Assembly (NCBI RefSeq): GCF_028771845.1
Contig: NZ_CP118270.1
Coordinates: forward strand, 4,278,001 to 4,342,000
Direction of reading: 5' to 3'
Length of the DNA: 64,000 nt
Origin: Paenibacillus marchantiae
GTDB lineage: Bacteria > Bacillota > Bacilli > Paenibacillales > Paenibacillaceae
Position 1 is the first letter of the stretch; each line of letters starts with the position of its first letter. Under the pieces are notes generated by a model. The model saw only the letters and a program-made list of their open reading frames with translations, made no database searches and had not been told where the DNA came from. Positions 1 through 64,000 of the stretch are shown one piece after another. The translations under genes and the position numbers were made by a program.

Positions 1-2
1 CC

Positions 3-755
3 TATTGCCGTGAAGGTCTTTTCATCTATTGCGAGAATTTTGATGACTATCAAGTAGGGATGACGACGCACGGTACATTTGCAGAATATTACGTAGGGGA
101 TGAGAAGTATATCTATGCCATCCCGGATTCCATGAGCTGGGAAACCGCTATGATGATCGAACCACTGGGATGTGTACTTCAGACGTTCATGAAAGCAGGG
201 ACTAAGCCAAGTGACTCTGTACTGGTCCTCGGTTCTGGTGCAATCGGTTCTCTGTGTCAGCTTGTGAGCAAACGATTGGCAAGGCTTACTGTAGGCACGG
301 AAGTTGATCCATTCCGCAAAGAGTTCGCTTCAGAGATCGCGGATCATGTGTTCTATCCTCAGGATCTGATACTGGATAAAGTATACGAGATCAATAATAA
401 CAAGAAGTTTGATATTGTAGTGGACGCGGTTGGTAACCAGCTTCATGTGGGATTTGAGATGATTGCCAAAGGCGGCAAGATCATTCCTATGGGTTATGAC
501 GACAGCTATGAGGTGACGTTCAAATCAACTGCCGTAATTAATGATGGTATTAGTATCATTGGTGCGGTAGCTAATCACTCGATGATCAGTACAGCATTGA
601 AATTTGCACAAAGTATTCCGGAACTGGAGCAAATGGTTACCTCCAAGGAACTGCTGAGTGATTATGAACAGGCATTCAATGGGACAATTGGGTATCATCT
701 GCGTAGCGGAGAGAAATTGCCCATGAATTCGGTTAAAACAGCTCTGATCTTGTAA
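3..755 (+). CDS. Zinc-dependent alcohol/polyol dehydrogenase (MDR family), 5' truncated
   Basis: The reading frame is open from base 3, so the true start lies left of the window. About 250 residues remain. The visible N-terminal end carries closely spaced cysteines (YC then YCEN), as in the structural zinc loop of medium-chain dehydrogenases. A Rossmann fold follows with the nucleotide-binding run VLVLGSGAIGS near the middle. Family members oxidise alcohols or polyols with NAD(P). The substrate cannot be read from this fragment. An MFS permease gene follows on the same strand after 85 bases, so the two may work on the same carbohydrate. Confidence 0.85.
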   Translation, partial: YCREGLFIYCENFDDYQVGMTTHGTFAEYYVGDEKYIYAIPDSMSWETAMMIEPLGCVLQTFMKAGTKPSDSVLVLGSGAIGSLCQLVSKRLARLTVGTEVDPFRKEFASEIADHVFYPQDLILDKVYEINNNKKFDIVVDAVGNQLHVGFEMIAKGGKIIPMGYDDSYEVTFKSTAVINDGISIIGAVANHSMISTALKFAQSIPELEQMVTSKELLSDYEQAFNGTIGYHLRSGEKLPMNSVKTALIL

Positions 756-778
756 GCATGTAGACATTATCGGGTGAG

Positions 779-820
779 CCGCTGCGAAAAGAAGGAGTTC
801 GCAGCGGTGAAAACCACCGC
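779..820 (+). other. Two overlapping, mutually exclusive hairpins
   Basis: CCGCTGCGAA (779-788) pairs with TTCGCAGCGG (798-807). GCGGTG (804-809) can instead pair with CACCGC (815-820). The arms share 804-807, so only one hairpin can form at a time. No U-run follows either stem, so neither is an ordinary terminator. They lie between the dehydrogenase and the MFS gene, just before its ribosome site. Confidence 0.5.
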
Positions 821-840
821 AGAAAAGGGGGAGATATCGA

Positions 841-2085
841 TTGAAGCTGCTACAGGATTTGCCGAGAAATCCGCGGTACTCCATCTTACTTGAACCGGTA
901 TGGGCCATTCCGGGCACGATTGTTCTTTTTTATGCTCCCTTATATATGAAGGAAGCCGGACTTTCGGATATTGAAATTGGTTTGATCAATTCGGTGAATC
1001 TTTATTTTGCCTTTATATTTCAGTTATTTGCGGGTTCAATCACGAATAAGCTTGGCCGCAAGCGAACAACACTGATTTTTGATCTGATTGCTTGGAGTGT
1101 TCCCATGTTCATCTGGGCTTTCTCCCAGAATTTTTGGTTGTTTCTGATCGCTTACCTGCTGAATGCAACCTCCAAATTTGTGACGGTTTCCTTCAACTGT
1201 CTAATTATTGAGGATGTTGAGGAACATAAACGATCCAAGGTATTCGCCATTCTCAACATGATCATTACTGGTGCTGGAGTACTGACACCGATCGCCGGGG
1301 TAGTGATTGCTGATGTTGGCATTGTGCCAACACTAGCCAGTATTTATTTTGTCGGTGGCATCCTCATGACCGTCATGTTCTTCATTCGCAACCGATATAC
1401 GGATGAGACCGCAGTAGGGAAGGAACTTATGGGAATGCATAGCCAGACCGGGGTGATCCAGAGTCTGGCTTCCAGTATGCGACTTTTCGGCAAATCATTC
1501 TACAAACGGAGACTTTTACCGATTATTCTCATCACGGTGCTTTCCAATCTGATCCTGCAGCTGAACTTTTTTCAGGTGATTTTTTTCAAGGAACAATTAA
1601 AATTCAATGATCAGATTATTTCATTTATCCCGGTCGTCACCGCTGTAACCGTCATGCTCTTGTATTTGGTCATTATCCCGCGTCTGAAACGGCGTTCAGA
1701 AGAGAAGTATGTCAGTTTCTCGATCATTTTGAGTACAGTGGGGGCAATACTTTTTCTGTTGATCCCTGCGGGAAATATAGCCATGTTATTTCTGACTCTA
1801 ATTGTACTGGCGGCAGGCAATTTCATCTTACAAACGTACCGGGACTCACTGCTAATGAACCGATTGGGTACACATGAAAAAGCGGATATGTTCTCGGCAG
1901 TGCAGACCGTCATGACGTTAACCGCGATTCCATCAGGTTACCTGACAGGGCTACTGTATCACTATAATCCTGTGCTGTTATTCAGTGTTATTCTTATATT
2001 TTACATCGTACTCATGGTCATTATGTTATTCCTCCCTGATCCCCAGAAACACTCCCAAGTGATCAGTACTTACAAAAATATGTAG
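841..2085 (+). CDS. MFS transporter
   Basis: A 414-residue protein with about 12 hydrophobic helices. The MFS signature loop between helices 2 and 3 is visible as GSITNKLGRKR near residue 62. The start is TTG at 841, placed about 7 bases after the ribosome site GGGGGAG. Family members are proton-coupled transporters of sugars, drugs or other small molecules, and the substrate cannot be told from sequence. It sits between a zinc dehydrogenase and a DUF1349/HAD gene pair on the same strand. This suggests uptake of a sugar or polyol for those enzymes, but that is inference. Confidence 0.85.
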   Translation: MKLLQDLPRNPRYSILLEPVWAIPGTIVLFYAPLYMKEAGLSDIEIGLINSVNLYFAFIFQLFAGSITNKLGRKRTTLIFDLIAWSVPMFIWAFSQNFWLFLIAYLLNATSKFVTVSFNCLIIEDVEEHKRSKVFAILNMIITGAGVLTPIAGVVIADVGIVPTLASIYFVGGILMTVMFFIRNRYTDETAVGKELMGMHSQTGVIQSLASSMRLFGKSFYKRRLLPIILITVLSNLILQLNFFQVIFFKEQLKFNDQIISFIPVVTAVTVMLLYLVIIPRLKRRSEEKYVSFSIILSTVGAILFLLIPAGNIAMLFLTLIVLAAGNFILQTYRDSLLMNRLGTHEKADMFSAVQTVMTLTAIPSGYLTGLLYHYNPVLLFSVILIFYIVLMVIMLFLPDPQKHSQVISTYKNM

Positions 2086-2150
2086 GAGAAGGGGTTTTCT
2101 GTATATGAAACGAATATATAATACAGAAAATGAACCTGGGAGGCATAGAA

Positions 2151-2744
2151 ATGACAAACGTATTTGCAACAGAATCAAGAAACCAAATGAACTGGATCAA
2201 TGAGCCACAGACCTGGTCTTATACCGATCAAGGCGTTCTAATTGTAGAAGCTCAGGCTGATACGGACTTTTTCCAGGACCCAGCGGGTAAACACATCCGT
2301 GCAACCGCGCCATTTCTGTCGATGCCGGTGCCTAATGATTTCGAAATGACGACCCAGCTAACCGTGAACATGCAACATCAGTATGATTCCGGATGTTTGA
2401 TGGTGATGGCGGATGAGCGAAACTGGTGCAAGCTTTGTTTTGAGTATGATGGAAAAGCGGCTACCATTGTGTCGGTAGTAACGAAGGAAGGTTCATCCGA
2501 CGATTGCAATTCGGTTGAAGTTCCCGTAACGAATCCTTATCTGCGCATACGCAAAGTGGAGGACTGCATTTCATTCTTTTATTCACCCGATGGGGTGGAG
2601 TGGAAATTAATTCGATATTTCGGCATGCCGATAGAGGGAGAGATCCGGGCTGGAGTTGTTGGACAGTCACCAGCCGGAACGGGATGCACCTGTCACTTTT
2701 TATCGATGAATGTTACCCGTCCGGACGTGACTGCACGCTTCTAA
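2151..2744 (+). CDS. DUF1349 (concanavalin-like fold) protein
   Basis: A 197-residue cytoplasmic protein. It has the typical DUF1349 layout: a mixed beta-sheet protein with WINEPQTWSY near the start, a central block (DSGCLMVMADERNWCKL) and a closing block around GVEWKLIRYF. The family is related to concanavalin-like, regucalcin-type sugar-associated folds, and its exact function is not established. I prefer the ATG at 2151 over an upstream in-frame ATG at 2130, because GGGAGG at 2139-2144 is correctly spaced for 2151. The HAD phosphatase follows after a short gap, which suggests one transcript. Confidence 0.8.
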   Translation: MTNVFATESRNQMNWINEPQTWSYTDQGVLIVEAQADTDFFQDPAGKHIRATAPFLSMPVPNDFEMTTQLTVNMQHQYDSGCLMVMADERNWCKLCFEYDGKAATIVSVVTKEGSSDDCNSVEVPVTNPYLRIRKVEDCISFFYSPDGVEWKLIRYFGMPIEGEIRAGVVGQSPAGTGCTCHFLSMNVTRPDVTARF

Positions 2745-2791
2745 GCCTATTTTCCCGCCAATCGGCTGATCATTGGAGGGAGAAAAGCGGA

Positions 2792-3433
2792 ATGGTACAA
2801 GCTTTTATTTTGGATTTTGATGGACTTATTGTGGACACGGAGACTCCCTGGTTCTATGCTTTTCGCGATATTTATAAAGAGCATGGACTTGAACTTGGGC
2901 TAGAGCTTTGGTCGAAAAACGTAGGAACATCGTTTGAAGAATTTCACCCTTTTCTATACCTGGAGCAAGCGCTGCAAAAACCGATCGATCACGATCATAT
3001 CAAGTTGCTCTCTGAACAGAAATACGAAGCATACCTGGGACAGGCAGCAATTCTTCCAGGCGTGCATGAGTTGCTCCGGTCTGCCCGTAAAAAGGGAATT
3101 CAACTTGCCGTTGCTTCCAGCTCTACCCGGGATTGGGTTCATGGTTATTTGCGCACACTCGGCATTTTCGAACTATTCGATGTCATTCATACAGCCGAGG
3201 ACGTCAAGAGGGTTAAACCGGACCCGGAATTGTATCTGCTCGCCCTGGAGAGTCTCGGGATCGGGGCATCCGAAGCGGTTGTGTTCGAAGACTCGCCGAA
3301 TGGACTGAAGGCAGCCAAAGCCGCGGGGATTCGCTGTGTCATTGTGCCTAACGAGGTAACGCGTAATCTGGAATTCTCGAAGTATGATCTGCGGTTAACC
3401 TCGCTGGCAGAGATCACGATGGAAATCCTTTAA
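2792..3433 (+). CDS. HAD-superfamily phosphatase / beta-phosphoglucomutase-like
   Basis: A 213-residue protein with all four HAD motifs. Motif I is DFDGLIVDTE at about residues 7-16, with the nucleophile as the first Asp. Motif II is the ASSSTR region. Motif III is the Lys in VKPDPELY, and motif IV is VFEDSPNG. The cap domain has the C1 helical type of beta-phosphoglucomutases and small sugar-phosphate phosphatases. The open frame extends further upstream, but the ribosome site GGAGGG at 2775-2780 selects ATG 2792. The 3' end overlaps the convergent AraC gene by 4 bases. A sugar phosphate is the likely substrate. Confidence 0.88.
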   Translation: MVQAFILDFDGLIVDTETPWFYAFRDIYKEHGLELGLELWSKNVGTSFEEFHPFLYLEQALQKPIDHDHIKLLSEQKYEAYLGQAAILPGVHELLRSARKKGIQLAVASSSTRDWVHGYLRTLGIFELFDVIHTAEDVKRVKPDPELYLLALESLGIGASEAVVFEDSPNGLKAAKAAGIRCVIVPNEVTRNLEFSKYDLRLTSLAEITMEIL

Positions 3434-4245
3434 CTCTGGTATTGCTTGCGTAACTCGATAGGGGAGATTCCTTCATATTTTTTGAATACGGATCCAAAAT
3501 AACTGGCGCTGTTGAAACCAACAGCCCGGGCGATCTCGTGGGCCGTTATTCCGGCGTCATGGACGAGCATTTCTTTGGCTTTCAATAACCGATACCGTGT
3601 CAGATAATCAAGCGGAGTCATTTGGAATTCCTTTTTGAATATCCGATTCAAATGCTGTTCGGTGACGTCCATTTGCTGAGCCAGCATGGAGAGCGAGATA
3701 TCCTGATCATAATTTTGCTTGATAAAAGTAACCAGTCCGGTCAGCTTTAATCGGGCATCCGAGCGTTCATAAGCACCATAACGATCTCCATCAATGGTTA
3801 ACCTGACCAGTAGCATGTATAGCAATGCGGATACGTGCCAGATCTGATCCTTGTGCCGGGACTGTAGCGCCAACGTTATTTCATGCAACAGGATATGAAG
3901 CATCCCATCCGGCTTGAAGGCGCGCAGCTCCCCGATCTGCAAGGTATGCAGAAACCGGGGCAATAAATAGCCATTAAAGGACAAACAATCGAACAACAAT
4001 GAATCACTCAAATTGTCGTAACGGTATGTGACCTCCGGGAACATAATAAGAGCTGTTCCTTTCCGAATCGAAAACTCATGATTTTGGGCTGCAATTTTCC
4101 CTGTTCCCCCGATACACTGCACAATACTGTAATCCCGTGAATGGCCGTTCCAATTCATTAATTCATCTACGGTCAGCTGGTTTTGACCTGTAATCATAAG
4201 CGGCATATCGGTATCCAGTGAATTCCCCGTACTAGGTTTCGGCAT
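3430..4245 (-). CDS. AraC-family transcriptional regulator
   Basis: About 271 residues. The N-terminal half resembles a cupin sensor (RKGTALIMFPEVTYRY). The C-terminal 100 residues are a standard AraC double helix-turn-helix (ISLSMLAQQMDVTEQHLNR, then HEIARAVGFNSASYFGSVFK). An ATG at 4263 is in frame, but its upstream bases hold no ribosome site. GAGGAA lies about 10 bases before the ATG at 4245, so I prefer that start. The gene is convergent with the HAD phosphatase, overlapping by 4 bases, and likely senses a sugar for the operon on its left. Confidence 0.88.
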   Translation of the reverse strand: MPKPSTGNSLDTDMPLMITGQNQLTVDELMNWNGHSRDYSIVQCIGGTGKIAAQNHEFSIRKGTALIMFPEVTYRYDNLSDSLLFDCLSFNGYLLPRFLHTLQIGELRAFKPDGMLHILLHEITLALQSRHKDQIWHVSALLYMLLVRLTIDGDRYGAYERSDARLKLTGLVTFIKQNYDQDISLSMLAQQMDVTEQHLNRIFKKEFQMTPLDYLTRYRLLKAKEMLVHDAGITAHEIARAVGFNSASYFGSVFKKYEGISPIELRKQYQS

Positions 4246-4427
4246 CGTTGTGTTATTCCTCATTTCGTTAAAGGTCGTGTGCGTAAATGGCGCGGATACA
4301 GAGTTAAAAGAAACCTGATTTGAATTATATTACATAAATAACATTAATTTAAACGAACTATTTACTTCGATGAACGACTTATCGAAAACCTTTTAGGATT
4401 ATGTATCATCATGTCGATGCCTTGCCA

Positions 4428-4456
4428 TTATCAGACCAAACAGTATACGCTATAAT
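4428..4456 (+). promoter_or_regulatory. Candidate sigma-A promoter for the FAD oxidase gene
   Basis: A consensus -10 TATAAT at 4451-4456 is preceded by a weak -35 TTATCA at 4428-4433, with a 17-base spacer. It lies 32 bases before the oxidase start. Confidence 0.5.
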
Positions 4457-4487
4457 GGATACAGTGATTTAGGAAAGGGATGCAGTC

Positions 4488-5618
4488 ATGAAGAAAGTCA
4501 TCGTCGTAGGATCAGGAATTCTTGGGGCTTCCACAGCATATCAATTGGCAAAACGGGGTGCGGAAGTTCTTATTATAGACCGGAAAGATCGAGGGCAGGC
4601 TACGGATGCTGCTGCCGGGATCATCTGTCCCTGGTTATCTCAGCGCCGTAATCAGGATTGGTATCAGCTTGCCAAGGCGGGTGCACGTTTTTATCCCGGT
4701 TTAATTGAAGAACTCAAGAGTGAAGGGGAAACGGAAACGGGTTACGCTCAAGTGGGTGCTCTTAGTATTCATACGGAAGTAGAGAAAATCAACAAGATGC
4801 AGGAGCGAGCACACCTTCGTAAAGAAGATGCACCGGAGATTGCCGATATTACCCGTCTGGATGCAAAAGAAACCCATGAGCGTTTTCCTCTCCTGGAGGA
4901 GAACTTTCAGTCCGTCTACATCAGCGGAGCTGCGCGTATCGATGGACGTGCAACGCGTGATGCCTTAATCCGATCGGCACAGCGAAATGGAGCGGTCCTG
5001 ATTAATGGGGACGCGACACTTCAATATGAATCGGACCGAGTAACTGGAGTGGTTGTTGACGGTCAAGTCATATCGGCTGACGAGGTTATTGTGTGTGCCG
5101 GCGCTTGGGCTAGTGAACTGTTGAAGCCCTTGGGCATTGATTTTAAGGTTCATTATCAGAAGGCGCAAATTATGCATTTGCAGGTTCATGATCGAGAAGA
5201 CACTGGGAAATGGCCTGTGGTCATGCCTCCTTCGGATCAATATCTGTTAGCCTTTGATCAACAGAAGATTGTGATCGGGGCGACTCACGAAAATGATATT
5301 GAAGGCTATGATATAAGAGTAACCGCAGGCGGAATGCAGGAAATTTTGAATAAAGGATTGGAACTGGCTCCAGGTTTAGCCGATAGCACGTTTCAGGAAG
5401 TAAGAGTAGGTTTCCGTCCGTTTACACCAGGTTTTCTTCCGGTAATGGGTGCTGTTCCTGGTTGGGAGGGCTTGATCACAGCCAATGGACTTGGAGCGTC
5501 TGGTCTCACGATGGGGCCTTTTATTGGAAGTCAACTGGCCAAGTTGGCTATGGGTTTGGATTTGGATATCGATATTCAGCCATATGACCTTGGAAAAGCA
5601 ATGGATTATCAGAAATGA
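4488..5618 (+). CDS. FAD-dependent oxidoreductase, DAO family
   Basis: 376 residues. It opens directly with the dinucleotide-binding beta-alpha-beta motif VVGSGILGASTAY, followed by an acidic strand end (LIIDR), which is typical of FAD binding. The C-terminal block VGFRPFTPGFLPVMGAVPG and the GLGASGLTMGP segment match glycine oxidase/D-amino-acid dehydrogenase relatives. Such enzymes oxidise a secondary amine or D-amino acid and pass electrons to oxygen or the chain. The ribosome site AGGAAAGGGA precedes ATG 4488. TenA lies 560 bases downstream beyond a TPP riboswitch, so a ThiO-like role is possible, but this gene is not itself behind the riboswitch. Confidence 0.85.
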   Translation: MKKVIVVGSGILGASTAYQLAKRGAEVLIIDRKDRGQATDAAAGIICPWLSQRRNQDWYQLAKAGARFYPGLIEELKSEGETETGYAQVGALSIHTEVEKINKMQERAHLRKEDAPEIADITRLDAKETHERFPLLEENFQSVYISGAARIDGRATRDALIRSAQRNGAVLINGDATLQYESDRVTGVVVDGQVISADEVIVCAGAWASELLKPLGIDFKVHYQKAQIMHLQVHDREDTGKWPVVMPPSDQYLLAFDQQKIVIGATHENDIEGYDIRVTAGGMQEILNKGLELAPGLADSTFQEVRVGFRPFTPGFLPVMGAVPGWEGLITANGLGASGLTMGPFIGSQLAKLAMGLDLDIDIQPYDLGKAMDYQK

Positions 5619-5626
5619 GGTGAACG

Positions 5627-5917
5627 ATGACGTATTCACAGCGCTTAACTCACGGTAACTCATCAGACATTATTTATCTGGAGCACCAGATTGGCATCGC
5701 CGAGGAGGAACTAGCAAAAGCCGAGGAAGAGCGGAGGGGTTACGAATCGGATTTAGACAAGTTAAGGACGTCTCCGGCGTATCATGCAACTTCAGCGACG
5801 AACGTCTCTAATGAGCAAAAATGGGTGGATGAGTTAAACAAATTGCAAAGTATGATTAAGGATATCCGCACTCGACTTAAAAACTTGCAAGAAGAGTTAG
5901 AGGAACTTGAAGATTAA
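5627..5917 (+). CDS. Small coiled-coil protein of unknown function
   Basis: 96 residues, highly charged. Heptad-like runs (IAEEELAKAEEERRGYESDL and IRTRLKNLQEELEELED) predict two helices forming a coiled coil. There is no signal peptide or membrane segment. It starts 8 bases after the oxidase stop, with GAGGTGA as its ribosome site, so it is probably co-transcribed with the oxidase. I do not recognise a family. Confidence 0.7.
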   Translation: MTYSQRLTHGNSSDIIYLEHQIGIAEEELAKAEEERRGYESDLDKLRTSPAYHATSATNVSNEQKWVDELNKLQSMIKDIRTRLKNLQEELEELED

Positions 5918-5967
5918 TAGGAATAGTTGACATTTGGAAAAACACATGTTGTAATAAGCCTGAGCTA

Positions 5968-6056
5968 TTTGCAGGGGGACTGTTCGCAGTTGAGAAGGTT
6001 AAAACCTGACCCTTTGAACCTGTTAGTTAATACTGACGTAGGGAGCAAATGACATG
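5968..6056 (+). promoter_or_regulatory. TPP riboswitch (THI element) with antiterminator
   Basis: The conserved THI-box pieces appear in order: GTTGAGAAGG, then CCCTTTGAACCTG, then TTAATACTGACGTAGGGAG. P1 can form from TTTGC (5968-5972) with GCAAA (6045-6049). The 3' side of the aptamer (6040-6056) can instead pair with 6061-6076, the 5' arm of the following terminator. That gives a classical ligand-off switch: bound TPP closes P1, frees the terminator and stops tenA transcription. Confidence 0.93.
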
Positions 6057-6071
6057 TACTCATGTTATTTT

Positions 6072-6104
6072 GCCCTTGCCGAAAATAGGACAAGGGCTTT
6101 TTGG
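6072..6104 (+). terminator. Rho-independent terminator of the TPP riboswitch
   Basis: GCCCTTG (6072-6078) pairs with CAAGGGC (6091-6097), followed by a run of Us. The 5' arm overlaps the antiterminator partner at 6061-6076, so it is conditional on aptamer folding. Confidence 0.88.
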
Positions 6105-6182
6105 TCTGCATTTTGGATGACAGAACGCGATAGCTGGATGTGAAGCGGGAACATTATAATTTTAATATAAGGAGAAATGATC

Positions 6183-6851
6183 ATGTCATTTTCAAGAACG
6201 TTAATAGATAAGTCCAGAACCGTATGGGAAGATGGATACAACCATCCTTTTTTACATGAAATGGGGAAAGGCACACTGGATCAGGAAGCGTTTAAGTTTT
6301 ATCTTCTTCAGGACTATACATATCTGATTGAATATGCGAAGATTTTTGCCATGGGTGCGGTCAAGGCGACAGATGAAAAAATGATGACGAACTTTACGGT
6401 TATTCAACACGCTATTCTGTACGAAGAAATGGATTTGCATCGAAATTATATGAATGAATTTGGGATTACGCTGGATGAAAATCATGCTGTCAAACCCTCT
6501 CTTTATAACAAGGCCTATACGTCGAATATGATGAGTGTTGCACAAACAGGTGGGGTTGCTGAAATCATCGCCGTCATTTTCCCTTGTGCGTGGACGTATT
6601 ACGACTATGCCACAAGATTAAAAGAACAATATCGAGATTCATTAGAGGGCAATTTCTATCAGACTTGGATCGAAAATTATGCAAGTGATGAATTCCGCGA
6701 CTCATTCGAATGGTTCTATGATACACTGGATGCATTATGTGAACATAAAACAGAGCCGGAACTGGAGGCCATTGAAGACATATTCAGAAGAAGTGTTGAA
6801 TTTGAATATCTGTTCTGGGATATGGCTTATAAACGGCAACTCTCGTACTGA
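6183..6851 (+). CDS. tenA: TenA aminopyrimidine aminohydrolase (thiaminase II)
   Basis: 222 residues of an all-helical TenA fold. Cys135 lies in IFPCAWTYY, the position of the catalytic Cys of Bacillus TenA. The late EFEYLFWDMAY segment carries the conserved Glu. The enzyme hydrolyses the 4-amino group of aminomethyl-pyrimidines and so salvages the thiamine pyrimidine moiety from degraded thiamine. An ATG at 6177 is too close to AAGGAGA (6169-6175), so the ATG at 6183 is preferred. It lies behind a TPP riboswitch, and no other thiamine gene is near, so this is a stand-alone salvage unit. Confidence 0.93.
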   Translation: MSFSRTLIDKSRTVWEDGYNHPFLHEMGKGTLDQEAFKFYLLQDYTYLIEYAKIFAMGAVKATDEKMMTNFTVIQHAILYEEMDLHRNYMNEFGITLDENHAVKPSLYNKAYTSNMMSVAQTGGVAEIIAVIFPCAWTYYDYATRLKEQYRDSLEGNFYQTWIENYASDEFRDSFEWFYDTLDALCEHKTEPELEAIEDIFRRSVEFEYLFWDMAYKRQLSY

Positions 6852-6894
6852 TGAATGCAATCTACTACAACCAGAGATAAGGATGAACATACAG

Positions 6895-7428
6895 ATGAAC
6901 AATCGTGGAGAACGCATCTATTTACGATTTTTGAACGTGGAAGACGCTGCTGGGCTACTGGATTTGCAGTTCCGTAACCGGGCTATTTTCGAAGAAATAT
7001 CGGCAAGCGAACGATCGGATACATTCTATACATTGGAGGGCCAAGTAGCCCTTCTCGAAGGTTGGAACAAGGCGAGGGAAGAGGGGAAACGGTACTCTTT
7101 CGGGATCTTTCTGAACCATACGCATGAGCTTATTGGGGAGATCTCTCTGTTCGAGCTTGAACTGGATTCCACCACCAAATGGATTGTTGGTTATGTGCTC
7201 GATCAGGTGCAGAATGGCAAGGGATATATGAGTGAAGCCCTTCAGCTAGCACTGGATTTTGCTATGAATGAAGCGGGTATAAAACGAGTGGAGGCAGGTG
7301 CGCTGCCCGACAATGCCGGATCGATTCGAGTGCTTCGCAAGGCGGGCTTTCAGGAGACGGACCGGCAGAATATTAAAATCAAGGGGATTTGGAAGGAACA
7401 TATGATGTTTGCAGTGGATTTGCAATAG
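6895..7428 (+). CDS. GNAT-family N-acetyltransferase (RimJ/RimL type)
   Basis: About 177 residues. It opens with GERIYLRFLNVEDA, typical of the RimJ/RimL branch. The acetyl-CoA loop area is seen in VLDQVQNGKGYMSEALQLAL, followed by KRVEAGALPDNAGSIRVLRK and AGFQE. It transfers an acetyl group to an amine or a protein N-terminus, and the target is unknown. The frame is open far upstream across tenA. The choice between ATG 6883 and ATG 6895 is uncertain: AAGGA at 6879-6883 favours 6895. It follows tenA by about 40 bases and may share its transcript. Confidence 0.85.
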   Translation: MNNRGERIYLRFLNVEDAAGLLDLQFRNRAIFEEISASERSDTFYTLEGQVALLEGWNKAREEGKRYSFGIFLNHTHELIGEISLFELELDSTTKWIVGYVLDQVQNGKGYMSEALQLALDFAMNEAGIKRVEAGALPDNAGSIRVLRKAGFQETDRQNIKIKGIWKEHMMFAVDLQ

Positions 7429-7477
7429 GTTACTAGATATCGTAACGTGAACCACCTAAATCATCCAGGGGGAACTT

Positions 7478-8377
7478 ATGAATAAGCGGAAACAAATGTT
7501 ATTGGACTCAGCGCTTGTACTCTTTGGGAAACATGGAGTGACCAACACCTCCATACAAATGATCCTAGACGAGTCAGGTGTGTCCAAAGGAACATTTTAT
7601 AAATTCTTTGGCTCGAAGGATGATTGTATTCTTGCCATTCTGGAGCAACGTGTACAGGAAGATATGATGATTCGTAAAGATTTGGAGAGCCAAAGCTATG
7701 CTTCCGATTTTGATTTACTGGTGGATCAGATTATGGTGCCGATGATTTTGCCAGAAAAAAAGCTTGTTGTGGAGCTATTCTGGACAGGCTTCTACTCTGG
7801 AGAATGCGATCTGAAAAACTTGACTCGCATGCAGTTAAATTGGTTATCTGAACGACTGGTACAGGTATTTGGGAAAGAATTAAAACCTTTTGCTTATGAA
7901 GGGGCTATTTTTGGTTTTGGCATGATCCATCAAATCTCGAACATGTGGAGAAACTTCCATCTTGACCAACCGGATTGGAACCATCTTGTGCCCAAAATCC
8001 TGAACTACATTGAAATCTTGCTTCGTTCCATGCTGGAAAGACAAGAGCATATTATTGATTTTCCAAGTCTTTTGATGATCGCTCCTGATTCCAAAGAAAT
8101 TGTGTTGGATAAAAATAACCTGATTGCAGGTCTTCAGAAATTCAGTCATTCTATTCTCCAATTGGAAGTACCTATTAAAGCGAAAGAACTGACCAAAGGG
8201 CTGCTTGTTTTAGTTGAGCAGAAAGAGATCAATATCTCCATGTTGGAAGTAACGCTACAGGCGTTTCAAACGGAATTTGAATCGTCTTCTCTTCAGTGTG
8301 AGACAAACAGGATTGTCAAAGATTGCAGATCGTATCTCGAACAATTCAGGCAGATCCTCATGGAGAGAACGAGTTAA
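7478..8377 (+). CDS. TetR-family transcriptional regulator
   Basis: 299 residues, long for TetR. The N-terminal DNA-binding domain is clear: LLDSALVLFGKHGVTNTS, then the recognition helix GVSKGTFYKFFGSKDD. The remaining roughly 240 residues form a helical ligand-binding region, about 100 residues larger than usual. The ribosome site GGGGGA precedes ATG 7478. The drug exporter at 8541-10040 is convergent with it across a shared terminator. That exporter also has a divergent TetR gene of its own, so the target of this regulator is open. Confidence 0.88.
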   Translation: MNKRKQMLLDSALVLFGKHGVTNTSIQMILDESGVSKGTFYKFFGSKDDCILAILEQRVQEDMMIRKDLESQSYASDFDLLVDQIMVPMILPEKKLVVELFWTGFYSGECDLKNLTRMQLNWLSERLVQVFGKELKPFAYEGAIFGFGMIHQISNMWRNFHLDQPDWNHLVPKILNYIEILLRSMLERQEHIIDFPSLLMIAPDSKEIVLDKNNLIAGLQKFSHSILQLEVPIKAKELTKGLLVLVEQKEINISMLEVTLQAFQTEFESSSLQCETNRIVKDCRSYLEQFRQILMERTS

Positions 8378-8438
8378 CGCAGCTGTTCTTACTTACGTGT
8401 GCAGGCAAATTGTTCATTTATATTATGTAATACACCAC

Positions 8439-8492
8439 AAAAAAGCGGCAGATTGGACATAAAACTTAGTGTCCTGATCTGCCGCTTTTTAT
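8439..8492. terminator. Bidirectional Rho-independent terminator
   Basis: A 14-bp stem (8440-8453 with 8477-8490, core GCGGCAGAT) is flanked by an A-run and a T-run. It can serve both the TetR gene on the plus strand and the MFS gene on the minus strand. Confidence 0.85.
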
Positions 8493-8540
8493 ATAAGATA
8501 CAATAGGCTCTACATGATGTAATTCATGTAAATATTGTTC

Positions 8541-10040
8541 TTAATTTGTATTCATCGAGACTTTTTGTCTTACAGGCTGCTTGGAGTCTTCCTCCGTCGC
8601 TTGTTTGGTACGTTTGATGAAGAAGGAAAGGAGCAATCCGAGAACGGCAATGCCAATAATGACAACATAAGCATCATTAATTCCCTGGATCATGGATTCC
8701 ATTCCCAACTGCTGCTGGGTTAAGCCTTTGGCTGCACCCGTTGCAACCATATCTTGAACATGTGCTGTTGTGCGACTGGTCATTACACTTACGAGCAATG
8801 AAGTACCCACAGCGCCAGCTACCTGTCTGACAGTGTTTGATATTGCTGTACCGTGTGGTCCTAGTCTTGGTGGCAGTTGATTCAAACCTGCTGTTTGGAT
8901 AGGCATCATAAGCAAGGCCATACCAATTCGGCGACCTGTTGACATCAATACTAGGTAAGTATAGCTAGTAGAATCCGTTAGATCGATGAACCCGATGGTG
9001 GTTACAATCGTAATGACCATCCCGATAATCGCCAGCCATTTTGCGCCAAACCGGTCAAACAATCTACCCGTTATCGGCATCAGGAAGCCCATGACAAGCG
9101 CCCCTGGAAGCAATAATAATCCGGACTCCAATGCAGTGTAACCCCGTGCATTTTGGAGGTATAAAGGAAGCAACATCATATCAGCATACATGATCATCGT
9201 GATCGCGATATTAATGATTGTGGTCAGTGAGAACATATTATACTTGAAAGCCCGCAGATCGAGCAGCGGATTTGCAGACGCGAGTTGTCTCCATGTGAAC
9301 AGTCCAAGAGCAATGACTCCTGCTGCAATGCATATGATTACTTCTGCGCTTGACCATCCCAGAGTTCCTGCCCGGCTGAAGCCATACAGCAATGCGCCGA
9401 ATCCAATCGTGGACAGCAACACGCTGAGTGTGTCGAACTTGAGATTGATTCGTTCCGATACATTTTTGAGATATACAAACGCAAAACCAATAACAATAAC
9501 GGTTAGTGGGATCATCCCGTAAAACATCGTTTGCCATGTGTAGTTCTCAAGAATATATCCAGCAAGGGTTGGCCCAATCGCTGGAGCGAAAATGATGGCA
9601 AAGCCGACCATCCCCATCGCGGCGCCCCTTTTCTCAGGAGTGAACAAGGTAAGAATGACATGCATTAACAATGGCATGATAATACCAGCACCGGCTGCTT
9701 GAACCATACGTCCTGTCAACAGTGTACCAAAATTACTCGCAAGGGCAGATATAATCGTACCGATGAGGAAAATAAACATCGAAGCTTGAAATAATTGCCG
9801 TGTCGAAAAGCGTTGCATGAAATAGGCCGTGATGGGAATGAGTACACCATTCACCAGCATGTAGCCTGTCGTAAACCATTGGGCTGTTGCTGCCGAGATA
9901 TTAAAATCCCCCATCAGCTCCGGAGTTGCCACGCTCATAACGGTTTGGTTCAATGTGGCAAGAAATGCACCCAAAATCATAACAAACAGTATGGGGCCCT
10001 TTTTTACGTCATCTCTTTCTTTTAATCTAGCCTGACTCAA
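8541..10040 (-). CDS. DHA2-family (EmrB/QacA) multidrug efflux MFS transporter
   Basis: About 499 residues with 14 predicted membrane helices. Helix 1 has the DHA2 pattern LATLNQTVMSVATPEL. Further marks are WFTTGYMLVNG, the motif C-like GPTLAGYILENYTWQ, and the late AISNTVRQVAGAVGTSL segment. Members export lipophilic drugs against proton influx. Two TTG codons could start it. The one at 10040 has AAAGGA about 9 bases upstream and is preferred over TTG 10058. It is divergent from the TetR gene at 10262, the usual layout of a repressor-controlled drug pump. Confidence 0.9.
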   Translation of the reverse strand: MSQARLKERDDVKKGPILFVMILGAFLATLNQTVMSVATPELMGDFNISAATAQWFTTGYMLVNGVLIPITAYFMQRFSTRQLFQASMFIFLIGTIISALASNFGTLLTGRMVQAAGAGIIMPLLMHVILTLFTPEKRGAAMGMVGFAIIFAPAIGPTLAGYILENYTWQTMFYGMIPLTVIVIGFAFVYLKNVSERINLKFDTLSVLLSTIGFGALLYGFSRAGTLGWSSAEVIICIAAGVIALGLFTWRQLASANPLLDLRAFKYNMFSLTTIINIAITMIMYADMMLLPLYLQNARGYTALESGLLLLPGALVMGFLMPITGRLFDRFGAKWLAIIGMVITIVTTIGFIDLTDSTSYTYLVLMSTGRRIGMALLMMPIQTAGLNQLPPRLGPHGTAISNTVRQVAGAVGTSLLVSVMTSRTTAHVQDMVATGAAKGLTQQQLGMESMIQGINDAYVVIIGIAVLGLLLSFFIKRTKQATEEDSKQPVRQKVSMNTN

Positions 10041-10076
10041 TCCATTCCATCCTTTCAATCCACACGTGACTAAATT

Positions 10077-10090
10077 TACAACGTGTTGTA
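10077..10090. promoter_or_regulatory. Candidate TetR operator
   Basis: TACAAC and GTTGTA form an inverted repeat around a 2-base centre in the region between the exporter and the divergent TetR gene, 37 bases before the exporter start. Position and symmetry suit a repressor site. The assignment is inference. Confidence 0.4.
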
Positions 10091-10261
10091 TAGTTTACAT
10101 TGTATTTATTGAATTATATACATATTCCCGTAGATTACAATTTACGATTTTGGGTATTTTCGTTGCTTATTTTACGAAATAATAAAATATGTCGTCTAAT
10201 TCGGAAATAAACGACTGATCATTTAAAATTGTAATTTTTAAAATTTGAGGAGTGATATTGC

Positions 10262-10867
10262 ATGAAAAATGAAAAGAAGTCTGCTACAGATCCTCGTATA
10301 CTTCGTACAAGACAGTTGATTCGTGATGCTTTTGTAGATCTGTTGCAGGAAATGGACATCGAGAAACTATCCGTCAATCGAATTGCAGAACGTGCGACGA
10401 TCAACCGCGTGACTTTCTATCTGCATTATCGTGACATCACAGACATGATGGAGAAAATGGCGGACGAGATGATCGAGCACATTGAACGAATTGTGGACGA
10501 ATATGCTCCTCAATTTGAAGATGCTGCCAAAGACGATGGTTGGCCAGTGCTTGTAAAATTGCTTGAACACTTTGCTGATCATTCCAAATTCTATCGTGTC
10601 GTTCTCGCTTCCAGACGAACCCCCATTTTTACGGAGAGGCTCATGAAATTACTAACGACACTCGTTTCGGCCAAGATCGAAAGCTTGGAGCTGGGAAGCT
10701 CTCTTTCACAAGCGGGTATTCATAAGGAGATCGCAATCTGGTACAGTTCCTCAGCTCTGATTGGTACCATTGTATCCTGGCTTCGTAATGACATGCCCTA
10801 TGCACCGCATTTCCTTGCCAAACAGTTCTCTTTAATTCGTGCTTATTCTTACAATGACTTGATATAA
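10262..10867 (+). CDS. TetR/AcrR-family transcriptional regulator
   Basis: 201 residues. The DNA-binding domain is RTRQLIRDAFVDLLQEMD, then LSVNRIAERATINRVTFYLH. The C-terminal helices include the RRTPIFTERL segment seen in Firmicute TetR regulators with the TetR_C_8-like domain. The ribosome site GGAGTGA lies 7 bases before ATG 10262. It is divergent from the 14-helix exporter, separated by about 220 AT-rich bases with a palindrome at 10077-10090, so it most likely represses that pump and itself. Confidence 0.9.
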   Translation: MKNEKKSATDPRILRTRQLIRDAFVDLLQEMDIEKLSVNRIAERATINRVTFYLHYRDITDMMEKMADEMIEHIERIVDEYAPQFEDAAKDDGWPVLVKLLEHFADHSKFYRVVLASRRTPIFTERLMKLLTTLVSAKIESLELGSSLSQAGIHKEIAIWYSSSALIGTIVSWLRNDMPYAPHFLAKQFSLIRAYSYNDLI

Positions 10868-10916
10868 CAAAAAAACATCCAGCTTTAGTTAGACTCAACT
10901 ATACGCAGATGTCTTT
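10868..10916. terminator. Weak bidirectional terminator
   Basis: ACATC (10876-10880) and GATGT (10908-10912) enclose a second inverted repeat TAGTT/AACTA. An A-run on the left and CTTTT on the right flank the structure. It lies between the convergent TetR and membrane-protein genes. Confidence 0.45.
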
Positions 10917-10935
10917 TCAACAGACTATAAATGGG

Positions 10936-11595
10936 CTAATCTCCTGTCGGAGTTCGTAAAATCATATACAGCCCGATGAGTGCTGCCAGAGCACCAAAAA
11001 TGATGCCGGACAGTCCATTGTAAAAGGTGGGATCTCCTTTGTATGAAAATGACATGATCGCAGTTTGTGTTAATGAAAGTGAGATCAATGATGAAGAGAA
11101 GTTCGTCAGTTTGATGGCTTCAATGACCGGTTCATTATTCCGTCTCGCCATAATGGCGCCCCCAAGAGATACTGCGATTTCGGTAAAAGTAACGGCAGCA
11201 ATGATGAAGGCGGCATAGTGAGGATAATGCGTTCTGCTGCCTGTAACAAATAATAACTTACTGCAATAAATGATGTACACCGCACTTGAAGCGAGCACAA
11301 TATTACCTATAAATCGGTATGCCGCGTATTGTTTTTTTAGGATTTCCTCCGGGCTGGAATCATCAAGATTCGAGTCCTCATGTGCTTTGGCTGCGTAATA
11401 CTTAGCAACAGCGATGCCAATATTATAAAAGGCGTTAATACATAAAAAGAAGGAGAGCGTAAAGATTCCTAAAAGTATTTTCCCAACTGCGATAAGGGCA
11501 TTAAGTGGAATAGATAATTTTGCAAAGTAGATAATTCGATTATTTTTAACTTTAAAAACAGATTCTCCTCTATTCACTGGACGTATCCAATTCAC
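10936..11595 (-). CDS. Multi-pass membrane protein of unknown function
   Basis: About 219 residues with roughly five or six membrane helices. Helix 1-2 reads FAKLSIPLNALIAVGKILLG. A charged loop follows (KAHEDSNLDDSSPEE). The helix order and the N-terminal GK spacing recall the membrane part of cation-diffusion facilitators, but the metal-binding HxxxD and DxxxD pairs are not evident, so I do not assign it there. The start is GTG at 11595, because GGGAGGG (11601-11607) is ideally placed. The upstream in-frame ATG at 11628 has no ribosome site. It stands alone between convergent TetR and divergent P450. Confidence 0.7.
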   Translation of the reverse strand: MNWIRPVNRGESVFKVKNNRIIYFAKLSIPLNALIAVGKILLGIFTLSFFLCINAFYNIGIAVAKYYAAKAHEDSNLDDSSPEEILKKQYAAYRFIGNIVLASSAVYIIYCSKLLFVTGSRTHYPHYAAFIIAAVTFTEIAVSLGGAIMARRNNEPVIEAIKLTNFSSSLISLSLTQTAIMSFSYKGDPTFYNGLSGIIFGALAALIGLYMILRTPTGD

Positions 11596-11803
11596 TGTAT
11601 CCCTCCCGAACGAAACCCTGATGTGCAAAGAATGAGTCTAGTGTTCAAGCATACCATAGTAAACCATATGGTCCACGTATGAGGTTTAGACATGTTCATC
11701 CCTACCTATCTGTAATCCCAGATTAATGATGTTTTCATTTCTTGAGCTTGTTTATTTTGCCCAAAAATACATAACCCTTAAGAACTTAATTCTCGTCATT
11801 AAA

Positions 11804-11818
11804 TATACGAATGGTATA
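11804..11818. promoter_or_regulatory. Palindromic operator candidate 1 (TATAC-N5-GTATA)
   Basis: TATAC-GAATG-GTATA, with perfect 5-bp arms. The same architecture recurs 74 bases downstream, which makes chance less likely. The binding protein is unknown. Confidence 0.5.
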
Positions 11819-11877
11819 AAAATATGCCTTGAATTTTCCATAAAATGAATATAGTTCGAAAGTTTCATTCCAAATAA

Positions 11878-11892
11878 TATACGATTAGTATA
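11878..11892. promoter_or_regulatory. Palindromic operator candidate 2 (TATAC-N5-GTATA)
   Basis: TATAC-GATTA-GTATA, with perfect arms, about seven helical turns after the first copy. It overlaps a -10-like TATAAA at 11889-11894. Confidence 0.5.
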
Positions 11893-12045
11893 AAATTGGT
11901 TGTGCGCTGAACTGTCAATTCATGTGCAACAAAGGAGGAATCAAAGGGAGCCGAAGAACTGAAGTGGCGCTGGTGATGATTATCAGAGGCATGGAAGAAA
12001 TCCCTCTTTCCTTTGGATAAAATAGTTCGAGAGGCGGTGTACTGG

Positions 12046-13278
12046 ATGTACAAAGAAGTGATTCGTGTTCACGATATTACCAATTTCCAGTCCAGATCGG
12101 AAGAGTTTTTTCCTCTTCACTGGTTTCGGAAAATGTTGTCAGAGAAACCTGTCTACTATCATGAGGATACGGACACATGGAATGTGTTCAGATATGACGA
12201 TGTCAAGCAGGTACTAAGCAATCATGAATATTTTTCATCCGAAGGCTCAAGAACTACCATTTCAGTCGGAGCTAAAAACAAGGAAGGCACACCGCCGGAC
12301 AAAATGAATATTTCGAGCATAGATCCTCCACGTCATCAAAAAAGCCGTTCGTTGCTCTCAGCTGCTTTTACACCCCGCAGTCTGAAAAACTGGGAGCCAC
12401 GGATTCGGAACATTGCGAAGCAACTGGTGGAGGATATCGAGCTGAATACAACAATCGACATTGTGCAAGCACTGGCAGCACCATTGCCTTCCATGGTTAT
12501 GTCTGATTTGTTGGGCATACCGCTGACGGACAGCCACCGCTTCAAAAGTTGGGTAGATATTCTGTTTCAACCTGCCAATAGAGAAAATGCAGAGGCAATG
12601 GAAAAGAAAAAGCAGGTCGCAGCGCAGGAGTATTACCAATTCCTGTACCCTATTGTCGTTCAGAAACGGAGTCAGCCTGGCGATGATATCATTACAGATC
12701 TGTTGAAAGTGGATGTAGACGGCGAGAAGTTTTCCGATGATGAGATTGTTCGAACCACAATGCTTTTGCTCGGGGCCGGTATCGAAACAACCAGTCACAT
12801 GGTATCTAATACATTTTATTCTTTTCTCTATGATGACCCCAACCTGTATGTGCAATTACGAGAGAACCCTGAGCTGATCCCACTTGCTGTGGAAGAGATG
12901 CTTCGTTATCGCTTCCATAACGCCAAGCGACACCGGACCGTTAAGAAGGATAATGATCTGTTGGGTGTAGAATTGAAAAAAGGGGATGTCGTCATTTCCT
13001 GGATGAGTGCGGCGAATATGGATGAAACTATATTTGAAAATCCGTTCGACTTGAACATTCACCGTCCCAATAACAAAAAACACCTTACCTTTGGAAATGG
13101 TCCACATTTCTGTCTGGGTGCTCCGCTGGCGAGAATGGAGTTGATTGTTGCTTTGACAGCATTCGTAGAAAGGGTACCTTTCATCGAATCGGTTGAATCA
13201 TTTGATTTGGAAAACAACCTTACCGTCTCGGCTCCAGGTCAGTCGCTGACGTACTTGCCTATGAAGGTTGTGCATTAG
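12046..13278 (+). CDS. Cytochrome P450 (bacterial class I, CYP109-like)
   Basis: 410 residues. The I-helix oxygen-activation motif is LLGAGIETTSH. The K-helix E-x-x-R is seen in EEMLRYR. The heme loop is FGNGPHFCLGAPLARME, with axial Cys356. The length and the N-terminal DDVKQVLSNHEYFSSEG block match soluble bacterial P450s such as the CYP107/CYP109 groups, which hydroxylate fatty acids, terpenoids or polyketides. The frame also permits TTG 12013, but GAGAGGCGG about 8 bases before ATG 12046 decides the start. No ferredoxin or reductase gene is adjacent. Two matching palindromes upstream suggest inducible control. Confidence 0.92.
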   Translation: MYKEVIRVHDITNFQSRSEEFFPLHWFRKMLSEKPVYYHEDTDTWNVFRYDDVKQVLSNHEYFSSEGSRTTISVGAKNKEGTPPDKMNISSIDPPRHQKSRSLLSAAFTPRSLKNWEPRIRNIAKQLVEDIELNTTIDIVQALAAPLPSMVMSDLLGIPLTDSHRFKSWVDILFQPANRENAEAMEKKKQVAAQEYYQFLYPIVVQKRSQPGDDIITDLLKVDVDGEKFSDDEIVRTTMLLLGAGIETTSHMVSNTFYSFLYDDPNLYVQLRENPELIPLAVEEMLRYRFHNAKRHRTVKKDNDLLGVELKKGDVVISWMSAANMDETIFENPFDLNIHRPNNKKHLTFGNGPHFCLGAPLARMELIVALTAFVERVPFIESVESFDLENNLTVSAPGQSLTYLPMKVVH

Positions 13279-13308
13279 GATATAGATTGATATGTTACAG
13301 ACAATATA

Positions 13309-13355
13309 AAAAAGCCGTGATTGGATGTTTAACAACATCTGATCAACGGCTTTTA
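13309..13355 (+). terminator. Rho-independent terminator after the P450 gene
   Basis: AAAAGCCGT pairs with ACGGCTTTT across an inner GGATGTT/AACATC helix, with A and T runs at the ends. Confidence 0.8.
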
Positions 13356-13513
13356 TAACGTTCAAGGCCTTTTTCTGTCAGGAAAGAATCGAAAAATAAA
13401 ACAAGATTGATCAGAACAACGTAGTCGACTCTTACGGTGAGTGAGGAAGCCTTTGCTTTGATTTGATTTAACAGAGGGGAAGGGCCATCTCACACATAAG
13501 ACAAATGAGAAGA

Positions 13514-13789
13514 TCACATTAGAGGAGGTTGCGATGAAGACTCGAAGTGGTCTTCTTTGTGCATCATGTCTCTGTTTCCGTTGGGAACGGAGAACTGCTG
13601 AGCTAGAAGCTGCTGTTCCTTGATGAGCAGATCGACTTTATGGTGCAAATGGTCCAATTGTTTGTTGTAATGTTTGTAGGTGTAGAATCCGATTACAGCC
13701 TTAATCGCGAAGAAAATAACAGCTGCCGTAATAATCAATATATAGTTAGAGGCAATATGCCTGATCCAGCTATTGAGTTCACTTATCAC
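13514..13789 (-). CDS. Small single-pass membrane protein
   Basis: 91 residues. One membrane helix (YILIITAAVIFFAIKAVIGF) is followed by a helical, partly coiled tail (HYNKQLDHLHHKVDLLIKEQ) and a polar end. It starts at GTG 13789, with GGAAGAG 6 bases upstream. No family is recognised. Similar small proteins with a short tail are common in Bacilli. It sits between the P450 terminator and a plus-strand regulator, so it is transcribed alone. Confidence 0.65.
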   Translation of the reverse strand: MISELNSWIRHIASNYILIITAAVIFFAIKAVIGFYTYKHYNKQLDHLHHKVDLLIKEQQLLAQQFSVPNGNRDMMHKEDHFESSSQPPLM

Positions 13790-13977
13790 GTATAACTCTT
13801 CCTTTCACAAGAAATGCAGATTACTTCTATTCATTGCCTTCGTTATAGGAAAGATTACGTGGAAAATGTTCTCAGATGGATTCCTCCGAAAGCAAGATGG
13901 AGCATAGCAACATTGTGTTTATTCCTGTTATTCAGTAGAATTATTTTAATTAATATTTTCCAAAGGAGAGCAAATAC

Positions 13978-14937
13978 GTGCTGGAACTCAGCTTTAACGA
14001 CCCGGAAAAACTGGTAACTGTAACCCACGCCTTGTCGACTCGTTCCCGGATTGACATTCTCCAGCTTCTTAATGCCAATAAATTAAACATTATTGAAATT
14101 GCCGAAGCACTTAACCTGCCCGTGTCAACGGTAGCCAACCATATTAAAGTGCTGGAGGCAGCCCATTTAATACATACGGAGATGCTCCCAGCCTCTCGTG
14201 GGGCCATGAAGGTTTGCAGCCGCAATTATGATGATATTCATATCGCCCTGGATCGAGTGACTTCCTTTCCCACACGGGATACGAATGTTTATGAAGTACA
14301 GATGCCGATAGGGCATTACAGCGACTGTGAAGTTGAGCCAACATGCGGCATGGCGAGCACGGAGGAGATGATTCTGAAGGAAGACGACCCGGCAAGCTTC
14401 TATCATCCTAAGCATATTGATGCTCAGATCATTTGGCTGGCAAAAGGTTATCTGGAATATTTGCTTCCAATGGATATTCCGCAAGGTGCAACGATTGAAT
14501 CTTTGGAATTGTCCATGGAAATCTGTTCTGAAGTAGCAACTTATAACAATGATTGGCCCTCGGATATTTCCATTTGGGTGAATGGCACTGAGATCGGGAT
14601 GTGGACTAGTCCCGGAGATTTGGGCGACCGCCGAGGTAAACTGAATCCGGCATGGTGGTCTGATGGTTCCACACAATACGGCATTCTCAAAAAATGGCGT
14701 GTGGACGACAACATGACCATGCTGGACAAGGAGAAAATTTCGGATGTGTCCCTGTCAGATCTTCATCTTGAGGATAAACACAAGTTAAGATTACGCATTG
14801 GAATTCATCCGGATGCTAGGCATCAGGGAGGCATGAACCTGTTTGGCAATGAGTTCGGAGATCATGAACAGAACATTATTATGCAGGTAAGGTATACGAT
14901 GAATGCGGGTGATCAGGATGCGAGATATGCCAAATAA
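13978..14937 (+). CDS. ArsR-like winged-helix regulator with a large C-terminal domain
   Basis: 319 residues. The N-terminal 80 residues are a winged helix of ArsR type (HALSTRSRIDILQLLNAN, then IAEALNLPVSTVANHIKVLE). The other roughly 230 residues form a beta-rich domain containing ICSEVATYNNDWPSDISIWV, unlike classical metal-sensing ArsR, and no metal-binding cysteine pair is seen. This architecture is common in Paenibacillus next to glycosidase genes and may bind a sugar ligand. The start is GTG 13978 after AAAGGAGAG. It heads the locus with the GH43 remnant, GH2 and GH43 genes and probably controls it. Confidence 0.82.
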   Translation: MLELSFNDPEKLVTVTHALSTRSRIDILQLLNANKLNIIEIAEALNLPVSTVANHIKVLEAAHLIHTEMLPASRGAMKVCSRNYDDIHIALDRVTSFPTRDTNVYEVQMPIGHYSDCEVEPTCGMASTEEMILKEDDPASFYHPKHIDAQIIWLAKGYLEYLLPMDIPQGATIESLELSMEICSEVATYNNDWPSDISIWVNGTEIGMWTSPGDLGDRRGKLNPAWWSDGSTQYGILKKWRVDDNMTMLDKEKISDVSLSDLHLEDKHKLRLRIGIHPDARHQGGMNLFGNEFGDHEQNIIMQVRYTMNAGDQDARYAK

Positions 14938-15418
14938 CGGTTCCTCATGTATCGTGAGTATCAAGCGTTTTAAACCGAACTTGTTTCATCTGGAGCAGGG
15001 TGAAGGTTTATTCAAATCCCATTCACATGCTGCACTGCTACTGTTTCAGCGGAATTGCTCAGTCGAAGCTCCTCATGCTGTCAACGATCCAACGGTTCAA
15101 TGCATCGTTTAGGAAGTCCTGAAAGAGATCCATTCGTCTTACTACACGCCGATTACGGTTAGTGAATTGGCCTCTCGACATTTTCTGTCAGAAAGCAATC
15201 TGCGAAAGAAATTCACGGAATCGGTGGGGGTTTCTCCGAAGCAATACATTATCAATCTTCGTCTAATGGAAGCCAAACGGATGTTACAACAAACCAACAA
15301 GGCAGTCGAAATGATATCTTCGGAAGTAGGGTTTACTTCGTCCAGCCGATTTTATGATTATTTTGTCAGATCTGTCGGGGTTACCCCACTGGAATGGCGG
15401 ATGCAAAGCATTCAGTAA
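14903..15418 (+). pseudogene. AraC-family regulator remnant with an in-frame TAG
   Basis: From 15113 to 15418 the frame encodes a full AraC DNA-binding domain: ITVSELASRHFLSESNLRK, then MISSEVGFTSSSRFYDYF. The same frame upstream (14903-15112) holds only about 69 codons, with a cupin-like FKSHSHAALLLFQ stretch, and ends in TAG at 15110-15112. The two halves therefore share a frame but are split by a stop. The sensor half is also much shorter than usual and overlaps the preceding gene. No ribosome site precedes the TTG at 15167. I read it as a decayed regulator of the glycosidase genes, though expression of the DNA-binding part cannot be excluded. Confidence 0.7.
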
Positions 15419-15430
15419 AGCTTCAACAGG

Positions 15431-15458
15431 AAAAAACCGTCTCCAGGACGGTTTTTTT
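15431..15458 (+). terminator. Rho-independent terminator
   Basis: AAAAAACCGTC pairs with GACGGTTTTTT around a short loop. It separates the AraC remnant from the GH43 remnant. Confidence 0.85.
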
Positions 15459-15583
15459 CGACCGACGAAATCGCTTGAAGGTTGTCTTTTTTTACAACTT
15501 AATAAAAGCGTTTTCGCAATTGTCTGCAAACAAATTCTGCCAGATAATAAGAAAATAGCACGATATGAAGGGAGAGAAAAGAG

Positions 15584-15784
15584 ATGACAACCAGTACATT
15601 TTGTAATCCGGTGGCATTGCAATCCGCGGACCCTTGGGTCTACAGGCACTCCGATGGTTATTATTATTTTATGCGTTTACGGGCAACACGCATTCAAAAA
15701 TTTGAATGGAACTGGGATGGAACACCTGATTTTGGTGTGCCTTTCAGCGATGATCATGCGCTCCAAGTTCCATCGGGAGAGTAA
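15584..15784 (+). pseudogene. GH43 glycosidase gene with its centre deleted
   Basis: 66 codons. The first 30 residues (ending SADPWVYRHSDGYYYFM) match the start of a GH43 catalytic domain. The rest (TRIQKFEWNWDGTPDFGVP to the final VPSGE) matches the end of such a domain. The intact GH43 gene at 18033 shows the same two blocks separated by about 270 residues. Only the first catalytic Asp remains. The pKa-modulating Asp and the acid Glu are lost, so the product cannot be active. The ribosome site and start (GGGAGAG, ATG 15584) are intact, which suggests a recent in-frame deletion. Confidence 0.85.
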
Positions 15785-16221
15785 AACAGAAGACTCGAGA
15801 ATAGGGGCTGGGTATGCGTATAATTACAACTATTTTGTAATTAAAGGCGGAGTAGATAAATGATTTGGTGAAAACGAATGCTCTCATTAGACGAAGAAAG
15901 TAATAATTATTTTGGCTTGAACTGGATTTTTCCGCATTGGAACAGTATTTTAATGGTGTTATTCGGTGGATAATTAACTTTCCCATGCTGTTTGAAGGAA
16001 ATCTAAGCAATAATACCAGACGAATTTTATTACAAGAAAATAAATTGAAAACGTTGACATCTAATTATTGTGTAATTATACTTTGATTCAAATACAGAAC
16101 AAATATTGCCCCATTGTTGTGTCCACCATTCCAATACTGATGGTATACCCTTTCCTGCAAAAGTACTTTGTAAAAGGAGTATATACCGGTTCAATCAAAG
16201 GCTAATAGGAGTGATTTACGT
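15785..16221. other. Intergenic region upstream of the GH2 gene
   Basis: About 437 AT-rich bases with no supported gene. The only clear element is the sigma-A promoter at 16054-16082. The left part may be a residue of whatever followed the deleted GH43 gene. Confidence 0.5.
16054..16082 (+). promoter_or_regulatory. Sigma-A promoter of the GH2 gene
   Basis: TTGACA (16054-16059) and TATACT (16077-16082) are separated by exactly 17 bases, close to full consensus. The start codon follows after about 140 bases, leaving a long leader. Confidence 0.8.
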
Positions 16222-17976
16222 ATGAATAAAGACAAGATGACATTAACACCACGCCCGGAATACCCTCGCCCTCAGTGGGTGCGTAACCATTGGATCAATC
16301 TGAACGGAACTTGGCAGTTCGAAATGGATCATGGCAAAAGTGGAAAAGAACGAGGTTATGAACAGTCCGAACATCATCTCTCTGGGACAATCACTGTTCC
16401 GTTCTGTCCAGAGAGTAAACTGTCCGGGGTGGCCTATACCGATTTTATGGCTGCGGTATGGTACAAACGGGAATTCTCTATCCCGGATGCCTGGATGAAT
16501 GGACGCATTTTGCTTCATTTTGGCGCTGTTGATTACGAAGCCGAGATCTGGGTCAATGGAAAAGCGGTTGGCAAACATCGGGGAGGCTATTCGCCATTCC
16601 ATTTTGATATCACATCTCATGTTTCGTCAGGAACGAATATAGTCACGGTTTATGCGGAAGATGATGTGCGTTCTGGACTTCAGCCGCGAGGAAAACAGAG
16701 CGAACGATTCCACTCACATGGCTGCGATTACACGCGGACTACTGGCATTTGGCAAACGGTGTGGCTGGAGCAAGTGCCAGAGGTGTATCTCTCCGACATG
16801 AAAGTCGCGGCTGATCCGGATAATGCATGTGTGCACCTTGAAGTGAAAATATGCGGTAACGCTGCTGGAGGAGAGCTGGCTGCAACTGTCCGCTTTGGCG
16901 GCAAGGATGTTGGATCGGCAACGGCGGTTGTTCATGGACCTGCTGTGAAGCTTACCGTCCCATTATCCGAAATCCATTTATGGGAGCCGGGGCATGCCAA
17001 ATTGTATGATCTGGAGTTGAAGCTGCATGGGCAGGATCAGACCATCGATACGGTAGACTCGTATTTCGGACTGCGGACGGTAAGGCTGGATGGCATGGCA
17101 TTTCGTATCAATGAGAAGTCCGTTTTTCAGCGGCTTATACTAGATCAGGGCTTTTACCCGGATGGCATCTACACGGCACCTAGCGACGAAGATCTGCGCA
17201 AGGACATCGAGATCTCCATGGGGCTTGGCTTTAATGGAGCGAGATTGCACGAAAAGATGTTTGAGCCACGTTTCCTATATTGGGCTGACCAGCTTGGTTA
17301 CCTGGTATGGGGAGAACATGCCAACTGGGGACAGGATATTACAACGACCGAAAGCCTTGCCCGGTTCCTACCGGAATGGATGGAAGGTATGGAACGTGAC
17401 TTTAATCATCCCTCGCTTATCGGCTGGTGTCCGTTCAACGAAACGTGGGATCGCGATGGAACCCGGCAGGATAACGACGTGCTGCGCATTGTCTATGAGA
17501 TGACTAAACGTATGGACCCGACACGTCCTGTCATTGATACCAGCGGTAACTTTCATGTGGTGACGGATATCTTCGATTTGCATGACTATGATCAGAACCC
17601 GGATACGTTCCGGGCCAGATATGAACCGATGAAAAGCGGTGGGGAAGTATTTAATACCTTTCCAGAGCGGCAGACGTATGAAGGGCAGCCATATTTTATC
17701 AGTGAGTATGGCGGTATCTGGTGGAATCCGGATCAGCAAGATGAGAAAGCTTGGGGTTACGGGGACAGACCACAATCCGAAGAAGCTTTCATTGCACGTT
17801 ATGAGGGACTAACCAATGTCCTGCTGGACCATCCGAAGATGTTCGGGTTTTGTTATACCCAGCTATATGATGTGGAACAGGAAGTGAATGGACTGTACAC
17901 GTATGACCGCCGTCCGAAATTCGACCCGGAAACGATTCGTCGCATTAATTCCCGCAAGGCTGCCATCGAAGATTGA
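16222..17976 (+). CDS. Glycoside hydrolase family 2 protein
   Basis: 584 residues in the GH2 order: a jelly-roll sugar-binding domain (about 15-185, with WYKREFSIP and LHFGAVDYEAEIWVNG), an immunoglobulin-like domain (about 190-290) and a TIM barrel. The acid/base Glu407 is in WCPFNETWD and the nucleophile Glu495 in FISEYGGIWW. Members cleave beta-galactosides, beta-glucuronides or beta-mannosides. There is no signal peptide, so it should act in the cytoplasm on imported oligosaccharides. AGGAGTGA precedes ATG 16222. The secreted GH43 follows after 57 bases, suggesting joint attack on an arabinose-bearing plant polymer. Confidence 0.92.
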   Translation: MNKDKMTLTPRPEYPRPQWVRNHWINLNGTWQFEMDHGKSGKERGYEQSEHHLSGTITVPFCPESKLSGVAYTDFMAAVWYKREFSIPDAWMNGRILLHFGAVDYEAEIWVNGKAVGKHRGGYSPFHFDITSHVSSGTNIVTVYAEDDVRSGLQPRGKQSERFHSHGCDYTRTTGIWQTVWLEQVPEVYLSDMKVAADPDNACVHLEVKICGNAAGGELAATVRFGGKDVGSATAVVHGPAVKLTVPLSEIHLWEPGHAKLYDLELKLHGQDQTIDTVDSYFGLRTVRLDGMAFRINEKSVFQRLILDQGFYPDGIYTAPSDEDLRKDIEISMGLGFNGARLHEKMFEPRFLYWADQLGYLVWGEHANWGQDITTTESLARFLPEWMEGMERDFNHPSLIGWCPFNETWDRDGTRQDNDVLRIVYEMTKRMDPTRPVIDTSGNFHVVTDIFDLHDYDQNPDTFRARYEPMKSGGEVFNTFPERQTYEGQPYFISEYGGIWWNPDQQDEKAWGYGDRPQSEEAFIARYEGLTNVLLDHPKMFGFCYTQLYDVEQEVNGLYTYDRRPKFDPETIRRINSRKAAIED

Positions 17977-18032
17977 ACGTTGCAGGTCAGGTACGCGCAT
18001 GATTCATAATCCTATAGGGAGCGTGACTGTAG

Positions 18033-19433
18033 ATGAAAATAATGAATTACAGGAACAAATTGTTGCTGGCCTTATGTGCATTTCTTATTTTCCCGATGGG
18101 ACAGACGACGCATGCAGCGACCGTTCAGAATAATTTCTATAATGTCGTAATGCAGGATGGAGCTGATCCATGGGTCTACAAACACACTGACGGATTCTAT
18201 TATTTCACCAAAACAACAGGTGGTAACGTTACCATCTGGAAGTCAGCTCAATTAACAACCATTGATGCGGCTCCAACCACTGTGGTGAATACCGGCTGCT
18301 GCGGCATCTGGGCTCCAGAGCTTCATTACATCAACGGTGCATGGTACATCTATTATGCGAAGGATGATGGAGACAACGTCAATCACCGCATGTATGTCAT
18401 GGAAAACACGTCAGCTGACCCGACACAGGGAACCTGGCAATACAAAGGGCAGATTACGGATCACACCAACAAGTGGGCTATCGACGGGACGGTATTACAG
18501 GTAAACGGACAGCTCTACTTCATCTGGTCGGGCTGGGAAGCAGATACGAATGTAAGGCAGAATCTGTACATTGCCCATATGAGTAATCCCTGGACGATCG
18601 ATTCAAATCGCGTGGAAATTGCACGACCAACCTACGCCTGGGAAACCAATCATTCCCCGAATGTAAATGAGGGACCGCAGGTGATCGTTCGAAACGGAGT
18701 TATCAGTCTAGTCTACTCGGCAAGTGGTAGTTGGACCAACGACTATTGTCTGGGGCTTATTACCGCTAACGCCTCAAGCAACTTGCTGAATCCGGCATCC
18801 TGGAGCAAGCGCAGTCAGCCTATCTTCCAATCGGGGAACGGCTTGTACGGTCCGGGTCATCATTCTTTTACGAAATCGCCTGACGGGACTGAGGACTGGA
18901 TCATGTACCACACAGCGAAATCCAATAATTCCGGATGGAATCGTGAGATTCGCTTACAGAAGTTCACCTGGAATGCCGACAATACCCCGAATTTGGGTAC
19001 ACCGGTGAATCCCAACGTACCTATTGCTCTACCTTCGGGAGAAAAGTCAATCGTTCGATATGAAGGAGAAGAGGGAACCTTTGGTGGGATCGCTTATGCA
19101 TCCCAGAGTCCTTCTGGTTCAGGCGGCATGAAAGCTGGTCATATCGATACGGCGGACAGCTATGTAGAATTTAACGTCAATGCAGCAACTGCGGGCACAT
19201 ATATTCTCCTGGCGAGGACAGCGAATGGCACAGCAGGTGGCAACTGGTCCAACCTGCTGCTGAGTGTGAATGGAGGCACAGCCAGTCCTTTCTACATTAC
19301 GAACAAGGGATGGGAGAACTGGGGACTGTCCACAGCGAGAGTTCAGCTAAAGGCTGGTGTGAACAAAATTCGTTTCTCCAAAGGTGAAGGATATGGAGAA
19401 CTGGACTTCTTTGATATCAAACCTGCAAATTAG
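18033..19433 (+). CDS. Secreted GH43 arabinan/arabinofuranoside hydrolase with C-terminal carbohydrate-binding module
   Basis: 466 residues. A signal peptide (LLLALCAFLIFPMGQTTHA) ends near residue 28. The five-bladed GH43 propeller shows its triad: Asp in GADPWVYKH, Asp in KWAIDGTVL and Glu in NVNEGPQVI. The last 130 residues (from SIVRYEGEEGTFGG to LDFFDIKPAN) are a CBM6/CBM35-like beta-sandwich. Substrates in the family are arabinofuranosides or xylosides. It follows the GH2 gene closely and ends at a strong terminator. Its catalytic domain is the closest visible relative of the deletion remnant at 15584. Confidence 0.9.
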   Translation: MKIMNYRNKLLLALCAFLIFPMGQTTHAATVQNNFYNVVMQDGADPWVYKHTDGFYYFTKTTGGNVTIWKSAQLTTIDAAPTTVVNTGCCGIWAPELHYINGAWYIYYAKDDGDNVNHRMYVMENTSADPTQGTWQYKGQITDHTNKWAIDGTVLQVNGQLYFIWSGWEADTNVRQNLYIAHMSNPWTIDSNRVEIARPTYAWETNHSPNVNEGPQVIVRNGVISLVYSASGSWTNDYCLGLITANASSNLLNPASWSKRSQPIFQSGNGLYGPGHHSFTKSPDGTEDWIMYHTAKSNNSGWNREIRLQKFTWNADNTPNLGTPVNPNVPIALPSGEKSIVRYEGEEGTFGGIAYASQSPSGSGGMKAGHIDTADSYVEFNVNAATAGTYILLARTANGTAGGNWSNLLLSVNGGTASPFYITNKGWENWGLSTARVQLKAGVNKIRFSKGEGYGELDFFDIKPAN

Positions 19434-19452
19434 AGTATTATAATCCGATCCG

Positions 19453-19492
19453 AACCCCGCCGGTGTCCATTTGGACCTTGGCGGGGTTTTGT
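19453..19492 (+). terminator. Rho-independent terminator after the glycosidase genes
   Basis: AACCCCGCC pairs with GGCGGGGTT, with an inner GTCC/GGAC helix, followed by a T-run. Confidence 0.9.
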
Positions 19493-19521
19493 GATTTGAA
19501 ATGGAAAACTTTCCGATTCCA

Positions 19522-19543
19522 TTCATATTCAGTTCATAAAAGT
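19522..19543 (+). promoter_or_regulatory. TTCATA tandem-repeat operator upstream of the ABC exporter
   Basis: TTCATATTCAG followed directly by TTCATAAAAGT gives two 11-bp units in tandem. The same pattern occurs upstream of four other units at 26436, 26795, 31694 and 37211 (minus). An 11-bp direct repeat is the usual binding layout of OmpR/PhoB-family regulators, two of which are encoded just downstream. A -10-like TATAAA is at 19559-19564. Confidence 0.7.
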
Positions 19544-19584
19544 ACGATATTCTTCCCCTATAAACGATATGGGAGGAACCACAA

Positions 19585-20616
19585 TTGAATAATACACAGC
19601 AAAGAACAACAGGTAATGAACTTGGAGATTGGGCCATTGAAGCAGAGGGGCTTGTAAAAATCTTTGGAGATAAGCGTGCAGTGGATGGTGTGAATCTGAA
19701 CGTAAAGGCAGGTACGATCTATGGCGTACTGGGTCCGAATGGAGCAGGGAAAACAACAACCATTCGGATGCTGGGCACGCTGCTTCGGCCCGATGGAGGA
19801 TCAGCCAAAATATTTGGGCATGATGTGGTGAAGGAGTCACATATCGTACGCCAGCTGATTGGACTTACAGGACAATACGCATCGGTTGACGAGTCACTGA
19901 GTGCCAACGAAAATTTGATGATATTTTCACGGCTGCTGGGTCTTGGCCGCGCAGAAGCGAAACGCAAAACAGCCGATTTGCTCGAAGAGTTCGGCTTGAC
20001 GGAGGCGGCGAAACGTCCAATCAAAGGGTTCTCCGGAGGCATGCGCCGCCGTCTCGATCTCGCAGCAAGCCTTATTGCTCAGCCGCCGCTGATCTTTTTG
20101 GACGAACCGACAACTGGACTTGACCCACGGACACGTGCACAGATGTGGAATACGATTCGCCAGTTGGTCAAGACTGGTTCAACCGTGCTTCTTACAACAC
20201 AATATCTTGATGAAGCGGATCAACTGGCCGACCGTGTTGCCGTAATTGATCAGGGCCATGTTGTGGCCGAAGGTACGGTGGATGATTTGAAAGCCTCCGT
20301 TGGCACTGCATCACTTCAACTGCGCATCCAGGAACCGACACGGATTGAACACGCCCGTCAGATTGTAGAGCAGATCCTTCGAACAGAATCCAGCGTATCA
20401 GCGGAAGCGGGGAAGATTACTGCACCGATGGCAAATGCTAATATTGCAGCAGATCTACTGATTGCCTTTCGTTCCGCAGGCATTGATCTGGCAGAGATGA
20501 GTGTCCAGAAACCTACACTTGATGAAGTATTTCTCACCATTACGGGCCAAGATGCGAGTGGCAATGCGTCTCATACGTCTCAAGAATCAAAAGCAGTGGA
20601 GGAGTTGCAAGTATGA
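19585..20616 (+). CDS. Daunorubicin-resistance-type ABC transporter ATPase (DrrA family)
   Basis: 343 residues. Walker A is GPNGAGKTTT, the ABC signature FSGGMRRRLDLA, and Walker B LIFLDEPTTGLDP, followed by the switch region TTQYLDEADQLADR. The C-terminal roughly 100 residues match the DUF4162-like tail of DrrA proteins. It powers export of lipophilic compounds such as antibiotics or lipids with the next gene's permease. The start is TTG 19585 after GGGAGGA. It overlaps the permease gene by 4 bases. The TTCATA operator just upstream links it to the regulon at 26-37 kb. Confidence 0.92.
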   Translation: MNNTQQRTTGNELGDWAIEAEGLVKIFGDKRAVDGVNLNVKAGTIYGVLGPNGAGKTTTIRMLGTLLRPDGGSAKIFGHDVVKESHIVRQLIGLTGQYASVDESLSANENLMIFSRLLGLGRAEAKRKTADLLEEFGLTEAAKRPIKGFSGGMRRRLDLAASLIAQPPLIFLDEPTTGLDPRTRAQMWNTIRQLVKTGSTVLLTTQYLDEADQLADRVAVIDQGHVVAEGTVDDLKASVGTASLQLRIQEPTRIEHARQIVEQILRTESSVSAEAGKITAPMANANIAADLLIAFRSAGIDLAEMSVQKPTLDEVFLTITGQDASGNASHTSQESKAVEELQV

Positions 20617-21428
20617 ACAGTACAATAGCGAAACAAAATCCAAGCCGTAAGCTGAGAAAATACACAAGCTTTGGGCAAACCGTCCGGAATTCCTTAACGA
20701 TGGCTTATCGCGGGATATTGAAGGTTAGACGAACACCAGAGCAATTATTCGATGTTACACTACAGCCGATCATTTTCACATTGATGTTTACGTACATTTT
20801 TGGTGGTGCGATCTCGGGAAATATTCAAGCTTATTTGTTGGTCATTATTCCGGGTATACTTGTGCAGACGGTAATTACAAGCTCCGTCGTGACTGGTGTG
20901 CAATTGCGTGAGGATATGGATAAAGGGGTATTCGACCGATTCAAATCATTGCCTATAGCACGTATTGCGCCACTGGCCGGAGCATTGCTGGCAGACACTA
21001 TACGCTATACCATTGCAACGTTCCTTACCTTTACGATTGGATATTTATTGGGATATAGCCCTGCAGGTGGATTGGGTCATGTTGCCTTGGCAGGATTGCT
21101 GGTTATTATTTGCGCTTGGGCCATCAGTTGGATTTTTGCTTTTCTCGGTGTTATTGCACGTACTGCGTCCAGTGTACAAGGGATTTCCATGCTCGTATTG
21201 TTTCCGCTCACCTTTGCTTCAAACGCTTTCGTTCCGGTAGATACGATGCCGAATTGGCTTCAGTGGGTAGTTAATGTCAATCCGATATCCCATTTGGTTT
21301 CAGCTGTACGCGAATTGGCGAATCAAGGGACAATGGGCACAGACCTGGTGACCAGCCTTGCCGGAGCAGCGGTTATTGTAGCCATTTTTGCACCATTGAC
21401 AGTGCGGGCATATATGCGCAGAACGTAA
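20613..21428 (+). CDS. ABC-2 type permease (DrrB family)
   Basis: 271 residues with six membrane helices and the ABC2-membrane pattern: RRTPEQLFDVTLQPIIFTLM, then GVFDRFKSLPIARIAPLAG, and the late PLTFASNAFVPVDTMPNWLQ. It forms the channel for the ATPase encoded upstream, and the start codon overlaps that gene's stop (ATGA). The pair resembles DrrAB antibiotic exporters. It is followed by a two-component system after about 130 bases, an arrangement seen with antibiotic-sensing exporters, although those usually involve BceAB rather than DrrAB. Confidence 0.9.
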   Translation: MNSTIAKQNPSRKLRKYTSFGQTVRNSLTMAYRGILKVRRTPEQLFDVTLQPIIFTLMFTYIFGGAISGNIQAYLLVIIPGILVQTVITSSVVTGVQLREDMDKGVFDRFKSLPIARIAPLAGALLADTIRYTIATFLTFTIGYLLGYSPAGGLGHVALAGLLVIICAWAISWIFAFLGVIARTASSVQGISMLVLFPLTFASNAFVPVDTMPNWLQWVVNVNPISHLVSAVRELANQGTMGTDLVTSLAGAAVIVAIFAPLTVRAYMRRT

Positions 21429-21560
21429 TTGGAAATCATCAAATTTTGCTAAACAAGTGTAGCATGTCAGGAAAGAGATGTTATGCCTTCATGGTATAAG
21501 GTCTTTTTCTTGACAGAATGTGGAGTATAAGGCAAGGTTGAAAAAATGGAGGTGGTCACT

Positions 21561-22235
21561 TTGACAAGCGTATTGGTCGTTGATGACGACCCGCATATCC
21601 GAGAGCTGGTAGGACATTTTTTACAGCAGGAGGGTTTGCACGTAATCGAGGCTGTTGACGGTTTGGATGCACTGCGATTACTCGCTGACCATAAGGTAGA
21701 TCTGGTCGTTCTCGATATTATGATGCCAGGCATGGACGGATGGGAACTATGCCGCCAGTTGCGGCAGCAGACGGATCTGCCGCTCCTGATGTTAACGGCC
21801 AAAGGGGAAACCTCGCAGATCATCAAAGGATTTACCCTGGGGACGGATGATTATCTGGTGAAGCCTTTTGATCCGCTGGTGCTGGTTGCTCGGGTGAAGG
21901 CTTTATTGAAACGATATCGGATTATGACTTCACAAGTGATCCTGCTTGGTGAACTGGTCCTGCGGGGTGATACGTTTGAGTGCAAGAAAGGTGATCAGGA
22001 TATTGTGTTGCCACGCAAGGAATTTGAACTGCTATTCACCCTTGCGAGTTACCCTGGCAAAACCTTTACCCGTGATCAGTTAATCGAAAAGATCTGGGGG
22101 TATGATTACGAAGGGGACGAGAGAACGATTGATGTGCATATCAAGCGACTTCGTGAACGGTTTCCGGAGGAAGAGCATGCTTTCGTCATTCGTACTATGC
22201 GGGGTTTGGGCTATCGCCTAGAGGTAAGGCAATGA
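21561..22235 (+). CDS. OmpR/PhoB-family response regulator (system 1)
   Basis: 224 residues. The receiver domain has the acidic pair VVDDD, the phospho-acceptor Asp in VVLDIMMPG and Lys in DYLVKPFDP. The C-terminal winged helix ends with TIDVHIKRLRERF and TMRGLGYRLE. The preferred start is TTG 21561, 6 bases after GGAGGTG, not the in-frame ATG 21546 that precedes the ribosome site. It overlaps the kinase gene by 4 bases. It is a close paralogue of the regulator at 24275. Either could bind the TTCATA tandem repeats. Confidence 0.93.
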   Translation: MTSVLVVDDDPHIRELVGHFLQQEGLHVIEAVDGLDALRLLADHKVDLVVLDIMMPGMDGWELCRQLRQQTDLPLLMLTAKGETSQIIKGFTLGTDDYLVKPFDPLVLVARVKALLKRYRIMTSQVILLGELVLRGDTFECKKGDQDIVLPRKEFELLFTLASYPGKTFTRDQLIEKIWGYDYEGDERTIDVHIKRLRERFPEEEHAFVIRTMRGLGYRLEVRQ

Positions 22236-23305
22236 AGCAGGAGGGTGGATTTCTTCATGTTTCCAGAAACGTCATTCTGGTATCTCTGGCCCTGTTTGCC
22301 TGCTGGACAGCAGCTTTCTACCTTACGAGATATGTGTATTCCTTTGTCCCATGGGAACCGCATGAATTGCTTGCTTTTCTGATTAATGCCATGCTGGGGT
22401 TCATTTTTTTTGGATTATGCATTACAATGATCGGTCCGCTGGTTAAAGGCAGGCAATATGAATTTTTTAATGAGATGATTCAGGCTTTGAAAAGCATTTC
22501 CCGGGGGGATTTTCGTGTGAATCTGGATGCGGAATTTGCCAATAGAAACGGGAGACAGAGAAATCCCCATCCGTTTGTGCAGTTGGTTGAAAGCATCAAT
22601 GACATGGCGGCAAATCTCAAAGCGATGGAAGATTTGCGTCAGGAATTCATCTCCAATGTATCACATGAGATTGGATCGCCGCTCACGTCAATCAGCGGTT
22701 TCGCCAGGGCGCTGAAAAATAAAGATATGGACCAGGAAAAACGGGAAAAGTATCTGACGATCATTGAGACGGAATGTGTTCGTTTGTCCAGACTGAGTGA
22801 TAATTTAATGAAGCTCGCCGTTCTGGATTCATCCGAGCATGCATCACATAAAACATCTTACCGCTTGGATCGGCAGCTGGTAACTCTGGTTCTAGCCTGT
22901 GAACCCCAATGGGATGACAAAAAAATTGATATGAACGTAGAGCTGGAAGAAGTTGAAATCTTTGCTGATGAGGACTTGATGATTCAGTTGTGGATCAACC
23001 TTATTCATAATGCAATCAAGTTCACGCCAGAAGGCGGAAAAATTGATGTTTTCCTTACACAAAGTGATGGCAAGATCAGTGTACGTATTTCTGACAGTGG
23101 ACCCGGCATCACCAAGCAGGATCAGCTTCGCATATTCGAACGTTTTTACAAAGCGGATCAATCCCGCACACGTGCCTTGGGTGGCAGTGGACTGGGCCTC
23201 TCCATCGTGCATAAAATTGTGGAGATGCATGAGGGTACTGTCTCCGTGTTCAGTGAACCAGGAGCAGGTGCGACATTTATTGTACAGCTACCTGTCCATT
23301 TATAA
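22232..23305 (+). CDS. Sensor histidine kinase with a minimal extracellular loop (system 1)
   Basis: 357 residues. Two membrane helices (NVILVSLALFACWTAAFYL and AFLINAMLGFIFFGLCITMI) are joined by only about a dozen outside residues, as in intramembrane-sensing kinases. A HAMP-like linker, the H-box (SNVSHEIGSPLTSISGF) and the ATPase boxes (HNAIKFTPEGG, DSGPGI, GGSGLGLSIVHKI) follow. The H-box has EIGSPL in place of the common ELKTPL, a variant shared with the second kinase. The start overlaps the regulator stop. Such kinases often sense membrane stress or a partner transporter, and here the DrrAB pair is next door. Confidence 0.92.
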   Translation: MKQEGGFLHVSRNVILVSLALFACWTAAFYLTRYVYSFVPWEPHELLAFLINAMLGFIFFGLCITMIGPLVKGRQYEFFNEMIQALKSISRGDFRVNLDAEFANRNGRQRNPHPFVQLVESINDMAANLKAMEDLRQEFISNVSHEIGSPLTSISGFARALKNKDMDQEKREKYLTIIETECVRLSRLSDNLMKLAVLDSSEHASHKTSYRLDRQLVTLVLACEPQWDDKKIDMNVELEEVEIFADEDLMIQLWINLIHNAIKFTPEGGKIDVFLTQSDGKISVRISDSGPGITKQDQLRIFERFYKADQSRTRALGGSGLGLSIVHKIVEMHEGTVSVFSEPGAGATFIVQLPVHL

Positions 23306-23307
23306 TA

Positions 23308-23354
23308 ATAAAAAGGGTAATCGATGGATGTTGTCCGTCAATTACCCTTTTTAT
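23308..23354 (+). terminator. Rho-independent terminator after system 1
   Basis: AAAAAGGGTAAT (23310-23321) pairs with ATTACCCTTTTT (23341-23352), with a T-rich end. Confidence 0.85.
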
Positions 23355-23445
23355 TTCAATTAATTCGGCTGTTATTGTACAAAATAAGGTATATAAGCGA
23401 TAATTTGCAGGGTAGCTAATACATAAAGGCCGTAAGGAGTGAGCA

Positions 23446-24192
23446 ATTCTGCTGATATCTCCCACTCAACAACAGCGTCTGATTGACGTGATGAAATCAT
23501 TCCCGATACAACCCAAGTACTCCAAAGCACAGCTGCTGATTAATGAGCTGAAATTAAGCTCTTCAGGAGAGGTGGAGATGTTCTATTCCCCACATAATGA
23601 ATATATCAATGCAGCCGCAAAAGTCATGCTTGTGGGCATCACACCAGGTTGGCAGCAAATGGAGATTGCTTATAGAACGGCTATCCAAGCTTTGAAAGCA
23701 CACAAATCATATGAGCAAGCCTGTAAAGAAGCCAAAATAGCGGCAAGAATGGCCGGCTCTATGCGTACCAATTTGATTTTAATGCTCCAGGAAATAGGCT
23801 TGCATGAATATATAAGAGTGCCCCATGTACAAAGGTTATTTGAAGCAGACTGTACATTGTTACATACAACTTCTCTGATTCGATATCCAGTCTTGGTGAA
23901 TAAGCAAAATTACAATGGACATCAGCCTTCCATTCCTCAAAGTGAATTTTTGTATCAAGCTGTACTTGAGTCATTTCTGCCTGAATTGGAACAGTTAAAG
24001 CATCCTCTTATTATTCCATTAGGAAAGTCGGTGGAGGCTGTACTACATCAATTGCTTGATGAACATCGGGTAGATGAAGAGAAGATTTTATGGGGATTTC
24101 CTCATCCATCTGGTGCCAATGGCTCTCGTGTGAAACAGTTTCTTCATACGAAGTCGGGGATGCAGAACATTCTGAGGGAATGGCGAGATTAA
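23446..24192 (+). CDS. Uracil-DNA-glycosylase-superfamily-like protein
   Basis: About 248 residues. VMLVGITPGWQQME near the N-terminus and WGFPHPSGANGSRV near the C-terminus resemble the two active-site loops of the UDG superfamily (GxxPG and HPSxxN), so a role on DNA bases is possible but unproven. The first usual start is GTG 23488, with no ribosome site before it. GGAG at 23436-23439 instead sits 6 bases before an in-frame ATT at 23446 (CTG at 23449 is the alternative), and the frame is open from there with sensible protein sequence. It lies between the two two-component systems with no obvious link to them. Confidence 0.7.
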   Translation: MLLISPTQQQRLIDVMKSFPIQPKYSKAQLLINELKLSSSGEVEMFYSPHNEYINAAAKVMLVGITPGWQQMEIAYRTAIQALKAHKSYEQACKEAKIAARMAGSMRTNLILMLQEIGLHEYIRVPHVQRLFEADCTLLHTTSLIRYPVLVNKQNYNGHQPSIPQSEFLYQAVLESFLPELEQLKHPLIIPLGKSVEAVLHQLLDEHRVDEEKILWGFPHPSGANGSRVKQFLHTKSGMQNILREWRD

Positions 24193-24201
24193 ACTTCTTA
24201 C

Positions 24202-24232
24202 TTGCTTTTTACAAATTCAATAATAGTATAAT
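24202..24232 (+). promoter_or_regulatory. Candidate promoter of two-component system 2
   Basis: A consensus -10 TATAAT at 24227-24232 has weak upstream -35 candidates (TTGCTT with 19-base spacing, or GCTTTT with 17). It lies 42 bases before the regulator start. Confidence 0.45.
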
Positions 24233-24274
24233 GATTACGACTACATGACATGGAAACAGGAAAAGAGGAAACAA

Positions 24275-24949
24275 ATGCCTACAATACTGGTTGCTGACGA
24301 TGATCCGAATATTCGTGAACTCGTCTGTTTATTTTTGAGAAATGACGGATTTGAAACGGCTGAAGCTGCGGATGGCAAGGAGGCACTGACCGTTTACGGC
24401 TCAACACATGTCGATCTTGTTGTGCTTGATATCATGATGCCTGTCATGGATGGCTGGACGTTATGTAAGGAGCTACGAAGAGCCAATCCTGATCTTCCGC
24501 TGCTCATGCTGACGGCGAGAGGTGAGACCTGGGAAAAGGTGAAAGGATTCGAACTGGGGACCGATGATTATCTAACGAAACCGTTTGATCCGTTGGAGCT
24601 CACGGCTCGCGTCCGAGCATTACTCAAACGATACAAAATCGGCTCCACACAGACGATCCATTTCGGCAACGTCATCCTGGATCGACAAACCTACAAGGTG
24701 ACGAGCGGAACAGAGTCGCTTACGTTGCCGCTGAAGGAGTTCGAATTGCTCTATAAACTCGCTGGAACACCCGGACAAGTCTATACACGTGAGCAATTGA
24801 TCGATCAAATCTGGGGTATTGATTACGCCGGTGATGATCGAACGATAGACGTACATATTAAACGCCTGCGTGAACGGTTCGCATCAACACCCGATTTTCG
24901 GATCGAAACGGTGCGAGGCCTGGGGTACCGGCTTGAGGTTTACGAATGA
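24275..24949 (+). CDS. OmpR/PhoB-family response regulator (system 2)
   Basis: 224 residues. Receiver: VADDD, phospho-acceptor Asp in VVLDIMMPV, Lys in DYLTKPFDP. Winged helix: TIDVHIKRLRERF and TVRGLGYRLE. The protein is strikingly similar to the system 1 regulator over its whole length, so the two arose by duplication and may share target sites. GAGGAAA just before ATG 24275 decides the start over ATG 24245. The kinase gene overlaps its stop by 4 bases. It is the regulator closest to the hydrolase genes that carry TTCATA repeats. Confidence 0.93.
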   Translation: MPTILVADDDPNIRELVCLFLRNDGFETAEAADGKEALTVYGSTHVDLVVLDIMMPVMDGWTLCKELRRANPDLPLLMLTARGETWEKVKGFELGTDDYLTKPFDPLELTARVRALLKRYKIGSTQTIHFGNVILDRQTYKVTSGTESLTLPLKEFELLYKLAGTPGQVYTREQLIDQIWGIDYAGDDRTIDVHIKRLRERFASTPDFRIETVRGLGYRLEVYE

Positions 24950-26313
24950 TTAGATCGTTATATATTCGTGTGGTCCTGACATTTCTGGTCTCCGTCATCG
25001 CCGGCACGGTCATTTCTTTTTTCATGTCCACGATGATATTCGAAGATCAATTGAATGAAAATGCTCAAATTAACATACGTAACTTCGGCCAAGATGTCGT
25101 GCAGATTTACAAGACCCTTCCATTAAGTGAAGCAGAATCGTTTGTTAGTGAAATGAAGCTACTGAATTCATATCATATTCGAATTTACGATGCAACGGGT
25201 CAGTTCCAGTCGTATGGAAAGCTTAACGGACATAAATCGGCCGCCGTGACGAAAGAGCAACTAAAGAAAGTGTTAGATGGAGGCGTAGTCCAGGACAATC
25301 CGAACGGTATTGCTACAGTTCTTTTAGGGTTGCCGGTGAAAACGGAAGTGGGAACGAAAGCAATGTTTTTGGAGACGCTCGCTCCACCTTCTTCCTCGTT
25401 TGTCGTCAAATGGGCTTCGATCTTTGCAACCTGTTCATTGGTTGCAGGAAGTATTATCATTCTGATTGCTTCCATATTCTTGGTTAGACCGATTAAAAAA
25501 CTGACAAAAGCAACGAAGCGGATCGCTGCTGGAGATTTCAACGTCAAGCTGAATATCAAGCAAACCGGAGAACTGGGCACACTGGCGCGCAGCTTCGAAG
25601 AAATGATGCATGATTTGCAGCAGTTGGAACAGATGCGCAGGGAATTTGTAACGAATGTGTCGCACGAGGTTCAATCTCCGCTGACTTCGATATCCGGTTA
25701 TGCTCAAGCACTGAAACAAGTAAACCTCTCAGAGCAAGAACGAAGCCGATATCTTGAGATTATTATCGCCGAGGCGAAGCGGATGTCCAAAATGAGTGAT
25801 AATCTGCTCAAGTTGAGTATGCTTGAATCACAGTCACAGCAACCGCGACTTAGCACACTCAGCCTGGATGAACAGATCAGGCGGGTTATTGTAACTCTCC
25901 AGCCACAATGGTCTGCTCGCAACATTCACTTTGAGCTTGATCTCCAAGGCGTTAAAGTCTTGGCTGATCACGATCAGTTGAACCAGGTATGGACGAATAT
26001 TCTCAGCAACGGTATCAAATTTTCCAAGGATGGCGGCGTAATTCACGTCAGCACCAAGCAGGATATCAAGAACGTGACTATTCGAATCTCCGACACAGGT
26101 ATCGGTATCCCTCTTGAAGACCAGAAGCGTATATTCGAACGATTTTTCAAGTCGGATCGTTCTCACAGTCGCAAGTATGACGGCAGTGGTATGGGGCTTG
26201 CTATTGTTAAACAGATTGTATCGCTTCATCAAGGGGATATTAGAGTAGAAAGTGAACCTGGTCAGGGAACAACCTTTATTGTCACGTTGCCAATCACTCC
26301 ACCCCTAGAATAG
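24946..26313 (+). CDS. Sensor histidine kinase (system 2)
   Basis: 455 residues. Helix 1 (VVLTFLVSVIAGTVISFFMS) is followed by about 130 outside residues, then helix 2 (ASIFATCSLVAGSIIILIAS). A HAMP domain follows (RPIKKLTKATKRIAAGDF), then the H-box TNVSHEVQSPLTSISGYAQA and ATPase boxes (NGIKFSKDGG, DTGIGI, GSGMGLAIVKQI). Unlike the system 1 kinase it has a real extracellular sensor region. The H-box variant QSPL and the cytoplasmic half mark it as a paralogue of that kinase. A very strong terminator follows, then the first TTCATA operator of the hydrolase array. Confidence 0.93.
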   Translation: MIRSLYIRVVLTFLVSVIAGTVISFFMSTMIFEDQLNENAQINIRNFGQDVVQIYKTLPLSEAESFVSEMKLLNSYHIRIYDATGQFQSYGKLNGHKSAAVTKEQLKKVLDGGVVQDNPNGIATVLLGLPVKTEVGTKAMFLETLAPPSSSFVVKWASIFATCSLVAGSIIILIASIFLVRPIKKLTKATKRIAAGDFNVKLNIKQTGELGTLARSFEEMMHDLQQLEQMRREFVTNVSHEVQSPLTSISGYAQALKQVNLSEQERSRYLEIIIAEAKRMSKMSDNLLKLSMLESQSQQPRLSTLSLDEQIRRVIVTLQPQWSARNIHFELDLQGVKVLADHDQLNQVWTNILSNGIKFSKDGGVIHVSTKQDIKNVTIRISDTGIGIPLEDQKRIFERFFKSDRSHSRKYDGSGMGLAIVKQIVSLHQGDIRVESEPGQGTTFIVTLPITPPLE

Positions 26314-26379
26314 TTAGGCTTACAGGGATAAGGGGTGGATATGTAGAATATTCACCCGATTGTCTAAACCATATGTTCA

Positions 26380-26431
26380 GGCCACGTTTCACATGCAAGC
26401 TTCTTTGCATGTGAAACGTGGCCTTTTTTTG
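26380..26431 (+). terminator. Strong Rho-independent terminator after system 2
   Basis: A perfect 19-bp stem (26380-26398 with 26405-26423) and a 6-base loop are followed by seven Ts. Confidence 0.95.
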
Positions 26432-26435
26432 TTAG

Positions 26436-26457
26436 TTCATACTTCGTTCATATTGTC
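26436..26457 (+). promoter_or_regulatory. TTCATA tandem-repeat operator of the hydrolase remnant
   Basis: TTCATACTTCG followed by TTCATATTGTC, then a conserved GTCAT...GGACAT...TTGGTTAGGCTT block that matches the promoters at 26795 and 31694. The operator survives although the gene behind it is broken. Confidence 0.65.
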
Positions 26458-26543
26458 GTCATGATGAGGACATCTTGGTTGGTTAGGCTTGATTTAACGG
26501 CTTGTTACGGCCATTAAACAGATGAGAACAGGAGCAGATGAGT

Positions 26544-26775
26544 GTGACACATGAAACAGAGAAGAAACAGTGGGGCGTTCCCTGTGAATCTCCCTGTTCT
26601 TTTCTTTATTCAAAAGAATCATCCGGCAACAGACAGGTGGATCCCTGAGCACGAGAAGCTAATAAAGGATTCTGTACATGGTGAAGTGGTACTGCTGGAG
26701 GCAAATCATTATTTGTATCGTTCCCATGTCAAAGAAATTGCTGGAAAATTCAGAGCATTTATGACGTCCCAGTAA
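26544..26775 (+). pseudogene. Alpha/beta hydrolase remnant: start and C-terminus fused by deletion
   Basis: The leader matches that of the intact hydrolase at 26906: AGGAG, 9 bases, then GTG ACA CA. After about nine codons the sequence jumps to the C-terminal coding part. From an ATG at 26551 in another frame it encodes LPVLFFIQKNHPATDRWIP, then IKDSVHGEVVLLEANHYLY and a closing KEIAGKFRAFM, matching the ends of both intact paralogues. The nucleophile region is gone, and the retained start is out of frame with the retained tail. About 240 residues are missing. A 74-residue product from the internal ATG would not be active. Confidence 0.8.
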
Positions 26776-26794
26776 ATATTAATTTATTTAGTTG

Positions 26795-26816
26795 TTCATA
26801 TTCAGTTCATATTGAC
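26795..26816 (+). promoter_or_regulatory. TTCATA tandem-repeat operator of alpha/beta hydrolase A
   Basis: TTCATATTCAG followed by TTCATATTGAC. Downstream GTCACGGGGAGTACATTTTC and TTGGTTAAG match the promoter at 31694 nearly base for base. Confidence 0.7.
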
Positions 26817-26905
26817 GTCACGGGGAGTACATTTTCATTGGTTAAGATTACATCAGTAGCACAGAAGAAAGCCGAACAAACAGTTCAAGACAGGAGAAGA
26901 TGAGA

Positions 26906-27886
26906 GTGACACAACCAGAGGAAAAGAAAGCGAAGAATGGCTCGAGGGCCAAAAAGGTAAGAAACAATATACTTAAAGTACTAGGAGCAATCGTAATCGT
27001 CATTGTTCTGTTTCTAGGTATTGTTTATATCACGAATGTGATCAGTACCAATTCAGAGGCGAAAAAGATAGAGACTTACGGCCAGCACGTATCTGTAGAC
27101 GGGAAAAATATGAATGTGTTAATTCAAGGCGAAGGCAAAGAAACGATCGTGCTTCTGCCAGGCTATGGAACAGCTGCGCCAGCGCTTGATTTTAAGCTGC
27201 TCATCGATGAGCTATCTCCATATTACAAAGTTGTGGCGGTTGAACCTTTCGGTTATGGATTAAGTGATGGAACTGAAAAAGAACGAACCGCAGAAAATAT
27301 CGTAACAGAAGTTCATGAAGCTTTACAACAGCTTAACATTAACCAGTATATCCTCATGGGCCACTCCATTGCAGGCATTTACGGCATTGAGTATGTGAAC
27401 AAATATCCAAACGAGGTGACTGCATTTGTCGGAATCGACAGCAGTGTTTCAACACAACCGGGTATGGATGCCAAATTACCTACAAAAATGTTCGGATTCC
27501 TTAAAAAATCAGGTCTCCAAAGATTAGTAGTCAAATTTGGTGGTGACCCTTACGCTGGACTCGCATTTGATGAGCACACCGTAGAGCAGATGAAAATGCT
27601 GTCGAATAAAAACTCGAATAGTTCCACGATGTTAAATGAGATGGACCATATTGCTTCCAATTTTAAAGATGCTCAAGGTTTAACCTTCCCCAAAGACCTT
27701 CCACTTCTTCTCTTTATTCAAGCGAATAATGAAGGTGTAAAAGGTTGGATACCTTTGCATGAAGGTCAGATCAAAGATTCGGTACACGGAAAAGTAATCA
27801 CAATGGATGGCGAACATTATTTACACCATACGTTATTTAAAGAAATAGCTGAGGACTTTAGAGCATTCATGAACGAAGCAAAGTAA
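26906..27886 (+). CDS. Membrane-anchored alpha/beta hydrolase A
   Basis: About 326 residues. One N-terminal membrane helix (ILKVLGAIVIVIVLFLGIVY) puts the catalytic domain outside the cell. The alpha/beta fold shows the oxyanion region VLLPGYGTAAP, the nucleophile Ser in MGHSIAGIYG and the catalytic His in the late GEHYLHHT segment. It hydrolyses an ester or amide of unknown identity. By comparison with neighbouring leaders, GTG 26906 (9 bases after AGGAG) is the likely start, not ATG 26900. It is a close paralogue of the protein at 33984 and stands behind its own TTCATA operator. Confidence 0.88.
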   Translation: MTQPEEKKAKNGSRAKKVRNNILKVLGAIVIVIVLFLGIVYITNVISTNSEAKKIETYGQHVSVDGKNMNVLIQGEGKETIVLLPGYGTAAPALDFKLLIDELSPYYKVVAVEPFGYGLSDGTEKERTAENIVTEVHEALQQLNINQYILMGHSIAGIYGIEYVNKYPNEVTAFVGIDSSVSTQPGMDAKLPTKMFGFLKKSGLQRLVVKFGGDPYAGLAFDEHTVEQMKMLSNKNSNSSTMLNEMDHIASNFKDAQGLTFPKDLPLLLFIQANNEGVKGWIPLHEGQIKDSVHGKVITMDGEHYLHHTLFKEIAEDFRAFMNEAK

Positions 27887-27937
27887 ATATCCTGTATAAG
27901 TCTACTCGAGATTTTACAGATGTGTATAAATGAATAT

Positions 27938-27966
27938 GAAAAAACCGTCCTGTGGGGCGGTTTTTC
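27938..27966 (+). terminator. Rho-independent terminator
   Basis: AAAAACCGTCC pairs with GGGCGGTTTTT around a short loop, after alpha/beta hydrolase A. Confidence 0.85.
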
Positions 27967-28016
27967 CATAGTATATCCAATTCGGCCGATGTCCGTGATG
28001 AAAGAGAGGAATTCAA

Positions 28017-29471
28017 ATGAGATTATTTGAAATACTTTTAGTTTTATCCTGTTTCGCTTTACTCGTAGATCTATTGTTTATTAAAAGAAGTGCCAAGAAA
28101 TTAGGCTTGGGTTTGGGTATAGGAAGTAGCGTTATATTATTAGTTCAATTATTTGTTGAGGGATACAGATGGCAGCTGCTTTTGGTATATATCATGACGG
28201 CGCTATTCATACTCATCGTTTTATTCAGACATTCCGAAAAGATGGTGAATCTAAAAATAGGGAAGTTCTTGAAATATAGTTTATCTTCCCTAATCGTCAT
28301 TCTGCTGGTTGTTTCTACTGCCTTGTCTGTATACCTACCTGTTTTTAATTTGCCGAAGCCGGATGGTCCAGAGAAAGTGGGTACTCAAACATTTCATTTT
28401 ACAGACCAGAATAGAGCTGAAGTCTTAACTGAAGATCAAAGCGACAAGAGGGAGTTAATGGTCCAATTCTGGTATCCTACTGAGAACATGAATAACAACA
28501 AGCGTGACACGCTGTTTCCAAATGATAAAGAAATGTTCAAAACGTATATTCAGAGCTTCTCTGCTTCTTTAAAACTGCCCGAATTTTTGCTCGACTACTT
28601 GAAGTATAGTCAAACCAACTCTTATGAAAATGTAGAAATATTACCTTCCACAAGTCCTTATCCCGTGGTACTGCTATCTCATGGTATGGGAACCAGTAGA
28701 GTTCTACAAGCATCACAGGCCGAGAATCTGGCCAGTCATGGTTTTATCGTGGTCACAATCGATCATACGTACAGCACCTTTGCTACCCTTTTTCCGGATG
28801 GCCGTGTAACGGGCTATACAACAAAAATGACAACCATAGATGACCGCAGTGAAGTTGGGGATATATGGACAAAAGACGTTGAGTTTGTTATCGATCAAAT
28901 CGAAAAGCTAAATTCAGGTGTAATTGAAAGTCAATTTAAAGGGAAGATCGATTTAAATAACATAGGCGCGATGGGACATTCTTTTGGGGGAGCAACGGCG
29001 TTTAATGCAACGTATTTAGATCAACGAATCAAGGCCGGGGTTAATATGGATGGGTCACTGAATGAAGTAGAAGATAGAGATGATATAAACAAGCCGTTTA
29101 TGTTTATCAGATCGGGAAATTTTGAAGACTGGTTAGCCAATTTTGAAAGTGATAGAAATTCGGATGACGAAGTAACTAAGTTTCTTTCAGATGAGCTGCA
29201 CATTATGAAAACGGTTATCAATCAGGGGGGGAATGTGATTTATATAGAAGGAACCCAGCACTTCAATTTCACGGATCTTCAATTCTATTCGGAGCTGATT
29301 AAACTGTCCGGAATTACAGGAGACATCAATGGTAAAAGAGGGTCAAACATCGTAAATCAATATGTACTTGATTTCTTTAATAAGCAATTGAAAGGATCGG
29401 GCGGAACTCTAATTCAGGGGCCGAGCGACTTGTATCCAGAGGTGAAATTTATAGATCCGAAAGAACTCTAA
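28017..29471 (+). CDS. Membrane-anchored PAF-acetylhydrolase-like / dienelactone-hydrolase-like enzyme
   Basis: 484 residues. About 115 N-terminal residues form four membrane helices (for example LLVLSCFALLVDLLFI and LIVILLVVSTALSVYLPVF). The hydrolase domain follows, with YPVVLLSHGMGTSR, the nucleophile Ser in GAMGHSFGGATAF, Asp in GVNMDGSL and His in EGTQHFNFTD. This matches the PAF acetylhydrolase II/PF03403 pattern, which cleaves short or oxidised acyl esters of lipids. No TTCATA repeat precedes it. It starts after a terminator and is followed 23 bases later by the first serine hydrolase, so those two may be co-transcribed. Confidence 0.85.
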   Translation: MRLFEILLVLSCFALLVDLLFIKRSAKKLGLGLGIGSSVILLVQLFVEGYRWQLLLVYIMTALFILIVLFRHSEKMVNLKIGKFLKYSLSSLIVILLVVSTALSVYLPVFNLPKPDGPEKVGTQTFHFTDQNRAEVLTEDQSDKRELMVQFWYPTENMNNNKRDTLFPNDKEMFKTYIQSFSASLKLPEFLLDYLKYSQTNSYENVEILPSTSPYPVVLLSHGMGTSRVLQASQAENLASHGFIVVTIDHTYSTFATLFPDGRVTGYTTKMTTIDDRSEVGDIWTKDVEFVIDQIEKLNSGVIESQFKGKIDLNNIGAMGHSFGGATAFNATYLDQRIKAGVNMDGSLNEVEDRDDINKPFMFIRSGNFEDWLANFESDRNSDDEVTKFLSDELHIMKTVINQGGNVIYIEGTQHFNFTDLQFYSELIKLSGITGDINGKRGSNIVNQYVLDFFNKQLKGSGGTLIQGPSDLYPEVKFIDPKEL

Positions 29472-29494
29472 TTTAAACTCAGGAGATGATGTGA

Positions 29495-31585
29495 ATGGGA
29501 CGACAAACGGGAAAACGAACTTCAATCACCGCCTTAACTCTGGTGTTAATGATGTTAGCTCCAATGTCAGTCATGGCCGCACCAGCTACGAGTAACAACA
29601 GCGATCTGACGTATGAACCAACCAGGAAAATAGTAGCGGAGAAAGCGAAGATCCTTACTGAGACGTACGGTACGACCAGTGTGCAATATGCATTAATCGA
29701 TGCTGGAGAGATTGTGGTGTCCGGTCAAACGGGCAAGAACGATATCAATAACAAGGTGCCTCTTACTTCGAACACGATCTATGGCATTGGTTCAACCAGT
29801 AAAATGGTGCTTACAGCGGCTGTAATGAAGCTGGTTGACGAAGGTAAGATTGATTTGGATAAGCCTGTTGTGGACTATATCCCTGACTTTAAAATGAAAG
29901 ATAAGCGCTACAAACAAATCACACCACGCATGCTGTTGAATCATTCCTCCGGTCTGCTGGGCAGCTCCGGCAGCAATGCCACACTGTACGGGGATAATGA
30001 CACGTATTCACATGACACTTTTCTGGATCAATTGGCGATACAGACTCTAAAAGCCGATCCAGGAGAGTACTCCGTATATTGTAACGATGGTTTTACATTA
30101 GCGGAAATTCTAGTCGAAAGAGTTAGTGGCATGGGCTTTACTGCTCTTATACACAAGTATATTACAGAGCCTCTGGACATGAATCATACCAAAACACCAC
30201 AGGATGTGGTTGGGCCAGCTGAAATGGCGGGAATCTATTCTCCTTTATATGAAGGCCAGCTTCCACAAGAGAATTATAATATCATCGCTACTGGAGGTAT
30301 TTATTCTACCGCTGAAGATCTTGTGAAATTTTCACAAATCTTCACGGGAGAGGTCGAAGGTATTCTTTCCAGTAAGTCGGTAGAAGCCATGGCGCAAGAA
30401 GAATACAAAAGAGGCATGTGGCCAGAGGACAGCGATTCATCTATTTCGTACGGGTTAGGTTGGGATAGTGTGAACTTGTACCCATTCAGTGAATACGGCA
30501 TCAAGGCCGTTACGAAAGGTGGAGATACCATATCGTATCACTCATCATTAATCGTACTGCCGGAATACAATTTAGCTGCAGCCGTTACCTCATCAGGTGG
30601 GACAAGTGCAAAAGATCAGTTTATTGCGAGTGAATTATTACTCAGCGCACTTGAGGACAAGGGTATTATTACAGAACGGAAGCCAGAAAAATCATTTGGG
30701 GTGCCAGTAAAGGCAGATATACCTAAAGAAATATCCACGTATGCAGGTATGTATGGCGCCAATAATTCGGTTAAGAAGATCGAAATGAATCATGCTGGAC
30801 AAATGACTGTATCCACACTCGCAGCTCCGAGTGATTCGGCTCAAAAATACACATATACAGCTGATGGTACTTTTGTTAACGATAAAGGCACAGAAAAGTT
30901 GAAATTCGTTACGGAGAAGAATGGAAGTACTTATCTGTGGTCTCGATCTTATATTTCCTTGCCAGGACTTGGGCAGTTGGCTTTCTCAGAATATACAGCG
31001 GAGAAGCTGGAAGCTAATGAATTATCCCAGGATGTTACCGCCTCGTGGGAAAAGCGTGAAGGTAAAAGATATTACGTGGTGAATCAGAAATATACATCAA
31101 CGGTTTATCTCCATTCGTCACCAATCATTCCTATTCATTCGAATAAAGAGACACCAGGGTATATGTCTAATAATAAGATTATTGGAGCAAACGAAGCAGT
31201 CACTGAGCTGCAAATCCCTGGCATGGCTGGACGTGATACAAAGGAAATTTATTTCTCCAAAAAGAACGGAGTGGAGTACATTACAGCTGTAGGTAGCGTA
31301 TTCGCCAGTGAGGAAATTGTACAACCACTCTATTCCGGTAAACACTCCGCTACAACCATTCAAGCAGATGGATATGCAAAATGGTTTTCGGTACCCGCAT
31401 CTGTGAAAGGAAAAGTTATGACGGTTAAGATGCCTGCAAATGGAGCCTTTGCCGTATATGACCAGACGGGTATTTGTATTAATCACACCGAGGTCAGCGG
31501 TAAGAATGAGGTTGTCTTACCCAAAAACGGCCGTATTGTATTTGCAGGTGAGGTCGGTTCCACATTTGAAATTTCATTGAAATAG
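29495..31585 (+). CDS. Secreted serine hydrolase, beta-lactamase family, paralogue 1
   Basis: 696 residues. A signal peptide ([19 protein letters not shown]) is followed by a class-C beta-lactamase/peptidase S12-type domain. SxxK is Ser100-Thr-Ser-Lys103. The Tyr motif is Tyr195-Cys-Asn197, where paralogues 2 and 3 have Tyr-Ser-Asn. The third motif is KGGDT. About 300 residues of C-terminal beta-rich sequence follow, found in all three paralogues and not recognised by me. Such proteins are D-peptidases, esterases or penicillin-binding relatives and are rarely true beta-lactamases. It follows the PAF-AH-like gene closely, and no TTCATA operator precedes it. Confidence 0.87.
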
Positions 31586-31596
31586 ACAAAGTCTTT

Positions 31597-31632
31597 ATCC
31601 CCTTTAAGTGTCTACTTAAAGGGGATATTTTT
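31597..31632 (+). terminator. Rho-independent terminator
   Basis: ATCCCCTTTAAGT pairs with ACTTAAAGGGGAT around a 4-base loop, followed by a T-rich tail. It lies after serine hydrolase 1. Confidence 0.88.
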
Positions 31633-31693
31633 ATGACGTAAAAAGGAAGGATCAAGGATCGTGAATCATCATGTACTCAAATTATTTTGCCTA

Positions 31694-31715
31694 TTCATAC
31701 TCGGTTCATATAGAC
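31694..31715 (+). promoter_or_regulatory. TTCATA tandem-repeat operator of serine hydrolase 2
   Basis: TTCATACTCGG followed by TTCATATAGAC, then GTCACGAAGAGTACATTTC and TTGGTTAAG as in the promoter at 26795. Confidence 0.7.
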
Positions 31716-31806
31716 GTCACGAAGAGTACATTTCTATTGGTTAAGCTTATTTTAGTACCAAAGCTATGATACTTTAATAAAGAGATACTGACAGGAGAAG
31801 ATGCAA

Positions 31807-33927
31807 ATGATACAACAAGAGAAAATGAAAGTGCTCAAGAGAACAGTCAAAAAACGAACTTCAATTGCAGCTTTAACGCTAGCGTTAACCATGTTAGCCC
31901 CATTATCTGCAATGGCCACACCGGCTGCCATGAACAACAGCAACCTTACGTATGAGGCAACGAAGAAAACCGTGATGGAAAAAGCCAAATTACTGACTGA
32001 GACGTATGGTACGACGAGTCTGCAATATGCGCTCATCGATGATGGAGAGATTGTGGTCTCCGGTCAAACGGGCAAGAACGATATAAACGACAAGGTACCT
32101 CTTACTTCGAACACGATCTATGGCATTGGTTCAACCAGTAAAATGATGCTTACCGCCGCTGTAATGAAGCTGGTTGACGAAGGCAAGATTGATTTGGATG
32201 TGCCTGTTATGAACTATATGCCTGACTTTAAAATGAAAGATAACCGATACAAACAGATCACACCCCGTATGCTGTTGAATCATTCAGCCGGTCTTCTGGG
32301 CACCTCAACCAGCAATGCCACATTGTACGGAGATAATGACACGTATTCACATGATACGTTTTTGAAGCAATTGGCGAATCAAAACCTTAAAGCAGATCCC
32401 GGCGCATACTCAGTCTACAGCAACGATGGCTTTACGTTAGCCGAGATTCTGGTCGAAAGAGTTAGCGGCATCGGTTATACCGCATTTATACACAAGTATT
32501 TCACAGAGCCTTTGGACATGAACCATACCAAGACACCACAGGATGTAGTTAATCCGGCAGAAATGGCGGGAATCTATTCCCCTTTTTATGAGGGACAACT
32601 TCCAAAAGAGAATTATAATATCATCGGTACTGGAGGTCTGTATTCCACCGCTGAAGATTTGGTCAAATTTTCTAGAATCTTCACGGGAGAAGTCAATGGA
32701 ATTCTTTCCAGCAAGTCTGTAGAAGAAATGGGGCAAGAAGAATATAAAAAAGGAATGTGGCCAGAGGATAGCGATACGCTGATGTCTTACGGGTTAGGGT
32801 GGGATAGTGTGAACTTGTTCCCATTCAATGAATACGGCATTAAGGCCATTATGAAAGGAGGAGATACGTTATCTTATCAGTCCTCATTAGTGGTACTCCC
32901 GGAATACAACATGGCTGCAGCCGTTATCTCCTCAGGCGGGTCAAGCTTAACCAATCATTTCATTGCCAATGAATTATTACTCAGCGCACTTGAGGAAAAG
33001 GGCGTTATTAAAGAACGGAAGCCGGAAAAATCATTTGGCGTACCCGTAAAGGCCAATATGCCTAAGGGAATATCCAAGTTTGCAGGTATATATGGTGGCA
33101 ATAATTCAGTTACGAAGATCAACATCAATAAGACTGGACAAATGACTGTATCTTCACTTACAGCTCCGAGTAATCCGGTTCAAGAATACACATATACAGC
33201 AGATGGTACTTTTGTTAACAACGAAGGTACAGATAAGTTGAAATTCGTTGTGGAGAAAAATGGGAAAACCTACTTGTGGTCACGATCTTATATATCTGTT
33301 CCAGGACTCGGACAGCTGGCTTTCTCAGAATATAATGCGGAGAAGCTTGAAGCCAATACATTATCCAAGGAGATTAACGCCGCATGGGCAAAGCGCGATG
33401 GTAAAAAATATTATCTAGTGAATGAGAAATACACATCAATGGTCTATCTGAATGCTTCATCGATCCTGCCTATTCATATGAGTAAAGAGAATCCAGGGTA
33501 TATGTCCAATAATAAAATTATTGGAGCAGACGAAGCAGCCAATCAATTGCAGATTCCGGGTGTTGCCGGACGAGATCCGATGGACATTCATTTCTCCAAA
33601 AAGAACGCAGGAGAGTATCTTACATTTTCAGGTTATGTATTCGCCAGTGAGGGATTGGTAAAACCAATCTATTCCGGTAAACAATCCGCAACAACCATTC
33701 AAGCAGATGGATATGCCAAATGGTTTTCGGTACCCGCTACTGCGAAAGGAAAAGTCATGACAGTGAAGTTGCCTGCAAATGGAGCCTTTGCTATCTATGA
33801 TCAGAACGGAATTTGTATTAATCACACCGTGGTCAGCGGTAAGAATAAAGTTGTCTTACCAGAGAATGGCCGCATTGTATTTGTAGGTGAGGCTGGATCC
33901 AAATTTGAAATTTCAATAAAAAAGTAA
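31807..33927 (+). CDS. Secreted serine hydrolase, beta-lactamase family, paralogue 2
   Basis: 706 residues. The architecture is that of paralogue 1: a signal peptide ([19 protein letters not shown]), the S12/class-C domain with GSTSKM, VYSND and MKGGDT, and a C-terminal beta-rich half ending [16 protein letters not shown]. Long stretches are nearly identical in DNA to paralogue 1 (for example 32101-32150 against 29761-29810), showing recent duplication or gene conversion. ATG 31807 is preferred to ATG 31801 because it is 8 bases from AGGAGA. It has its own TTCATA operator and is followed after 56 bases by hydrolase B, probably on one transcript. Confidence 0.88.
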
Positions 33928-33983
33928 ATTAACGGATTTGCAAACGGCTGTACGACAAACAAACTCAACAGGAGAAAACCATC

Positions 33984-34925
33984 ATGATGAAAAAAATATT
34001 AATCATTTTACTCAAAATATTCGGAGCCATAGTTATCGCTTTTGCATTATTTATTGCCACTGTCTATTTTGTAAATGTATTTAGCAACAAGTCGGAGGCA
34101 GGGAAAATAAAACCCTATGGTCAGTCCGTAGCGGTTGACGGGAAAAACATGAATGTGTTGATCCAAGGAAAAGGTGAAGAAACCGTGGTATTGCTTCCGG
34201 GATACGGAACACCTGCCCCAGCCCTCGATTTTAAACCGTTAATTGATGAGCTATCTCCGTTTTACAAAGTCGTCGTCATTGAACCTTTCGGTTATGGATT
34301 AAGTGACATAACTGAAAAAGAGCGTACCACGGAAAATATGGTCAGTGAAATTCATGAAGCTCTACAGCAGCTTAATATTACTCATTACACGCTGATGGGT
34401 CATTCCATTTCAGGAATCTACGGACTAGATTATGTAAACAAATATCCAAACGAAGTAAATGCTTTTGTTGGGATTGATAGCAGCGTTCCAACGCAGGGAG
34501 GCAACGATGATCCATTCCCAACAGATGTGTACAAACTGCTCAAAAAATCAGGGTTCTACCGATTGTTAATGAAACTGGCCCCTGATCAACTGATTGCACC
34601 AGCTGTTGATGATGAAACCAGAGAACAAATTAGAATGCTTTCACTCAAAAATACGTTTAATCCGAACAACTTAAGTGAAGGCGAAAATTTTGGTCCCAAT
34701 TTCAAAGCTGCTGAAGGCTTGACTTTCCCCAAAGATCTGCCTGTCATTTTCTTTTTACAAGCGAATGATACCGAAACGGAAGGATGGATACCTTTGCATG
34801 AAGAGCAAGTTAAAAATTCAGTACATGGTAAAGTGATGACATTCGAAGGCGGGCATTATTTACACCATACCCGATCCAAAGAAATAGCCGAAAACTTCAG
34901 GAAGTTTATGAATGAAGTAAAATAA
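33984..34925 (+). CDS. Membrane-anchored alpha/beta hydrolase B
   Basis: 313 residues. An N-terminal membrane helix (IFGAIVIAFALFIATVYFV) precedes an extracellular alpha/beta hydrolase domain: VVLLPGYGTPAPALDF, nucleophile Ser in MGHSISGIYG, and catalytic His in the GGHYLHHTRSK segment. Substrate unknown. It is a clear paralogue of hydrolase A (26906) and of the remnant at 26544. It lacks its own TTCATA operator and probably reads from the promoter of serine hydrolase 2. AGGAG lies 9 bases before ATG 33984. A terminator shared with the convergent serine hydrolase 3 ends the unit. Confidence 0.88.
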   Translation: MMKKILIILLKIFGAIVIAFALFIATVYFVNVFSNKSEAGKIKPYGQSVAVDGKNMNVLIQGKGEETVVLLPGYGTPAPALDFKPLIDELSPFYKVVVIEPFGYGLSDITEKERTTENMVSEIHEALQQLNITHYTLMGHSISGIYGLDYVNKYPNEVNAFVGIDSSVPTQGGNDDPFPTDVYKLLKKSGFYRLLMKLAPDQLIAPAVDDETREQIRMLSLKNTFNPNNLSEGENFGPNFKAAEGLTFPKDLPVIFFLQANDTETEGWIPLHEEQVKNSVHGKVMTFEGGHYLHHTRSKEIAENFRKFMNEVK

Positions 34926-34975
34926 ACTTAGAACAAACGTAGTATCTTTCAGAATGGATTTCAGAAAGAATGAAA

Positions 34976-35016
34976 CGCCCGTTCCCCAGTAGAACACAGG
35001 GGAACGGGCGTATTTT
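34976..35016. terminator. Bidirectional Rho-independent terminator
   Basis: CGCCCGTTCCCC pairs with GGGGAACGGGCG, followed by TATTTT. It lies between convergent hydrolase B and serine hydrolase 3. Confidence 0.88.
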
Positions 35017-35028
35017 CCATACTCATTA

Positions 35029-37122
35029 TTATTGATTTGTTAACGAAATTTCGAACCTTGAACCAGCTTCACCAGCAAATACAATCGTACCGTTTTCAGG
35101 CAATGTAACTTCATTTTCACCACTAACCACAGTATGATTCGTACTGATACCCGTCTGGTCATATACAGTGAAAGCACCTTTCGAAGGCATCTTCACTGTC
35201 ATCACTTTACCTGCGGCTGCTGCCGGTACCGAATACCATGTCGCATAACCATTCGTTTGAATCGTTGTCTTCGATTGTTTCCCCGAATAGAGCGGTCTCA
35301 CTAGTTCTTGACTGACGTAGACCTTTCCTCCTGCTGAAACGTATTCTACGCCGTTTTTCTCGAAGAACTTATACTCCATCGTATCCCGGCCCGCCAAGCC
35401 TGGAATTTGCAGTTGGTTCACGGCCGAATTAGCATCAATAATTTTATTAGTATAGACATAACCTGGTGCTTCATCGAACATATGAATGGGGATGATCGGC
35501 GTTGCACTGTCATATACCGTTGAGGTGTATTTTTCATTCACCAGGTAATAAATGTTGCCTTCACGCTTCTGCCAAGCGGCTGTTACATCTTCGGATAATG
35601 AATTGGTTTCGAGCTTTTCTGCCTTGTATTCCGAGGAGGCGATCTGTCCAAGCCCTGGCACCGACTGGTACGAACGGGACCACAAGTATGTATTCCCGTT
35701 ATCCTCTTGAGTGAATTTCAACTTTTCTGTACCTTGCTCATTCACGAAAGAGCCATCTGCGGTATACGTATACTTTTGTTCCGTACTGTTCGGCGACAAT
35801 AGCAGGGACGTTGTTAATTGCCCTTCATCATTCACTTCCAACTTCAATAACGAGCTGCCAACAGCCCCATAAATGCCTGCATACTGCGTTAGTTCCGTTG
35901 GCATGGTTGTTTTTACAGGTACGCCAAATGATTTTTCCGGCTTCCGCTCTTTAATCATATCTTTTTCCTCAAGTGCGCTAAGCAACAGCTCGCTCGCAAT
36001 CAATTGGTCGGTTGTGCTTGATCCACCTGAAGAGGTAACGGCTGCAGCCATGTTGTATTCCGGAAGCACAATTAATGACGAATGATAAGCAATCGTATTG
36101 CCACCTTTGGTAACTGCCTTGATGCCGTATTCGCTAAATGGGAACAAGTCTACACTATCCCAACCTAACCCGTACGAAATCGATGAATCGCTATCCTCTG
36201 GCCACACACCTTTTTTGTACTCTTCTTGCGTCATGGCTTTTGACGACTCACTGGAAAGAATACCTTTGACCTCTCCCGTAAAGATTTGCGAAAATTTGAC
36301 GAGGTCTTCGGCAGTAGAGTAAATGCCTCCAGAGCCAATCATGTTCGTGTTCTCTAGTGGAAGTTCTTCCTTATTCAGCTGCGAATAAGTTACTGCCATT
36401 TGGTCAGGGTCAACCAGATCCTGCGGCGTTTTAGTGTGGCTCATACCCAAGGGTTCGGTGAAATTCTGTTGGATGAAATGGCTAAAGCTCATGCCACTAA
36501 TCTTTTCGACCAGAATTTCAGCTAACGTAAAGCTATCGTTACTATACACCGAGTAGGCTCCCGGATCTGCCTTCAAATTTTGCTCGGCCAATTGATCCAA
36601 AAATGTATCATGTGCATAGGTATCATTGTCCCCATACAGTATGGCACTACTGCTTGAGGTTCCAAGAATCCCGGATGAATGATTCAGCAACATACGAGGT
36701 GTGATCTGTTTGTAACGGTTATCTTTCATTTTAAAGTCAGGGATATAGTTCACAACCGGCACATCCAAATCAATCTTGCCTTCATCAACCAGCTTCATCA
36801 CAGAGGCGGTAAGCACCATTTTACTGGTTGAACCGATGCCATACATTGTATTAGAAGAAAGGGGGATACGGTTCTCCGGGTCGTTTTTGCCTACTTGTCC
36901 GGAGATTACGATCTCTCCCTCATCCATGAGTGCGTACTGCACACTTGTTGTACCATATGTTTCGGTAAGCAGCTTGGCCTTCTCCATCACCGCTTTTTGG
37001 GTCATATTATACGTGAGGTTACTGGTGTTACTGTTTGCCTGTGCGGCGAGAGCATTCATTGGGGCTAACATGGTTAACACCAGGGTTACAGCGGCTAATG
37101 AAGTTCGTTTTTTCAGTGTCAA
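35029..37122 (-). CDS. Secreted serine hydrolase, beta-lactamase family, paralogue 3 (inverted)
   Basis: About 697 residues with the same plan as paralogues 1 and 2. Signal peptide [20 protein letters not shown], catalytic GSTSKM, VYSND and TKGGNT motifs, then the shared beta-rich C-terminal half ending [13 protein letters not shown]. It lies on the opposite strand, so the duplication included an inversion. ATG 37128 is only 3 bases after AGGAG. By alignment with the leaders of the other hydrolases, TTG 37122 (9 bases after AGGAG) is the more likely start. Its TTCATA operator lies about 70 bases upstream. Confidence 0.87.
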
Positions 37123-37189
37123 TCTCATCTTCTCCTGTCTTATCTGTAGATTAGGTATCTCTGTGGTGGTACGTAAGTTAGTGTACTCT

Positions 37190-37211
37190 AGGACGGTGAA
37201 CTGAATATGAA
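37190..37211 (-). promoter_or_regulatory. TTCATA tandem-repeat operator of serine hydrolase 3
   Basis: Read on the minus strand: TTCATATTCAG then TTCACCGTCCT, followed by AGAGTACA, which matches the GAGTACA block of the promoters at 26795 and 31694. The second unit is degenerate (TTCACC). Confidence 0.6.
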
Positions 37212-37241
37212 TTGGGCCAGAATAAAATGGAAAAATACGGG

Positions 37242-37270
37242 TTGACAGAAAAATCCCTTACGTATACAAT
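37242..37270 (+). promoter_or_regulatory. Sigma-A promoter of the small-protein/ABC operon
   Basis: TTGACA (37242-37247) and TACAAT (37265-37270), with exactly 17 bases between. The -10 overlaps the first GTATAC site of the operator array. Confidence 0.78.
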
Positions 37271-37304
37271 CGTATACATAAACAATTTGTATACAAATGT
37301 ATAC
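37262..37304 (+). promoter_or_regulatory. Four-fold GTATAC operator array
   Basis: The hexamer palindrome GTATAC occurs at 37262, 37272, 37289 and 37299. Spacing within each pair is 10 bases, and the pairs are mirror-like around the centre. The array covers the -10 and the transcript start, so a bound protein would block transcription. The regulator is not identified. Confidence 0.65.
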
Positions 37305-37325
37305 GAAGATGGAGGTGCTTCAAAA

Positions 37326-37694
37326 ATGAGAGAAAGACATATAAATGTGAACGAACAACCTGATCGCCATGGAGAGCGGTCCAGACGGGGTCGTGGGGAA
37401 GAAGAGCGACAAGGTGAAGGTTCAAGACGTGGGAGAGGGCATGGAGAGCATCACGGAAAACGGGGCAATGGGGCACAAACGTTTCGCCGTGGAAGAATTT
37501 TAGTCTTTTTGGAACAAATGCAGAATCGAAGAGCTACGTTGGCCAGACAGCTTGGTCAGGAGGAGTTCTGGAATATTCATCAGATGATAAGTGGTGAACT
37601 GAAAGCCATTGATCAGGTCATTGATGAATACATCCAACTTTTTGAATTACAAAATGAAGAAGAAAGCCCTAATCAGGATCTGGAGAGTGAATAA
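37326..37694 (+). CDS. Arg/Gly/His/Glu-rich small protein with helical C-terminus
   Basis: 122 residues. Residues about 12-50 are low-complexity and strongly charged, with SRRGRG occurring twice and several His (GHGEHHGKRG). The C-terminal 70 residues (RILVFLEQMQNRRATLARQL and on to VIDEYIQLFEL) predict two or three helices. No family is recognised. GGAGGTG at 37311-37317 selects ATG 37326, although the frame extends upstream through the operator array. The ABC exporter gene follows after 2 bases, so this protein may regulate or assist that exporter, or be the repressor of the GTATAC array. That is inference. Confidence 0.75.
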   Translation: MRERHINVNEQPDRHGERSRRGRGEEERQGEGSRRGRGHGEHHGKRGNGAQTFRRGRILVFLEQMQNRRATLARQLGQEEFWNIHQMISGELKAIDQVIDEYIQLFELQNEEESPNQDLESE

Positions 37695-37696
37695 GA

Positions 37697-39415
37697 ATGG
37701 TTCGTCGTTTTTTCTCGTATTATCGTCCTTACAAAAAACTATTTTTAATTGATTTTGGTTGTGCAGTACTAGCTGGTTTACTAGAGCTGGCATTTCCACT
37801 TGCTGTAAGCAAGTTCATTAATGAGTTGCTGCCAGGTCAAGATTGGCCACTCATTATCCTCGCATGTATTGTCTTGCTGTCGATCTATGCGCTGAATACC
37901 GTCTTGAATTATGTCGTGACCTACTGGGGACATATGCTTGGCATTAACATTGAAACCAACATGCGTTCGAAGATGTTTGCTCATTTACAAAAGTTATCCT
38001 TCCGGTTTTTCGATAATCGCAAGACGGGTCATCTGATCGGTCACCTTACCAATGATCTCAACGATATTGGAGAGGTTGCTCACCATGGACCTGAGGATGT
38101 ATTCATCGCGATTATGACTCTAATTGGATCTTTCTGGCTTATGGCGAACATTAATTTAGAGCTTGCACTGATCACCTTTGTCATTATTCCTATCATGGCC
38201 TGGGTCATTATCGTGTTTGGTGGTCGCATGACGAAGACCTATCGGCGTCTCTTCGGAGATGTGGGGAATTTCAATTCCCGTATCGAAGACAACGTAGGCG
38301 GAATTCGTGTCGTTCAATCGTTCGCTAACGAAGAGCATGAGAAAAAACTATTTTCCGTAGATAACGAGAACTTCCGTAAAACAAAGCTGCTTGCTTACAA
38401 AACGATGGCGAAGAGTATATCGGTCAGCTACATGATGATGCGTTTGGTTACTGTGTTCGTTATGATCAGCGGTGCTTGGTTCTTTATCGATGGCAGAATT
38501 GATATGGGTGATTTCATGGCATTCCTGCTCTTGTCTAATATCTTCTTCCGCCCGATTGAGAAAATAAATGCTGTAATCGAAAGTTATCCGAAAGGGATCG
38601 CTGGATTCAAGCGTTATCTGGAAATCATTGATACCGAGCCGGAAATCGCCGATGCGAAAAATGCCGTGGAGCTAAAAAGCGTCCGTGGAGATATTCGCTT
38701 CGAAAATGTCTCATTCGGTTATGAGGAAAATCGACGTATTCTGAATAATATCAGTTTGTCCATCAATCCAGGGGAAACCGTTGCATTTGTGGGTCCTTCC
38801 GGTGCAGGTAAAACGACCATTTGCAGTCTGCTTCCACGGTTCTATGAAGTAGAGGAAGGTCGGATTACCGTTGATGGAGTTGATATTCGTGAGGTTCAGC
38901 TGGAATCTTTGCGCAAACATATCGGTATTGTTCAACAGGATGTATTTCTCTTCTCAGGCACAATTAAGGAAAATATCGCTTATGGCGATTTAACGGCAAC
39001 AGACGAGCAAATCTGGGATGCAGCCCGTCGTGCATCTTTGGAAGAGTTGCTTCTTACTTTGCCAGAAGGGATCAATACGATCATTGGTGAGCGTGGTGTC
39101 AAACTTTCCGGAGGTCAGAAACAGCGCCTGTCCATTGCTCGGATGTTCCTGAAAAATCCACCGATTCTCATTCTGGACGAAGCAACGTCCGCTCTGGATA
39201 CCGAAACCGAAGCATTAATCCAGAAGTCCTTGGCGGAACTGTCAGTGGGCAGAACAACCCTTGTTATTGCACACCGACTGACAACGATCAAGAATGCAGA
39301 TCGCATCCTTGTAGTCAATGCGGATGGCATCGCAGAGCAGGGTAACCATGAGGAACTGGTCGCTGCCGGAGGCATATACAGCAGACTTCACCAGGTGCAA
39401 TACAGCCATTCTTAA
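37697..39415 (+). CDS. ABC exporter, fused membrane and ATPase domains (MsbA/YfiB type)
   Basis: 572 residues. Six membrane helices in the first 300 residues (ABC type-1 exporter fold) are followed by an ATPase domain with Walker A GPSGAGKTTI, Q-loop QQDVFLF, signature LSGGQKQRLSIAR and Walker B ILILDEATSALD. It works as a homodimer or with a partner half-transporter and exports drugs, lipids or peptides. It is translationally linked to the Arg/Gly/His-rich protein (2-base gap) and ends at a terminator. The nearest marker of control is the GTATAC array ahead of the operon. Confidence 0.92.
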   Translation: MVRRFFSYYRPYKKLFLIDFGCAVLAGLLELAFPLAVSKFINELLPGQDWPLIILACIVLLSIYALNTVLNYVVTYWGHMLGINIETNMRSKMFAHLQKLSFRFFDNRKTGHLIGHLTNDLNDIGEVAHHGPEDVFIAIMTLIGSFWLMANINLELALITFVIIPIMAWVIIVFGGRMTKTYRRLFGDVGNFNSRIEDNVGGIRVVQSFANEEHEKKLFSVDNENFRKTKLLAYKTMAKSISVSYMMMRLVTVFVMISGAWFFIDGRIDMGDFMAFLLLSNIFFRPIEKINAVIESYPKGIAGFKRYLEIIDTEPEIADAKNAVELKSVRGDIRFENVSFGYEENRRILNNISLSINPGETVAFVGPSGAGKTTICSLLPRFYEVEEGRITVDGVDIREVQLESLRKHIGIVQQDVFLFSGTIKENIAYGDLTATDEQIWDAARRASLEELLLTLPEGINTIIGERGVKLSGGQKQRLSIARMFLKNPPILILDEATSALDTETEALIQKSLAELSVGRTTLVIAHRLTTIKNADRILVVNADGIAEQGNHEELVAAGGIYSRLHQVQYSHS

Positions 39416-39420
39416 TAGCC

Positions 39421-39459
39421 AAAAAACAAACCGTGCATTTGCGCGGTTTGTTTTTTTGT
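39421..39459 (+). terminator. Rho-independent terminator after the ABC exporter
   Basis: AAAAAACAAACCG pairs with CGGTTTGTTTTTTT around a short loop. Confidence 0.88.
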
Positions 39460-39522
39460 TTTTTTTGTTTTTCAATAAAGTGACATTCATTTGAACAATA
39501 AAGTTCATCAATATTATATATT

Positions 39523-39570
39523 GTTGACAACGTCCACTAAACTGATTATTATAATGTTGACAATGTCCAC
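39523..39570 (+). promoter_or_regulatory. Twin MarR-type operators flanking a -10 box
   Basis: GTTGACAACGTCCAC (39523-39537) and GTTGACAATGTCCAC (39556-39570) are near-identical imperfect palindromes, starting 33 bases (three helical turns) apart. A consensus TATAAT lies between them at 39550-39555. This fits autorepression by the MarR protein encoded directly downstream. Confidence 0.7.
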
Positions 39571-39588
39571 TAAAAGGGAGGGTTTCAC

Positions 39589-40050
39589 ATCGACTCTCAG
39601 CAAATAAATGCAGATATGTTGACTGAAATGCGGCGTTTTAACCGTTTTTATACCAATATACTCGGTGTACTCGATAAACATATCCTGGGAACGGGATACT
39701 CCTTCGCTGAAGCAAGGGTCATTATTGAAATTGGCATTCAAGGGGAGAGCATTGCGAACAATCTGGTGGATACACTGACCATTGATCGCAGCTACATGAG
39801 CCGAATTGTAAGTAAACTGACCCGAGAAGGGCTGCTGATGAAAGTGGATTCAGCTGCTGACAGCCGCGTTAGTTTGATTCGCCTGACTGAAAAAGGGCAG
39901 GAGCTTTACGGTGAGTTGAATGAACGTTCAGATCAGCAGATTGTGAAGTTAATGCAAGGTTTGGATGAGGAAGAGATCAGAGAAGTTTACGCTTCAATGA
40001 TGAATATTCAGGATAAGTTGAACAAAAGAGCAGGAGAGACAAGACGATGA
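39589..40050 (+). CDS. MarR-family transcriptional regulator
   Basis: About 153 residues. The winged helix shows SFAEARVIIEIGIQ, the recognition helix LTIDRSYMSRIVSKLTREGL and the wing DSRVSLIRLTEKGQEL. The first usual start, ATG 39616, has no ribosome site. GGGAGGG (39576-39582) stands 6 bases before an in-frame ATC at 39589, and the intervening codons (DSQQINAD) read like a normal MarR N-terminus, so I extend the gene to that codon as a likely rare start. Two palindromes overlap its promoter. It overlaps the PLP-enzyme gene by 4 bases. Confidence 0.85.
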   Translation: MDSQQINADMLTEMRRFNRFYTNILGVLDKHILGTGYSFAEARVIIEIGIQGESIANNLVDTLTIDRSYMSRIVSKLTREGLLMKVDSAADSRVSLIRLTEKGQELYGELNERSDQQIVKLMQGLDEEEIREVYASMMNIQDKLNKRAGETRR

Positions 40051-41105
40051 TACGATTCGAATGTGATTACAACGAAGGCGCGCATGAGCGCATTTTGCAA
40101 AGACTAATTTCAACGAACATGGAACAAACGAGCGGTTACGGTAAAGATGCCCATTGTGATCGGGCGAGAAGCCTTATTCGACAAGCTTGTGAAAATGAAC
40201 AGGCGGATGTGCATTTTTTGGTTGGTGGTACACAGACCAATACAACGGTTATTGCCTCCATTTTGCGTCCATACCAAGGCGTGATTGCAGCGACTTCGGG
40301 CCACATCGCGGTCCATGAGACGGGAGCGATCGAAGCCACAGGTCACAAAGTGATCACGGTACCAAGCGAGGATGGGAAGATCACGTCAGATCAGGTCAAA
40401 GCGGTCTATGATGCCCATTGGAATGATGCAGCACCTGAACATTGTGTCCAGCCCGGAATGGTTTACATATCCCAGCCTACTGAGAACGGTACGATGTACA
40501 GCAAGGCAGAGCTGCAAGCATTATTTAATGTGAGCCAACAGTGTGGTCTCCCGTTCTTTATTGATGGGGCGCGTCTTGGGTATGCTCTTGCTTCCCGGAA
40601 TTGTGATACGACTCTCGCTGATCTCGCACGCCTATGTGATGTATTCTATATTGGCGGAACCAAGATCGGAGCATTGATGGGAGAAGCGGTAGTCATCCTG
40701 AACGACAAGCTTAAGCCAGATTTTCGTTATATGATCAAACAAAAAGGCGGCCTGCTTGCCAAAGGCAGATTGTTGGGGATTCAATTTGAAACGCTGTTTG
40801 AAGATGGTCTGTATCTTGAAATTTCCCAGCATGCGGTGGACATGGCCATGTTAATTCATGATTCGCTTGCGGAGCAAGGTATTACTTTCCTATATGATTC
40901 ACCAACCAATCAGCAATTTCCGATTCTGCCAGATGATCTGCTTCAGGATTTACGCAGCCGTTACTCGTTCACATTCTGGGAAAAGGTGTCCGATACACAC
41001 AGCGTCGTTCGTTTTTGTACCAGTTGGGCAACCCAGCGGGAAAATGTGGACTCACTGATTCGTGATATTTCCCAGGCTCTGAACAAATTGAAAGCTTGTG
41101 TGTAA
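40047..41105 (+). CDS. Low-specificity threonine-aldolase-like PLP enzyme
   Basis: 352 residues of the fold-type I beta-eliminating lyase/threonine aldolase family. Visible marks are EQTSGYGKDAHC near the start, FLVGGTQTNTTVIASILRP, the PLP-stacking ATSGHIAVHETGA, Asp in FFIDGARLGYAL and the Schiff-base Lys in YIGGTKIGAL. The enzyme cleaves threonine or allo-threonine (or a related beta-hydroxy amino acid) to glycine and an aldehyde. It is co-translated with the MarR gene (ATGA overlap), so its level should follow the MarR ligand. A terminator follows. Confidence 0.9.
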   Translation: MIRFECDYNEGAHERILQRLISTNMEQTSGYGKDAHCDRARSLIRQACENEQADVHFLVGGTQTNTTVIASILRPYQGVIAATSGHIAVHETGAIEATGHKVITVPSEDGKITSDQVKAVYDAHWNDAAPEHCVQPGMVYISQPTENGTMYSKAELQALFNVSQQCGLPFFIDGARLGYALASRNCDTTLADLARLCDVFYIGGTKIGALMGEAVVILNDKLKPDFRYMIKQKGGLLAKGRLLGIQFETLFEDGLYLEISQHAVDMAMLIHDSLAEQGITFLYDSPTNQQFPILPDDLLQDLRSRYSFTFWEKVSDTHSVVRFCTSWATQRENVDSLIRDISQALNKLKACV

Positions 41106-41153
41106 TCATTAATCACTAAAGGTTAGTATATATGGCGGAGTAAAACGCCAAAG

Positions 41154-41189
41154 AAGAAGTCGCCATGTTGATGGCGACTTCTTTTTTTG
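41154..41189 (+). terminator. Rho-independent terminator
   Basis: AAGAAGTCGCCA pairs with TGGCGACTTCTT, then a T-run. It closes the MarR/aldolase unit. The A-run before it may also serve the minus-strand gene ending at 41220. Confidence 0.88.
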
Positions 41190-41219
41190 TTTGCTGTTAT
41201 ATGTTCCATGAATGTACTT

Positions 41220-43196
41220 CTAAAATTGAATCACGACCATTTGATGACAGGACCACTCCGGTATCGTGAAGGTCACAAGGCCGTTCACCTGACTGAATGG
41301 GAGACTATGGTTCTGAGGAGCGAGATACACGTCCTGTACTTTTTCAGCCGCCGCAACCGTCACCTCTGTATTGATAAGTGAAGGGATATCCTCGATAACT
41401 TCCACACCTTGTCCTCTACGTACTGGAGAGGCATACAGCAGATGATTCACCCAACGGTTCGAGTTCTTCTGCACCTGCAGCGTCGTAACCCCTTGGGCAG
41501 GCAGGTTGGTCATCAGCGACTTGTTGTTACTCAGTAAACGGTCCAGCGCGTAACAGATGATTTCCTTGACAGCCAAGCTCCCCTTCGTCGCATAATCTTC
41601 AAAAACATTCCACGCGATATAGATTCCATCCTGACCTTCAGCCATGCCAGTTCCCGATTCCTGCAGATCAGAAGGGGTATGCTGGTGAGAGCAGAACGTG
41701 AACAAGTCACGGTTAAAATATGAATTCTCCTTACTACCAAGTACAATGCCGTCTCTCGTTGGCACTGTATTCTGTCCTTCGGTATACATGACAAAAGAGG
41801 CTGTACGCAGGGAAGGAAGCTCGAAACTCGGACGGAAATAGGAGGGACGGAATGGGGAAACCTCCTGATATTCTACACCCCAATCGAATTCAAAGCCCGT
41901 TCCATCCGGTGAGAGTCCGGAACGGCCAGTGGCGAGAATTTTGCCGCTCCCGGCAAGAAAGGCTGTCAGTTTGGTTTTGATTGACTCTGTAATGCTAATG
42001 GCATCCGGCAAAATAACAACTTTATATTTGGATAGATCAGCCTGCAGATCTACTACATCGAAGAGATAGTGGCCTTCCAGCAAAACTCTTACAGCACCGG
42101 TATCGTGGTGTTTGTGCTGGTTATGAGGATCGCCTCCGGATTCCCATAAGGCTGCTTCCACTGACAGCAACGCGATATCGGCCATAGCGGTAGTATCGCG
42201 ACACCATTCTTCCTTTGCTTCTACCTCACGGTAAGCTTCCCCGATCAACGAATACGTGGCAATGTCCATCTGACCACCTGGATGCAGCTGATCTCCAATG
42301 GAGCAGCGAGCTCCGTTCGCAAGGCTCAGCGCAGTTTCATAACGCAGCGCGTTGGGGTGCTTGTATCCACCGAATTCGCCCCAGGAAGTATGGAATTTTC
42401 CGGTCATGCCGAGGAAATCCATGCCCAGGGTTTGCGCATAACGTGCAGAGAGGGGGAAGTGGTCGTACCCCCAGCCGCCCGTTGGTAGCGATTCCAACTC
42501 CAGATGGGTATTCACATGGGCGAGATCCCGCCGCCCTCGGTCGACGTGACTGCTGTTGTGGAACACTGGTAATCCGGGTTTCACTGCATGCACAGTCTCG
42601 TTCATTCGATTAGCATAACGAGCATACGTCTGTTCCCACAGTTTTTTCATATCTTGAATGTTTCGTGGATCGGAGCCCTGTGAGCGAATCTCGGCAACAC
42701 AATATTGACAATAACATTCCCGAACACCAACGATATCGAGGAAGATGCCGTCCGCATCATAATTCTTTACGACTTCCTCGACCTGTAGGGTAAGCACGTC
42801 AAGATAAGGGGTATTCATGCAAAATTGATGATATCCCGGTGTCATGAAGTCGGCTGTCCAACTGATTTGCTCCTGCTGATTGCGGATGAGCCACTGAGGA
42901 TGCTTGCGGGCGAGTCGCTCATCCAGGCCAGCAGAGAGATAGACCGGTGTCTTCACACCTATCTCATGAGCAGCTTCAATCTGGGCACCCAGAAGATCGA
43001 AATTCAGATGTGGATGCATTTGATTGGCGGTTGTCGGGTGATAGGCCCAGCCATGATGGCACTTGGAGAAAATGGTGATGGAATCGACGTATCCAGTCTT
43101 AAGCATCTCCTGAAATTGCTGCTTCGAAAAATCACGGCCAATGCCTTCAATGGCTTCTGACGTATGAAAATCGAGATGAATTTGACGAAATTTCAT
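41220..43196 (-). CDS. GHL6-type putative glycoside hydrolase with GH42-like trimerisation domain
   Basis: 658 residues. The N-terminal TIM barrel has the features of the hypothetical glycosyl hydrolase 6 family: IHLDFHTSEAI at the start, FSKCHHGWAYHPT, then DADGIFLDIVGVRECYCQYC, where the Asp is a candidate nucleophile and the Cys cluster is typical. A Rossmann-like middle (YKVVILPDAISITESIK, then GKILATGRSGLSPDG) matches the beta-galactosidase trimerisation domain. There is no signal peptide, so it should act inside the cell. ATG 43196 follows AGGGGGAT. The in-frame ATG 43232 lacks one. It is divergent from an AraC regulator. Confidence 0.85.
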   Translation of the reverse strand: MKFRQIHLDFHTSEAIEGIGRDFSKQQFQEMLKTGYVDSITIFSKCHHGWAYHPTTANQMHPHLNFDLLGAQIEAAHEIGVKTPVYLSAGLDERLARKHPQWLIRNQQEQISWTADFMTPGYHQFCMNTPYLDVLTLQVEEVVKNYDADGIFLDIVGVRECYCQYCVAEIRSQGSDPRNIQDMKKLWEQTYARYANRMNETVHAVKPGLPVFHNSSHVDRGRRDLAHVNTHLELESLPTGGWGYDHFPLSARYAQTLGMDFLGMTGKFHTSWGEFGGYKHPNALRYETALSLANGARCSIGDQLHPGGQMDIATYSLIGEAYREVEAKEEWCRDTTAMADIALLSVEAALWESGGDPHNQHKHHDTGAVRVLLEGHYLFDVVDLQADLSKYKVVILPDAISITESIKTKLTAFLAGSGKILATGRSGLSPDGTGFEFDWGVEYQEVSPFRPSYFRPSFELPSLRTASFVMYTEGQNTVPTRDGIVLGSKENSYFNRDLFTFCSHQHTPSDLQESGTGMAEGQDGIYIAWNVFEDYATKGSLAVKEIICYALDRLLSNNKSLMTNLPAQGVTTLQVQKNSNRWVNHLLYASPVRRGQGVEVIEDIPSLINTEVTVAAAEKVQDVYLAPQNHSLPFSQVNGLVTFTIPEWSCHQMVVIQF

Positions 43197-43331
43197 GCTT
43201 GCATCCCCCTGGTCATTAAATGATAGAATCATATTATATCTACCACTCTAATCGATCTTCAGCTCCGATACAGCTGACAATTACGACTACATATAGCACA
43301 TTCTCTACATTCTGAACAAAGGAGGGATCTC

Positions 43332-44210
43332 ATGCTTGTACTTGAACTTCAAGTTCCGCCGTTTCCGCTATTAGCAGCCATTGGGCACACCGAATGGCAA
43401 CCGGGGATGCAGCATGCCCAGCGTAGCTTTGATGTGTTCGATCTTATTATTTGCGCCAAAGGAGCGCTGTACATGGAGGAAGATGGCCTCCGTTACGAGA
43501 TTGCGGAAGGTATGATGCTGGTTCTTGAAACTGGCAAAGACCACCGTGGCTATAGACCAACGGATGTGCAGACGGAAGTATACTGGATTCATTTCCAGCT
43601 TCCCTCTGTGCAAAAGATGATTTTGAAAGAAAAGACGACTTGGGAGCAGCCTTTGCTTCAACAAACAGACCAGGATATTGAGGCTCCCCCAGGAGTCATT
43701 GAAATTCCCAAATTCGCCGCGGTGGATCTACGTAACCTGGAGCCGATACTGAAAGAAATGCTTGAGCTGCACCATGTACTCACCCGTCAGCGTTCCTTCG
43801 AGCTTCATGTTCTGTTGGGCCAATTCCTACTGCAATTACAGAAGGGAATGAGACAGAACAGCCCGCAGGCTCGTTCCTATTTTCTAAGCGAGAAGGTGGC
43901 AACTTATCTTGGTCAACGCCTCGATCAGCCGTTTGATTCAGGACAGATGGAGCGTGATCTGCTTTATCATTTTGATTACCTGGCCCGCTGCCTGAAGCAG
44001 TGTACGGGGATGAGCCCGCTCCAATACAGGCATCACCTGCAAATGGAGAAGGCCAAGCGGTTATTGGCACATTCGGAGCTTCCGCTGAAGCGTATCGGCG
44101 AGTTGTGTGGACTGCAGGACCATAACTATTTTACTCGGTTGTTCAAACGTCAAACCTCCCTTACGCCTGGAGAGTACCGCAAGAAGCATCAGTTGTATTT
44201 TATGGAATAG
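43332..44210 (+). CDS. AraC-family transcriptional regulator
   Basis: 292 residues. The N-terminal cupin (DLIICAKGALYMEEDGLRYE and the LETGKDHRGY segment) probably binds a sugar. The C-terminal AraC domain reads MERDLLYHFDYLARCLKQC, then KRIGELCGLQDHNYFTRLFK. AAAGGAGG precedes ATG 43332. It is divergent from the GHL6 glycosidase with 135 bases between, so that glycosidase is its likely target. Confidence 0.9.
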   Translation: MLVLELQVPPFPLLAAIGHTEWQPGMQHAQRSFDVFDLIICAKGALYMEEDGLRYEIAEGMMLVLETGKDHRGYRPTDVQTEVYWIHFQLPSVQKMILKEKTTWEQPLLQQTDQDIEAPPGVIEIPKFAAVDLRNLEPILKEMLELHHVLTRQRSFELHVLLGQFLLQLQKGMRQNSPQARSYFLSEKVATYLGQRLDQPFDSGQMERDLLYHFDYLARCLKQCTGMSPLQYRHHLQMEKAKRLLAHSELPLKRIGELCGLQDHNYFTRLFKRQTSLTPGEYRKKHQLYFME

Positions 44211-44220
44211 ACATGATCAA

Positions 44221-44246
44221 ACGAAAAACCGCCCGAAAGGGCGGTG
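44221..44246 (-). terminator. Rho-independent terminator (minus strand)
   Basis: ACCGCCC and GGGCGGT form a 7-bp stem around a GAAA loop. The A-run on the left gives the U-run for transcripts of the minus-strand gene that ends at 44284. Confidence 0.8.
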
Positions 44247-44283
44247 GATGATGACGTATTCAATGTCCTGGAATTTCAAATGA

Positions 44284-44940
44284 TCAAGCTTTAAAGTCCT
44301 CGCTTCGTACAGGACTAGCATTCGATAAGGCCTGCCGAAGACTATCCGCTCCATGCTCCTGGTAACTAGGAGTCCCCGGTTGTTGGCGCCACGATTCGTC
44401 CAAACCGCCGGCGTCTATGGCGTCAAATCCCAACTCTTCGACAAGTTGAAGTACAATTTTCTTTGTATCCGGATCATCACCAGCTACCGGGAGAGCAAGT
44501 CGATCCGGTGAGCCGGCAGGCAGTCCACGTTCAAGCAGATTAACAGCGGAAATCCCATTAAAGGCTTTGTTGACAGGATGTTTCAAGAATTGCTCGACCC
44601 AGCGGCTTTCAGGTAAGCCACCCTCGATCTCGGCAATAAAGCCGTCACGCTGACGGGGGTAATAGTTCCCGGTGTCAATAATGGCAGCACCAGGTGCAGT
44701 TTGGTCTAAGATACCATCAGGGAGATCCGGAATATTCTTTTGTGGAATCGTTACAATGACCAGCTCGGCTCCATGGGCGACGTCCGTTACTTCAAGCGGT
44801 TTTGCGCCTGTCTCTTCAGCTAGATCCGTCAAGGTATGAGGACCGCGCGAGTTAGCAATCGAGACATCATGACCAAGTTTGGTGAGACGACGGGTGAGAT
44901 TACCACCGATATTTCCCGTTCCAATAATTGCGATTTTCAT
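44284..44940 (-). CDS. NADPH-dependent F420-reductase-like oxidoreductase
   Basis: 218 residues. It opens with the NADP-binding motif IAIIGTGNIGGNLTRRL, followed by the Ser/Arg pocket (IANSRGP) that favours NADPH. DVAHGAELVIVTIPQ and AIIDTGNYYPRQRDG complete the F420 oxidoreductase-like fold. In Firmicutes without F420 such proteins act as general NADP-dependent reductases of unknown substrate. It is divergent from the TetR gene at 45086, so it may be a target of that regulator. Confidence 0.88.
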   Translation of the reverse strand: MKIAIIGTGNIGGNLTRRLTKLGHDVSIANSRGPHTLTDLAEETGAKPLEVTDVAHGAELVIVTIPQKNIPDLPDGILDQTAPGAAIIDTGNYYPRQRDGFIAEIEGGLPESRWVEQFLKHPVNKAFNGISAVNLLERGLPAGSPDRLALPVAGDDPDTKKIVLQLVEELGFDAIDAGGLDESWRQQPGTPSYQEHGADSLRQALSNASPVRSEDFKA

Positions 44941-45020
44941 TTATTCCGACTTCCTTTCCCGATTTAATATGGTATGACCTCTTCACTGTAACAGAGAACA
45001 ATAGAGCTGTAAACAACTTC

Positions 45021-45049
45021 TTGACTGAACGTTACAAATTACCTATACT
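45021..45049 (+). promoter_or_regulatory. Sigma-A promoter of the TetR gene
   Basis: TTGACT (45021-45026) and TATACT (45044-45049), with a 17-base spacer, 37 bases before the start codon. Confidence 0.75.
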
Positions 45050-45085
45050 AAGATTTATTATTTCGTTGAGAAGGGAGGAAATGAA

Positions 45086-45676
45086 GTGACCAGAGGTGGA
45101 AGACCACGAGAATTTAAGGATACGGCTGTGATTGACGCAGCCATGGATGCCTTTTGGTTGAACGGATACGAAGGGTGCTCTACTGAGGATCTATGTAAAC
45201 AGACCGGTCTCGGGAAGGGCAGTTTATATAATGCGTTTGGTAGCAAACATGATTTATATGAAAAGGTACTCCAGCGTTACCATGAGGAAGGAATACGGGA
45301 GCAAAGCGAGATTTTACAGAGCCCCTTACCGTTGAAAGAAAGATTACGCGGCCTGCTGGAGTGGGGTGTACAGGAAGATTTCTCGGAATCAGGGCGAAGA
45401 GGCTGTCTCCTAATTAATGCAGCAATGGAACGGGCACGGGTTGATCCTATGGTTGAAGAAGTGGTGACACGGCATATCGGATTGTTGGAGGATGCACTTT
45501 ATAATCTGATGGAGCAGGGTGTCCAGACAGGAGAGATTACTTCAGGGAGACCAGCCAAAGAACTGGCAAGCCTGTTCCTAAGCAGCTATTACGGACTTCG
45601 CGTGCTTAACAGTTCTTCACAGAACCGTGATCTGGCAAAAAGTATTGTAGAAGGTACATTGGCAGCTATTTACTAG
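45086..45676 (+). CDS. TetR-family transcriptional regulator
   Basis: 196 residues. The DNA-binding domain reads VIDAAMDAFWLNGYEGCSTE, then TGLGKGSLYNAFGSKHDLYE, a pattern typical of the AcrR/NemR-like branch. The C-terminal part (LLINAAMERARVDPMVEEVV) matches the TetR_C_16-like domain. The start is GTG 45086 after GGGAGGAA. It has a strong promoter of its own. A small terminator separates it from the MFS gene, so it may control both the downstream exporter and the divergent reductase. Confidence 0.9.
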   Translation: MTRGGRPREFKDTAVIDAAMDAFWLNGYEGCSTEDLCKQTGLGKGSLYNAFGSKHDLYEKVLQRYHEEGIREQSEILQSPLPLKERLRGLLEWGVQEDFSESGRRGCLLINAAMERARVDPMVEEVVTRHIGLLEDALYNLMEQGVQTGEITSGRPAKELASLFLSSYYGLRVLNSSSQNRDLAKSIVEGTLAAIY

Positions 45677-45700
45677 CCGGGTAATCCGGCACTTTTTTTT
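45676..45700 (+). terminator. Short Rho-independent terminator
   Basis: GCCGG pairs with CCGGC around a 5-base loop, followed by a run of eight Ts. It overlaps the stop codon of the TetR gene. Confidence 0.75.
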
Positions 45701-45767
45701 GCATTAGTTTTGTACCGATCATTACAATAGTGTGGTTTTATAACTCATATGAAAAGGGGAATTGAAG

Positions 45768-46937
45768 ATGCCATTGGCAATCTATGTGCTTAGCTTGGCT
45801 ATTTTTTGCATGACTACCTCAGAATTTATGGTAGCTGGAATGATGAATACACTTGCGGGGGAATTTGGAGTATCTGTCTCGCAAGTAGGATATTTGATTA
45901 CAGCCTTTTCAGCGGGGATGGTCGTAGGAGGTCCCTTACTAACCGCTGCTCTGCTGAATATGCCTAGGAAAAAAGCATTTATTATGCTAACCGGTGTGTT
46001 TCTCGCTGGACAGTTGCTTGGCGCGATCGCAGGTAGCTATGAGGTTATGATGGCCTCACGCATCATAGCAGGTGTTGCTTCCTCGGCTGCTTTTGGCGTA
46101 TCAATCTCGATCTCTGCTTCGCTGGTGGAAGAAAACCAGCGGGGACGGGCGGTGTCGATAATCTTCGGTGGTCTTATGATCGCCACGGTTCTGGGTACAC
46201 CTGCTGCAACGTGGGTGGCCGATGCTTATGGCTGGCGTTTCAGTTTTTGGGCGGTCGCCATTCTTGTTCTACTGTCAGGAGTAACTGCATTGAGGTTGAT
46301 CCCTGTATTATCTAGACCGGAGCCCACAAGTTTGCGTCATGAAATGAAATCTTTTCGCAATCGCAAGCTATGGGCGGCTTACCTGACAAGTTTTCTTATT
46401 ATAGGAGCTACCTTTGCAGCATTCAGCTACTTTGCTCCAATTTTTACAGAGCTGACGGGCTTTTCAACGTCCGCGGTGCCACTATTGTTTGTTGTGTATG
46501 GAGCTGCTACGGTTGTTGGTAATCTGATTACTGGTCGACTGGCGGACCGATACACCATGCTGATTCTAACGATAGGGCTTGTTCTCTTGACGTTTGGTCT
46601 TCTGACATTCGCCATTGGCGTACATACAGCTGCCGTGGTTATTCCTGCTGTAGTCATCATCGGGTTGGTCGGGGTTCCAATGAATCCGCCTATGGTCGCG
46701 CGAGTGATACGCGCGGGAGGAAGTGGTCTGATGGTGAACACCGTTCATACCGCGATCGTCACCTTTGGTGTAGTGGTAGGGTCTTCTGTTGGTGGCTTGG
46801 CCATTAGTGCCGGTTACGGCCTGGTTGCGCCGATCTGGGTCGGGGTTGTGTTGGCTTTGGTAGGTGTAATTTCGCTGCTTCCGTATATGCGTGGAATCTT
46901 CAAAGTTAAGGTTGCAGATATGGATATAAAACATTAA
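45768..46937 (+). CDS. DHA1-type MFS efflux transporter (AraJ-like)
   Basis: 389 residues with 12 helices. The first helix has the AraJ-type TTSEFMVAGMMNTLAGEFGV. Motif C-like FGGLMIATVLGTPAATWV is present. The late RVIRAGGSGLMVNTVHTAIV segment is typical of this branch. It exports sugars or drugs. ATG 45768 follows AAGGGGA by 7 bases. The TTG 45762 start lies too close. It is placed after the TetR gene, a common repressor/exporter pair. Confidence 0.9.
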   Translation: MPLAIYVLSLAIFCMTTSEFMVAGMMNTLAGEFGVSVSQVGYLITAFSAGMVVGGPLLTAALLNMPRKKAFIMLTGVFLAGQLLGAIAGSYEVMMASRIIAGVASSAAFGVSISISASLVEENQRGRAVSIIFGGLMIATVLGTPAATWVADAYGWRFSFWAVAILVLLSGVTALRLIPVLSRPEPTSLRHEMKSFRNRKLWAAYLTSFLIIGATFAAFSYFAPIFTELTGFSTSAVPLLFVVYGAATVVGNLITGRLADRYTMLILTIGLVLLTFGLLTFAIGVHTAAVVIPAVVIIGLVGVPMNPPMVARVIRAGGSGLMVNTVHTAIVTFGVVVGSSVGGLAISAGYGLVAPIWVGVVLALVGVISLLPYMRGIFKVKVADMDIKH

Positions 46938-47000
46938 AAAGCGTTTGATAAGCCGATTTGGCTTTCAGAATATGGTGTGGTGTTCAACAATATGAATAAG

Positions 47001-47046
47001 AGCAGCCCAGATACGATAAAAGTACTGGACTGCTTCTATTTTTTTG
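47001..47046 (+). terminator. Rho-independent terminator
   Basis: AGCAGCCCAGTA-like arm (47001 onward) pairs with TACTGGACTGCT, followed by TTCTATTTTTTT. It lies between two convergent MFS genes. Confidence 0.8.
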
Positions 47047-47106
47047 AAATGTGCCCCGGGACATTTCTTCGTATTATTTATAATACAAATGAATTACCCT
47101 AATAAA

Positions 47107-48288
47107 TTATTCTTCTGAGATAAATCTTTTGCCAAGCCACAACATTCCGACGCTAATGATTAGAAAATATAAGGGCATTATCAGCAATGAACCGTTATGC
47201 AGAGCACCCATTCCCCATGTCGTAAGGCTTACCAGCAAATAGTAGCCCAAGCTGAATATGGCACCTGCTGTGCCAATTACATCTTGAAAATGAACAAGCG
47301 CAAGACTTAGACAATTGGGCAAAGCAATACCTGCGCCAATCAACAGAACAAACATGGCAGTTAACATGCAGATGATTTGCAAAAGATTGGGCAGCATAGA
47401 CAATCTGCTTCCAAGGGTTAGGAGCAGAGCCCCGCTGGTCATGACCAGACAACCCAAACGAATAATCTTTTCCGGTGCGTAAACGGTCAATAATCTTTTG
47501 GAGATCATTGCACCGAACACCGATGCCAAGGCCACAATAATGCCCAGAAAACCATAAACGCCAGGCGACAGATCAAAGTGTTCAATGAAGATGAAGGGAG
47601 CTTCGGCATAATAACTGAATAAAACTCCGTTAATACCACCGATCAATACGCCAAACACCATTACGCGCGGCATGGCGAGCATCTTTTTAACAACCGGAAG
47701 TATAGCCACCTTGGATCGTAAAGAAACGTTCGTTGTCTCCGGCAGTTTAATAAAAGCATATATGAACAACAAAACGCTCATCAGTACTAACGCAAAGAAT
47801 ACCCATCTGAAGCCAAGGGCCTGATCAATCCAACCACCAATCAGTGGTCCAACTGCCGGTGTAAATGCAATGACAGCAGAGATTTGGGCAAACATCGCAT
47901 GTCTTCGATCTCCCGATACACTTTCGCGAAGCATGGTTTGGGTGATAATCGAGCCAGTTGCGGCACCGAAAGCCTGTACGAAACGGCTGACGAGAAGCAA
48001 CTGAATTGATTCCGAATAAAAGCACATCAAGCTTCCGATCCCATATACGATGAGACCGCCCAGCATTGCAGGTCTGCGACCAATCAAGTCGGACAGCCAG
48101 CCCCAGCAGAAAACGCCTAATGCAAATCCTATAAAATAGATGCTTAACGTGAATTGTACGGAACTATTAGATACACCAAGTGCTGCTGCGATATCTGGCA
48201 GAGATGGAGTGTAGATGGTTTCGCTGATTTGTGGAAAAGCGATAAGAACAATCATTAAAAGCAAAGATGGTACAGCATATTTCTTCAT
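47107..48288 (-). CDS. Bcr/CflA-like MFS multidrug transporter
   Basis: 393 residues with 12 helices. Helix 1 and loop show ISETIYTPSLPDIAAALGV, the usual Bcr/CflA start. GWLSDLIGRRPAM is the MFS loop 2-3 motif. RFVQAFGAATGSIITQTML and AVGPLIGGWIDQALGFRWVF follow. It exports small antibiotics or metabolites by proton exchange. AGGAGGG lies 10 bases before ATG 48288. It is transcribed alone. Confidence 0.9.
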   Translation of the reverse strand: MKKYAVPSLLLMIVLIAFPQISETIYTPSLPDIAAALGVSNSSVQFTLSIYFIGFALGVFCWGWLSDLIGRRPAMLGGLIVYGIGSLMCFYSESIQLLLVSRFVQAFGAATGSIITQTMLRESVSGDRRHAMFAQISAVIAFTPAVGPLIGGWIDQALGFRWVFFALVLMSVLLFIYAFIKLPETTNVSLRSKVAILPVVKKMLAMPRVMVFGVLIGGINGVLFSYYAEAPFIFIEHFDLSPGVYGFLGIIVALASVFGAMISKRLLTVYAPEKIIRLGCLVMTSGALLLTLGSRLSMLPNLLQIICMLTAMFVLLIGAGIALPNCLSLALVHFQDVIGTAGAIFSLGYYLLVSLTTWGMGALHNGSLLIMPLYFLIISVGMLWLGKRFISEE

Positions 48289-48512
48289 TATATATTAGCC
48301 CTCCTACAAGCTTATACTCTGTTATGACAACAAGAATATGAGCCTAGCTAGGGAAAGGGGGGCATCATGATGGCGAGACGACTATAAATCATCATTTGTT
48401 GAATTACCTTTCATCATTATAAGAGTAGGAGGGTTTGACAATCATTGTTAATACTCGGCCTAGGTTAACATGCTTGATATGCCAAGTCAACCAGCTCTAG
48501 CTAATCGTACGA

Positions 48513-48998
48513 TTAAGCAGTTTTGTCCCAAGCTCTGAACGTACTAGACTTGGAATTATGAAATTTAATGAAGCTAGCTATTCGCCAAATGGCAATATAG
48601 GACAGGGCAACTACATTATTCAGGAATCCAAGAGTCTTGGGATCAATGCCTGAGATGAACAAGAAGTCAAAGAATCGGATCGAGAAGATAACAATAATTA
48701 AAACATAAAGAGATACGTTTCTTTTATAATACATCTTGCCATCCGATTTCCGCTCGAATTGCGTCACCAGAATTAATGGGATCGACAGAATTGCACCTAT
48801 AGCGATCGAACTGATCATTCTGCCTGATGTAAGCACCAATGTAGGGTCGAACAATTCAAACAAAGATGAAGAGATATAAAGGATCGGAATTAATAATTTC
48901 CGGCCTGATTCGTGCAATGGCTTCTTGCTGCCCTGGATAACGCCCCTTAAGATAAGCACGACAATTAATAATGAGATTGTTAAAGATATTGGATTCAT
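48513..48998 (-). CDS. CcdC-like (DUF1453) membrane protein
   Basis: 161 residues with four membrane helices: ISLTISLLIVVLILRGVI, LIPILYISSSLFELF, ISSIAIGAILSIPLILVT and YVLIIVIFSIRFFDFLFI. A charged KSDGKMYYKRN loop and the IRFFDF motif fit the CcdC/DUF1453 family, whose role in cytochrome c biogenesis is uncertain. ATG 48998 follows GAGGTG. An in-frame GTG at 49007 lies inside the ribosome site. There is no functional link to its neighbours. Confidence 0.72.
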   Translation of the reverse strand: MNPISLTISLLIVVLILRGVIQGSKKPLHESGRKLLIPILYISSSLFELFDPTLVLTSGRMISSIAIGAILSIPLILVTQFERKSDGKMYYKRNVSLYVLIIVIFSIRFFDFLFISGIDPKTLGFLNNVVALSYIAIWRIASFIKFHNSKSSTFRAWDKTA

Positions 48999-49106
48999 GG
49001 TAAGCACCTCGTCTGTTTTTTGTGTAACCTAAGTATCGAGGATATTTAAAATTTATATCAGTGTACAAAGTAATTCGTTTAAGGTGACTTTTGTCATCTT
49101 CCCAAA

Positions 49107-49155
49107 ACAAATAGGGCGACCTCTTCCCAATTGAATCCGGGAAAAAGTCGCCGCT
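49107..49155 (-). terminator. Rho-independent terminator (minus strand)
   Basis: GGCGAC and GTCGCC close an inner TTTTTCCC/GGGAAGAGG helix. On the minus strand a T-rich stretch follows. It would end the laccase transcript and the small gene behind it. Confidence 0.65.
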
Positions 49156-49169
49156 TCAAAAATCTTTTT

Positions 49170-49376
49170 TTATTGTCTATGTGACAGGGCTATGACCTCG
49201 GAAGGCACCTGTCGCTCAATTTGACGAAGTAGAACAACTTGACCGCAGCAATTTTTTACAGTTAGATCGTAACGGCCCTGATGGTGGCAACGGACAACTA
49301 CTTGTTCGTTATAAGTTCCGTTAGCTGGTACATATCTCTTTTTTAGTGATTTTTTTGGATATGTCCACTCATTCAT
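49170..49376 (-). CDS. Small hypothetical protein downstream of the laccase
   Basis: 68 residues with a His/Cys-containing middle (VVRCHHQGRYDLTVKNCCGQ) that could bind a metal. It begins 17 bases after the laccase stop on the same strand and ends just before a terminator, so it fits the laccase transcript. No good ribosome site precedes the ATG, and no family is recognised, so the call is uncertain. Confidence 0.45.
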   Translation of the reverse strand: MNEWTYPKKSLKKRYVPANGTYNEQVVVRCHHQGRYDLTVKNCCGQVVLLRQIERQVPSEVIALSHRQ

Positions 49377-49393
49377 TGCAGTGCTGGAGTGAG

Positions 49394-50920
49394 CTAAAAA
49401 ATATCAAACGGTCGCATCATTTCGTAGTCTTCATGCTCAAGCATGTGACAATGCCATACATAACGCCCGGTAAAAGGTCCGAAACGAGCAATAATCGTTG
49501 TAACGTAACCGAAGGGGGTTGCTACAGTATCTTTTAATCCCATTTCATACTGATTAGGAGGAGTGGGGGGGCCTGTGAAAATAAGTTTTCCGGTTTTCTG
49601 AAAATGAGAAACATCAAAAGGTTGACGATCAAGAATTTGAAAATCAACCAAATGAATATGAATGGGGTGAGGGTCATCATCAATGATATTAATGATACGC
49701 CAGATTTCAATCGTATTTACTTCAATTCTTTCGGAAATTCGATCCATCCACATTTTTCCATCTAATAGATTTAAAGAGCGACCATATTGATCCTTCACTC
49801 TGACAAGTGTTAAATATCTTGTTCTCTTTGCCATACTTTTTGGGAGTCGATCGAATGCTTCTAAATAAAATGGAAGTGAGCTGGTATCTATACTTTTTAA
49901 TGGGACACTTATTCTGAATTGCATGATATCTATTGTTTCAGGGGACGCACTCTTGGTGACATTTTTGAGAATAATAGTTTGACCATAATATTGAGAAAAA
50001 TCAATGATCACATCTATACGCTCGGCACTTAAAAGTACAAATTCGTTTATTCTTATTGTTGTCTCAAGAAAGCCGCTATCGGTTCCAAGTTGATAAAATG
50101 GTTGATTGGATTCCATTTTTAATGTAAGGATTCGACTATTGGATGCGTTTAAAATTCGAAAACGGTATTTTCTTGGTTCTACCTCCAAAAATGGATAAAC
50201 CTTGCCGTTTATCAGAATGGTATCCGCATCAAAAGGAGGAACAAGGGAAGGATGAGGCAAGTTTGCATCGTTTTGATCCGGTTTGCTGGGGTAGTTTAGA
50301 GATCCGTCCGGATTGAAAGATCGGTCCACAATGAGTAGAGGGATTTCATATTTTCCTTTCGGAAGATTAAGGGATTGTTCATTTTGGTCTCGAATGAAAT
50401 AAAATCCCGCGAGTCCTGCGTAGACGTTCAATCTTGTAATGCCTACTGTATGATCGTGGTACCATAACATTGTAGCTCGTTCAATATTTGGATACGTATA
50501 AACCTCTCGTTCAAACAAAGGTCCCGTTTGCTCAAAATTTCTCGTAAACCAAGCTTCGGGGTAGCCATCACTATGAGCTGGCGTTCTTCCTCCATGTAAA
50601 TGCACAACGCTCCTACCCTCTGGAACAGTAATTTCCGAACCATGAATCGTAGTATCAACGGGAAGAAAGTGCTTATTGGGCAGGTCGTTCATCCATTTAA
50701 CAAACACGGTTTCATTCTTCATCACTTCAAACGTAGGACCTGGAAATGTTCCGTCATAACCCCATAAACGGGTAGGCCCGAGGTCTCTATGCAGCTTCTG
50801 AGAAAACTCCTTCATAGTCACTTCGTAATAAGAACTATTACTGCTTCGCTTCCTAGGAGATAATGTGTTTGGAATAGGCAGTTCATCCACGAATTTTTGT
50901 AGTTTTATCTTGTCAGGCAT
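49394..50920 (-). CDS. cotA: CotA-like multicopper oxidase (laccase)
   Basis: 508 residues, close to the length of Bacillus CotA. All four copper-ligand segments are present: VHLHGGRTPAHSDG, WYHDHTVGI, HPIHIHLVDF and the type 1 loop WHCHMLEHEDYEM. The opening TMKEFSQKLHRDLGPTRLWG and YDGTFPGPTFEV match CotA and related bilirubin oxidases. It oxidises phenols, bilirubin or Mn with reduction of oxygen to water. In Bacillus the homologue is a spore-coat pigment enzyme. There is no signal peptide, as in CotA. AGGGAGG lies 12 bases before ATG 50920, slightly long. Confidence 0.92.
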   Translation of the reverse strand: MPDKIKLQKFVDELPIPNTLSPRKRSSNSSYYEVTMKEFSQKLHRDLGPTRLWGYDGTFPGPTFEVMKNETVFVKWMNDLPNKHFLPVDTTIHGSEITVPEGRSVVHLHGGRTPAHSDGYPEAWFTRNFEQTGPLFEREVYTYPNIERATMLWYHDHTVGITRLNVYAGLAGFYFIRDQNEQSLNLPKGKYEIPLLIVDRSFNPDGSLNYPSKPDQNDANLPHPSLVPPFDADTILINGKVYPFLEVEPRKYRFRILNASNSRILTLKMESNQPFYQLGTDSGFLETTIRINEFVLLSAERIDVIIDFSQYYGQTIILKNVTKSASPETIDIMQFRISVPLKSIDTSSLPFYLEAFDRLPKSMAKRTRYLTLVRVKDQYGRSLNLLDGKMWMDRISERIEVNTIEIWRIINIIDDDPHPIHIHLVDFQILDRQPFDVSHFQKTGKLIFTGPPTPPNQYEMGLKDTVATPFGYVTTIIARFGPFTGRYVWHCHMLEHEDYEMMRPFDIF

Positions 50921-51123
50921 AAGAATTGGGAGCCTCCCTACGGTTAGAATTACTATGTAATTTTATGATCTTGAACTTGTTCATTATGTTAGTTGTATAT
51001 AACTATTGGGTATGCATTCTATTTGTATGTCATTTATACAAACGAGTAAAACGATAGTGATTTCCGCAATCTTTCACTATATGATAAAAGAAATGGATGA
51101 TTTCAATGAAAGGGAGCGTCGCT

Positions 51124-51870
51124 TTGGATCGGAAAAGTGGAACAAACACTCTTGGAAGGGCTTTGGATATTTTATTTGCGTTATCTGAGGCGAATGGAAC
51201 ATTATCAGTTAGTGAGATCGCAGAAAAGGTCAGCATTCCAGAAAGCTCAACCTATCGTTTTTTGCAAACGCTTGAAAAGAACGGGATTGTGGAGCGTAGG
51301 GGCAAAAATCAGATCGGACTTGGTTTGCGTATTCTGGATTTAGCTCGTAGCTTGAATCAACAAATTCATCGTGAGTTGTTGTCACTTGCATTGCCTATTA
51401 TGATCAATCTGATGGAGTCTACACAGGAAACTTCGTTATTGTTCGTTAGAACTGGAAATGATGCTGTTTGCATTCAACATGTGAAAGGTCGAGGTCTTAT
51501 TCAATTTGTAATCGAAAACGGTAGACGTTTGCCTTTACATCAAGGAGCTTCTGGAAAAAGTATCCTGGCTTTTGAAAATGAGAAGACGATTGAGCAGGTT
51601 GTAGCGAATATTACAAACGATCGGAACCGATCGGAATTGATTGATAGTTTGAAAGCTGTCAAGGAACAGGGCTTCGCTTGTACTGAAGGAGAATATGATC
51701 CCGATGTATTTGCGATTGGAGCACCGGTATTGGATAGTCATGGTCTTGTCGTGGCAAGTCTATCTATTGCGGGTCCTTTATTTCGCGGGACGAAAGAGAG
51801 GATACCCGAAATGATTAATAGCGTTATGGAATCGTCCAAGCATCTCTCCAATCTACTTGGAGGGGAATAG
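51124..51870 (+). CDS. IclR-family transcriptional regulator
   Basis: 248 residues. The winged helix at the N-terminus reads LGRALDILFALSEANGTLSV, SEIAEKVSIPESSTYRFLQ and KNGIVERRG. The GAF-like effector domain follows, with LPLHQGASGKSILAF and the closing VASLSIAGPLFR. IclR proteins commonly control catabolic operons. The likely start is TTG 51124, 7 bases after AAAGGGAG. ATG 51106 has only a weak upstream site. The nine-gene catabolic operon on the same strand starts about 300 bases downstream, so it is the probable target. Confidence 0.88.
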   Translation: MDRKSGTNTLGRALDILFALSEANGTLSVSEIAEKVSIPESSTYRFLQTLEKNGIVERRGKNQIGLGLRILDLARSLNQQIHRELLSLALPIMINLMESTQETSLLFVRTGNDAVCIQHVKGRGLIQFVIENGRRLPLHQGASGKSILAFENEKTIEQVVANITNDRNRSELIDSLKAVKEQGFACTEGEYDPDVFAIGAPVLDSHGLVVASLSIAGPLFRGTKERIPEMINSVMESSKHLSNLLGGE

Positions 51871-51921
51871 AAGAAAATCACTGATCACAATTAATCCCGA
51901 TAGAAATAGTGGAATTAATGA

Positions 51922-51951
51922 TTGACAAAAGAATGTTCTTGGTAATATTAT
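51922..51951 (+). promoter_or_regulatory. Candidate promoter of the importer/ergothioneine operon
   Basis: TTGACA (51922-51927) and TATTAT (51946-51951), 18 bases apart. It would give a leader of about 200 bases containing the hairpin at 52008-52057. Confidence 0.5.
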
Positions 51952-52007
51952 TGAAATAAGAAATTTAATTATCGCATGTTAATAATAAATGGCTGACCAT
52001 AACAGTG

Positions 52008-52057
52008 GAGGTCTTGTTTTTCGCCTATTGGCGTGAAATAAGGCCTTCTTCTTTTTT
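52008..52057 (+). terminator. Terminator-like hairpin between IclR and the importer operon
   Basis: An imperfect long stem (52008-52024 with 52030-52047; core TCGCC/GGCG) is followed by CTTCTTCTTTTTT. It ends IclR transcription, or else attenuates the transcript starting near 51958. Confidence 0.6.
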
Positions 52058-52109
52058 AGCAAGAATTCGCAATAATAGTTAAATGAAGACTGAAGGATGT
52101 AAAAAATTT

Positions 52110-52140
52110 ATTTGTTTATCCGAGTTAACAAATTTGTTTA
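52110..52140 (+). repeat. Direct repeat ATTTGTTTA, 22 bases apart
   Basis: ATTTGTTTA at 52110-52118 and 52132-52140, two helical turns apart and just upstream of the ribosome site of the ATPase gene. It could be a regulator site (for example IclR), or chance in AT-rich DNA. Confidence 0.35.
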
Positions 52141-52167
52141 CTGTATTTTGGAGGGAGAGGAAGAACG

Positions 52168-53307
52168 ATGACTGAAGCAGTGGCAGTTGAATTCCAGCAT
52201 GTAAATAAAAATTATGGCTCTGGCAGTGTGCTGCATGATTTTAATCTTACGGTACCGAAAGGTCAGATTGTAACAATTATTGGGCCCTCGGGTTGCGGCA
52301 AAACTACACTGCTCAAAATGATCAATCGTCTTGAGGAGCCGAGTCAGGGAAGAGTTCTTGTCGAAGGGCGAGATGTAGGAGCTGCAGATGCAGTCCAACT
52401 CCGGCGCGATATCGGATATGTAATTCAGCAAATTGGCTTGTTTCCACATATGACCATAGAAGAGAATATTGGCATTGTTCCGAGGCTTAAGGGAGCGAGA
52501 AAGGAAGAACGAAAAGAGAGGGTTGATCTATTACTGAACCTGATCGGTCTCCCAGCTGAACAATATAGCAAACGTTATCCCCATGAGCTTAGTGGCGGGC
52601 AGCAGCAACGGATCGGTGTAGCCCGTGCATTGGCGTCAGACCCTTCCATTATTTTAATGGACGAACCCTTTAGCGCACTTGATCCCATCAGCCGAGTCCA
52701 GCTTCAAAAAGAACTGATCCAGCTGAATCAGCGGCTGCATAAAACGATAATTTTTGTCACCCACGACATTGAAGAAGCGTTGAAGATCGCTGATCGGATT
52801 ATTCTACTGAAGGAGGGTGAGGTAATTCAGAACAGTACACCTGCGGAGCTGCTGGCCCATCCGGCAAACGACTTTGTGATCGAATTTATCGGCCAGGAGA
52901 GGTTTCGTCCTTCTTTTCCAAGTGGGATGGCACAGCATATTATGATTGACGGTATCTCGATAAGTAATATTTCAACAATCTCAGAGGCACTTGAACTCCT
53001 GCGCTTGAATCAGGCTGATGCTCTTGCTGTGACCGGGAATTGGGGAGAACTGCTGGGTATTGTAGGAATCGAAGAAATCAGCGAACATCTGCAGCATGAC
53101 AGCAAAATGAAGGTCGGTGATATTGTGAAAAATGGGACCCGCGCCCTCTTTGAGAACACACCGATCTCTGATGTATTCGAACTGATGCAAAGTCAACGAA
53201 TATTGCCTGTCGTGGATGATCAGAACCGTTTAATCGGTACGGTAACCCGTTCAGGTGTTATTGAAGCCATTGGTCGACACTTTCACCGAGAGGAGACCAG
53301 TGCATGA
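52168..53307 (+). CDS. OpuC-type betaine ABC importer, ATPase with CBS domains
   Basis: 379 residues. Walker A GPSGCGKTTL, signature LSGGQQQRIGVAR and Walker B IILMDEPFSALDP are present, then two CBS-type repeats in the last 130 residues (GIVGIEEISEHL and LPVVDDQNRLIGTVT). This is the OpuCA/ProV layout used for quaternary-amine uptake. The permease gene overlaps by 4 bases. The genes behind the importer look like ergothioneine breakdown enzymes, and EgtV ergothioneine importer ATPases are of this same family, so a trimethyl-betaine of histidine is a plausible cargo. Confidence 0.92.
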   Translation: MTEAVAVEFQHVNKNYGSGSVLHDFNLTVPKGQIVTIIGPSGCGKTTLLKMINRLEEPSQGRVLVEGRDVGAADAVQLRRDIGYVIQQIGLFPHMTIEENIGIVPRLKGARKEERKERVDLLLNLIGLPAEQYSKRYPHELSGGQQQRIGVARALASDPSIILMDEPFSALDPISRVQLQKELIQLNQRLHKTIIFVTHDIEEALKIADRIILLKEGEVIQNSTPAELLAHPANDFVIEFIGQERFRPSFPSGMAQHIMIDGISISNISTISEALELLRLNQADALAVTGNWGELLGIVGIEEISEHLQHDSKMKVGDIVKNGTRALFENTPISDVFELMQSQRILPVVDDQNRLIGTVTRSGVIEAIGRHFHREETSA

Positions 53308-53954
53308 ACCATATATGGGATACGTTAGCTGCTGACTGGCCGATGATCGTTGAGAAAATGGGAGAGCACATGTATCTGTCCCTCATTTCCGTCCTCATGG
53401 GGGGAATCATTGCAATACCCCTTGGTATTTATCTGACCAGCCGCAAGCGGATGGCGGATACAATCATTACTGTAGTCTCTGCCATCCAGACCATTCCAAG
53501 TCTGGCGTTGTTCGGATTCATGATTCCGCTGGTAGGCATCGGCACAACACCTGCCATTATTGCATTGACCTTATATGCCGTGCTTCCGATGCTCCAGAAC
53601 ACCTATGTCGGTATTAATGGAGTTCATCCTTCTCTGATTGAGGCAGGAACCGGGATGGGCATGACCAAATGGCAGATGATGAAGATGATTCAGCTTCCGA
53701 TTGCGCGTAGTGTCATCATGGCCGGCGTAAGACTCGTCGCGGTGCAAACGATAAGTCTTACGACAATTGCGACCTATATTGCCGCAGGAGGACTGGGAGA
53801 TATCATCACAAGAGGCATTGCCATGATCAATACGGTTACCATTATGGAAGGGGCCATCCCCGTCTCGCTGCTGGTAATCTCCGTTAACTTCATTTTGCTG
53901 CTTCTTAACAGGGCACTTACCCCAAAGGGGTTGCGGCATTTGAATAAATTTTAA
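53304..53954 (+). CDS. OpuC-type betaine ABC importer, permease
   Basis: 216 residues with about five or six membrane helices and the binding-protein-dependent permease signature (EAGTGMGMTKWQMMKMIQLP). VISAIQTIPSLALFGFMIPL is characteristic of OpuCB/OpuCD. It overlaps the ATPase stop by 4 bases. Many OpuC systems encode two different permeases. Here a single one is present, so it probably works as a homodimer. The substrate is inferred from the operon, not from this gene. Confidence 0.9.
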   Translation: MNHIWDTLAADWPMIVEKMGEHMYLSLISVLMGGIIAIPLGIYLTSRKRMADTIITVVSAIQTIPSLALFGFMIPLVGIGTTPAIIALTLYAVLPMLQNTYVGINGVHPSLIEAGTGMGMTKWQMMKMIQLPIARSVIMAGVRLVAVQTISLTTIATYIAAGGLGDIITRGIAMINTVTIMEGAIPVSLLVISVNFILLLLNRALTPKGLRHLNKF

Positions 53955-53983
53955 GCTTTTACCTAGGGAGAGGGGCACCAATC

Positions 53984-54922
53984 ATGACAACCACCAACAA
54001 AAAAAGATGGAATGTAACCAAAGGAGGCAGGCTACTTATCACCCTTGGGCTGGTGTTGACAACCGTGCTGACAGCAGTGGGGTGCTCGAATTCCAATGCG
54101 TCCGGGCGTAACGATACCATCGTACTGGCCACGAAAGGATTCGCAGAGTCTGATATTTTGGCCAACGCCTTCAAACTCTTGGTTGAGAATGACACGAAGC
54201 TGAAGACAGAGATTAAGAAGCTGGACAACACACTGCTCTGGAATGCCATTGACTCAGGGGATGTGGATGCCTATGTAGAGTACAGCGGGACGGCCTTGAT
54301 CAATATTTTGAAGCAGGAACCAGAATTTGATGCAGATAAAGCATTTAAAACAGTCGTAACCCAACTCAAGGAAAAGAACAAATTGATTGCGCTAGACCCC
54401 CTAGGGTTCAACAATACCTATGTCTTTACAGTACGTAGAGAAACCGCTGAGAAGTATGGGCTAAAGACAGCTTCTCAACTTGCTGAGAAATCAGGTGAAC
54501 TGGTTTTTGGAGCCAGTGAGGAGTTTCTGAATCGCCCAGATGCCTGGCCTTATGTAGAGAGCATATACAAACCAAAGTTCAAGAAGACAAAGTCCATTCA
54601 GGACCCTTCCTTGCAGTATCAGGCGATAAAGCAAAAGCTGATTGATGTGAAGCTCTCGTATTCAACGGACAGCCAAATCCTGGCCAATGACCTCGTAGCG
54701 TTGGAGGATGACAAGCATGTGTTTATTCCGTATGATGCATTTCCACTGGTTCGTGAGCAGACGCTGGATGAACATCCGGAGTTGAAAGAAGTCCTCAACA
54801 AGTTGGCAGGAAAACTGGATGAGAAGGCAATGCAAAAGTTGAATGCAGAGGTGGAACAGGATCAGAAACCGGCACTTGATGTTGCGAGGGACTGGCTGAA
54901 AGCCCAAGGGCTAATCAAGTGA
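53984..54922 (+). CDS. OpuC-type substrate-binding lipoprotein
   Basis: 312 residues. A lipoprotein signal with lipobox LTAVGC places Cys34 as the lipidated residue, anchoring it outside the membrane. The OpuAC-like domain shows IVLATKGFAESDILANAF, then VDAYVEYSGTALINIL and FIPYDAFPLVRE. This family recognises quaternary ammonium groups through an aromatic box. In an operon with ergothionase-like and thiourocanate-hydratase-like genes, ergothioneine or a methylated derivative is the likely ligand. In pneumococcal EgtU this domain is fused to the permease. Here it is separate. Confidence 0.9.
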   Translation: MTTTNKKRWNVTKGGRLLITLGLVLTTVLTAVGCSNSNASGRNDTIVLATKGFAESDILANAFKLLVENDTKLKTEIKKLDNTLLWNAIDSGDVDAYVEYSGTALINILKQEPEFDADKAFKTVVTQLKEKNKLIALDPLGFNNTYVFTVRRETAEKYGLKTASQLAEKSGELVFGASEEFLNRPDAWPYVESIYKPKFKKTKSIQDPSLQYQAIKQKLIDVKLSYSTDSQILANDLVALEDDKHVFIPYDAFPLVREQTLDEHPELKEVLNKLAGKLDEKAMQKLNAEVEQDQKPALDVARDWLKAQGLIK

Positions 54923-54998
54923 ATTCCTACATGATAGATCAATAATTAATGGTAATTACGTTGTCTAACAACGAGTTAATAAGAGAGGGTGACGCATT

Positions 54999-56360
54999 GT
55001 GAGTAATGATAAACGGCAGCTTGCGCTGGGGGCAATGATGTTTTTTCCGGCGGGTGAGCATATTTCAAGTTGGAGACATCCCGGGTCTGAAGCAGAGGGA
55101 CTCCTTGATTTCAATTATTACAAAAGAATTGCGCAGACGGCGGAGCGTGGAAGATTCGACATGTTCTTCTACGCCGATGAACTGTACGTCTGGGATCGAT
55201 TCGAATCCGGTATTAGCCATGCCAATAGCATTCGGCCGGAGCCGTTCACACTACTGTCCGCACTGGCGGCGGTAACGTCTCATATTGGTTTGGCGGCGAC
55301 CATCTCGACGACCTATAACGATCCGTATCATATTGCCCGGAAGCTGGCGACGCTGGATCATTTCAGTGGCGGGCGAGCCGCGTGGAATATTGTGACGTCT
55401 CAGACGGACGAAGAGGCCCGGAACTTCGGTAAGGAACGCCATCTGCAGCATGAGCTGCGATATGAACGTGCGAAAGAATTTGTAGAGGCAACGCAAGGAC
55501 TTTGGGATAGTTGGGAAGAGGATGCACTGCTGTTCGACAAGGAAAATGGGTACTTTGCAGACAAGAACAAGCTGCACAATCTGGATTACGAAGGTACTCA
55601 TTTTAAAGTAAAAGGACCCCTTAATATCTCCCGTCCACCACAAGGGTATCCTGTTTTGATCCAAGCCGGAGCTTCGGAAGCCGGTAAAGAGGTAGCCGCG
55701 GCAACGGCCGAAATTGTATTTGCCCCTGGTGGCACATTCGCAGAAGGGAAAGCGCTGTATGAAGACATCAAGGGAAGGCTTTCCAAATATGGACGTTCTC
55801 CCGATGAGATCAAGATATTGCCTGCCTTGATGCCCATTATTGGTGCTACTGCGGAAGAGGCAGCAGAGCAGCTTGCTATTGTGGAGAATCTTACTCCAGA
55901 CCGACTGGCTTTGGACTTGCTATCACATTACATCGGGGTAGACGTTTCCGGCTATCCGCTGCATGAACCGCTGCCTTTTCTACCTGAAGTAGAAGGCTTT
56001 AACCAGAGTAAAAGTGGTTTACAACGTATCCGACGTATCCTCAAGGAAGAAGATTTGACGCTGATTCAGCTTGCCAAACGGATTGTAAGCAAACGGGCTT
56101 TTGCCGGAACTCCCGAGCAGATTGCCGATCATATTGAGGAATGGTTCAACAATGGTGCTGCGGATGGATTCAATATTGCCTTTACTCACCTTCCTGGTGC
56201 TCTGGATGATTTTGTAGCAGAGGTAGTGCCCATTCTTCAGCACAGAGGTTTGTTGCGCCTAGAATATGAAGGAACTACACTGAGGGACCATTTTGGACTC
56301 AGCAAACCAGAGAACCGCTATTCACAAGAAAAGATTACTTTAGGAACGGCAGAAAGATAA
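54999..56360 (+). CDS. LLM-class flavin monooxygenase (NtaA/SnaA/DszA family)
   Basis: 453 residues. Family marks are MMFFPAGEHISSWRHPGSEA at the start, MFFYADELYVWDRF, RKLATLDHFSGGRAAWNIV and PQGYPVLIQAGASEAGKEVA. These enzymes use reduced FMN and oxygen to cleave C-S or C-N bonds or to oxidise sulfur compounds. The start is GTG 54999 after AGAGAGGG. No flavin reductase is in the operon, so FMNH2 must come from elsewhere. It sits between the betaine importer and the urocanase paralogue. A role on a methyl-sulfur or trimethylamine product of ergothioneine breakdown is inference. Confidence 0.88.
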   Translation: MSNDKRQLALGAMMFFPAGEHISSWRHPGSEAEGLLDFNYYKRIAQTAERGRFDMFFYADELYVWDRFESGISHANSIRPEPFTLLSALAAVTSHIGLAATISTTYNDPYHIARKLATLDHFSGGRAAWNIVTSQTDEEARNFGKERHLQHELRYERAKEFVEATQGLWDSWEEDALLFDKENGYFADKNKLHNLDYEGTHFKVKGPLNISRPPQGYPVLIQAGASEAGKEVAAATAEIVFAPGGTFAEGKALYEDIKGRLSKYGRSPDEIKILPALMPIIGATAEEAAEQLAIVENLTPDRLALDLLSHYIGVDVSGYPLHEPLPFLPEVEGFNQSKSGLQRIRRILKEEDLTLIQLAKRIVSKRAFAGTPEQIADHIEEWFNNGAADGFNIAFTHLPGALDDFVAEVVPILQHRGLLRLEYEGTTLRDHFGLSKPENRYSQEKITLGTAER

Positions 56361-56427
56361 CTCAACGAGGAAGTACAAATAGCTCTAATGTGATGATTTA
56401 GCAGGAGACGGAAAGCGAGGAGTGACT

Positions 56428-58098
56428 GTGAAAAGGATTGTTGCTGAACGAGGCGGCGTGCTGCGGTGCAAAGGCTGGCGTCAGGAAGCGTTGCTGCGCA
56501 TGCTGGAGAACGTGCTCGAGAACGGTGAGAACCAGAAGGAGCTGGTCGTCTATGCCTCCCTTGGAAAGGCCGCCCGTAACTGGTCTTCCTATCTGGCAAT
56601 TGTCGATACCCTAAAGCAATTGGAGGAAGACGAAACACTGGTCATTCAGTCAGGCAAACCGATTGGTGTATTCAGAACCCATCGACAAGCACCACTTGTC
56701 GTAATGGCTAACTGCAATCTGGTCGGCCGATGGGCAACCAGCGAGAATTTCTATGAGTTGCAAGATAAAGGTCTGATTATTTGGGGAGGCCTTACTGCGG
56801 CTGCTTGGCAATACATCGGATCACAGGGTGTCATACAGGGAACCTATGAAATCTTCCAAAGTATCGCAAGGCTGCACTTCGGCGGCGATTTGCGAGGACG
56901 TTTCATTCTAACCGCTGGCTTGGGAGGTATGGGGGGCGCGCAGCCTTTAGCAGGTTATATGGCTAATGCGGCAATCCTTTGTGTAGAAGTTGCGGAGGAG
57001 AGAATAGACAAACGAATCACTTCCGGTTATTTACAGCGAAAGACAGATAGCCTGGATGAAGCATTGCTATGGATTAATGAAGCTGTAAACACCGGCACAA
57101 GCCTGTCCGTTGGACTGCTCGGAAATGCTGCGGATGTTTATCCTGAGCTGCTTCGGAGAGGTGTCCAGCCGGATATTGTGACTGACCAAACATCTGCACA
57201 TGATTTGTTATACGGCTATATTCCAAGCGGATACTCACCTGAATCCGCTGGTGTGGCACGACGAGAACATCCGACGGAGCTTCAAGCCGCTGCCGGAGCT
57301 TCAATTGCGAATGAAGTAAAGGCGATGTTGGAATTCAAACAACGGGGCGCGGTTGTTTTTGACAATGGTAACAATATCCGTTCACAAGCAGTGCAATATG
57401 GAGTTACGAATGCTTTTGAGATCGATATATTTACGGAAGCTTTTCTTCGTCCCCTTTTTGCGCGGGCTATCGGTCCTTTCCGCTGGATCGCTCTTAGCGG
57501 CGAGGCAGAGGATATACGAATCATTGACGATTATATCCTGAAAGAATTTAGTGATAATGACATCGTATCCAATTGGATCAAACTCGCGAATACGTATGTG
57601 CCGTTTGAGGGATTGCCGGCCCGTATAGGCTGGTTTGGGCATAAAGACCGCAGCAAGCTGGCACTCGCGGTTAACCAATTGGTTCGAGAAGGAAAACTTG
57701 CAGGACCAGTCGCCTTCTCCCGAGATCATCTGGATGCAGCAGCTATGGCTCATCCCAACATTATGACCGAGCGAATGAAAGACGGAAGCGATGCGATTTC
57801 GGACTGGCCGTTGTTGAATGCCATGCTCAATTGTGCATCCATGGCTGATCTGGTGGCGATTCATTCCGGCGGAGGGGGCTACTCTGGTTATATGACAAGT
57901 GCGGGAGTCACCATTGTAGCCGACGGATCAGAGGCAAGTGATGCACGTCTTCGTACAGCGCTTGACAATGATACTGGTCTTGGCGTACTCCGATATGCGG
58001 ATGCCGGTTATGAGCAATCGTTGGCCGAGGTTAAAACAAAGGGGATTGCCCGAATTGATACCCATCAATATGAAACCATTTCATCCACTGTAAAATAA
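56428..58098 (+). CDS. Urocanase paralogue, likely thiourocanate hydratase
   Basis: 556 residues, aligning along the whole urocanase family. The NAD-binding region ILTAGLGGMGGAQPLAG is kept, as are RDHL, KDGSDAISDWPLLNA and GGGGYSGY. The catalytic Cys of urocanase (RPLFCxGxGPFRW) is Ala345 here, in RPLFARAIGPFRW, and the usual YGQMTAGSW is WGGLTAAAW. Loss of that Cys argues against ordinary urocanate as substrate. A Paenibacillus thiourocanate hydratase is known from work on ergothioneine breakdown, and the neighbouring MIO-less lyase supports the same role. GTG 56428, 5 bases after AGGAG, is the preferred start. Confidence 0.87.
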   Translation: MKRIVAERGGVLRCKGWRQEALLRMLENVLENGENQKELVVYASLGKAARNWSSYLAIVDTLKQLEEDETLVIQSGKPIGVFRTHRQAPLVVMANCNLVGRWATSENFYELQDKGLIIWGGLTAAAWQYIGSQGVIQGTYEIFQSIARLHFGGDLRGRFILTAGLGGMGGAQPLAGYMANAAILCVEVAEERIDKRITSGYLQRKTDSLDEALLWINEAVNTGTSLSVGLLGNAADVYPELLRRGVQPDIVTDQTSAHDLLYGYIPSGYSPESAGVARREHPTELQAAAGASIANEVKAMLEFKQRGAVVFDNGNNIRSQAVQYGVTNAFEIDIFTEAFLRPLFARAIGPFRWIALSGEAEDIRIIDDYILKEFSDNDIVSNWIKLANTYVPFEGLPARIGWFGHKDRSKLALAVNQLVREGKLAGPVAFSRDHLDAAAMAHPNIMTERMKDGSDAISDWPLLNAMLNCASMADLVAIHSGGGGYSGYMTSAGVTIVADGSEASDARLRTALDNDTGLGVLRYADAGYEQSLAEVKTKGIARIDTHQYETISSTVK

Positions 58099-58143
58099 CA
58101 TCGGGAAATGGTTCAACGAAATTTTCATCTAGGAGGAGATTTT

Positions 58144-59250
58144 ATGCGGGAATTAACAAGAGATGATGTAAACGCTGCTGTCAAAGGCGGCTCTGTATTT
58201 GCCAGCGGCGGCGGAGGCTGGGTGGATCATGGACTGGAGATTGGACACGCGGCACTGAGTATCGGACGACCGAAGCTCCTGTCGGTAGATGAACTGCCGG
58301 ATGACGCCATTATATTGACATGTACCGCAATTGGGGCACCTGCCGGACGAGACTGGCAAATGCTTGGAAAGGACTACATTAAGGCTGTACAGCTAATCAT
58401 TGAAAACTATGATGGCAAAATAGCCGGGGTCATGACTCCGCAGAATGGTATGTCCAGCACCATTAACGGTTGGCTGCCAGCAGCAGCCCTTGGTCTTGCT
58501 GTTATTGATGCTACTGGAGATATCCGCGCACATCCGACAGGCAAGATGGGCTCACTTGGCCTCGCGTCTTCTATTGATTACGAGACGATACAAGCAGTGG
58601 CTGGCGGCAAACCAGAGATTGGCAGCTACATGGAACTTGTGGTTAAGGGAACTCCGGCACGGACCTCCAATATACTGCGTACTGCTTCGGACATGGCGGG
58701 TGGGTTTATTGCTGCCGCACGGCACCCGCTCCCGATCAAACATATTAAGAAGCACGCTGCGATCGGTGGCATCTCGATAGCGATTGAGTTGGGCCGTGTC
58801 ATTATGGAGGCAGAGCCGGATGGTCCGGAAGCGGTGCTAGAGGCCGTGGTACACAAGACCAATGGAAGAATCCTCGGCAGAGGGACGGTGACGACAAAAA
58901 ATGTTCATTATTCAGGTGCTTTCGATGTGGGTACGATCGAAGTATCCATCCCCAACCGTAGGCTTACACTTCATGTGATGAATGAATATATGGCTGTTGA
59001 GGACGATGAAGGTACACGCCTGACCACGTTCCCGGACGTAATTACTACGTTTGACCTGAAGAAGGGTCTGCCTGTGAGTGTAGGAGATGTTGAAGAGGGT
59101 ATGGAAATAGCGGTCTTCGCCATTGATAAATCCAAGGTACCACTGAGTTCCAGTGTAAAGGACCCCACCGTATATCCCGAGGTGGAAGAAATGCTGGGCA
59201 TCGATTTGCAGAGCTATGCTTTTGACAAGGAGAAAACAATCTATGCTTGA
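58144..59250 (+). CDS. DUF917 protein, candidate (S-methyl)thiohydantoin desulfurase
   Basis: 368 residues. It has the DUF917 two-domain pattern: the Gly-rich start VFASGGGGWVDHGLEIGHAA, then NGMSSTINGWLPAAALGLAV and DVGTIEVSIPNRRLTLHVMN. From memory, this family has been tied to desulfuration of (S-methyl-)thiohydantoins, the step after thiourocanate hydratase, giving hydantoin-5-propionate. Its place between the urocanase and lyase paralogues fits. GGAGGAG selects ATG 58144. It overlaps the lyase gene by 8 bases. The next enzymes (hydantoinase, carbamoylase) are not in the window. Confidence 0.85.
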   Translation: MRELTRDDVNAAVKGGSVFASGGGGWVDHGLEIGHAALSIGRPKLLSVDELPDDAIILTCTAIGAPAGRDWQMLGKDYIKAVQLIIENYDGKIAGVMTPQNGMSSTINGWLPAAALGLAVIDATGDIRAHPTGKMGSLGLASSIDYETIQAVAGGKPEIGSYMELVVKGTPARTSNILRTASDMAGGFIAAARHPLPIKHIKKHAAIGGISIAIELGRVIMEAEPDGPEAVLEAVVHKTNGRILGRGTVTTKNVHYSGAFDVGTIEVSIPNRRLTLHVMNEYMAVEDDEGTRLTTFPDVITTFDLKKGLPVSVGDVEEGMEIAVFAIDKSKVPLSSSVKDPTVYPEVEEMLGIDLQSYAFDKEKTIYA

Positions 59251-60787
59251 GGAGAGCATTCTCTTGCTCAGCTCTAACCAAATTGTATTGGACGGAAGCC
59301 GCATGACCATTGAGGATGTGGAGAGTGTGGCTCGTTCGCGGAGATCCGTAGTGATTGCAGATGAAGCCTGGGAACGACTAGTCTCTGCACGTAAAGTAAT
59401 TTATGAACTAGCTGCAGAAGGCGTTCCTGTCTATGGACTGAATCGTGGAGTAGGCTGGAATAAGGACAAGGTCATCGGAGATGATTATTTTGAAGATTAT
59501 AACCGGAATTTATTGTTATCTCACAGTGCTGGGGTGAAGCCGGAGGCTACAGAAGATGTCGTTCGTGCTGTGATGCTTGCCCGGTTAAATAGCCTGCTTG
59601 CAGGAGCTACCGGTGCTCAGCCCGATATTGCCAAACGTTATGCAGATTTTCTCAATATGGGTATTCACCCGGTTCTACCGCTTCGCGGATCTGTGGGTGC
59701 GGCGGATATTACCTCGATTTCGCATATCGGTCTGGCCATGATTGGTAAAGGTGAAGTGAACATGGCAGGCAATCGGATACCAGCGAGCGATGCGTTAATG
59801 GTAATGAGTTTGGAACCCCTGCGCCTTGGCCCCAAGGACGGTCTGGCTATCGTCAGTTCCAATGCTCTCTCAGCCGGAAACGGAGCACTGGCGCTCTTCG
59901 ACATCCAAGAATTACTGGATACCGCAGACTCTGTATACGCGCTGTCTTTGGAAGCCATCCGGGGAAATATTAGTCCGTTGGATGAAGCGGTTCATCTCAA
60001 GCGTCCTTTTCCAGGGCAGTTAAAGAGCCTGGCCATGGTCCGGCGTAGTCTGCGTGGCAGCGGACTCTGGAATGGTTTTAATCCTGATTCGCTGCAAGAC
60101 CCGCTGAGCTTCCGTGACGCTTGCCAGATTCATGGTGCGGCAAGAGATGCTTATGCCTATGCGCGCCAGCAGCTTGAAGTTCATCTCAATAGCTCGGACG
60201 ATAACCCCTGTGTGCTGACGGAAGAGCGGAGAATCTTGTCCTGCGCCAATTATGATCCCATAACATGGACATTAGGCTTCGAGATGCTTGGAAGTGCGCT
60301 GCATCATGTATCCAAAAGTTCATGCTATCGCATGATCAAGCTGGGTGACCCGGACTTTACAGGGTTAAGCCGTTTCTTAACTGCTGATTCGAGCAGCTCC
60401 GTCGGTTTCTGCACGGTTCAGAAAACAGCAACCTCACTGGATGCAGAAATTCGTCATTTGAGTAATCCGGTTTCATCTGATTATTTCTCACTGGCGGGAG
60501 ACATGGAGGATCATGCAGCCAATTCTCCTTACGTTGTAAGCAAGGTAAGAGAGATTGTTGATCGTGTTACTTATATTTTGGCGATTGAAGCGCTCCATGC
60601 TGCTCAAGCTATTGATCTGCGTATGGATATGACTCTGGGTGAGGGGACAAGAGCAGGTTATGAACTGTTGCGTTCCGAGGTTCCTTTTTTGTCAGAAGAC
60701 CGTAATCAAACCATAGATATAGAGCGTGCTTACCTTCTGCTTAAGGAAGGGAAATGGCTGAAAGCAGTTCGTGGGAAGATGAATTAA
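59243..60787 (+). CDS. MIO-less histidine-ammonia-lyase paralogue, likely ergothionase
   Basis: 514 residues of the aromatic amino-acid lyase fold. Kept features are Tyr64 in VYGLNRGVG, the His of NLLLSHSAG and EDH in the last third. The MIO-forming Ala-Ser-Gly triad is absent: the usual GSVGASGD is Gly152-Ala-Ala-Asp155, one residue shorter. The Tyr of QDPYSLR is Leu (QDPLSFR). Ergothionase (ergothioneine trimethylamine-lyase) is a known member of this family that works without MIO, because trimethylamine is a ready leaving group. ATG 59243 follows AAGGAG and overlaps the DUF917 gene. Confidence 0.88.
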   Translation: MLEESILLLSSNQIVLDGSRMTIEDVESVARSRRSVVIADEAWERLVSARKVIYELAAEGVPVYGLNRGVGWNKDKVIGDDYFEDYNRNLLLSHSAGVKPEATEDVVRAVMLARLNSLLAGATGAQPDIAKRYADFLNMGIHPVLPLRGSVGAADITSISHIGLAMIGKGEVNMAGNRIPASDALMVMSLEPLRLGPKDGLAIVSSNALSAGNGALALFDIQELLDTADSVYALSLEAIRGNISPLDEAVHLKRPFPGQLKSLAMVRRSLRGSGLWNGFNPDSLQDPLSFRDACQIHGAARDAYAYARQQLEVHLNSSDDNPCVLTEERRILSCANYDPITWTLGFEMLGSALHHVSKSSCYRMIKLGDPDFTGLSRFLTADSSSSVGFCTVQKTATSLDAEIRHLSNPVSSDYFSLAGDMEDHAANSPYVVSKVREIVDRVTYILAIEALHAAQAIDLRMDMTLGEGTRAGYELLRSEVPFLSEDRNQTIDIERAYLLLKEGKWLKAVRGKMN

Positions 60788-60823
60788 TTCTCTCAATAAT
60801 GATGGAAAGAGGAGGAAGTTACA

Positions 60824-61645
60824 ATGGCACATGTTGATCCCCAGTGGTCTTTACGGGACCATTCCCATGAGAGCTGGCAAATTCGTGCGGAGGTCAGTCC
60901 AAAGTGGATTCGCGTAAAATTTGACGGGCAGTTTATCGCAGACAGCAAGGAAGTTCTCGTTGTTACCGAAACAGGTAGACTCCCCGTTTATTATTTTCCG
61001 AAGAAAGATGTGAACCTTGACGTATTCATACCTTCAGAAAAGCTGGTGAATGATCCGTATAAAGGAAATCAATTGTTTTGGCATATTAGCAGCGGTGGAC
61101 GTACGGTAGAGAATGCGGTATGGAGCTATTCGGGTGTGCAACAGGAAGAGGTCTATTTGCAGAATCATTATTCTTTTTCATGGAACAAAGTAGATGCCTG
61201 GTATGAAGAAGAGGAAGAAGTATTCGTTCATGCGCGGGACCCATATTCCAGGGTGGATGCGATTCCAGCCTCACGTCATGTTCAAATCGAGTTAGATGGA
61301 GTAATTGTTGCTGATAGCAAGCGACCTGTGATTCTCTATGAGACAGGATTGACCCCACGTTATTATCTTCATCAGGAGGATGTGCGCCTTGATTTGTTGA
61401 AGCCCGTTGATTTAACCACAACTTGCCCTTATAAAGGGATAGCCAGCTATTGGACTGCTTCAGTTAATGAAAGAGAATACAATAATCTTGTTTGGAGCTA
61501 TAAGGACCCATTACCAGAAGTTCATGAAGTTGAAGGACTGTTATGCTTTTATCATGAGTCAGTGGATGCGCTCTATGTGGATGGAGTAAAGTGGTCCCTA
61601 TCTGCTGATGATCGCCTTCCTTACAGCAATTTAGGATGGGGGTAA
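60824..61645 (+). CDS. Double-DUF427 protein 1
   Basis: 273 residues with two DUF427 domains (about 25-110 and 140-235). Each repeat has the marks ADSK, a Glu-x-Gly and LPVYYFPKKDV or TPRYYLHQEDV, then PYKG, an SYWT- or FWHI-type strand, and VWSY. A linker with FSWNKVDAWYEEEEEVFVHA separates them. DUF427 proteins are small beta-tent-like folds, often of unknown function. GAGGAGG precedes ATG 60824. It is linked to the lyase gene (36-base gap) and to a paralogue 6 bases downstream. A metabolite-binding or chaperone role in this pathway is inference. Confidence 0.82.
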   Translation: MAHVDPQWSLRDHSHESWQIRAEVSPKWIRVKFDGQFIADSKEVLVVTETGRLPVYYFPKKDVNLDVFIPSEKLVNDPYKGNQLFWHISSGGRTVENAVWSYSGVQQEEVYLQNHYSFSWNKVDAWYEEEEEVFVHARDPYSRVDAIPASRHVQIELDGVIVADSKRPVILYETGLTPRYYLHQEDVRLDLLKPVDLTTTCPYKGIASYWTASVNEREYNNLVWSYKDPLPEVHEVEGLLCFYHESVDALYVDGVKWSLSADDRLPYSNLGWG

Positions 61646-61651
61646 AGTGAA

Positions 61652-62494
61652 ATGGTAAATCATCTGAATTCATCTATTGCCTGCTCTCTGCGTCAGGAAG
61701 ATAAACTAATGTTGAAGGCAGATCTAAATCCGCGCCGGGTCCACATCACGTTTGCTGGTGAGACTATTGCGGACAGCACACGTGTTATTACACTTCATGA
61801 GCGCGGCAAGCTACCGGTATATTATTTTCCACAAGTAGATGTGTCGCAACAATTTCTGGTGAAGACCGAGTTGCAGACCCACTGCCCTATTAAAGGGGAT
61901 GCTTCTTACTGGACCATTCAAGTGGGTGAGCGTATTTCTGAAAATGTAGTCTGGGGTTATGAGAATCCACTTAAGGACATCGAGTCGATCAAAGGTTTTG
62001 TGGCTTTCTATTGGAACAAGGTGGACGCCTGGTATGAAGAAGAAGAGCAGATCTTCGTCCACCCGCGTGACCCATACAAGCGAGTTGATGCGATCCAAAG
62101 TTCCCGCCATGTTCAGATCGTTCTAGATGGCATCAAGCTTGCAGATAGCCGCCGCCCGATGATTGTATTTGAAACGGGCGTCCCCGTTCGCTATTATCTT
62201 CCGATTGAAGACGTGGATCAGAATGTGCTCACCGCAAATGACAAGCAGACATCCTGCCCTTATAAAGGTGATGCATCCTACTGGACGGCTGTTCTCAATG
62301 GACAGACCTATGAGAATATCGTGTGGAGCTATCTAAATCCAATTCCTGAAATTCCAAAGATTGCTGGATCGATGTCGTTTTATAATGAGCAAGTCGATGT
62401 CTATGTGGATGGCGAGTTACAGCCCAAACCAAAATGGTACTATTCTGCACTTGAATTCTTTAATGAAACTGAAGTAACTGTCAGAAGACAATGA
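61652..62494 (+). CDS. Double-DUF427 protein 2
   Basis: 280 residues, again two DUF427 repeats. IADSTRVITLHERGKLPVYY is followed by CPIKGDASYWTI and VVWGYENP. Then LADSRRPMIVFETGVPVRYY is followed by CPYKGDASYWTA and IVWSYLNP. The linker VDAWYEEEEQIFVHPRDPY is nearly the same as in protein 1, so the two arose by gene duplication after domain duplication. The ribosome site is the GGGGGTAA region before ATG 61652. It is the last gene of the operon, with a terminator-like structure after it. Confidence 0.82.
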   Translation: MVNHLNSSIACSLRQEDKLMLKADLNPRRVHITFAGETIADSTRVITLHERGKLPVYYFPQVDVSQQFLVKTELQTHCPIKGDASYWTIQVGERISENVVWGYENPLKDIESIKGFVAFYWNKVDAWYEEEEQIFVHPRDPYKRVDAIQSSRHVQIVLDGIKLADSRRPMIVFETGVPVRYYLPIEDVDQNVLTANDKQTSCPYKGDASYWTAVLNGQTYENIVWSYLNPIPEIPKIAGSMSFYNEQVDVYVDGELQPKPKWYYSALEFFNETEVTVRRQ

Positions 62495-62506
62495 TGAGTG
62501 TGTGAT

Positions 62507-62549
62507 GGGGGACTCTGTCTGCTGCATAAGCGGATAGCGCCCTTTTTTT
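62507..62549 (+). terminator. Imperfect terminator after the ergothioneine-type operon
   Basis: GGGG-CTCTGTCTGC pairs loosely with GCGGATAGCGCCC, followed by a clean run of seven Ts. Confidence 0.5.
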
Positions 62550-62627
62550 GATGATTGGCTCAAAAGCCTTGTCAATACACAACGATTTGAATACCTTATG
62601 ACATAACACAAAAGAGGAGGAGATTAC

Positions 62628-62750
62628 ATGAGTGAAGTAGGATATGGAAATGTTGGAGGTCTTGGTGGATACGGTGGTTTCACATCCATCGGTGCAATCC
62701 TTGTTCTGTTCATCTTGTTGGTCATCATCTCTAAAGCGTTCCTGGTTTAA
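62628..62750 (+). CDS. YjcZ-family-like small membrane protein
   Basis: 40 residues. A Gly/Tyr-rich start (SEVGYGNVGGLGGYGGF) is followed by one membrane helix (IGAILVLFILLVIISKAFLV). This is the pattern of the YjcZ sporulation-associated small proteins of Bacilli. GAGGAGG lies 7 bases before ATG 62628. It is a stand-alone gene with a terminator close behind. Its function in the family is not known beyond association with spores. Confidence 0.78.
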   Translation: MSEVGYGNVGGLGGYGGFTSIGAILVLFILLVIISKAFLV

Positions 62751-62767
62751 TTCCTTTACCTTATGAA

Positions 62768-62806
62768 CAACTCTGCTGGCATTCCGCTGGCAGGGTCTTT
62801 TTGTCA
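62768..62806 (+). terminator. Rho-independent terminator
   Basis: ACTCTGCTGGC pairs with GCTGGCAGGGT (with G-U pairs), followed by CTTTTT, after the YjcZ-like gene. Confidence 0.75.
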
Positions 62807-62908
62807 TGATTACAATTTGAAAGCGTTTGACATATAGAATTATCAATCTATAATTATGGAGTTATGCATTCAACATAGAATGGATGAAGTTAAGGAGAAT
62901 AGGTTGGA

Positions 62909-64000
62909 ATGACACTTAAAAAAAGGATCTTTTTGCTGTTTTTTCTCAGTGCGTTTATTCCCTTCATTAGTATATTTGCAATTTCCTACTACACCATTGA
63001 TTCCATTTTTGCGAACAAGATCGATGATGGCATTCGGAGCAATTTACAGCAGGTGACTTCCTCACTGGAGAATTCGATCACCAACCTGAATCATGTTACT
63101 CAGCAATTGTCTTACAGTGGTACATTAGGTAAAAAGTTGGATGAGGTGTTGAAACCATCCTCCAATATATTTGAATTGATTGAAACGCGGGATGAATTAA
63201 AGAGCGAATTAAATGTCGTAACGTTTACCAACCCGAATATAGGTTTGACATTGTATTATTTTCAGAAGGATGGCTCCACACAGTTCGGAAACTTTCCCAT
63301 AAAGGACCGTTTTTCACCCGAATCTTTGCCTGTGCTCTCCAAAGCATATGGGATCACCTACTATGGTCCTCATGTCAGTATGAACCGGTTTGATGATCAA
63401 CTCGTCTTATCCGCCATGCGGAAGGTAAAATTACCCCAGAGGGACGATGCTTATATTTACGTTGAATCCGGTTTTCACCTTGCGCAGGATATATTGGGTT
63501 ACAATCAGTACAAAGGAGATTTATCCCACTTGATCCTCGATGGAGAGGGAAACATTGTGTACAGTGAGATCCCTGAAGCGATGAAAGTCGGGGAGAATTT
63601 CTCCAGCTTATCGAATGGTGCAGCATCGGACGGTATAGCTCGCGGTCATCATTGGTTCAGACAGGATTCCACTCAGAACTGGAGTGTTGTGTCGGTGATC
63701 TCGCAGGCCAAGTATCAACAGGAGAAAAACCAATGGTTGCTTCAAATATTACTGGTCGCTTTATTTTTCCTTGGATTTACGGTATTTCTGGCTTGGTTGC
63801 TGTGGAAGATGGTTTATAAACCCCTCGGTCTGTTCCATTCGCAAATCAACGGAATGTCTCAAAATCCACAAACGGCAGGCAGTCAGACCCGTACGCAAAT
63901 TCCCGAATTTGATTTTCTGTTAGGCGAATTCTCGAATATGCAGCATCAAATCGGTGACCTCTTTAAAGAGGTGCAGCAGAAAGAGAAAATTCGTGCAGAC
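62909..64000 (+). CDS. Sensor protein, probably YesM-type histidine kinase, 3' truncated
   Basis: 364 residues are visible and the frame runs off the window. Helix 1 is FFLSAFIPFISIFAISYYTI. About 250 extracellular residues follow with a dCache-like pattern (LVLSAMRKVKLPQRDDAYIY, then HLILDGEGNIVYSEI). Helix 2 is LLQILLVALFFLGFTVFLAW. A HAMP-like linker (YKPLGLFHSQINGMS) and a coiled stretch (HQIGDLFKEVQQKEKIRAD) lead to the edge. The kinase domain itself lies outside the window. A membrane-bound AraC regulator would look similar. Such sensors usually govern carbohydrate import genes in Paenibacillus. AAGGAG lies 11 bases before ATG 62909. Confidence 0.82.
   Translation, partial: MTLKKRIFLLFFLSAFIPFISIFAISYYTIDSIFANKIDDGIRSNLQQVTSSLENSITNLNHVTQQLSYSGTLGKKLDEVLKPSSNIFELIETRDELKSELNVVTFTNPNIGLTLYYFQKDGSTQFGNFPIKDRFSPESLPVLSKAYGITYYGPHVSMNRFDDQLVLSAMRKVKLPQRDDAYIYVESGFHLAQDILGYNQYKGDLSHLILDGEGNIVYSEIPEAMKVGENFSSLSNGAASDGIARGHHWFRQDSTQNWSVVSVISQAKYQQEKNQWLLQILLVALFFLGFTVFLAWLLWKMVYKPLGLFHSQINGMSQNPQTAGSQTRTQIPEFDFLLGEFSNMQHQIGDLFKEVQQKEKIRAD

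Follow-up and report, generated by a model that had tools for sequence, protein, structure and literature searches.

A probable ergothionase at the core of a candidate ergothioneine-breakdown operon in Paenibacillus marchantiae

In a 64,000-nucleotide stretch of the Paenibacillus marchantiae genome (contig NZ_CP118270.1, positions 4,278,001 to 4,342,000; hereafter the window), a preliminary description had noticed a gene of the histidine ammonia-lyase (HAL) family (59243..60787, + strand) whose product lacks the residues that form the MIO cofactor, and had proposed that it encodes an ergothionase and forms an ergothioneine breakdown operon with its neighbours. Ergothionase and its pathway are already known biochemistry, and that the enzyme works without MIO is stated in PMC13405746. 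Our analysis indicates that the gene very probably encodes an ergothionase and that this enzyme opens the pathway of an ergothioneine-breakdown operon; the sequences place the three core enzymes in their families, and from this placement we infer their catalysis and the flow through the pathway.

The lyase frame is open from 59216 to 60787 (523 aa from 59216), and within it the start at 59243 given in the preliminary description is the better one, because an AAGGAG ribosome-binding site sits at 59227-59232, 10 nt upstream; the 5' end of the gene runs 8 nt into the preceding gene. In the triad region the protein reads P-L-R-G-S-V-G-A-A-D-I, one residue fewer than the G-S-V-G-A-S-G-D-L of HutH, and alignment (GSVGAA-DI against GSVGASGDL) confirmed that Gly-Ala-Ala-Asp replaces Ala-Ser-Gly, as originally described, as well as the Leu that takes the place of the active-site Tyr (QDPLSFR here, QDPYSLR/QDAYSLR in HutH). 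In a 49-row alignment, every one of the 32 rows with 40% identity or more to the window protein (a set that includes the window lyase itself and the Treponema denticola ergothionase) has the deletion of one residue together with QDPLSFR or QDPISFR, and neither the deletion nor these motifs occurred in any of the 17 rows at 36% identity or less. Because all close rows share both features and the distant rows have neither, the missing triad reflects neither chance nor decay, in agreement with the earlier view that the gene is not decayed. The accompanying claim that other catalytic-site residues are kept held in part: Tyr64, Arg291 and Glu422-Asp423 are invariant across the lyase alignment A1, but the HutH NGTQ motif has become SSNA in the window lyase (and SCNA in the T. 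denticola ergothionase).

The window lyase matched PF00221 (Lyase_aromatic) with 467 bits, the sole PF00221 match found in the genome (6.98 Mb, single contig), so that the term paralogue, used in the preliminary description, does not apply in this genome. On the NCBIfam hutH model TIGR01225 it scored 373.5 bits, under the cut-off of 539.15, which, together with the absent MIO triad, sets it apart from HutH. The protein has the HAL-family fold, and its predicted fold groups with the T. denticola ergothionase (PDB 6s7j, 6s7q), which was also its best match among solved structures (503 bits; the next, HAL, reached 220). The two proteins are 48% identical over 496 residues and have in common the HAL fold, the lack of a MIO triad, QDPLSFR and the one-residue deletion that is absent from HutH; they differ around the deletion, with GSVGAADI here and SSIGEGDI there. 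In a tree of 43 rows, a 100/100 branch separated 26 MIO-less rows (among them the window lyase and the T. denticola ergothionase, the latter a long row) from 17 MIO-bearing rows, so that the lyase falls outside ordinary HutH; a position inside it would, by the preliminary description, have refuted the proposal. Best structure match, predicted fold, tree grouping and neighbouring genes all point to ergothionase as its probable identity, giving a name to a gene whose best NCBIfam matches are histidine ammonia-lyase models below their cut-offs.

The neighbouring genes include one for a thiourocanate hydratase (56422..58098, +; NF058530 1005.8 over 930) and one for a thiohydantoin desulfurase (58144..59250, +; NF058529 605.4 over 440), both adjacent to the lyase gene; the desulfurase frame is open from 58108, and the ribosome-binding site and the model favour the start at 58144. 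On the models for the S-methyl forms the two proteins scored 791.5 and 315.1, below the cut-offs of 880 and 450, and judged by these core enzymes we rejected an S-methyl-ergothioneine operon. All genes from 52168 to 62494 lie on one strand, 3' of an IclR regulator gene. A five-step bacterial ergothioneine catabolism was reportedly described by Beliaeva, Leisinger and Seebeck in 2021. Measured against it, steps 1-3 are present here, steps 2-3 above curated cut-offs, but no homologue of ErtD or ErtE (steps 4-5) was found in the cluster by similarity to the proteins of one related locus (L013), and FMN monooxygenase and double-DUF427 genes are extra; the operon proposed earlier therefore stands for its first three steps and not for its last two.

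In the scheme that we favour, ergothioneine, or a compound close to it, would enter the cell through a quaternary-amine ABC transporter. The ergothionase would eliminate trimethylamine to give thiourocanate, and could dispense with the MIO cofactor because trimethylammonium leaves readily as it stands. The urocanase-like enzyme would then hydrate thiourocanate to a thiohydantoin, from which an S-Me-THD-type enzyme would remove sulfide, yielding hydantoin-5-propionate. Its conversion to glutamate takes two further steps, which could perhaps be carried out by a non-dedicated hydantoinase and carbamoylase encoded elsewhere in the genome; a D-hydantoinase-like protein is encoded at genome positions 545017-546366. 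No second urocanase match was found in the genome, nor was a match to EgtD, the latter with a weak control, since the same search passed its cut-off in 0/14 control genomes. From these two results we infer that the organism probably degrades, rather than makes, ergothioneine, and a Paenibacillus would thereby join the bacteria probably able to break it down to trimethylamine and sulfide. A literature search by name found no paper on thiourocanate hydratase in the collection searched, and one for the ergothioneine degradation pathway with Paenibacillus gave nothing that appeared relevant.

To place the cluster among its relatives, we read ~10 kb on each side of the lyase at 16 related loci obtained from a scan of genome contigs. 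Near the lyase, the desulfurase was present in 15/16 loci, the hydratase in 12/16, and homologues of both ErtD and ErtE in 7/16; NCBIfam recognised these last two in L013 alone, the other loci being judged by similarity to L013. There, ErtE scored 551.0 (cut-off 520), and ErtD, although the best hit, reached 495.6, below its cut-off of 650. The best ErtD-like matches in the P. marchantiae genome, 34% identical to the L013 query, were a dihydropyrimidinase (656.5 over its own cut-off of 393.25) and an allantoinase (510.7 over 357.85), which scored 232.6 and 281.5, respectively, on an ErtD model with a cut-off of 650; these scores cover the two best matches, which rank ahead of the weaker L020 and L021. 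A search with the second L013 carbamoylase as query, not ErtE itself, gave two carbamoylase matches; against the ErtE model, whose cut-off is 520, they scored 369.6 and 353.0. All four scanned matches are thus far below the ErtD/ErtE cut-offs, and no ErtD and ErtE genes adjoin the lyase. Because the L013 ErtD also falls below its cut-off, the low ErtD scores argue against a divergent ErtD, which the genome may yet encode; as far as tested, steps 4-5 appear to have no dedicated genes.

The transporter genes encode an ATPase of quaternary-amine type with a CBS domain (52168..53307, +; TIGR01186 proV 380.5 over 326.6), a permease (53304..53954, +; PF00528) and an OpuAC-type substrate-binding protein (53984..54922, +; PF04069 202 bits). 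In the ergothioneine-binding EgtU, according to PMC9732360, Gly244 is invariant and Phe293 is found in all EgtUs. Read by alignment to the Lmo1422 fragment (4z7e), the window protein resembles EgtU in its OpuAC-type quaternary-amine binding and in the Lys at the Lys242 position, but has Phe for Gly244 and Tyr for Phe293, and is encoded separately from the permease, unlike EgtU as presented in that paper. With the two diagnostic residues missing, we rejected an EgtU orthologue. Among the 20 binding proteins aligned, a subset of those in the loci that includes the window's own, none carries either the Gly or the Phe at its respective position. The binding proteins were of two types. ATKGFAESD (as in the window) and its variants mark the first, which comes from loci that hold the monooxygenase or a DUF427 protein; GSK(N/D)FTES or GGKPFTEQ marks the second, whose loci lack the monooxygenase. 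L011 has one of each.

Between the transporter and core genes lies a gene for an FMN-dependent monooxygenase (54999..56360, +; TIGR03860 539.2 over 279.7) of the NtaA/DmoA family, whose name comes from the monooxygenases of nitrilotriacetate (NtaA) and dimethyl sulfide (DmoA). Set beside the CmoJ/YtnJ/DszA-type flavin monooxygenases treated in PMC10863075, the window enzyme is closest to YtnJ (1tvl) and DszA (5tlc) among solved structures (~370 bits each), and the window-type gene adjoins betaine-type transporter genes in the loci read. Its close clade was present in 9/296 genomes of the order, of which 9/9 carry an ergothionase-type gene, and near the lyase in 8/16 related loci, including L008, where it lies at 10.7 kb and is cut by the locus end. 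The monooxygenase is not a stand-in for ErtD, because in L009/L064 (one record) and in L065 it stands in a single row of genes with the core and homologues of both ErtD and ErtE.

Given that some members of the NtaA/DmoA family dealkylate amines, and that step 1 should release trimethylamine as a by-product, the monooxygenase might demethylate this amine and not act on sulfur, which would be compatible with the ergothionase assignment; we regard this as rather unlikely, since the gene is absent from 8/16 related loci and its copies in L058-L060 sit beside quaternary-amine transporter genes with no lyase in the stretch read. Much less probable is a main substrate of the lyase and operon other than ergothioneine itself, in the form of a related compound (S-methyl-ergothioneine, another S-alkylated form, or hercynine): the hydratase and desulfurase score over the cut-offs of the ergothioneine models and below those of the S-methyl models, and the same core occurs in loci without the monooxygenase, where the binding proteins read also lack the EgtU residues, although the non-EgtU binding protein of the window and the position of a monooxygenase related to C-S cleaving enzymes would suit such a substrate. 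That the lyase is an ordinary or decayed histidine ammonia-lyase, as its HAL fold and its Pfam and NCBIfam HutH matches might suggest, can be set aside with near certainty, given the HutH score below cut-off, the triad absent throughout a conserved group that includes the T. denticola ergothionase, the tree, and the lack of a second urocanase match in the genome.

Returning to the ergothionase operon, its last two genes encode double-DUF427 proteins a (60824..61645, +) and b (61652..62494, +), each with two matches to PF04248 (DUF427, beta-tent fold) over cut-off, one in either half. Proteins like DUF427a were found in 11/296 genomes of the order, 10/11 with an ergothionase-type gene, and near the lyase a DUF427 protein of at least 45% identity was present in 6/16 loci, with two further at 35-37%. 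Across the phylum, DUF427 occurred in 10/398 genomes and was double-length in this genome alone (frames of 280 and 282 aa vs 85-158); because the other frames span 85-158 aa, our claim of an association with ergothionase is confined to this order and to the double form. The operon gene set includes the FMN monooxygenase and the DUF427 proteins, and as the distribution of both the monooxygenase clade and the double-DUF427 proteins closely follows that of ergothionase in the order, their function is testable. We tentatively suggest that transporter, monooxygenase and double-DUF427 pair may form an undescribed accessory module, in which a modified (e.g., S-alkylated) ergothioneine would be imported and undergo CmoJ-like oxidative cleavage, and the DUF427 beta-tent would serve as the binding site for either the substrate or one of the ring intermediates (imidazolethione, thiohydantoin or hydantoin); if true, this would give the double-DUF427 proteins a ligand and a pathway. 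A literature search for cereblon with hydantoin and MsCI4 gave no match; among the matches listed for DUF427, two papers on cyanobacterial glutamine synthetase reportedly mention the domain.

Searching the phylum with the mixed alignment A1 matched 113/398 genomes, a figure that is not an ergothionase tally: of 10 loci fetched from this search, 8 have the MIO triad and 2 lack it (L074, which is this gene, and L075). Within the species the operon is patchy, because a second genome (G145) yielded nothing in searches with the lyase (E 1e-30), with the monooxygenase (E 1e-140) and with DUF427a (E 1e-15). In the closest named relative, P. xylanivorans (L002:8886-10005), the desulfurase match falls into two parts that lie in different reading frames and the permease match is partial, through either a sequencing error or a broken gene. 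L005, L007 and L008 keep the lyase and desulfurase, with no thiourocanate hydratase seen in the stretch read. In Clostridium bowmanii (L010:9995-16771), the ergothionase-type gene is followed by a molybdenum hydroxylase set, possibly another fate for thiourocanate, and 3.7 kb after it an ordinary MIO-bearing HutH lies on the other strand. A MIO-less HAL-family protein of 42% identity (L067:9496-11049, G033) sits in a cluster with UbiD decarboxylase, cyclase, SDR, ErtD-like and ErtE-like genes; the stretch read holds neither a thiourocanate hydratase nor a desulfurase gene, and the pathway may be another one built on a MIO-less lyase. Three ergothionase clusters contain a nucleoside-hydrolase-like gene (L003:6142-7101 and L070:7459-8394, by PF01156; L062:9531-10505, by its similar sequence start).

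The IclR-family protein encoded 5' of the transporter genes (51097..51870, +; PF01614 101 bits, PF09339 56 bits) probably regulates the operon, and a homologue was present in the stretch read at 11/16 related loci. A promoter-like site, TTGACA-18-TATTAT (51922..51951, +), precedes the transporter genes, and a terminator-like hairpin (62515..62537, +) follows the last operon gene; both are consensus matches, of kinds not clearly more frequent than in shuffles (22 promoter-like sites vs a mean of 19.0, sd 4.0; 11 hairpins vs 10.1, sd 3.2). The near-palindrome GTTAACAAATTTGTTTAC (52124..52141), which has no second copy in the genome when up to 2 mismatches are allowed, is a weak candidate for an IclR operator because L002, the closest relative, is alone in keeping it at the corresponding position. 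Directly before the regulator, on the opposite strand, lies a multicopper oxidase gene (49394-50920), and 3' of the operon a Gly-rich ORF of 40 aa whose product has a hydrophobic tail (62628-62750) is reminiscent of YjcZ-type small sporulation proteins.
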